28,736 nt of DNA, taken from the IMG/VR virus record IMGVR_UViG_3300030101_000397, positions 1 to 28,736 of that record; one strand, 5' to 3'. The notes below the pieces were generated by a model. The model saw only the letters and a list, made by a program, of their open reading frames with translations, ran no database searches and had not been told where the DNA came from. Shown in pieces: positions 1 through 28,736 of this stretch (positions within the stretch are counted from its first letter, which is position 1; each line of letters begins with the position of its first letter). The DNA comes from a virus. Made by a program: the position numbers and the translations under genes.

Positions 1-1681
1 TTCTAGGCGTTAAGATTCCTCCAGACCCGGTAGTTTCTACGTTATTAAGAGAGTCTATTTTAAACCCATCTAAATGCAGCTTACCGTCTTGGAATTGAAG
101 AAGCTCTATACCAGCTTCAGGATCACTAGAGTCTCCTCTGCCGTCAGAAGCAGTAGCCTGTTCTCCGGGTATGTCCGGATCCCATTCAAAGATCTTACCT
201 ACCTTGAAAGCACCCTTAGGATCTTCTGTAGCTGGATCTTGATTCTTTTGATACAGCGCAGGCTCCCAATAAATAACATCGCCTATCTTGTAATCTTGCC
301 AAATCTGATCAGTAGCTCTTTGATTAGTACCTACATACTCTCCAGTATATCCGGGGTCGCTAGTATCTGTAGTCGTGCTTCCTGACCAGAAGTTTTGACA
401 TCTATGGAAATTATAAGGCATAGCTTGCCATTTACCAATTGAAGCGTTAAATCCCAGAACGCTCTGCGGAATACCTGTCCAAGTATTCTCGTCACTTAAA
501 AAGCTAGGCCTGTTGCTCCAGTCAGTGTCAGGCGGAAAAGTAACCCAGTTATTGTCTACTCCAACCATATCAGCTAAGTAATATTTTTCAGGAACCCAAT
601 CAAATACAGGAACTTCGTCTATAATCGTAGAGTTAGCCTCCCATCTTCCTCTGGTGTTGTTCCACTGCAATACCCAACCATCATATGTAGGTAGATTTAA
701 ATTGATAGGTAATCCAGCTAATTGAAATTCGTTTTCAGAAGGAATAAATTGAACTATTTCAGCTGTCTTTGGAAAGTAATCATCCCCTAGATTTCTTCTA
801 AGATTCATATCAGAAAGGTGACCAAGCTTAAAAAGTCTAGCGGTCCATTTACTGCTAGGGTAAGAACCAGAACCCAGTCTTCTTAACACTCCTCCAACTA
901 CAGCATCTCCGGTATCAGCAAGATATCTAAACATAACCCTAGGTGTCCATAGAGTATCGCTCATCTGGTACTCTAAAACATAACCCTCAAGAGCCATAGT
1001 ATCTCTAACATCTCCAAAGCTGTCTAATCTAGTGCCTTCTAGGTTAGCTACATAAGACCCGCTACCTCCAATGCCGTTAGGAAAGTACGAATCTAACACA
1101 ATTCCAGAAGAATTTAATGGTACTACACCTGATTCTTTTCCTATGGAGTAATCAAAGTAATTAAAGTTAAACTTTCTTACAGACCACTCATCTACTAACT
1201 TTAGTATTTGATCAATATTAGAGTTCAAACCAAAGGCTGAAATAAAATCTGTATGTGACCAAGTTTTTCTTAACGGTATACTGGCTGTTTTGTTAGCTAT
1301 GATAATAGTATCGTTACTAGAGACCACCGGAAGGGCTACATCTGAACCTCTGCTGTGGTGATTAACATCTTCCCAGTTGTAATCTGAAGCATTTGTAGAA
1401 AATGTTATTGTTTTTTCTGCGGAATCTAAGGAATACATAGAGCTTCCTGATTCGCCAAGCTTAGGAAGAACCCAAACAGTCTTAGATTCGTCAATACTTA
1501 AAGGATTTGAGACAATACTAGAGACAGAAGAGGTGTCAAAGATTCTCAAAACAACTATCTGGTCTTGGTCGCTGTCAAAATCCTCTATTAAAAGCTCTTG
1601 GTAAGATATCGGTTTAGTTACATCTGCTATTTCGTTTGCTGTAAATATTAAAATATCTTTTGTAGCACCTTGAGGTATCAT
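1..1681 (-). CDS. Tail fibre protein, T7 gp17-like N-terminus (partial, C-terminus off the left edge)
   Basis: I translated this open frame by hand; it runs from an ATG at 1681 to the window edge (560 residues, no stop). An SD-like GGAG lies about 6 bases before the ATG, and the ATG directly abuts the stop codon of the upstream fibre gene. The first 170 or so residues parallel those of that neighbour: DQDQ near residue 39, VLRIFD near 45, a MYSLD segment near 82, and HHSRG at 108-112, the same position in both proteins. Around residues 120-165 the pattern fits the tail-binding N-terminal domain of T7 gp17. Later come short units ending in VLxW/VLxY (for example GWVLQW) and a YWEPA block also found in the neighbour. 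It is probably a receptor-binding fibre or fibre adaptor. The receptor-binding tip is outside the window, so its specificity cannot be judged. Confidence 0.8.
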   Translation of the reverse strand, partial: MIPQGATKDILIFTANEIADVTKPISYQELLIEDFDSDQDQIVVLRIFDTSSVSSIVSNPLSIDESKTVWVLPKLGESGSSMYSLDSAEKTITFSTNASDYNWEDVNHHSRGSDVALPVVSSNDTIIIANKTASIPLRKTWSHTDFISAFGLNSNIDQILKLVDEWSVRKFNFNYFDYSIGKESGVVPLNSSGIVLDSYFPNGIGGSGSYVANLEGTRLDSFGDVRDTMALEGYVLEYQMSDTLWTPRVMFRYLADTGDAVVGGVLRRLGSGSYPSSKWTARLFKLGHLSDMNLRRNLGDDYFPKTAEIVQFIPSENEFQLAGLPINLNLPTYDGWVLQWNNTRGRWEANSTIIDEVPVFDWVPEKYYLADMVGVDNNWVTFPPDTDWSNRPSFLSDENTWTGIPQSVLGFNASIGKWQAMPYNFHRCQNFWSGSTTTDTSDPGYTGEYVGTNQRATDQIWQDYKIGDVIYWEPALYQKNQDPATEDPKGAFKVGKIFEWDPDIPGEQATASDGRGDSSDPEAGIELLQFQDGKLHLDGFKIDSLNNVETTGSGGILTPR

Positions 1682-3856
1682 TTAAAACTCCAGTATGTCC
1701 CAAGTTATAGACAGATGTAACACATTAGCATTAGTATCAAAGTCTGCATTGTCTTGGAAGTTTTGTAACTCGAAAATTAAATAATCTCCCTTAACTACTT
1801 CGTTATCTGTAAAACTAAACGAGCTAGAGCTCCTCTTCTTTAACCTAGCAAGAGATCCTCCACCCTGCCCCCAACCTAATACATTAGCTCCGGTTAAGTC
1901 TGATCTAGTAAGCTCTGTCCAGTTGTCAGGATTTGCATAAGTATTATACCTAGCTTTATAAACTCTAACTCTGCATCTACAGAACTCGTTTGAAAGCATT
2001 TCCCAAGCATTAAATCTTAGTTTCTTATGACTAACTTGGTACGCATCAAACCAAACAGCTGCATGATTTTCACCAATGTTTAAGTTATTCTTTTCAACTA
2101 AGATATCAAATCTATGATTAGTTCTAGTTTGCTCTAAGTGAGTACCTATTGTGCCGTCTACCTCATCGGGTCCGGGACTAACCTTCCAAATATCAATCCC
2201 ATCAGGATGTTCGTTAGTTACAATATTAGTCCACTTTAAGATATCTCCATAATTAGGCTCAGTAGATCCTTGGTTGTATACAGTTACTCCATCAATAACA
2301 GGATAGTATCTTGCGTTTACATCATCTAAGTGATTTAAGTCTTGGCCCGCAAGAATCCACTTGGCCTCATCATCAGGACCAGTGCTGTTTCTCCATTTAA
2401 TTACCCAATTACTCTTTGCATTAGCAAAGTCTACGTGAGGAGTGCCGTCGTCATACCGAGGACCAGCAAATAAGGGAGCTGCATGGAAAGATCCTCTAAC
2501 AGTACCAAAGGAGTCCTTCTGTGCAATAGAAGGTTCCCAATACATTACCCATCCTTTTTGGTAGTAATGGAATAGAGCAGCAAACTCACGACCCCCAGAG
2601 TAAGCTGGATCATTTACGTCTGTTATATCTGCGTCACCTCTCCAAACATTGTTTAAATCCCAAGTATCAAGAGACTTGTCCCTCCAAGTATGAGGAAAAG
2701 CGGTGTTATCGAACCAAGCTAAAACATCCCCTTCAACAGTACCAGTCGCCTGAGTAGATTGAGCTACATCAGCCATTGTATAAATAGAAGTTGTGCTTAA
2801 ATTAAAAACTTCATAAGTTACATCGGGTCTTACTCTTGCTTCCCAACGATTTAAATTAAAATTCCATGTTAATACATGATCATCTGTTAAAGAACCGTCG
2901 TGAAGAACTACTCCAGATGCTTTCCAATTTTCTGAAGTAGCATCATAATAAATTATATTAGAAGTTTCTAAAGCTGATAATGTAATGTCAACATTGTTAA
3001 CTTCTTCTAAAGACAGTCTGCTAAGATCCCATGTAGTTCCAGTCCATTTTAAAACAGAATGATTAACAGAAGTAGAAAGATCTACTGTTTTAGAAAAAGG
3101 TTCAACATTAATAAAGTTTTGAGATGGATCATCCCACGTTAAAACATGTCCATCCACTAATGTTGATTCATTAACGTTAACATCTTTAAGATCTTCAATA
3201 ACAGCATCAGATAAATCTACAGCAAGAATACCCTGTCCACCTAATTGCTCGCTTATATGCTTTAAAGGAATGACACCATTCTCATCTAATGGGCAGATAC
3301 CATTTGAAGATCCCACTCTAAAGTCAAAAATTGTAGGGTTAAGTTCATAAGTTCTTATTTCTTGAATTAAACTCAACAGCTGATTGCTACTTAAGTTTAA
3401 ACTTCTAGCAGTAACTTTGGATCCAGTAACCCAAGCTCTTCCGGGTGTAACAACAGGCGTTTTTCTTCTTATAATAACCGTGTTAGATAAAAAGTCAATG
3501 ACCGGAAGCTGTAGATCTGCACCCCTAGAATGGTGAGTGCCGTTTTTCCAGACGTAATTAGAAGCTGTTGTATTAAAAACTACCTTTTTGTTAGTAGTAT
3601 CTAAAGTATACATAGGACTTCCTGAGCCCTCTCCTGCTAATGTATATAAACTTTCTTTTTCTTTGTTATCGGGAATCCTTGTAACCAGTTCAGATACTGT
3701 AGTAACATCAAAGACTCTTAATACCTCTAACTGATCTTGATCGTTATACAAATCTGATAGCGGTAAAGAACTATAAGAGTAGTTTTCCCCGGAAGCTCCG
3801 CCCTCACCCGGTCCATACTTGACAAATGTAACTGCTTCAGTATAGTTATTAGGCAT
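1682..3856 (-). CDS. Tail fibre protein, T7 gp17-like N-terminus (complete copy)
   Basis: 724 residues. The N-terminal 170 residues resemble the tail-attachment domain of T7 gp17; a segment around 125-165 (TVIIRRKT, then LNLSSNQLLSLIQEI) fits the T7 pattern of beta strand followed by the helix that joins the fibre to the tail. From about 215 onward a loose repeat recurs, L-x-DVN followed by xVLxW: at 237-241, 267-271, 327-331 and 377-381, with related copies near 486 and 570. Such units are common in phage fibre shafts. The C-terminal part contains Trp/Tyr-rich beta sequence. No lyase or deacetylase motif is visible. The start overlaps the tubular B stop by one base (TAATG) with AGGA upstream. 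It is a paralogue of the next gene downstream. A trimeric fibre is expected from the family but not shown here. Confidence 0.85.
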   Translation of the reverse strand: MPNNYTEAVTFVKYGPGEGGASGENYSYSSLPLSDLYNDQDQLEVLRVFDVTTVSELVTRIPDNKEKESLYTLAGEGSGSPMYTLDTTNKKVVFNTTASNYVWKNGTHHSRGADLQLPVIDFLSNTVIIRRKTPVVTPGRAWVTGSKVTARSLNLSSNQLLSLIQEIRTYELNPTIFDFRVGSSNGICPLDENGVIPLKHISEQLGGQGILAVDLSDAVIEDLKDVNVNESTLVDGHVLTWDDPSQNFINVEPFSKTVDLSTSVNHSVLKWTGTTWDLSRLSLEEVNNVDITLSALETSNIIYYDATSENWKASGVVLHDGSLTDDHVLTWNFNLNRWEARVRPDVTYEVFNLSTTSIYTMADVAQSTQATGTVEGDVLAWFDNTAFPHTWRDKSLDTWDLNNVWRGDADITDVNDPAYSGGREFAALFHYYQKGWVMYWEPSIAQKDSFGTVRGSFHAAPLFAGPRYDDGTPHVDFANAKSNWVIKWRNSTGPDDEAKWILAGQDLNHLDDVNARYYPVIDGVTVYNQGSTEPNYGDILKWTNIVTNEHPDGIDIWKVSPGPDEVDGTIGTHLEQTRTNHRFDILVEKNNLNIGENHAAVWFDAYQVSHKKLRFNAWEMLSNEFCRCRVRVYKARYNTYANPDNWTELTRSDLTGANVLGWGQGGGSLARLKKRSSSSFSFTDNEVVKGDYLIFELQNFQDNADFDTNANVLHLSITWDILEF

Positions 3857-6800
3857 TATAAGGTTCCTAAGTCAGTAGTTTTATATTTAAACTTAGCGGT
3901 AAATTCAATATCCGAAATAGACAGGGGATGTACAGAGTCGCTTATGATTTTAATCGTAGCATCTTGAGTAAAGCTAAGCACAGGCAGTTTTAGCACGCCA
4001 AATTCAGAGTATGGTGTGTACGTAAGATTCTGGCTACGCTTACCAGCCACATCAATCGTGAATGGGAAGATATCGGCATCTCTCTCTTTCCTTTGAACAC
4101 TTACCTTAAAGTCTCCAGAGTTTCTAAACCTAACCATTCCTAATCTTAAGTTAAGAGAGCCGTTTTGAGCAGCCATATTTTGATCTCTATAGAATAAAGG
4201 CGAAAGTTCAACTGTGCTAGTAAATGTTTTACCAACATAGAACCCTTCTGTTGCTCCAAGTTTAGTAGAGCCGCTTTGATCTCCTGATACTGTTAGAGAA
4301 ACTGCTCCTTGCGATTCGTATGTTTCATCTACATCTACAGTAGGTGTTAATATATCTCCTCTAGTTCCATTGGATATAATTCCTTCGCCATTATACCAAA
4401 GAACAATAGTGTTTATATCGATAGTAGGGCTTTTAATCCAAACTGTAGTTTTCTGATCGTCTCCAGTGCCTGTAACAGTAGGCCCTGCTACAATATCATC
4501 TTGAGTTATTAAGTTTAAAGAGTCCATTCTTGGCTTGTCTAAGTCTTCATTCTTAAGATGAATCTTACCGCAGTTAACGGTTGTCCAAGTATTAGAACTA
4601 CCCGGAGCGTCTGGCATTTCTTCTTGCCAAACAAGGTATAGGTATTCTCCAATAGCTTTCATGGATTTGATTGTCCATCCTGTTGGGAAAATAAATCTAA
4701 AGAATGAGTTTTGGGCTATCTCAGTCCCGCTAATTCTATTAGTATAGCAGTACACAGTATTAGTAGCGTCCCCATCTAGTATGAATAAACTGTTTAATAC
4801 CGGAGACGTTGTAATCTCATTGTAGTTAGTAGGAAGATAGTCGGGGCAGTTTACAGAAATCTCAACTGCGTTTTGATTTGAATCAGTTTGTTCTCCAAAG
4901 TAGATATATAGTTTGTTTTCTGACAAGAAGAACAAGCTGTTGTTTAACAGAACTGGCTCAACATCTAACGTCATATTATAGAACGACGTTGGTGCAATTT
5001 CTGCGGTAAGGGGCGATATCTGATTTTCTGAGCCAAGCAACTCGTACTGAGTATCGCCATTAGTAGCTAAGAACAAGAAGTTTCTGTAAGGCTGGAGGTA
5101 GGTGATAGGAGTATATGCATTAGAAGATACTCTTAAATCAATAGGATCTGATACGGACAAGTTATCAGGACTAGAGATATACAGGTTATCAAAGTCATTG
5201 ATCCTAGAGGAGACTAATACGTCTTCAGAAGCTAAGAATAGTCTACCTCTATAGAAAGACATTGCTGAAATCTCTCTTTGCAACGCATTCTCATTACCAT
5301 CATGGAAAATAGATGGCCCCGGATTTGACTTATTATCTCCAGAATCCCTAGGATCCCAGTCAACTTGCCTTAAATCCCAAGAAGGAGTGCTGTAACTATC
5401 GTCGAAGACTAACTGCCTAGGCATTCTTCTTCCATCAATAACAGACATCTCGTCTGGAGTTCTGACCTTATGAAGATAGGGCTGTGTTTCTATAGATCTA
5501 ACCCTGTAGTACCCCTCAGACAATCCTAAATACTGTTGACTTAAATAATATATTTTACCTAAGCCAGTGGGTTGAGGATCAGCCCCTATCATATTTCCAA
5601 TATCAGGATACAACTCCTTAAACACACCCTCAACAACATTCCCACCATTGAAGGCGGTAAAGTCTGATTCTGTAGGAGGGAATTTTAAATCGTTTAAAGC
5701 AGCTACAGCCTGACCTAAATATCTTTTGTTTTGATCGGGGTAGAAGTAGTTATCGGGCTCCATGTAATCTGTAACTTCTCCAGTATCTTCCCATTGAGAT
5801 ACGTAGAAATGTGTAGTTACTTCCAAACCGTTTCCAGAAGAGTTTACTATAGCTCTAACATGGAAGAATCCTTTGTCAGCCGCTGCATTTATAGCATTAG
5901 CAATGTGGTTCATTAAAACTGAAACACTGTTTACGTTTTTAATACCAACCTTCATGCGACAATTACTATTAACCGGATCCCCTTCTTCCCAAGTGCTAGT
6001 TAAACCTGTATCTGAAAAGAATGAATAAGAAGAAGTACCGGTATAGCTTAATGTAGTATCGAATTGCATTCTAGGTATCTGTGGAGAGGTGGTACTTTCA
6101 TAAGTTACATTTTCTAACCAATGAGGAAAGCCTATTTTTTGTCCGTTAAAAGTATCCGCATCTGCGGAGTCAAGAATAGCAGTAGGAACAGTAGCAGTTC
6201 CTGCAATGTACTCATGATTATTTTGAAAAGTCCAAGTTTCTACAGATCTAGTAGATTCTGTGCCCCCAGAAAAATAAGATCTTTTAAAATATTTAGGAGG
6301 AACCCCTGTAGTAACTGATTGAAGGTTTAAATTTTCTGAAGATATACCACGATTGGGCCTTCTAACCGGGTTTCCTGTACCATCAGGACCAACCACTGTA
6401 GAAGCTGCGTCTTTAACTTGAAAGATTTTATATTGTAAATACCTATAGTCGTTATCGTTATCCCCAAACGGATCTGAGTTATCTATATCATTGCTGTCAC
6501 CACTAAGCCTAGCCGTTGTGTCAATAGCTTTATCCCCAGCAATATACTGACTGTATTCAGTCCAATACTCTGCCTCGCTCTTTGTATCTACGGTAATTGA
6601 AGTAGCGTATTTAATCTCTTGACCAAGGTAATCTGTGATATTAGGATTTGTAACTGTGCCATCCATATTCCTAAGTATACCGGTTGTTCCTAAGTCATTA
6701 CCATTAGGGTCGGTGTCTGTAGAACTAGTAAACCCGGCTTTAACTTTTGTATTTAAAATCAAGATAGAGGATCCTACAGCAACAGCCCTCAAAGCTTCCT

Positions 6801-7329
6801 TTGCAGTAAATGTACTTGAGCCGTGTGTTAAATACTTTCTACCATTTGCATAATCTAACCAACCAACATTAGCCTGAGCTTCATTAGCGTTAGCAGTATC
6901 TTCTTCTGTTTGAGTAGGCCACCTAACTGTTTCTTCGTTTAGGTTATCGTTACTGTCTAAAGAATAAACCCAAAGGAGTTGCCTGTCTGTAGTAGTAGCT
7001 TTGTAGTCTACAACAATTAGATACTTCTTTTCATTAGAAACTAAGAACCAATGAAACCAAAGATCTTTGTCTGGTGCGTCTATATCATCAATAGCATCTG
7101 AAACACCCTCTAGTCTACCGTCAATAAAGTTATCGTAGTCATCATCATTAGACCAAGAAATAAGTTCCACACCCTGTCTCTTTTCAGCAGAGTGTTCGAG
7201 AGAACAGATCATGTTATCTATATTCTCAGACTCAGTGGGTATTCTCTTGGCTGGACTGGCCCTACCAACCCCACCTGACAAAGAAGGAACATCTATTCTT
7301 ATAGGAAAGTAAGATCCTCTTTTAGCCAT
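3856..7329 (-). CDS. Tail tubular protein B (T7 gp12-like nozzle), enlarged
   Basis: 1157 residues, against 794 in T7 gp12. The N-terminus (LSGGVGRASPAKRIPTESEN, then an EKRQGVELI stretch) matches the gp12 pattern of a GG-Q-P region followed by E-x-L-x-KRPP. The central part has the family hallmark of DPIDLRVSS followed by an FLFLATNGDTQYEL block and a P-x-TAEIAPTSFYN block. The C-terminus (GMVRFRNSGDFKVSV, later ISDSVHPLSISDIEF) parallels the end of T7 gp12. The extra 360 or so residues appear to lie in the N-terminal half, which is rich in Asp, Asn and Thr. The protein should form the hexameric nozzle of the short tail. GGAG lies 8 bases before the ATG, and the gene overlaps the end of tubular A by 8 bases. 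Assignment is firm; the role of the added mass is unknown. Confidence 0.93.
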   Translation of the reverse strand: MAKRGSYFPIRIDVPSLSGGVGRASPAKRIPTESENIDNMICSLEHSAEKRQGVELISWSNDDDYDNFIDGRLEGVSDAIDDIDAPDKDLWFHWFLVSNEKKYLIVVDYKATTTDRQLLWVYSLDSNDNLNEETVRWPTQTEEDTANANEAQANVGWLDYANGRKYLTHGSSTFTAKEALRAVAVGSSILILNTKVKAGFTSSTDTDPNGNDLGTTGILRNMDGTVTNPNITDYLGQEIKYATSITVDTKSEAEYWTEYSQYIAGDKAIDTTARLSGDSNDIDNSDPFGDNDNDYRYLQYKIFQVKDAASTVVGPDGTGNPVRRPNRGISSENLNLQSVTTGVPPKYFKRSYFSGGTESTRSVETWTFQNNHEYIAGTATVPTAILDSADADTFNGQKIGFPHWLENVTYESTTSPQIPRMQFDTTLSYTGTSSYSFFSDTGLTSTWEEGDPVNSNCRMKVGIKNVNSVSVLMNHIANAINAAADKGFFHVRAIVNSSGNGLEVTTHFYVSQWEDTGEVTDYMEPDNYFYPDQNKRYLGQAVAALNDLKFPPTESDFTAFNGGNVVEGVFKELYPDIGNMIGADPQPTGLGKIYYLSQQYLGLSEGYYRVRSIETQPYLHKVRTPDEMSVIDGRRMPRQLVFDDSYSTPSWDLRQVDWDPRDSGDNKSNPGPSIFHDGNENALQREISAMSFYRGRLFLASEDVLVSSRINDFDNLYISSPDNLSVSDPIDLRVSSNAYTPITYLQPYRNFLFLATNGDTQYELLGSENQISPLTAEIAPTSFYNMTLDVEPVLLNNSLFFLSENKLYIYFGEQTDSNQNAVEISVNCPDYLPTNYNEITTSPVLNSLFILDGDATNTVYCYTNRISGTEIAQNSFFRFIFPTGWTIKSMKAIGEYLYLVWQEEMPDAPGSSNTWTTVNCGKIHLKNEDLDKPRMDSLNLITQDDIVAGPTVTGTGDDQKTTVWIKSPTIDINTIVLWYNGEGIISNGTRGDILTPTVDVDETYESQGAVSLTVSGDQSGSTKLGATEGFYVGKTFTSTVELSPLFYRDQNMAAQNGSLNLRLGMVRFRNSGDFKVSVQRKERDADIFPFTIDVAGKRSQNLTYTPYSEFGVLKLPVLSFTQDATIKIISDSVHPLSISDIEFTAKFKYKTTDLGTL

Positions 7330-7990
7330 TAGTGTGTCTCCAGTATCTGAATCTAGTTGGGTCGCTTGTTACATCTTGTCTAAGAACAGATTCACGAGCT
7401 CTCCTAGGAACTTGATCAAACACGTGCCTACGCCTATCATCCGTGTTAGCAGCCTTGGCCTTTGCCGAGTAAAAAGCTTCTGCTTGGGACAGGTAGGCGT
7501 CGGTATCCCCATCACCTTGCATAACAATCTGGTACTGCCTAGCAGCCGCAGCCATGATAGCTCTTTGGTAGGGAGTGTCAATGTCAACCCAAGGTAAATC
7601 GTATATTAACTCTAAACAATACTCAGTACCCGCAGACCACGTTGATGTCTGATCGGTAATGTTGTACAGATATCTACCATCAGTAGCTCCCATGCCTCTG
7701 ATATTAGCAAAGATCCTATCTCCTTCAGAGTTTGCATGGTATGTAACAAGTTCAGCAGACATTACGTCATTGCCAAGAAGGATTTGACCAGCGGTAGTTA
7801 ACGTAGTTTTAGTAATAATTCTATTTCCAACAGTACCTCGCATTAAAAAATCTTCGGTGTACTGTTCAAGGAGAGTTTGAGCAGTGGATACATCAATTCC
7901 ACCAGCCGTAAGCTCAGCCTGCGTGACAGGAGATTCTCCCGCCATCAACAGCATGTGATTAATAGCCTTTAATTCTGTAATGTATCCCAT
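7322..7990 (-). CDS. Tail tubular protein A (T7 gp11-like adaptor)
   Basis: 222 residues, slightly longer than T7 gp11 (196). It begins MGYITELKAINHMLLMAGE, the usual gp11 start, and carries the strongly conserved LPWVDIDTPYQRAIMAAAAR segment near residues 132-151. The family forms the adaptor ring between the portal and the nozzle. The start is well supported: AAGGAG lies about 7 bases upstream, just after the T-run of the capsid terminator. The product therefore probably depends on read-through of that terminator or on a promoter not recognised here. It overlaps the tubular B gene by 8 bases, consistent with coupled synthesis of the tail proteins. Confidence is high from motif and position. 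Confidence 0.95.
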   Translation of the reverse strand: MGYITELKAINHMLLMAGESPVTQAELTAGGIDVSTAQTLLEQYTEDFLMRGTVGNRIITKTTLTTAGQILLGNDVMSAELVTYHANSEGDRIFANIRGMGATDGRYLYNITDQTSTWSAGTEYCLELIYDLPWVDIDTPYQRAIMAAAARQYQIVMQGDGDTDAYLSQAEAFYSAKAKAANTDDRRRHVFDQVPRRARESVLRQDVTSDPTRFRYWRHTNG

Positions 7991-8006
7991 TTAACTCTCC
8001 TTATAA

Positions 8007-8046
8007 AAAAGTCCCCCGCCACCCGCGAAGGGCAGCGGGGGATTGT
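8007..8046 (-). terminator. Intrinsic terminator after the capsid gene (T-phi-like)
   Basis: Read on the minus strand, CCCCCGC (8041-8035) pairs with GCGGGGG (8019-8013). Inside this, a U-G/G-U wobble step and CCC/GGG extend the stem to about 12 pairs around a TTCGC loop, and CTTTTTTAT follows. It lies 41 bases past the capsid stop and just before the tubular A ribosome site. This is the same place as the T-phi terminator of T7, between genes 10 and 11. It should lower tail transcripts relative to capsid transcripts. Confidence 0.93.
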
Positions 8047-8081
8047 GCATAAATAGCGCAACGAAACTGTTACACCATCAA

Positions 8082-9308
8082 TTAAGCATCAACATACTCA
8101 AGCGCACGATCACCAGTTAAGTTCCATGCGGTTTCCAGGTCATTTCGAGTAGCAACAGGAGTTCCGCTTCCAGTCGTATCCACAACAGCGCAAGCACACT
8201 CTGGACGGAGAGTACCAGTACCGTTCATCATGGAAGCAACCGTGAAGGTGGTGTTACGACGGACATCATCCACCGTATCAACCTTCAGACCCTGCAACTT
8301 AAGAGCTGCAACGCAGTTTCTCTGCCAGAAGATTGCCTTGCAAGCTCCATCGTGAGGCGTACCACCGTTTCCACCGAGGAAGTCGATGTTATAACGATCT
8401 TCACCGATGTTAGCTCCGCTGTAATCCACAAACGGACCATGGTTCGTCTTACAAATCGTGACACCCATGTACTCAAGGGTCTCTTCAATGTAAGGACGAG
8501 CAGCCACGCTGTAGCCAAGGCTACCCTGCTGCTCCACGTCACCAAAGATCGGACGGCCCTGAGCAAACGTAACAGCCGGATCACTACCCGGAGTAGCGTT
8601 AGCTCTAGCAAGACCTAAAGCACGAATGCTTGCGTAGGCTGCCGGAGTAACTGCGAGATAGACACCCTCAGTCGTAATGTCATTCTCTTGAAGATAAACC
8701 ATCCAATCCTCACAGTTCTTAAGAAGCAAGAGGGCTGCATTAGTTTCTTCGTTATCACCACCACCGTCACCAAGGTGACCAAAGGTGTCGCTAGCAAACG
8801 GATCCTTCGGAGTTAAACTACGAGGGTCGTGAGTAAGCTTGACTTCAGCAGAAGCACGAGCAATGTAAGCAGCAATCTGCTTATCTCTAGCGTTAGCAAG
8901 AGTCATGCCAGCCTGACGAGCCAATTCTGCTCTGTATTCCCACTGGGTAATCATCAGGTCGACGTTATCCAGCTCAAAGTGAGCAGCCATGGGTCGCTTA
9001 TCTAACTTAACATTGAAGGTCGTAGCTGAGGAATCAGTTCCACCGCCAAGCTCTTCACCAGCACCCCAAGCAGTCTTCAGACCAACAGTACCCGTGATTG
9101 GGAACTCCATCGTCGTGCCGCTAGTGATAGTCTTAGTGTCGACCATACCTTCAAACTTATTATATTCATCATACGCATGCAGAACTTCTCCGGACCAAAT
9201 AGGAAGCCAAAGCTTCGACGGATTAGCGCCCGAAGTCTGCGCGGTAGCAGCTAGACCTGTTCTTGAAAACAGATCAGTTGCCGGAATGTTATCACCAGTA
9301 TATGCCAT
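8082..9308 (-). CDS. Major capsid protein (T7 gp10-like)
   Basis: 408 residues, against 345 for T7 gp10A. The sequence has the HK97-fold capsid pattern of T7-like phages: an N-terminal LFSRTGLAATAQTSG arm, a KFEGMVDTKTITSGTTMEFP region near 52-71, a LDKRPMAAHFELDNVDLMITQWEYR-type helix and strand region near 102-126, and a DKQIAAYIARAS helix near 142-153. The start has a strong AAGGAG about 10 bases upstream. Neighbours confirm it: scaffold upstream, terminator then tail genes downstream. The 188-base leader is the longest non-coding gap in the window, as expected for the most highly expressed gene. I saw no slippery site near the stop that would suggest a T7-style 10A/10B frameshift. Confidence 0.95.
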   Translation of the reverse strand: MAYTGDNIPATDLFSRTGLAATAQTSGANPSKLWLPIWSGEVLHAYDEYNKFEGMVDTKTITSGTTMEFPITGTVGLKTAWGAGEELGGGTDSSATTFNVKLDKRPMAAHFELDNVDLMITQWEYRAELARQAGMTLANARDKQIAAYIARASAEVKLTHDPRSLTPKDPFASDTFGHLGDGGGDNEETNAALLLLKNCEDWMVYLQENDITTEGVYLAVTPAAYASIRALGLARANATPGSDPAVTFAQGRPIFGDVEQQGSLGYSVAARPYIEETLEYMGVTICKTNHGPFVDYSGANIGEDRYNIDFLGGNGGTPHDGACKAIFWQRNCVAALKLQGLKVDTVDDVRRNTTFTVASMMNGTGTLRPECACAVVDTTGSGTPVATRNDLETAWNLTGDRALEYVDA

Positions 9309-9496
9309 GGTAATATCTCCTTTTACAAAATTATATTATTTACAAAAACTATAAAAGCGGATTGCAAATAACTTTGTAAAGGATTATTCTTTCGAGTCCT
9401 TTCATAGCCGGACTTAATTACTTAGATGTTATCCATTGTCCAAAGGGAGGGATCCACACCAATTCAATCTTATCCGTAACTTCCGCTTAATAAAGG
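9309..9496 (-). promoter_or_regulatory. Capsid leader with candidate phage promoter and overlapping hairpins
   Basis: This 188-base gap between scaffold and capsid holds no ORF. On the minus strand, positions 9419-9397 read AATTAAGTCCGGCTATGAAAGG, faintly like T7-class promoters (an AT-rich start, CTAT, then a purine-rich start region). T7 has its strong phi10 promoter at the same place. In the same stretch, AGTCC/GGACT (9395-9399 with 9410-9414) and AAAGGA/TCCTTT (9378-9383 with 9397-9402) form two hairpins that share bases and exclude each other. An AT-rich stretch and AAGGAG then lead into the ATG. I found no second copy of the candidate promoter, so this is position-led inference. Confidence 0.35.
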
Positions 9497-10450
9497 TTAT
9501 GCAGGCAGGTTATTAAAGTCAGTACGAAGCATTCTCTGCTCAACCGCAGCCCTAAACTGTGGTTCTAACTTGAACCTAGGGTTATTGCGATCTGCCTTGA
9601 ACTCTCGCTGAGTTTTGTACCCAACAAAACCTTCTTCAGAAGCTGCAACATTCTGTAGATTTTCTATAGGAGCTGGCTCATTGCTCTTTTCTACAGCCAC
9701 AGACCTCTGTTCATACATTGAAGCCAGACCCCTGAGCGTCACCTCATAAGACTGACTTGCTAAGCCTCTATTAATTTCGAGCTGCTCATCATAAGATAAG
9801 TTACCTTCAGCCCAATCAAAAATACTCTTTAACTTGTCTCTGCCCCCAACAACGTCAGCAGCAACACCGAAAGATTCTCTCATCTTTGCCTTGTGTGCCG
9901 AGATATAATCTTCGATCACCTCCTTAGGAAAGTTAGTTACCTTTTGAATCTGAGCCATAGTATCTTCAGACATCTCTCCTGTAGCAGCTAATTCTCCCGA
10001 CCACTCGTTCCACATATCTTGAGTTAACTGTGCTGGAACTTCTGGTTGAGTTTCTACCTGCTGAGGATCCTTTGCATTCAATCTCAGCTCTTCATCTCCA
10101 GTAAGGACAGGCTCTGGAGCAGGTGCTTCCACAGCCTCGGCGCCTTCGACTTCTGGATTATAGTTAGGGTTTGTTGTATCACCTTCACTGTACTGTTGTT
10201 TAAGTGAAGCCAACTCTTGTTGGCCTCTTGTGTAGTTAGCCTGAGCTTCCTTTAAAGAATTAAACCAATCTCCTGCTGATTTAAAGTTTTCAGGAATCTC
10301 TACACCACCATCTTGAACATACTTTTCGAACATAATCTGTTCTCTAGTTTGTGCAAGTTCATCCGGTGTAGTAGTAAGATTATCACTAGCCTGTTCTATT
10401 CTTTCCTGAGACTGGCTAGGCCCCGGCGTGTATTCGGTATTCTGATCCAT
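9497..10450 (-). CDS. Scaffold (capsid assembly) protein, T7 gp9-like
   Basis: 317 residues from the ATG at 10450, close to T7 gp9 (307). I chose this start because AAGGAG lies about 6 bases upstream; the frame stays open for 12 more codons, which would overlap the previous gene. The protein is acidic, rich in Glu, Gln and Pro (PEVEGAEAVEAPAPEPV near 110), and predicted to be mostly helical. A motif near 153-188 (WNEWSGELAATGEMSEDT, then FPKEVIEDYI) is typical of scaffold proteins in this phage group. The C-terminus is basic, as expected for binding the capsid protein. It lies immediately before the capsid gene. It should direct procapsid assembly and leave during packaging. Confidence 0.87.
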   Translation of the reverse strand: MDQNTEYTPGPSQSQERIEQASDNLTTTPDELAQTREQIMFEKYVQDGGVEIPENFKSAGDWFNSLKEAQANYTRGQQELASLKQQYSEGDTTNPNYNPEVEGAEAVEAPAPEPVLTGDEELRLNAKDPQQVETQPEVPAQLTQDMWNEWSGELAATGEMSEDTMAQIQKVTNFPKEVIEDYISAHKAKMRESFGVAADVVGGRDKLKSIFDWAEGNLSYDEQLEINRGLASQSYEVTLRGLASMYEQRSVAVEKSNEPAPIENLQNVAASEEGFVGYKTQREFKADRNNPRFKLEPQFRAAVEQRMLRTDFNNLPA

Positions 10451-10482
10451 TTGTATCTCCTTGATAGTTCTGTTCCCCAGAG

Positions 10483-10695
10483 TCAAAGAATTTTAACTAA
10501 AACACTGACAGCTGTTGATAGCACGAAGGCTACAGCAGCCGCAGTTATATAAGATTTTGTTTGCAGTACAGCAATGTTTCTTTCAATATATCCCAAACGA
10601 CGATCCATTGTATCTAATCTTTTATTAGCTCGTTCAAGTTCGTTTATTACTAATTTCTTGTACTCGTCCCAGCCGTTTGAGTGAGGAGGTGTCAT
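10483..10695 (-). CDS. Small XhlA/holin-like membrane protein
   Basis: 70 residues. A charged amphipathic helix (about 10-45: ELERANKRLDTMDRRL, then YIERNIAVLQ) is followed by one membrane segment (about 50-69) and a C-terminal KIL. This layout, coiled-coil then C-terminal membrane anchor, is that of XhlA-type and similar small phage membrane proteins. It could be a lysis accessory protein or a virion membrane protein. Its ATG overlaps the stop of the Lys/Met-rich gene as ATGA. No strong ribosome site is visible, so coupling is likely. In T7 nothing membrane-bound lies directly before the scaffold gene. Function is not proven; the gene looks real because it fills the space exactly between its neighbours. 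Confidence 0.6.
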   Translation of the reverse strand: MTPPHSNGWDEYKKLVINELERANKRLDTMDRRLGYIERNIAVLQTKSYITAAAVAFVLSTAVSVLVKIL

Positions 10696-10799
10696 CTCAT
10701 CTTCTTCTTCTTCATCATAGCCTTCTTCTTGGGCATCATCTTCTTCGTAACCTTCTTCTTCTTACCCATCATAGGCTTCTTAGGCATCTTTCCGTACAT
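10692..10799 (-). CDS. Tiny Lys/Met-rich basic protein (35 aa)
   Basis: I read this ORF by hand: ATG at 10799, TGA at 10692-10694. It encodes 35 residues, beginning MYGKMPKKPMMGKKKK and ending KKKKMR. Lysine and methionine make up most of the chain, and there is no acidic residue. GGGAG lies about 8 bases before the ATG, and the stop overlaps the next ATG (ATGA), so it fits the operon perfectly. A peptide this basic probably binds nucleic acid or an acidic protein such as the scaffold. It could act inside the head during DNA packaging. No known family is recognised. The repeated AAG codons could also be a low-complexity accident, but the ribosome site and the coupling argue for translation. 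Confidence 0.6.
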   Translation of the reverse strand: MYGKMPKKPMMGKKKKVTKKMMPKKKAMMKKKKMR

Positions 10800-10801
10800 A
10801 T

Positions 10802-11125
10802 CTACTTCTCCCTTTTTCTAGAGCCGGTAGTTAAATAGGCTACCGCAAAAACACTTAAGGCACTAGGCGATGGAAAAATTAATTCATCTCCTAGACCTAT
10901 ATTAAATTTACCGGAAGCTTCTATCCAACTTAGAATAGAATCCAGAGCTTCCTTTCCAAAAATTGCAAGTATCGCTACACCAATTAGGGTGTATATTAAC
11001 ATTTGTTTATTTAGTTTCTTAAGTTTTTTCTCTTTTGATTGATTGCTTTTATTGCATTTGTGTAAATCTTCCCGTAATTTTTGCACCTCTCGGTCTCTAC
11101 AATTAGGGCAGTCTTGTTTATTCAT
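10802..11125 (-). CDS. Small membrane protein with N-terminal CxxC
   Basis: 107 residues. The N-terminus has Cys6 and Cys9 in CPNC and a further Cys24, followed by a very Lys-rich helix (about 30-40). A membrane segment lies at about 42-57, and a second weak hydrophobic stretch at about 87-99. The C-terminus is basic (GSRKREK). No strong ribosome site precedes the ATG; the sequence upstream is AT-rich, 8 bases after the stop of the LamG-like gene. It could be a small membrane protein involved in lysis or membrane contact, perhaps paired with the 70-residue protein two genes downstream. No family is recognised. A soluble, metal-binding N-terminus on the cytoplasmic side is possible. Confidence 0.55.
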   Translation of the reverse strand: MNKQDCPNCRDREVQKLREDLHKCNKSNQSKEKKLKKLNKQMLIYTLIGVAILAIFGKEALDSILSWIEASGKFNIGLGDELIFPSPSALSVFAVAYLTTGSRKREK

Positions 11126-11133
11126 TTTATTAG

Positions 11134-12192
11134 TTAATCACGTATAGGAGGATTTAATTTGTAAGCGTGGTCTGCTGGAAGGTCTGATGTTAGCCCCCAT
11201 TTATGAGCTAAGTAACCTTCAATTTTTGTTCTAAGACTGTTGACCATCTCTGGCTGACCATCGTCAGGGCCAAACTCATGAGTTATCATAATCATCTCGC
11301 CCAAATGTCCACCCATTGCAGCAGTTGCGGTTTGAAAGTTTCCAACATATAAAATACCATCGTTATCTACGTCACTTTCATGTTCTCCTGAAGACCCAAG
11401 AATCTCATTTCCGGTAACATAAAAATCTATAGTCTCATCGGCAGAAGAAATAACAGCAGAAGATAAGTAAGAGTCTCCAACAGTCCAGTATCCTGAACCT
11501 ACAACATCAGCACTAAACTTAGATCCGCCTCGTCTAAGAAAATACTTTACCGTATCAGGGTTTCCAAGCTTGCCTACTTGCCTAAAAGTATGCCATCCCC
11601 ATCTTAAAGTAGCGTCAGTACTACTGGTCTTCCACAAGAAATATCTATTGTTAGAAGTTAAATCAGAACCACGTTTCCACACCATATAAAACTCTACAGG
11701 ATTGTCTTCCATATCTAACGCATCACTATCCGCAGCTGTGAACACAGCATTAGAAACATTTAAACTAGCAGCTCCTAATCCGTTAATAGCGTTAGTACTG
11801 TATGTTACATTACTACCTGTAAGATTAATTCCGTTTCCGCTTGAATCATTATGTGAAGAAATTGTAGCACCATCAGCCAAGTCTAACCCATCAAACTTCC
11901 ACCATGCTGCTACATTAGTATACTCTTCATTATAATCTTCAAGAGTCCAAAAATCTTCACTGCCATCAGCATTCCAAGATGTTTGATAATCTTGAGGTAT
12001 ATGAAATCCCCTGTTTTCTAATATACGTTTTCTCATTGAGAGTATGTAATCTATTGTACCTCTTCCTACAATCTCAGTCTTATTAGCCCTGAGAATTCTT
12101 TCTCCAGATCCTGTACCTAAGATATCTAAAGTAAACAGCGGACGGTTTAACGGCCACTCAGGAGTTATTCTAAGGTAGTTTACTGAAGTCAT
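11134..12192 (-). CDS. LamG/concanavalin-like structural protein in the head module
   Basis: 352 residues. The first 90 or so residues look like a virion-attachment region (MTSVNYLRITPEWPLNRPLF). From about 95 on, the pattern is that of a concanavalin A/LamG-type beta-sandwich: WWKFDGLDLADGA, DSSGNG, later GHLGEMIMI. It ends with IEGYLAHKWGL followed by LP-A-H-Y-K-PP, a C-terminal signature I associate with LamG-like domains of marine bacterial and phage surface proteins. Lectin-like domains bind sugars or proteins. Lying between portal and scaffold rather than with the fibres, it may be a capsid decoration protein. Its ATG overlaps the previous stop (ATGA), with no separate ribosome site. 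The fold call is by pattern; the function is inferred. Confidence 0.65.
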   Translation of the reverse strand: MTSVNYLRITPEWPLNRPLFTLDILGTGSGERILRANKTEIVGRGTIDYILSMRKRILENRGFHIPQDYQTSWNADGSEDFWTLEDYNEEYTNVAAWWKFDGLDLADGATISSHNDSSGNGINLTGSNVTYSTNAINGLGAASLNVSNAVFTAADSDALDMEDNPVEFYMVWKRGSDLTSNNRYFLWKTSSTDATLRWGWHTFRQVGKLGNPDTVKYFLRRGGSKFSADVVGSGYWTVGDSYLSSAVISSADETIDFYVTGNEILGSSGEHESDVDNDGILYVGNFQTATAAMGGHLGEMIMITHEFGPDDGQPEMVNSLRTKIEGYLAHKWGLTSDLPADHAYKLNPPIRD

Positions 12193-13460
12193 TTATATAC
12201 TACAATTAAACTATGAGTTCCTGTAGTATTACTACTATCAGCCATAGTAACTTCGTTAGAATTCACCACAAATCTGGCGTAAGGATGTCCTGACTTGTCT
12301 GTTAAATCAACTTCGAACATAACTATACCTGTAGAATCAGCTTTAATATCAGATCCAACAACAATAGGATCCGTATAATTAATACCATCATGAGAGTATT
12401 GGATGGCTAAATTAACAGGACTTGCTTCAGCACCGCTAGCAAAAAAGTTGGGATGATCTACGGAACAAATATCGTTAAAGTTTCCAGTAATAGAAGTGTT
12501 GCCACCAGTGCCAGTTCCAACCTGAGTAACCGTCACCTTTCCTAGAACACTATCAGCATTAGCTACAACAGTAAATCTACCAGTTCCATGTCCATGAGTA
12601 GCGTCGTCAACTGCATTCTTAAAGTTAGTAGCAGTTGTTGACACAGTAGCACCAGCATCAAACTCTCTCTTGCCAAGAGTATTTACACCCGTACCACCAG
12701 CAAGATTGCCAGCCGAAGCAGCGGATCCTGTAGCATTAGCAATAGCGATATCGTTCCCAGAAGTACCAGCATTTGTAGCAGTTAAAGTAACCAAGGTGCC
12801 CGAGCTTCCAAGAGCTGCACTTAAACCTACAATACCATTAGCACTGGTTCCACTTCCAAAATGCACTCTAGAGTTAGTATCCCCATTGATGGCATCTCTA
12901 ATAGCTTCGGCAACAGTTCCGTCACTTGCCCCGCTAGTACCAATACCTATAACGCCCGATCCAGCAGAAGTACTTCCGTTAGTATCGTTACACATTTGCA
13001 TAAATATAGCAGTGCCCTCTCCTCCAGAAGCTGTGGGAACAGTAAAAGAAATTCTAACACTGCTAGAGTTGGCAAGGCCTGAAGCATTAATAGCATCTAC
13101 CTTAGTTGCTTGCACTCGTTCTTTAATAGTATAAGTTCTTTCCTCTCCATCAGTAGAGGTTAAAGTAATAGTTTTACCGTCAGGGGCTCCGCTAATAGTA
13201 GCGTCAGTAGAATGAAAAGTAAAAGCCATTGTTCCGCCCGTTGCAGCAGAACCGTTAATATATCCTGTAGTTTTGACATCTACTCCTGCTAAAACTTTCT
13301 TGCCTAGAATATCATCAGTAAAAGTATTGATTGAATTGTGGGCTAAAGCTTTAGTTCCATCAGCAGCAGCTAATGCATCTGTAGTAGCTGTTTCTTTAAC
13401 AGTAAAGAAGTTGGTTATAGTTGAACCAAACGCTTTACTTTGTTCGTTATAAGTGGGCAT
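12189..13460 (-). CDS. Repeat-containing structural protein between portal and scaffold
   Basis: 423 residues, rich in Ser, Thr, Gly, Ala and Asn, with few charged residues. At least two copies of a module are visible: a helix (AEAIRDAIN near 185; ATNFKNAVD near 278), then strands, then a Gly-rich hairpin (VTLTATNAGTSGNDIAI near 228; VTVTQVGTGTGGNTSIT near 309). The C-terminal 90 or so residues read as another beta domain (NLAIQYSHDGINYTDPI). Such beta-rich low-complexity proteins are often phage decoration or tail proteins. AAGGAG lies 9 bases before the ATG, inside the end of the portal gene. It is co-transcribed and coupled with the LamG-like gene. In T7 the portal is followed directly by the scaffold, so both are additions. 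Exact function unknown. Confidence 0.6.
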   Translation of the reverse strand: MPTYNEQSKAFGSTITNFFTVKETATTDALAAADGTKALAHNSINTFTDDILGKKVLAGVDVKTTGYINGSAATGGTMAFTFHSTDATISGAPDGKTITLTSTDGEERTYTIKERVQATKVDAINASGLANSSSVRISFTVPTASGGEGTAIFMQMCNDTNGSTSAGSGVIGIGTSGASDGTVAEAIRDAINGDTNSRVHFGSGTSANGIVGLSAALGSSGTLVTLTATNAGTSGNDIAIANATGSAASAGNLAGGTGVNTLGKREFDAGATVSTTATNFKNAVDDATHGHGTGRFTVVANADSVLGKVTVTQVGTGTGGNTSITGNFNDICSVDHPNFFASGAEASPVNLAIQYSHDGINYTDPIVVGSDIKADSTGIVMFEVDLTDKSGHPYARFVVNSNEVTMADSSNTTGTHSLIVVYK

Positions 13461-13461
13461 G

Positions 13462-15039
13462 TTACATCACTCCTTGCATGATTTGTTGGATTCCTTGTCC
13501 ACCCGTTTGTTCTATATCCTGCATAGCCATTTGCTGTGCGGTTTGTGTAACAGCATCAGTAACACCCATTGTCTGCTGTTGTTCGGCTTGCATAGCCATC
13601 TGTCTTCTCTGTTCTTCTTCAGCCTCAGCTCTAACCTCGTCTTCTCCCTTAATCCAAGAGTCAGGGCTAAACCCAAGTGAAGTAATTAAAGCTCTGCCAT
13701 ACATGTCCCACTTGAACATCATTGCTGCCTGCTCGGGGAGATTTCTCACCATCTCACCCATCTGCATAAGCTTCTGTAAATCTGAATCTCTGCTTAAAGC
13801 TTGGAGACCGGTAATGATTTCAATATCTAATAAACCATCTTTAACGAACATATCACTGAGACGCTCGTCAATTGACCCGTCAGCTAGCATTAGGAAGACA
13901 GCTCTTGAAACAACAGGTTTCATTAAGTCTCTAGCAATTGCCGAGAAAGCTCCGCCAAGAACGTGCTCGAGCTCCTGTCCTATCATCCTAACGGCGGTTG
14001 CCGTAACTCTGTCTCCACTAGGAATACTAGAAGAATCTAACAGGAATGCTCTTCCTATTTCTCTTCTTAATATTTCTACACCCGACTGGGTAGCTGAGAT
14101 CTGGGGCTGCATCGTATCAGCAGGCGAAATAGTAAACACCTCTCCCTGTCTTGCGGGAACCCAAGCACCAGTCGGTGACGAAACAATGTCATCTAACTCA
14201 GTCATTCCAGCCGGGTCACAAGCCATCCAGAATAACGAGGATGCGGTAATACCGTACACGAGACCTTCCGTAAAGGATTCAAGAGCCTTGATGTCACCAA
14301 TCAAATCTTCTACATGAGATCTTCCATAGTTTTCTCCGGGTATCGAAGACCAACGCAAGGCTACAAACGGAGGAGTCTTGTACTCTCCTACATCTAAAGT
14401 ATTACCGTCTTCGTCCTGCTTCTCTATAACCCAATTATCCGAGTCACCTTTGTAAGCGCGTACAAAGATTTTCTTGTAGCCCCTCTTGTGCCACATGGTT
14501 TGGGAAGAGGAGGACAATACAGCCTCATCATTGGCATCATCCATAGTTTGATACTCAATGTAAATTAACTCTTCCATATTACCATAAACGTCACGCCTAA
14601 TACAATACCTATCAAGTCTAATAAGCCTAAAGTTGTAGTCATCATCCATGATTAACAGCACGTCACCAATAACAATGAGATGCTGGAGAACTTGGTAAAT
14701 AGTTTCCCTAAGGTTTCCGGAGGATAACTTATTAAAGACCTGATAGCTCAGAGTTTCTAAGTAAGAAAAGATTTCAGGGTCCGGCTCAGCACCAGTTGTC
14801 ATTTCAAACTTAAAGAAAGGCATATCGTTTAAGGGTAACAGGGCACTAAGCATTCTACTAGACATAGCGGTAACTCCCCGCGCAGCTGTGGAGCTATAGG
14901 GCTGGGGCAGCGGCTCTTGTTCAGTCCACTCTTCTGGAGGTAATAGAGAGGGAACGGTAAGGCTGCTGTAGTACCTACTTCTTTCTAGCTTGTGAGTACG
15001 AAGCCCATCAAGTATATTAAATCTATCTGATATATTCAT
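13462..15039 (-). CDS. Portal (head-tail connector) protein, T7 gp8-like
   Basis: 525 residues, close to T7 gp8 (536). Matching blocks include VPSLLP near 29-34 with ARGVTAMSSRMLSALLPL near 54-71, a VIGDVLLIMDDDYNFRLIRL block near 123-142, ENYGRSHVEDLIGDIKALES near 236-255, and DRVTATAVRMIGQELEHVLGG near 326-346. The C-terminal tail is Gln- and Met-rich, as in T7. The protein forms the dodecameric ring through which DNA enters and leaves the head. The ATG overlaps the previous stop as ATGA and has no strong ribosome site, so translation is probably coupled to the 122-residue gene. Assignment is firm. Confidence 0.96.
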   Translation of the reverse strand: MNISDRFNILDGLRTHKLERSRYYSSLTVPSLLPPEEWTEQEPLPQPYSSTAARGVTAMSSRMLSALLPLNDMPFFKFEMTTGAEPDPEIFSYLETLSYQVFNKLSSGNLRETIYQVLQHLIVIGDVLLIMDDDYNFRLIRLDRYCIRRDVYGNMEELIYIEYQTMDDANDEAVLSSSSQTMWHKRGYKKIFVRAYKGDSDNWVIEKQDEDGNTLDVGEYKTPPFVALRWSSIPGENYGRSHVEDLIGDIKALESFTEGLVYGITASSLFWMACDPAGMTELDDIVSSPTGAWVPARQGEVFTISPADTMQPQISATQSGVEILRREIGRAFLLDSSSIPSGDRVTATAVRMIGQELEHVLGGAFSAIARDLMKPVVSRAVFLMLADGSIDERLSDMFVKDGLLDIEIITGLQALSRDSDLQKLMQMGEMVRNLPEQAAMMFKWDMYGRALITSLGFSPDSWIKGEDEVRAEAEEEQRRQMAMQAEQQQTMGVTDAVTQTAQQMAMQDIEQTGGQGIQQIMQGVM

Positions 15040-15404
15040 GTAGTAAACTCAGTATACGAACCAGAACTTAAACCCTTTGCTAAAGAAGAGAACATGTTAG
15101 TAAAGGCCTGCTCTGGATCAGCTGCTAAAGCATCTTGCTGAGCAAAGGCTTCATCAACACTTTCTTCCTGTTGATCTTGAAGCTCCTTGATGCGTGCCTC
15201 TTCTTCTTTTCTTTTACGCAAAGCCTTACGTTCTTCTAAACTTTCCATAAACTCCCGATCTTCCCTAGCTAAATCTCTTTGAAAAGTTTGTTCCATACGA
15301 GCCTGTTGCGTTTGAAACTTGTACTCGTCTTTTCTCATCTGCAACGCTGCTGGGGAAAACGGATCCGGTGCTACCGGAGCTGCTGCTTGTGCTCCAAATC
15401 CCAT
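15036..15404 (-). CDS. Small Glu/Gln/Lys-rich protein, candidate virion component
   Basis: 122 residues. It starts MGFGAQAAAPVAPDPFSP and continues as a long charged helix (about 22-85) rich in Glu, Arg, Lys and Gln, ending in SSLAKGLSSGSYTEFTT. No enzymatic motif is seen. GGAGG lies 6 bases before the ATG. It is translationally coupled to the portal gene (ATGA) and follows a similar charged protein that also begins MGF. Position just before the portal corresponds to T7 genes 6.7-7.3, which encode small virion or tail-assembly proteins. The product may help assemble the head-tail junction. This is inferred from place and composition only. Confidence 0.65.
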   Translation of the reverse strand: MGFGAQAAAPVAPDPFSPAALQMRKDEYKFQTQQARMEQTFQRDLAREDREFMESLEERKALRKRKEEEARIKELQDQQEESVDEAFAQQDALAADPEQAFTNMFSSLAKGLSSGSYTEFTT

Positions 15405-15415
15405 AGTATACCTCC

Positions 15416-15892
15416 TTAAACGGGCCTGTTACGGCCACCCTGTCTTGTTCCTCTAAGAGCTAAAGTTAAACCCGTAGACTTGGGTTTAAACTTTTGAAAA
15501 CCTTCTCTAGTTGCTAAGCTTCTCTTCTTTTCACCACGAAGCAATCCACCCGTGCCTCCTCTTTGCTCGGCCATAGCGGATATATTCATACCTTCTTCAC
15601 CACGCTTTTCAGAAGTAAGTCTAGCTGCCTCTTCTTTTCTCTGCTTAACAAGAGCTCTCTTTCTGTCCATCGAAGAGTCATAGTACGAAGCTTGTCTCAT
15701 CTTTTGGTTTAGACTTTCTTGGTAAGCCATGAACTCAGCTTGCTCTTGAGCTTGAGCTTCTTCATAAGCTCTCTGCTGTCTCTCAGCCTCAGCAGCTCGT
15801 TGCCTAGCTTCACGCTCGGCAATATCACGTCTATTCTGTGGGCCAATATCTGTATCAAACACGTCATCGACTACATCTGCGACAAATCCCAT
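15416..15892 (-). CDS. Helical protein with Gly-rich C-terminus, possible T7 gp7.3-like virion protein
   Basis: 158 residues. The N-terminus is MGFVADVVDDVFDTD; residues 20-100 form a long Ala/Glu/Gln/Arg helix. The C-terminus, STGLTLALRGTRQGGRNRPV, is basic and Gly-rich and loosely resembles the end of T7 gp7.3 and its relatives (a short Leu/Ser strand then Gly-rich tail). gp7.3 is a small virion protein needed for infectivity. An AAGGAGG ribosome site lies 6 bases before the ATG, the strongest in this cluster, implying high expression as for a virion protein. The neighbour downstream is of similar character. The gp7.3 link is tentative because it rests on position, composition and a short motif. 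Confidence 0.6.
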   Translation of the reverse strand: MGFVADVVDDVFDTDIGPQNRRDIAEREARQRAAEAERQQRAYEEAQAQEQAEFMAYQESLNQKMRQASYYDSSMDRKRALVKQRKEEAARLTSEKRGEEGMNISAMAEQRGGTGGLLRGEKKRSLATREGFQKFKPKSTGLTLALRGTRQGGRNRPV

Positions 15893-15894
15893 GG

Positions 15895-16086
15895 CTACCT
15901 CCTTTCCTGTTGCTTTCTTAACAACTCTAAACGTTTAATTAGATCTCTTTGACCAGATCTAAATATAACTCTGTTCTTAAACTCTTCAATGTCTTCATCA
16001 ACATTGTACTCAAGAGGAGGAAACATCTCCTCCAGATACTTTATTAGTTCTTCTTCTAGTTTTGGCAGGCTTTTCCAGTTCTTCAT
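15895..16086 (-). CDS. Small charged helical protein, unknown function
   Basis: 63 residues, rich in Glu, Lys, Arg and Leu, probably helical (LPKLEEELIKYLEEMFPPLE; later RDLIKRLELLRKQQERR). It overlaps the end of the 66-residue gene by 77 bases in another frame. A shorter form from the internal ATG at 16026 would still overlap, and its GGAGGAG sits too close to that ATG to be ideal. The stop codon is 2 bases before the ATG of the next gene. No family recognised. I call it a gene because its end fits the operon closely; the start is uncertain. Confidence 0.5.
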   Translation of the reverse strand: MKNWKSLPKLEEELIKYLEEMFPPLEYNVDEDIEEFKNRVIFRSGQRDLIKRLELLRKQQERR

Positions 16087-16210
16087 TAGATTTTTCTACC
16101 TTATTAAGTCTATCGTGTAAATCCCTAAGGACTATCAATGTTTCATTAGGCGTTACCATAGAACCAAAACGTTCAAGCCTCGAATAAATACCTCGCAATT
16201 GATCACTCAT
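16010..16210 (-). CDS. Small helical protein downstream of the reductase, unknown function
   Basis: 66 residues. The first 50 look like a coiled coil (RGIYSRLERFGSM, later LRDLHDRLNKVEKSNEELEK), followed by a basic patch (KTRRRTNK) and a Ser-rich end. The ATG overlaps the reductase stop as ATGA, and GGAG lies 7 bases upstream inside the reductase gene, so it is clearly coupled to it. Small coiled-coil proteins of this type are common between the replication and head modules of T7-like phages. No known function can be assigned. Confidence 0.6.
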   Translation of the reverse strand: MSDQLRGIYSRLERFGSMVTPNETLIVLRDLHDRLNKVEKSNEELEKPAKTRRRTNKVSGGDVSSS

Positions 16211-18105
16211 GTGTTTTCTCCTACAAGATCCACAACCTCACAAGATCCACCAGTGCAAGCCAGTGTATGTGAACTAGTTGTCGTATCTTCTTTCTCATAG
16301 TTACTTAATTCTGACCAATCCAAGTTGTTTGGCATGTTATCTATAAGACTTAAGTATACCTCTTCGGTAATAGCTTCAAACGGAGCTTGCTCATAAACAT
16401 GATCTGTGTGAGGCAGGAATGAAATACCCGACACCCACTCCCAGTTGTTGTAAACCCACTGACCAATGTCCATGAAGGTAGCATCGGTATAGTTGATAGT
16501 AACACTGGGCTTGTGATCGCACCAATACTTTTGATAAGTCAACCAAAGATCCAAATGAGACATGGGATCATATTCCTTGTAAGTCTTTGAGTCTGTAGGA
16601 GACTTGGTTGGGAATGCAAAGATAACAGTGTGCTCTGGCCTTTGGTTGCACGGCTCACTAGGGATACCGTTAGCTTCCATAAACCTACACAGCGGGTTGT
16701 CTTTGTCAATTCTTACCCGTCTGATGTAATAATCAGAATACCTAGGGTGAATACCAGAAGATGTTCCGGCAACACACGACGTAGTACCTGATGGCTTACA
16801 ACATGTAATAGACTTTGAGGGACTGATGCCCAGAATCTCAGCCCACTTAACATTTGTTTCGTGAGCACACTTCTTAAGCTCTGCCAAAACATCTTCCAGT
16901 TCTTTGTTAGATGTAGACATAAGCTTGCTGTCAAAGATTCCCGTAAACGAAACTCCAAGCAGCCTCTCTTCTTCGCAGTTAGCCTTCCACTCAGGATCTA
17001 AGTAGGAAAACTTAGTGCAAGCTGATTGAATTGTACCAAGAATAGTAGCCATTCTAACCTTACGCATCAAGCTTACCTTGTCATCATAGGGTCGAACAAC
17101 CACCTCAGTCAAGTTACAAAACTGCTTAGGTCTGAGAATGATTTCGCTACAGGGATTAGTTCCCCAGTTGCTAGAAGTACGGCCAGCCTTAGTAGCAATC
17201 TTATTCATTGCCTCCCGGTTACAGATTCCTCTTTCTCCCGAGTGCGAGTCATACAATGATGACCACTCCTCAAGGAATCTACCAAGAGATGGCTTGGACT
17301 CATACACCGCAGAGTTGTTAGCCAGTGACCTATGGCCGCTGGCCTCCCACCATGCTCCGGCTTTAGCGTGAGCCATCTCTCTGTCATTTAAATCTGACAA
17401 GGATATCAAGGCTGACCGCCTCACTCCTCCAGCAATTACGATCTCACCGATCATACATACAATGTCGTGGACCTCCAGAGGGGTCAGCTTTCGGCCTTCA
17501 GCTTCGTAGAATAAGTTAACAATAAACTTAAACAGTCTTTCCAAAGGCTCAGGACCAGAAGCCCTACCACCAAACGTCTTAAGTCTAGCTCCCTTAGGCC
17601 TGACTCGAGATGTTTCCCAAGTAGGATGGAACCCCTTATAGAGAGATGACATCAAGTCATTCAAAGCGTTAGCCCAACCCCGTCTGGAGTCCTCCACAAC
17701 AATTTCTACCTTCTCTTCCCTTACAAGCTGCGGCACAACAGGAAGTTGAGAAACTTCTCCGGATTCACAAGAGAACCCTACGCCAGTACCGCAACAAAGG
17801 ATGTAAAGAATATCTGAAAACGATCTAATAGAGCTTATTGGTAGATACGAGCAGTTATACAGGCAGGTATCATCTACCTCAGCAGCAGGACCAGCTGTCA
17901 TCAAGGCTCTCATAGAGGGGAATACCTCTAAGTCCTTGGTAGCTTGACGGATATCGTCAAACCCATGCTCCAATACTACCGGGAAACGTTCTGAGAAATA
18001 GTCGTAGTAACGGTCAACGCACTCGCCCCAAGTCTCTCTTCTTCCCTCATTATCAAGCCATCTACAATAGCTTCTGCTCACAACAAACTCTTGAAAGTTA
18101 TCCAT
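16207..18105 (-). CDS. nrdJ: Class II (B12-dependent) ribonucleotide reductase
   Basis: 632 residues from the ATG at 18105, chosen because GGAGA lies about 7 bases upstream; the frame extends 14 codons further to a TTG. It reduces ribonucleotides to deoxyribonucleotides for phage DNA synthesis. Visible residues: Cys85 in YNCSYLP (redox pair), Cys319 in NPCSEI (thiyl radical site) with Glu321, Cys330 in FCNLTE (redox pair partner), a PSGTTS phosphate-binding loop near 438-443, and a C-terminal ACTGGSC pair (Cys617, Cys622). CGTGVGFS near 105-112, GRASGP near 180-185 and RYSDYYIRRVR near 455-465 follow the monomeric Lactobacillus-type enzyme, which is about 100 residues longer. No small-subunit gene is present, as expected for class II. 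Fine class assignment needs an alignment. Confidence 0.92.
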   Translation of the reverse strand: MDNFQEFVVSRSYCRWLDNEGRRETWGECVDRYYDYFSERFPVVLEHGFDDIRQATKDLEVFPSMRALMTAGPAAEVDDTCLYNCSYLPISSIRSFSDILYILCCGTGVGFSCESGEVSQLPVVPQLVREEKVEIVVEDSRRGWANALNDLMSSLYKGFHPTWETSRVRPKGARLKTFGGRASGPEPLERLFKFIVNLFYEAEGRKLTPLEVHDIVCMIGEIVIAGGVRRSALISLSDLNDREMAHAKAGAWWEASGHRSLANNSAVYESKPSLGRFLEEWSSLYDSHSGERGICNREAMNKIATKAGRTSSNWGTNPCSEIILRPKQFCNLTEVVVRPYDDKVSLMRKVRMATILGTIQSACTKFSYLDPEWKANCEEERLLGVSFTGIFDSKLMSTSNKELEDVLAELKKCAHETNVKWAEILGISPSKSITCCKPSGTTSCVAGTSSGIHPRYSDYYIRRVRIDKDNPLCRFMEANGIPSEPCNQRPEHTVIFAFPTKSPTDSKTYKEYDPMSHLDLWLTYQKYWCDHKPSVTINYTDATFMDIGQWVYNNWEWVSGISFLPHTDHVYEQAPFEAITEEVYLSLIDNMPNNLDWSELSNYEKEDTTTSSHTLACTGGSCEVVDLVGENT

Positions 18106-18122
18106 GTCTTCTCCAATTGTTC

Positions 18123-18860
18123 TTATATACCAACTTTTGGTAGCCAATGTACAATTTCATTGGTATCTATATTATAATTTTCATGGCTAAGTATACGCAC
18201 ACACCGTGCCATAGCTAAGCTCATATCATCTACATTATGCTTGTTTTTAGGCACATGTTTGCCTTCTTCGTACATTTCTATAATGTTTTTATGCCACTCT
18301 GAAGAGTCCCATTCATCTAAAAACTTCTCAGCTTTCTTTCTACCTACCCTCCACAGTCCGGGGATTCCGTCAGTAGAGTCACCAGCCATCCATTGTATGC
18401 AGAACCATCGCTCTGCTTCTTCTTCAGATATAAGCATAGAATCCTTTTCTTTATCAGGATTCCAATGCCAACCTCTCACACCTCTAAGATCCTTATCAAT
18501 AGTAACAGCAATACTGTCACCAGAAGATGCTCGGATACCCATGATATCATCAGCCTCAAGCCTAGGCATTGAGATACAGTTGTATCTTTCTTCCATAAGA
18601 TCATACACCTCTAACAAACAGTCAGGTTTGTATAGTGAAGCGCGATTCTCTTTGTATCCGGGGTATACTTCTTTCCTAAAGTTATCTTTTTTATTACAAC
18701 TCACCGCAATCTCAGGTTCGTCCACACCATCTGGAGTCCACTTAGCTATTTGTTTACCAAGCAGACTATCAATAGCTAAAGGCCCTTCAGCATCAGCAAC
18801 ATACGCTGTCTTCCAAGCAATGATGTCACCATCTAAGGTTGCGTTACTTGGTTTCTTCAT
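18123..18860 (-). CDS. 5'-3' exonuclease, T7 gp6-like
   Basis: 245 residues from the ATG at 18860; the open frame extends 8 codons further to a TTG inside the kinase gene. FEN/5'-3' exonuclease features are present: Asp10 and Asp12 in LDGDIIAW, a basic FRKEVYPGYKENR arch near 61-73, a metal cluster in LEADDIMGI near 101-109, IDKDLRGV near 121-128, and a GDSTDGIPG followed by VGRKKAEKFL helix-hairpin-helix near 160-185. In T7 this enzyme degrades host DNA, removes RNA primers and aids recombination. It overlaps the kinase gene by 17 bases, and the reductase starts 17 bases after its stop. No strong ribosome site is seen, so coupling to the kinase is likely. Confidence 0.9.
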   Translation of the reverse strand: MKKPSNATLDGDIIAWKTAYVADAEGPLAIDSLLGKQIAKWTPDGVDEPEIAVSCNKKDNFRKEVYPGYKENRASLYKPDCLLEVYDLMEERYNCISMPRLEADDIMGIRASSGDSIAVTIDKDLRGVRGWHWNPDKEKDSMLISEEEAERWFCIQWMAGDSTDGIPGLWRVGRKKAEKFLDEWDSSEWHKNIIEMYEEGKHVPKNKHNVDDMSLAMARCVRILSHENYNIDTNEIVHWLPKVGI

Positions 18861-19578
18861 CTTCTTCGTCCATCCAATCTTCAAAGGGAGGTAAATCTAA
18901 CAGATCAATCAACTGCTCCATCGCTCTCTCAATCTCAGTGCTCTTGCCCTCTCTCTTTAAACGACACCGCACACACTGACACTCATCGTCAAGAGAAATC
19001 TTGCACCACACTGGAATCATCTTCTTAACTTTTTCTCTAAGACTTTCAATATCTTTGTCGTTTAGAAAGATGTGGGTAAACAGTTCATTGTACTCATCTT
19101 TGAAGTTTTCAACTTCATTAGCAAACTCTTCGCTTTCGTGTTGACGCCACTCATGGTTTTCAAGTTGACGGCCACCAGAACTAAGAAAGATAAGCGTGGC
19201 ATCTATATCTTGACCTAATACAATCTCGTTTGGGTATCGGCAGTCGTCGATTATAACACAACGCTCCCAATACTTCTTACCTTCATCAAGAGATTCTAAT
19301 TCTTTATCCATTTCTTTTTCAATAGCTCTGCCCATTAGATTTACCCAGTAGTCAGAGTCCATCTCTCTCATCTGCTTACCCATTGTTTGACAGTACTCTC
19401 TATACTTTTCGGGGTGAGTCTCCTTATCGTAACCCTTTTCTTTAGCTTCCTTCTTAATAGGACCAGCAAAGGAAAGGAGAACTGGAGTCATACCTTGTGC
19501 AAATACTTCTTCAGCAATTATATTTGCCAAGGTAGTCTTGCCAACCTGAGCCTTCCCAGCAATCATTATCGTGTGCAT
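18844..19578 (-). CDS. Deoxynucleoside monophosphate kinase-like P-loop protein
   Basis: 244 residues. The P-loop is at residues 8-15 (GKAQVGKT). YCQTMGKQMREMDSDYWV near 62-79 and VIIDDCRYPNE near 108-118 follow the pattern of phage dNMP kinases such as T4 gp1: a nucleotide-binding QxxG-R segment and a DxRYxNE switch. It should convert dNMPs from degraded host DNA to dNDPs. An unusual addition is a Cys cluster (Cys192, Cys200, Cys202, Cys205) before an acidic C-terminal tail, possibly a zinc site. AAGGAG lies 10 bases before the ATG. The gene overlaps the end of the upstream gene by 68 bases. Neighbours are exonuclease and reductase, forming a nucleotide salvage set. Confidence 0.8.
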   Translation of the reverse strand: MHTIMIAGKAQVGKTTLANIIAEEVFAQGMTPVLLSFAGPIKKEAKEKGYDKETHPEKYREYCQTMGKQMREMDSDYWVNLMGRAIEKEMDKELESLDEGKKYWERCVIIDDCRYPNEIVLGQDIDATLIFLSSGGRQLENHEWRQHESEEFANEVENFKDEYNELFTHIFLNDKDIESLREKVKKMIPVWCKISLDDECQCVRCRLKREGKSTEIERAMEQLIDLLDLPPFEDWMDEEDEETK

Positions 19579-20071
19579 TTGATTTTAACTCCTTATACAA
19601 GTCGTAAGGAAGAACGTGTTCCCTGCATTGTATATTTAAAAACTTTAATAACTTGGAGGACTGCATGGTACAGTTTTCTCTAGGCTTCCAATCAGAGAAC
19701 CATCTAGTAAACCAGTACCACAACATTCCAGAGTAAACATTAAAACGTACAGAGGGAAACCTATAAAGACCATCAGGATCAAAGTCTACGTTTCCTACAT
19801 AAATCATACAGTCGGGCGGGTATTTTGTTAGAAACGCATTACAAACTCTAAAGCGACTCTTGCCACCCTTGCTAGTTTGGTACAAAGCTCGTATGCCATC
19901 GTCGCATTCTAACATTATACCACAGTGTTCGATGATTGTGTATCTGTTTTGTATGAATATAGCAAGAAATCTCCACAAACTTTGGAACAAGCTGTGTAAA
20001 CTTTTATTGTTCCAGCTTGGGGTAATCTCTTTAAAGAATAACACATATACATTTGAGTTTATTCGTACCAT
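19511..20071 (-). CDS. Possible NlpC/P60- or LRAT-like cysteine hydrolase fold protein
   Basis: 186 residues, rich in aromatic residues and Cys. A His (His49 in IIEHCGIMLECDDG) is followed about 85 residues later by Cys134 in RENCTMQSSKLLKFL, then by LPYDLYKEL. A His strand before an N-C helix start is the arrangement of permuted papain-fold (LRAT, YiiX-like) proteins, which act on lipids or peptides. This is a pattern match only. There is no signal peptide; residues 27-41 are hydrophobic but short. The ATG overlaps the upstream stop by 13 bases, and the end overlaps the kinase by 68 bases. In T7-like phages this position, between polymerase and exonuclease, often holds variable genes. Confidence 0.6.
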   Translation of the reverse strand: MVRINSNVYVLFFKEITPSWNNKSLHSLFQSLWRFLAIFIQNRYTIIEHCGIMLECDDGIRALYQTSKGGKSRFRVCNAFLTKYPPDCMIYVGNVDFDPDGLYRFPSVRFNVYSGMLWYWFTRWFSDWKPRENCTMQSSKLLKFLNIQCREHVLPYDLYKELKSNAHDNDCWEGSGWQDYLGKYNC

Positions 20072-20385
20072 ATTCCTAATCCAAGAGCGACTGCAATAGC
20101 ATGCTCCATCTTAGCTCCATCACTTTTTTCCCAACCACGAAGCATATAGATACATTCACAATCGTCAAAGATTAAGTTAGCATCTCTTCTCAGAGCTTCT
20201 CTAAGATCTTTCTTTGTCATGTCATCCGAAGGATCTACACCAAAGTCTCGATCTACCTTAGCTGGGTTGATGGGCTTCCATACTTTCTTAGTGATTAGCA
20301 TCTCTTCAGCTCTATCAAACGCATCGTGATTGTTTCTTGGGTAGCCCCGCATGGGACCAGCAATATAAATAGCAAGTTTATTCAT
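20059..20385 (-). CDS. Nucleoside 2-deoxyribosyltransferase-like (DUF4406-type) protein
   Basis: 108 residues from the ATG at 20385. This start has AGGAG 6 bases upstream, overlapping the polymerase TAG; the frame runs 6 codons further. The N-terminus AIYIAGPMRGYP, the following AFDRAEEML helix, NPAKVDRDFG near 40-49 and the C-terminal KMEHAIAVALGLGI are typical of the small DUF4406 family, related by fold to nucleoside 2-deoxyribosyltransferases. That suggests a role with nucleotides or nucleobases, fitting its neighbours. Cys75-Cys77 with DDCECIYML matches the family's D-x-DxIYML motif. Biochemical activity of this family is not settled, so I do not assign a reaction. Confidence 0.75.
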   Translation of the reverse strand: MNKLAIYIAGPMRGYPRNNHDAFDRAEEMLITKKVWKPINPAKVDRDFGVDPSDDMTKKDLREALRRDANLIFDDCECIYMLRGWEKSDGAKMEHAIAVALGLGIWYE

Positions 20386-20393
20386 GTTATCTC

Positions 20394-22085
20394 CTAGTGG
20401 CAATCTGCCCAGTTTTGTCCTACTCTATATTCCCCATCCATAGGGACGTAGCATCCTAGATATTCACCAGCTTTCTTTATCGACTGCACTCCAGCCAAGC
20501 CAACATCTTCAGCGATAGCCGGGTCGCATTCAATCTGCCACTCGTCGTGAACAGTAGCCATGAACTCATAGCGTCCCTTGTAATTATCTTCTAACGTTTT
20601 GTTCAAGAAGCACAGAGCATACTTCATTATCACAGCCCCATCACCTTGGATCTGTACATTTAATGCTGAGTGTGCAGATCTGCAAGGTACTTCTCTTTGG
20701 TCTAGCAATGTGATTGTGCTCTTCTTTGCTACTTGGAAAGCACACTTGTCAATAAGTTTCTTTAGTGCTGGCATGTTACCAAGGAACTTTTTCTTAAGCT
20801 GACCGCCAGCTGACGTTCCTTTGTTTATAATCTTACCAATCTTTTGATTGCCTGCACCATAGATCAGAGCATAGAAGAATGTCTTAGCATCGTTTCTTTC
20901 TGCAAGACCCGCTTGCTTTTGGTTGTAGGTGTGAATGTCACCGTTGATTACTAGGTTTCCATACTCACCACCATCCCACTCGTGCATTCGGTTTGCAAGA
21001 AGCCTAGCTTCTAGACCACTAGCGTCGATGCCTACCTGAACCCAGCCACTTCTAGGTTGGAACAGAGCCCTAGCCTTGGGGTTGCCTGACACCTGCTGTA
21101 GGTTAGGCTGACTAGCAGTCATCCTACCAGTGACAGCACCCTGTGGGTTGATAGACCCATGAACTCTACCATCTCTAGACATGGATGCTCTAGTGATCCA
21201 GTCAGACAGCATGCCATGCAGCTTCTCAATCTCAAAGCTTCGTGACAACATCTTTGCTTCAGGATAGTTAAGCTTCTTAAGAACTGCTTCGTCAACCTTG
21301 GGGTTGCCTTTATCAGTCAGAGGGGCTACCCACCCGTACTTGTCGTGCAATCTTCTAGCAATCTGCTGACGTGAGTTGGGGTTGAAATACTCAACCTTAT
21401 CCTTAAGTCTCTTGCCAGTCTTCTCAGACCATCGCTCAATAACAATAGGCTTGAACTCTCGGCACAGTGTGTCGTTAATGTCTGCCTTTTCCATGAGCAG
21501 CTCTTGCTCCAGTCGACAGGCAGCTTCAAGATCAAAGCCAATACCGTTTTCGGTTTGCCTTGAGATGATCTCACTCACCCTGTGTTCGGTAAAGATAAGC
21601 TTGGGATGTTCTTCGATAAACTTTTGTTGGTACTTGTATATCTCACAAGACACATCTACGTCTCTAATACAATACTCTAACATCTCTTCTGTAAACTCTA
21701 AGAAGCCCCCTCCAAAGTCAATCTTATTCAATCCCAAGTATTCACCCCAAGCCTTTAAGGAGTTACCTCCAAAGGGATGGTTCTTTCTGTCAGGATACAT
21801 AAGTCTTGATACAACCAAAGTATCTACAGGTTGTGTATCAATAGGTCCGTAGAATCTTTCGAGCACAGGAATATCATATGCAATAATATTGTGCCCGATA
21901 ATTTTAGACGCTGACCGGAGAAGGTCCACACCCTTGGCAATGTTGTGTTGCCTGAAGGTGCGAACCTTTCCAGTGCTAATGTCTTTTATAATCAGACACC
22001 ACACCTTGTCAACTTCTGGTTGTGGGTTTGAGTTGATAACGACCTCGTTGAGACCGTTAGCTTCTATGTCAAATACAAGTTCCAT
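20394..22085 (-). CDS. DNA polymerase, family A, T7 gp5-like
   Basis: 563 residues, against 704 in T7 gp5. Exonuclease residues are present: Asp6/Glu8 (DIEANGL), Asp71 (HNIIAYD) and Tyr138/Asp142 (YCIRDVD), so proofreading is expected. Polymerase motif A is at 352-359 (GIDASGLE, Asp354), motif B at 397-411 (RNDAKTFFYALIYGA, Lys401, Tyr405, Tyr409) and motif C at 512-516 (VHDEW, Asp514). It ends GQNWADCH, like T7. Tyr405 aligns with T7 Tyr526 and E. coli Phe762. The 140 missing residues fall mainly between exonuclease and fingers, where T7 has its long thumb with the thioredoxin loop. A thioredoxin-binding insert is therefore probably absent or reduced. GGAG precedes the ATG. Confidence 0.96.
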   Translation of the reverse strand: MELVFDIEANGLNEVVINSNPQPEVDKVWCLIIKDISTGKVRTFRQHNIAKGVDLLRSASKIIGHNIIAYDIPVLERFYGPIDTQPVDTLVVSRLMYPDRKNHPFGGNSLKAWGEYLGLNKIDFGGGFLEFTEEMLEYCIRDVDVSCEIYKYQQKFIEEHPKLIFTEHRVSEIISRQTENGIGFDLEAACRLEQELLMEKADINDTLCREFKPIVIERWSEKTGKRLKDKVEYFNPNSRQQIARRLHDKYGWVAPLTDKGNPKVDEAVLKKLNYPEAKMLSRSFEIEKLHGMLSDWITRASMSRDGRVHGSINPQGAVTGRMTASQPNLQQVSGNPKARALFQPRSGWVQVGIDASGLEARLLANRMHEWDGGEYGNLVINGDIHTYNQKQAGLAERNDAKTFFYALIYGAGNQKIGKIINKGTSAGGQLKKKFLGNMPALKKLIDKCAFQVAKKSTITLLDQREVPCRSAHSALNVQIQGDGAVIMKYALCFLNKTLEDNYKGRYEFMATVHDEWQIECDPAIAEDVGLAGVQSIKKAGEYLGCYVPMDGEYRVGQNWADCH

Positions 22086-22096
22086 TCTTGTATCTC

Positions 22097-23803
22097 CTAT
22101 CTGTTAATAAGAACCTTTCCATCATCATCAATAGCCCACTCTGCTTCCTTCATTCTACCACTTGCGTGATCGTAAAACAAGCATGTGCAGATACCAGCCT
22201 TACCAGTCAACCGATTCTTCAGTACTCGTACTGTTGTACAGTTAGAGATGTAAGGGTCGGGGTTCTGCCTGTCTCGCTCCAGTGCAATCACTGTGTTAGG
22301 AACAGAAGCCAGAGAACCAGAGCCACGCAAGTCTTGTAGGGTAATGCGATCACCCTCTTCGTAGGCTTTCTGTGTCTTCTTTAGCTGTGAGATGACATCA
22401 ATTCGTACACCTGTTCGGCTTACCAGAGCACGTAGCTCTTTCATAATGTTGTCAATAAGCAGTCGCTCGTTGCTTCCACCATCGTAGTCGTTAGATGCGT
22501 TCATCAATCCAGTTGCAGCCGCAGTAATGTGGTCAAGAACAATCACATCTACACCAAGCGACACTGCCATGAACTCAATGCGAGCGCATAGGTTCTGCAA
22601 TCCGTTGTTGCCAAGGTGATCGTAGATGTATAGAGATGTCTCTTCTAGTCGCCTTCTTGCGTCAGCGTAATCATCATCTGATAAGTCATCAATGACATCA
22701 ATGTAGATAGGATCCTTACCCATCTTGATTCTGAGGTCATTCATAATCTTCTTAGCACGCAATGCTCTGACTGGCTTGTTTACCATCAGGGAGATAATGT
22801 CATCGACAGTCTCCTGTGGAGATTCTTCGAGCATGATAGCACCGACAGACCTGCCGTGGACTAGATGATCGTAGATCATTTCCCGTAAGATAGTAGACTT
22901 ACCTGAGCCAGTACCCGAAGTCCACAATGTAATCTCTCCACTTCGTTGACCCAGTAGGTACTCTGACATAGTGTCGAACGGGAACGGGTACACCTTTGTA
23001 TCCTCTTCTTCAAGAGAAGTTTCGATGTCACTGATGTGAACAATCTCGTCAGGCGAATACCTTCGAGCCTCCCACATAGCTTGGATCACAGCCTTGCCTT
23101 GTCCGTTAAGGAGACACTCATTGGCATCCTTGTAAGGCAGACTTGCAATCTTACACCGACCCGGAGGCAGTAGCTCTGCAACCTCGGAAGCAGCTTCTTG
23201 TCCCGGCTCGTCCATGTCAAACATAAGAATGACTTCTTCGTAACTATTAAGGAACTCGAGGTTATCCTTGACTGCTTTGACTGCGCCAGCAGCACCATTG
23301 GGCAGGCTTACACAAGCCCACTTGTTGTCTTGCAGTTGGGATACGGTCATGCAATCGTACTCACCTTCAGTGACTACAACCTTCTTGCCGCCTTTATTCT
23401 TCCATAGGTGTTGTCCAAACAACGTGGGCTTTTCTGACCGTCCTCTCCACTGGAAAGACTTGTTAGCTCCACGAAGTTTCTGTGCTACCACTGTTCCGTT
23501 TTCGTAGTAGTTACTAATCTCTACTCGCTTACCGTTAGATAGATGCGTCAGATATCCATACATCCGCGCTGTCTTTTCGTTGATCCTGCGAGAGTCGAGA
23601 GACTTTGCATCGCCCGACATGAATCCAATTTCGTTTGTTGTGGTTTTCATTGGTTTCTTTACCTGTCCTTTTCCGCTATCATAATAGCTACATGAGAAAC
23701 AAAACTTATGTCCATCACTGTAGACTGCTAGATTGTCTTGAGAAGTGTCCTGCCCACGGGATGCGCAGGCAGGACACTGTTCTCGTTCAATTACCTTTGA
23801 CAT
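22097..23803 (-). CDS. DNA primase-helicase, T7 gp4-like
   Basis: 568 residues (T7 gp4A: 566). A zinc ribbon is formed by Cys10, Cys13, Cys35 and Cys38. The Toprim primase domain has TEGEYD (145-150) and FDMDEPG (195-201). The hexameric helicase has Walker A in SGTGSGKST (296-304, Lys302), Walker B in VIVLDHI (420-426), ISQLKKTQ (471-478) and LRGSGSL followed by TVIALERD (492-511). It unwinds the fork and makes primers. Met62 lies where T7 starts its short helicase-only form, but only a weak GGA precedes it here, so a short form is uncertain. AAGGAG upstream overlaps the stop of the 45-residue gene. The polymerase follows 11 bases later. Confidence 0.96.
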   Translation of the reverse strand: MSKVIEREQCPACASRGQDTSQDNLAVYSDGHKFCFSCSYYDSGKGQVKKPMKTTTNEIGFMSGDAKSLDSRRINEKTARMYGYLTHLSNGKRVEISNYYENGTVVAQKLRGANKSFQWRGRSEKPTLFGQHLWKNKGGKKVVVTEGEYDCMTVSQLQDNKWACVSLPNGAAGAVKAVKDNLEFLNSYEEVILMFDMDEPGQEAASEVAELLPPGRCKIASLPYKDANECLLNGQGKAVIQAMWEARRYSPDEIVHISDIETSLEEEDTKVYPFPFDTMSEYLLGQRSGEITLWTSGTGSGKSTILREMIYDHLVHGRSVGAIMLEESPQETVDDIISLMVNKPVRALRAKKIMNDLRIKMGKDPIYIDVIDDLSDDDYADARRRLEETSLYIYDHLGNNGLQNLCARIEFMAVSLGVDVIVLDHITAAATGLMNASNDYDGGSNERLLIDNIMKELRALVSRTGVRIDVISQLKKTQKAYEEGDRITLQDLRGSGSLASVPNTVIALERDRQNPDPYISNCTTVRVLKNRLTGKAGICTCLFYDHASGRMKEAEWAIDDDGKVLINR

Positions 23804-23812
23804 TTACTCTCC

Positions 23813-23950
23813 TTAACACTTATCGCAAGTGTTGAAAAACGGGCACTTTCTCTTAGCCCAGCACCACATGTGAGGGCCAATCATTGATCCAGCCATAAAG
23901 ATTACGATACTATAAAACGTAGTACCAAGAGCTTCACTCATCCAGTTCAT
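23813..23950 (-). CDS. 45-residue membrane protein with Cys-rich end
   Basis: I read this ORF by hand: the ATG at 23950 overlaps the previous stop (ATGA), and TAA ends at 23813. The protein is MNWMSEALGT, then a membrane-like stretch from about 11 to 32 (FYSIVIFMAGSMIG), then a basic, Cys-rich tail with Cys30, Cys36, Cys42 and Cys45 (CPFFNTC, then DKC). The tail could bind metal or form disulfides. The primase-helicase ribosome site overlaps its stop, so it is a true link in the coupled chain. No family recognised. It follows a lipoprotein-like membrane gene, and the pair may work together at the inner membrane. Confidence 0.65.
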   Translation of the reverse strand: MNWMSEALGTTFYSIVIFMAGSMIGPHMWCWAKRKCPFFNTCDKC

Positions 23951-24348
23951 AACTTAAACTCCTTAAGTTTTATCTTGTCATCATTGACAATCTTCCACAC
24001 TACCTTGCCTGCCCACGCCAAGCTAATCGCTCCAGTGCAAACAGCAACTGGAATAAAGAACCAATTAGCATACAAGGCTATAGCAAAGTTAACTATTACA
24101 AAAGCAATGCCCCCTATCAACGGGCGCCAGCCCATTGTCCCTCGGGTAATTACAAGCAATGCCATTCCTGCTAGTATGCAGAAGCCACCGATCCAACTCA
24201 ACATCGAAGAGCATCCTGCTCCCTGTGTTGTTACCGATCCAATGGTGTCTGTGATCTGTTGCGTTGTTGTAGGTTTCGGAAGTATTGAACATCCGGTCAT
24301 TATACTACATCCCGACAGCAGTGTCAAGATCATTTTCGAATCCAACAT
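23947..24348 (-). CDS. Lipoprotein-like membrane protein, unknown function
   Basis: 133 residues. The start MLDSKMILTLLSGC carries a good lipobox (LSGC, Cys14), with a second possible one at Cys20 (MTGC). A Thr-rich linker follows, then three hydrophobic segments at about 50-68, 76-93 and 96-116, and a charged tail (NDDKIKLKEFKL). A lipid anchor followed by several membrane segments is unusual. Possible roles are superinfection exclusion, lysis or host membrane change; none is supported directly. GGAGG lies 7 bases before the ATG. It overlaps the previous gene by 44 bases and couples to the 45-residue gene. Confidence 0.65.
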   Translation of the reverse strand: MLDSKMILTLLSGCSIMTGCSILPKPTTTQQITDTIGSVTTQGAGCSSMLSWIGGFCILAGMALLVITRGTMGWRPLIGGIAFVIVNFAIALYANWFFIPVAVCTGAISLAWAGKVVWKIVNDDKIKLKEFKL

Positions 24349-24601
24349 GATTTTCCTCCAAGGCTGTGATTGAAAGTATAAGTTGCTTGGGTATCTTAGT
24401 CACTTGACCAAACTCATCTTCGCCAACGCTGTCGGTCAAAGAGATCCACCCCTCACTGTTGTGCAACACATAGCCAACTGTCCACATAATAGGCAGCGCT
24501 GATGTCGCTACTTCCATAGCTTCTGATGCAGATGTCCAACTCGCTTCCGTTGAAGTGATGGCATCTTCCCAGCAAATTTTTACAATAGGATACTCACACA
24601 T
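24305..24601 (-). CDS. Conserved small phage protein of unknown function
   Basis: 98 residues. The pattern CWEDAITSTEASW, then TVGYVLHNSEGWISLTDS, then IPKQLILSI is one I associate with a small soluble protein found in many phages: a W-x-DA start, a central GY-x-L strand pair, and an IPK-x-x-I end, giving a compact beta-rich fold. No catalytic residues are apparent. AAAGGAG lies 7 bases before the ATG, directly after the 3' end of tRNA-Leu. It overlaps the lipoprotein-like gene by 44 bases. Function unknown; the family recognition is from memory and moderate. Confidence 0.65.
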   Translation of the reverse strand: MCEYPIVKICWEDAITSTEASWTSASEAMEVATSALPIMWTVGYVLHNSEGWISLTDSVGEDEFGQVTKIPKQLILSITALEENHVGFENDLDTAVGM

Positions 24602-24616
24602 AACGTTCTCCTTTAA

Positions 24617-24700
24617 TACCCTCGATGGGACTCGAACCCATACTCCCTAACGGGAAACAGATTTTAAGTCTGTCGCGTCTGCCAGTTCCGCCACAAGGGC
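24617..24700 (-). tRNA. tRNA-Leu (anticodon UAA)
   Basis: 84 bases. The acceptor arm pairs GCCCTTG with CGAGGGT; the anticodon stem ACAGA/TCTGT holds the loop CTTAAAA (anticodon TAA). A long variable arm (TTCCCGTTAGGGA) marks a class II tRNA. The T-arm is TGGG-TTCGAGT-CCCA. The discriminator base is A; no CCA is encoded. It reads TTA codons. Confidence 0.97.
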
Positions 24701-24704
24701 AAAG

Positions 24705-24777
24705 CACTCCGAGTAGGATTCGAACCTACGACCCACGGCTTAGAAGGCCGTTGCTCTGTCCCCTGAGCTATCGGAGC
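24705..24777 (-). tRNA. tRNA-Arg (anticodon UCU)
   Basis: 73 bases. The acceptor arm GCTCCGA pairs with TCGGAGT (one G-U pair). The anticodon stem ACGGC/GCCGT holds CTTCTAA (anticodon TCT). The T-arm is GTAGG-TTCGAAT-CCTAC. The discriminator is G and no CCA is encoded. Only 4 bases separate it from tRNA-Leu. It reads AGA codons. Confidence 0.97.
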
Positions 24778-24780
24778 AAG

Positions 24781-24853
24781 TAGGCCAGCCCGGATTCGAA
24801 CCGGGGACCAAGCGATTATGAGCCGCTTGCTCTGACCGCTGAGCTACTGGCCT
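24781..24853 (-). tRNA. tRNA with CAU anticodon, probably tRNA-Ile2
   Basis: 73 bases. The acceptor arm AGGCCAG pairs with CTGGCCT. The anticodon stem AGCGG/TCGCT holds CTCATAA (anticodon CAT). The run from the anticodon loop into the variable loop, CTCATAATCGCTTGGTC, is like that of E. coli tRNA-Ile2 (ileX) and less like elongator Met. I therefore favour an Ile tRNA whose C34 is changed to lysidine to read AUA. Its 5' end overlaps the last two bases of the rusA stop codon. Confidence 0.93.
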
Positions 24854-25229
24854 ATAGTTGGTCAACACCAACTGTAAAGTAACCCTCCGCTCCCGGTTCT
24901 GCCCATTGCTTGGCAGCATATATCTGTTGTATTTGCGTGTCATCTTCCCATAAGTGTGTGTTTAACGAATCAAGTGCTGCCTTGATGTAGTTATCTATGT
25001 CCGCTCTCGGCGCTGACAATTTAGTTTTCTTTGGCCTCTTGCAATAAAACTCTATGTCAACTCGAAGCGGACCACTGAAGGGAACGAATTCATCTCCCAA
25101 TACGATATAAACAATCTCAATCATATCCTTTCGAAACTCTTTATAAGGCCCAGTGAAGTAGGCCCCACGCCGCGAAACGCGGGGCCTACTTGCAGCAACA
25201 GGGCTTATTGGGAAAGACCACTCGGGCAT
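24852..25229 (-). CDS. rusA: RusA-family Holliday junction resolvase
   Basis: 125 residues, the usual RusA length. The signature is APRADIDNYIKAALDSLN near 73-90 followed by LWEDDTQIQQI near 93-103. Asp77, Asp79 and Asp96 or Asp97 are the expected metal-binding residues; Lys83 fits the conserved lysine. The N-terminal RPRVSRRGAYF is the family's RPR region. The enzyme cuts four-way junctions. It sits where T7 has endonuclease I (gene 3), so it probably replaces it in debranching DNA before packaging. The start overlaps the SSB stop (TGATG). The stop codon overlaps the tRNA behind it. An 11-bp inverted repeat lies within the gene. Confidence 0.92.
   Translation of the reverse strand: MPEWSFPISPVAASRPRVSRRGAYFTGPYKEFRKDMIEIVYIVLGDEFVPFSGPLRVDIEFYCKRPKKTKLSAPRADIDNYIKAALDSLNTHLWEDDTQIQQIYAAKQWAEPGAEGYFTVGVDQL
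25156..25191. repeat. Perfect 11-bp inverted repeat inside rusA
   Basis: AAGTAGGCCCC (25156-25166) is repeated in reverse as GGGGCCTACTT (25181-25191) around a 14-base spacer. The spacer can itself pair in part through CCGCG-AAA-CGCGG. The site is GC-rich in AT-rich surroundings and falls in the codons for rusA residues near 13-25. No T-run follows, so it is not a standard terminator. A transcript hairpin or processing site is possible. Confidence 0.85.
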
Positions 25230-25747
25230 CAGAACGGCATTTCCTCGGCAGTAGTTTCTGCCGTGTCAACTTCTGGTGCAGTGTATGCAGAGCCATCGAA
25301 GCCATCAGTAGGCTCGAATCCTCCGGTGTCACTGTCCGCCTGATTCTTCTCAATGATCTGGCAACCGTTGAGGAACACGCTCATTGACCCATCACGGGTG
25401 AGCTTGACAGGCGACAGCCGGAGCCGCACCTTATCTCCTCCGAACGGAGTGGCCTGCGTTGGCTGAGCAGCAGCGTCCCGACATGGGAACATCTTCTCAC
25501 CCTTCTTGACAAAGGTCTTTGACTTTGCCTTGAGCAGAGTAACTCCGTCCTCGTCTTCACGAAGGCCATTGATCTTAGAAGCTCCTGCCTCTGCCTTCAT
25601 CTCTTCGAGTCGGTTGCTAAGTTCATCATCAACAATAATAGTGATACTGTGGTTTGCAGCGTCTTCGCCAAACTTAGTATCGGGTGCGTGCAGGTGTCCC
25701 CACCGAACAGTGAGAGTACCTGTAGTAAATGGCTTCATCTTATCCAT
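25229..25747 (-). CDS. Single-stranded DNA-binding protein, T7 gp2.5-like
   Basis: 172 residues (T7 gp2.5: 232). The body looks like an OB-fold: a TGTLTVRWGHLHAPDT strand region at 9-24, an NHSITIIVDDE strand near 32-42, KTFVKKGEKMFPCRDA near 77-92 and RLRLSPVKL near 108-116. The C-terminus is acidic (DTAETTAEEMPF) and ends in Phe, the mark of SSBs whose tail contacts the polymerase and helicase. It lies between polymerase and endonuclease genes, as gene 2.5 does in T7. GGAG lies about 9 bases before the ATG. It overlaps the previous gene by 8 bases. Confidence 0.88.
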   Translation of the reverse strand: MDKMKPFTTGTLTVRWGHLHAPDTKFGEDAANHSITIIVDDELSNRLEEMKAEAGASKINGLREDEDGVTLLKAKSKTFVKKGEKMFPCRDAAAQPTQATPFGGDKVRLRLSPVKLTRDGSMSVFLNGCQIIEKNQADSDTGGFEPTDGFDGSAYTAPEVDTAETTAEEMPF

Positions 25748-25937
25748 TATCTGTAGCTCCTTCGCTAGTCTTTTCTTCCATGTTCTTGATTGACATGGAA
25801 ATGTTTTCTGAAATACTGATCAGCGCCTTGCTGATTTCAGTCAAATAATTCCTGACTTCCTCTACCGAAACATACGGCTCAGTCTTATCAGGTTCGTTGT
25901 CCACTACTTCAGTAGCGGCGTCCATCTTTTCATCCAT
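25740..25937 (-). CDS. Small acidic protein, unknown function
   Basis: 65 residues, strongly acidic at the N-terminus (MDEKMDAATEVVDNEPDKTE), then a helix (VEEVRNYLTEISKALISIS) likely to form a coiled coil. No motif is recognised. GGAGG lies 7 bases before the ATG, a strong ribosome site, and its ATG overlaps the previous stop by one base (TAATG). It overlaps the SSB gene by 8 bases. Small acidic early proteins of T7-like phages often bind and inhibit host enzymes; that is a possibility only. Confidence 0.65.
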   Translation of the reverse strand: MDEKMDAATEVVDNEPDKTEPYVSVEEVRNYLTEISKALISISENISMSIKNMEEKTSEGATDNG

Positions 25938-26596
25938 TACATTACCTCCAAGTAAGGTCTTCCATCTTTTACAATAGCCACTCCGTTGACTGGCTTTTTC
26001 AAAAAGTTCCTACCATAATACATCAAGGGATGATCCTTGTCAACCCCATTAGGAACATTCATTCCAAAAAGATTCTCTCCGTTTGGGCCTGTCATGTTTA
26101 CTATTGCAGCAGTCGAGTGAATGTGACCACACACAGAACTTTGTAGCCTAGCCTTGGCCGTGTTAAAGGCGGGGCATATTCCACTGGTGGTTCCAGTGCC
26201 GTGGTAGTAGTACACATCGTCGATGCAGTGCTCGTACTTCCAATCCCAGTTGGGAGTTTCGTAAATCTCTTTGTAATCTTTTAGATACATTGCTGGTATT
26301 CCGCTAGCCGCAGCAAGTCGGTGTACTCTTTCATCGTGGTTGCCGATACAAACTCGAGCCTCTGGGAATGCCTTCTTCCAAACACGCAGAGACTTCATAG
26401 CCTTATCGTATTCCTCAACAGCGCCATCGCTGTCAGGATTCTTTTGATGAAAGGATATAGCATGGTGATCTAGAATGTCACCAATGAATACCACTTGATC
26501 TGTTTTGTATTTTCTTTTAGCTGCTTTGCAGAAGTCTAAGTAATCTTGTCGTTCTGCTGGCAGGTGTAAATCACCCACCACTAATACACTACTCAT
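25937..26596 (-). CDS. Calcineurin-like metallophosphoesterase
   Basis: 219 residues from the ATG at 26596; GGGAG lies 8 bases upstream. The open frame runs 11 codons further to a GTG without a ribosome site. All metallophosphoesterase motifs are present: GDLHLP (7-12), GDILDHH (38-44), GNHDE (84-88) and CGHIHS near 156-161. These residues hold two metal ions. Substrate cannot be read from the sequence; related phage enzymes act on nucleic acid ends, nucleotides or phosphoproteins. It lies between RNA polymerase and SSB. The ATG overlaps the upstream stop by 8 bases. It may act on DNA intermediates or signalling nucleotides. Confidence 0.88.
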   Translation of the reverse strand: MSSVLVVGDLHLPAERQDYLDFCKAAKRKYKTDQVVFIGDILDHHAISFHQKNPDSDGAVEEYDKAMKSLRVWKKAFPEARVCIGNHDERVHRLAAASGIPAMYLKDYKEIYETPNWDWKYEHCIDDVYYYHGTGTTSGICPAFNTAKARLQSSVCGHIHSTAAIVNMTGPNGENLFGMNVPNGVDKDHPLMYYGRNFLKKPVNGVAIVKDGRPYLEVM

Positions 26597-26825
26597 CGTC
26601 TGGCTCCCAATAGGGTAATATAATATCACAATCGATGTCTACATTATCAGGGACGGACTTATCAGTAAGCAAATCCCTGTGGAGATTTCTCATGAAGATA
26701 TTGTACATACGTTTTGAAGGAAATGCAAGCGTCAAATGCTTTCTTCCTCGCATTGTTGACAACATTTTACAGTAATCAATACAATGCTCCATGTCTCCTT
26801 CACTATCTATAAATAAACTAGTCAT
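26589..26825 (-). CDS. Small protein following RNA polymerase, unknown function
   Basis: 78 residues from the ATG at 26825. AAGGAG, overlapping the polymerase stop, lies about 6 bases upstream. Sequence: an N-terminal MTSLFIDSEGDMEHCIDYCK, then a basic middle (KRMYNIFMRNLHRDLL), then an acidic end (CDIILPYWEPDDE). The mixed strands and helices suggest a small soluble fold. No family recognised. It overlaps the metallophosphoesterase start by 8 bases. Its position just after the polymerase is that of T7 genes 1.1-1.7, several of which inhibit host enzymes; this is only a hint. Confidence 0.65.
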   Translation of the reverse strand: MTSLFIDSEGDMEHCIDYCKMLSTMRGRKHLTLAFPSKRMYNIFMRNLHRDLLTDKSVPDNVDIDCDIILPYWEPDDE

Positions 26826-26835
26826 ACCTAACTCC

Positions 26836-28736
26836 TTATGCAAAGAAGTAATCAGATTTTAATACTTTAGACACATCTAGATCCCCAGTGTCAGGTACTT
26901 CTGGCAGCACAACACCAAGCTGGTTTTGCACACACGCCTTAAAGTTTTCAAGCTGATTCTCACTATGTATTTCTACAAACTTTTCACGTAATATATTTCT
27001 CATGGTTCCTACGTAGTTGGCATGGCAACCATAAGAGTCGTGTATCATAGACAAGTTATACACTCCTTTGCGTAACAACTCATCTAAAGTTAGAAACATA
27101 TGAGCCGCATCCAAACTATGTATAAAGTTTGGAGCTATTGCTTGAAGTGCGGCCCTTCTGTTTACATCATCACTGGCAATAAAGAAAGTTAGTTCTTTGT
27201 TACCGAACAGTTTAGCTACAGATCTTCTTGTGTTTACTACATTGTAGTAGTGTACAACCTTAAAACCTGACGGAGTAACGTACTCTACATGCTTATTAAG
27301 ATCGTTAGCTACATTCACTATTTCCTTTAGGTAGTCCTTGCCTCTGTTAGGCTCTGACAAACAAGAATCCATTGATGTTTTGATTGCTCTTGCAAGTTCT
27401 ACAATAGCACCAGCTTGTTCTTCAGATTTTACCCAATCTAAATGACCCTCTACTTTCAAATACTTTTGTATACCATAGAACGTAAGACCATAGGGATCGC
27501 ACATCGTACTTCTTTTAGTAACTTTACGTTCTATGTGCCCTTCCCAATAATCAAGAAACTTTCCACACCAAGGTATCTCATCCTTGTGGAAGTCACAGTA
27601 ATCTGTTGCAGTATCAGCAACGAATTGGTAGAGGTCACTAGGTATATCTTTAGGAACAATGCCTACCATCTCTCCGACTTTGACATCTTTCATAATAGCT
27701 GACCAGTGTTGGCTGCCATTGCACTGCCCATCAATCTGGACAGGCACGAAGGTCATGCCATCCTCTCTGAAGTAATCAAAGACAGCAGCAAGCCTTTGGA
27801 ATGACTTGTTCTTCTTCTTAGAATCGTCAACCCACTCTTTATTAGCATAAGGATCCTCATTAATCCTAGCCAGCATCTCCTCGTTCTCTTCTGTCCATCG
27901 TATCCTATCCCCCAACGATAGTTTATCTTGGTCAAACAGATTAGCAATGTTGATTTTCTGCCACTTGCGGCCCTCTGCATCCACGGGAACCCCGTTAGCA
28001 AACTGAATAAGGCCCCTGTCAAAGTCAGAAGACTGGCAACTAAGCAGCTCACAGGTAGTGTAAGCCCTGCCTCTGAAGTCTAGGGTAAGCACTTGGTAAA
28101 AGTACTCCCACTTCTTCATGTCGTTAGCTAGGTTAAGTCTAATTAGCATGCGAGCTCTAGCTTGCTCTTGTTTATACCACTCAGACCAAGCCTCCTGCCT
28201 TTTCTGACACCAGATAGCGACCTCAACTTTACTGCCATCATCGGGGTATGGCTCGTTGTACATGAACTCCTCGAAAGAATGGTAGGGCAAGTTAGCCAGA
28301 CCAGTGTTGTTCTCGAACATGTTAGTCATAACCTTTAGGACAGGCTCGTTTACACTCCACTCTGTTAACATCATGCCATTCAAACCATTTAACACCAGCT
28401 CTGACGGCTGTGAATGCTTTTGATTTTTTGGCTCATCTCCGAAGAAGTTAGACTTGTATCTTTGAACCACAGGTTTGCGCATCTTCTGATTAATATAACC
28501 CCCACTTGCTGTCAGTGTGTGCAGCACAGGCGGTACAATCATAGGTCTATAAACTATAGAGCTAGCTTGTAACAACTCATGTCTTCTATGCAGTTCTTTC
28601 AACACATCAGGGTGAAAGTCTACAAAAGAATACCTTCTTAAACTGTTACCACGTTTTACAGACTTTGTTGTGACAGATATTATATTACTACTATCAGCTA
28701 TTCTCAACATGTTGTGACCGAAATCGTGTTTTTGTT
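26836..28736 (-). CDS. Single-subunit RNA polymerase, T7-like (partial, N-terminus off the right edge)
   Basis: The frame is open through the right edge. The ATG at 28710 begins a 624-residue form, but the 8 codons before it (QKHDFGHN) continue a conserved GH-x-LL motif found well inside T7 polymerase, so this is not the true start. About 200 N-terminal residues, including much of the promoter-binding domain, are missing. Numbered from that ATG: DFRGRAY at 211-217, Asp327 in QIDGQCNGSQH, Lys399 and Tyr407 in TKRSTMCDPYG, His531 in PNFIHSLDAAH, and Asp558 in MIHDSYG. These match T7 Asp537, Lys631, Tyr639, His784 and Asp812. It ends SDYFFA like T7 SDFAFA. It transcribes the leftward genes. Confidence 0.96.
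   Translation of the reverse strand, partial: QKHDFGHNMLRIADSSNIISVTTKSVKRGNSLRRYSFVDFHPDVLKELHRRHELLQASSIVYRPMIVPPVLHTLTASGGYINQKMRKPVVQRYKSNFFGDEPKNQKHSQPSELVLNGLNGMMLTEWSVNEPVLKVMTNMFENNTGLANLPYHSFEEFMYNEPYPDDGSKVEVAIWCQKRQEAWSEWYKQEQARARMLIRLNLANDMKKWEYFYQVLTLDFRGRAYTTCELLSCQSSDFDRGLIQFANGVPVDAEGRKWQKINIANLFDQDKLSLGDRIRWTEENEEMLARINEDPYANKEWVDDSKKKNKSFQRLAAVFDYFREDGMTFVPVQIDGQCNGSQHWSAIMKDVKVGEMVGIVPKDIPSDLYQFVADTATDYCDFHKDEIPWCGKFLDYWEGHIERKVTKRSTMCDPYGLTFYGIQKYLKVEGHLDWVKSEEQAGAIVELARAIKTSMDSCLSEPNRGKDYLKEIVNVANDLNKHVEYVTPSGFKVVHYYNVVNTRRSVAKLFGNKELTFFIASDDVNRRAALQAIAPNFIHSLDAAHMFLTLDELLRKGVYNLSMIHDSYGCHANYVGTMRNILREKFVEIHSENQLENFKACVQNQLGVVLPEVPDTGDLDVSKVLKSDYFFA

Follow-up and report, generated by a model that had tools for sequence, protein, structure and literature searches.

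A lipobox-bearing three-helix protein and its one-helix partner: a conserved phage gene pair with a possible role in lysis

The window, i.e., the whole stretch of DNA analyzed here, is a 28.7-kb viral record of an uncultured T7-like phage, which is probably marine, judging from its relatives among pelagic phages. Its minus strand shows a T7-like gene order, with RNA polymerase, phosphoesterase, SSB, RusA, three tRNAs (24616-24853), the ORFs in question, primase-helicase (22097..23803, minus strand) and DNA polymerase, after which a ribonucleotide-reductase-like gene and then the virion genes follow. As described in the earlier note, three ORFs are present on the minus strand between the tRNAs and the primase-helicase: a 98-aa ORF (24305..24601), a 133-aa ORF (23947..24348; gene 1, LIPO3TM) and a 45-aa ORF (23813..23950; gene 2, SMALLTM). 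The 133-aa ORF shares 44 nt with the 98-aa ORF and 4 nt with the 45-aa ORF; the latter overlap reads ATGA, and AAGGAG lies ahead of the SMALLTM start. The three ORFs had been taken as one coupled cassette. However, homologs of the 98-aa ORF were found in the related genomes G002, G003, G011, G014 and G015, all at other loci, and in G011 and G014 the pair is absent. In other relatives, the spot of this ORF is taken by a different 91-aa gene or by nothing. Since its homologs occupy other positions and occur even where the pair is lacking, the 98-aa ORF was left out of the unit; it is a mere neighbor, and the unit consists of two genes.

LIPO3TM is composed of a short lipoprotein signal with a lipobox, a variable linker of 23-32 residues and three predicted membrane helices. 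The lipobox MTGC covers residues 17-20 (24289..24300, minus strand), and a PROSITE-like lipobox pattern was recognized in 31/34 LIPO3TM relatives versus 9/490 other ORFs of similar size. Helix 1 is predicted at residues 48-67 (24148..24207), helix 2 at residues 75-93 (24070..24126), just after a conserved GWRP motif, and helix 3 at residues 98-122 (23983..24057), followed by a charged C-terminal tail (all on the minus strand). Two AlphaFold models reached a mean pLDDT of 63 and 68, and only the helix borders of LIPO3TM were used from them. An N-out, C-in topology is predicted from the lipobox and the positive loops. We infer that the protein is lipidated, and the lipid-bearing residue is most likely Cys20 rather than Cys14, since Cys20 aligns with the only N-terminal Cys that is invariant across the homologs (47/47). 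Cys14 would also pass as lipobox-like, in the sequence of the window alone. Thus, the lipobox and the three membrane segments noticed earlier are predicted here as well, but the assignment to Cys14 should probably be revised. Cys46 is invariant inside the window's main clade, not across the 47 homologs, and an Asp after the lipobox Cys was found in 0/34 LIPO3TM proteins. An internal start at Met49 was also considered and ruled out, as relatives have no conserved Shine-Dalgarno sequence upstream of it.

A scan of IMG/VR with the LIPO3TM family yielded 64 loci representing 37 distinct proteins; in each case, the next gene encodes a one-helix membrane partner of 36-48 aa, and the primase comes after it. 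The partner starts between −17 and +2 nt from the LIPO3TM stop in these 37 extracted proteins. Features shared by the SMALLTM proteins are LGTxFY, a GxxxG-type motif, which is also present in the product of gene 2, and a W...P end. The four Cys in the short tail, to which attention had been drawn, are specific to a lineage, since tail Cys are absent in 16/27 partners; hence, they were rejected as a functional signature. A conservation search using SMALLTM alone gave no result, the protein being insufficiently conserved. The dN/dS values range from 0.05 to 0.30 for LIPO3TM and from 0.04 to 0.62 for SMALLTM, and these low values argue that both genes encode real proteins under purifying selection.

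Embedded in the codons for the gene 1 signal peptide is a perfect sigma70-type promoter (TTGACA-17-TATAAT; 24299..24327, minus strand). In a comparison of 40 sequences, that of the window among them, 14 carry a site scoring at least 10/12; the spacer is 17 nt in every case, and the codons involved are nearly always the same. Random synonymous codons would be expected to give 1.5 such sites, a figure which ignores the kinship of the sequences. A further TTGACA-17-TATTAT occurs near the end of the phosphoesterase gene (window 26043-26015, minus strand). Most relatives also have it ahead of the pair, which may reflect only conserved codons (V-D-K ... Y-Y). Across the whole records of G002 and G003 (L076-L083), all strong sigma70-like sites (at least 11/12) lie on the coding strand (5:0 and 6:0), suggesting that these phages make use of many host-type promoters besides having a T7-type polymerase.

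A primase tree unites 41 pair-bearing phages in a single clade with a support of 99/98. Sister phages lack the pair at the primase slot, and more distant phages have a T7-type amidase there. A search blind to the cassette detected the pair in 13/13 clade members whose contigs spanned the slot; some of them had already appeared among the loci of the first IMG/VR scan. Distant LIPO3TM members are 67-77% identical in the helical core and 23-36% in the N-terminal part; for comparison, identities are 72% for the primase, 63% for DNA polymerase and 53% for the capsid protein. No LIPO3TM relatives were detected in bacterial genomes by a pattern scan, no counterparts of the pair in the named phages of INPHARED, no counterpart in Pfam, PHROG, NCBIfam or PDB, and no fold match in a Foldseek comparison of the two AlphaFold models. 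The earlier remark that this combination resembles no described system therefore holds against all these collections. Two weak matches in L203 and L235 turned out to be shadow ORFs inside the phosphoesterase gene and were discarded.

The position next to the primase corresponds, as proposed before, to the slot of the T7 lysozyme gp3.5, where T7 and related phages carry an amidase. A restriction of the pair to this slot was overturned when a search with a wider LIPO3TM alignment found it elsewhere, and the pair is spread over several phage lineages. In T7, the late genes are ordered as fiber 17, holin 17.5, TerS 18, Rz 18.5 and TerL 19. G028 and G033 have a fiber-type gene, LIPO3TM, SMALLTM, a 54-aa membrane-anchored coiled-coil protein and TerS; in G029, a 90-aa membrane coiled-coil protein (weakly Rz-like in PHROG, E 0.0048), LIPO3TM, a 36-aa protein, TerS (PHROG match, E 0.0016) and TerL (also matched in PHROG) follow each other. 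The succession of fiber-type gene, pair and TerS in these three genomes is the same as that of 17, 17.5 and 18 in T7, the label “fiber-type” for the large upstream genes being based on position and size, not on a family match. Other late contexts were found in G026, where the pair and a coiled-coil gene precede scaffold and MCP; in G027, a 37.8-kb T7-like phage, where the pair separates scaffold from MCP; and in G036, which gave no match to the T7-type polymerase reference and in which the pair, accompanied by a 106-aa membrane coiled-coil gene, lies between terminase and portal. G026, G028, G033, G029 and G036 all have a membrane-anchored coiled-coil gene adjacent to the pair. The window itself contains two late membrane-anchored coiled-coil genes on the minus strand (10483-10695 and 10802-11125), the first directly before the scaffold gene; their products are possible late partners of the pair.

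Several observations bear on how the pair came to occupy two slots. The primase of G026 groups with the window's clade, yet nothing pair-like precedes it. The gap between fiber and TerS contains no membrane gene in genomes of the window's clade, as would be expected if the pair had moved away. In the LIPO3TM tree, the primase-slot members fall into two groups, and one of these is nested next to a member from the late slot; this would imply either two separate moves or a single move followed by a return. The direction was probably from the late to the primase slot, a preference that we hold solely because the late position spans more lineages. Further, in G011 and G014, which do not have the pair, the gene immediately preceding a coiled-coil gene encodes an unrelated three-helix protein; the coiled-coil protein of G011 shares approximately 50% identity with its counterparts next to the pair in G026, G028 and G033. 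The three-helix protein belongs to PHROG 38283, whose function is given as unknown in PHROG, and is absent from 18 pair-bearing records. Homology with LIPO3TM was dismissed, as the two share no profile similarity. The simplest reading, supported by these two genomes only, is that two unrelated membrane proteins would fill one role.

Based on these results, we lean toward interpreting the pair as a lipid-anchored holin pair resembling class I holins, which in the window's clade has moved to the lysozyme slot. After export, the gene 1 product would receive its lipid on Cys20, on the outer side of the inner membrane, which it would thread three times, N-out and C-in, in the manner of a class I holin. 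The gene 2 product would be a one-helix partner assembling with it, and both proteins would form a membrane lesion when the infection ends, working with a separate, late-made membrane-anchored coiled-coil protein. In the window's clade, the pair would have left the late region and settled ahead of the primase, at the site of the lysozyme gene in other T7-like phages. We infer a lytic role from the holin slot, the number of helices, the one-helix partner, the coiled-coil neighbor and the displacement by another three-helix protein. In four large genomes surveyed, the pair includes the sole conserved multi-helix protein. Of the two functions suggested earlier, help in lysis thus appears better supported than a block of superinfection, given the homologous pairs in T7's holin slot elsewhere.

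Several findings speak against a holin. The pair of the window's clade is located in the replication region beside a host-type promoter, which is odd for a late lysis gene. The LIPO3TM core is conserved about as well as DNA polymerase, which is unusual for holins. Fast-varying small membrane proteins are encoded after a giant ORF (G002 64865, G003 62925, G008 59459) and could be the holin instead of the pair. The giant ORF itself comprises about 4,100-4,700 aa (e.g., G029 43936-56256, G033 19815-33962), and scanned pieces of its G003 counterpart gave no Pfam match. No known holin family was matched by sequence or fold (Pfam, PHROG, NCBIfam, PDB, Foldseek). Holins comprise many unrelated families; the missing match makes membership in a known family less likely and leaves the proposed function unaffected. 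An endolysin was searched for using PF01510, PF00959, PF13539 and PF01464, none of which was found in 13 records, which may be incomplete; the same searches gave matches in control genomes. Therefore, no lysis enzyme marks the pair locus; the phages may encode an enzyme of a novel kind or one contained in the giant ORF, or they may have none.

Among the other explanations, superinfection exclusion is the main rival, although we consider it unlikely: an early inner-membrane lipoprotein and its partner would stop the DNA entry of incoming phages. It stays the main rival because of the position near the host-type promoter in the window's clade, where this promoter is embedded in gene 1 and the pair lies in the replication region. 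The lipoprotein nature of LIPO3TM also fits, as the phage lipoproteins T5 Llp and Cor act in this way (PMC9586334), and one member has a weak PHROG match to Cor (E 0.004), probably to the signal peptide only. On the other hand, Llp and Cor act at the outer membrane and are devoid of membrane helices, and the pair is among late genes in several other phages. Its core is 67-77% identical, as opposed to 21-34% for the presumed targets of its recognition, the putative internal virion proteins, and its presence in all slot-covered clade members of the cassette-blind search is unlike typical accessory exclusion genes.

It is improbable that the pair is a replication-tied membrane anchor or a host-takeover factor made together with the primase. 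Its conservation resembles that of replication proteins, and in the window's clade it is always found directly before the primase, which starts about 106-157 nt after gene 1. However, the pair is far from the primase in G026, G028, G029, G033, G027 and G036, and the cytoplasmic tail of LIPO3TM is not conserved among relatives. We likewise give little credence to a late membrane protein for virion assembly or DNA ejection rather than lysis: several phages have the pair between or beside scaffold and capsid genes, but fiber-type gene, pair and TerS in G028, G029 and G033 mark the lysis slot, the pair of the window's clade sits with replication genes, and we know of no virion protein with this type of architecture. 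Finally, it seems highly improbable that, in these dsDNA phages, the pair and the coiled-coil protein are a self-sufficient system that lyses the host without a conventional endolysin, for instance through a block of lipoprotein sorting or of cell-wall synthesis.

Two features of the relatives were recorded besides these. A second, divergent T7-polymerase-like gene encoding 708-713 aa is present in G026 (3256-5397), G028 (13346-15475) and G033 (14260-16386), its product being 23-24% identical to the main polymerase. A 180-aa ORF in L076 of G002 (9564-10106) gave a borderline match to a citrate-synthase C-terminal domain (E 4.6e-06, below the Pfam cut-off).

If the preferred reading of a lipid-anchored holin pair is correct, a lipoprotein holin would be a new architecture in phage lysis, missing from annotation libraries, and a pair changing places between the holin slot of the late genes and the lysozyme slot of the replication region would constitute a natural experiment on lysis timing. 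As no recognized endolysin was found in pair-bearing phages, how their host cells burst becomes a testable question.

Among known systems, T7 lysozyme gp3.5 shares the slot directly before the primase but is a soluble enzyme; its Amidase_2 domain is absent from the pair, and PF01510 from all pair-bearing records tested. Llp and Cor are small phage lipoproteins like LIPO3TM, which has three predicted helices in contrast to these helix-free proteins acting at the outer membrane. The unimolecular spanin T1 gp11 likewise combines an N-terminal lipobox with a C-terminal membrane anchor in one protein, and the lipobox is indeed found in LIPO3TM (31/34 by the PROSITE-like pattern, Cys in 47/47). Nevertheless, LIPO3TM has three helices rather than one and its linker of 23-32 residues is too short to cross the periplasm, which rules out a u-spanin; moreover, a Cys is located at the membrane face in many members, but periplasmic Cys occur in 0/58 u-spanins (PMC6139136). 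The class II holin T7 gp17.5 occupies the place between fiber and TerS, as relatives of the pair do next to a fiber-type gene, but has two helices, no lipobox and no partner gene. Although without a sequence or fold match, the class I holin lambda S105 is similar to LIPO3TM in size and in the topology predicted for the latter (PMC10865782): both are short and have a charged C-terminal tail, and LIPO3TM is predicted to have the same three helices in an N-out, C-in orientation. As with class I holins, some relatives of the pair (G028, G029, G033) occupy the holin slot of T7-like genomes, the pair of the window being found in the lysozyme slot instead. Compared with lambda S105, LIPO3TM adds a lipoprotein signal and lipobox before the helices, together with a constant one-helix partner.
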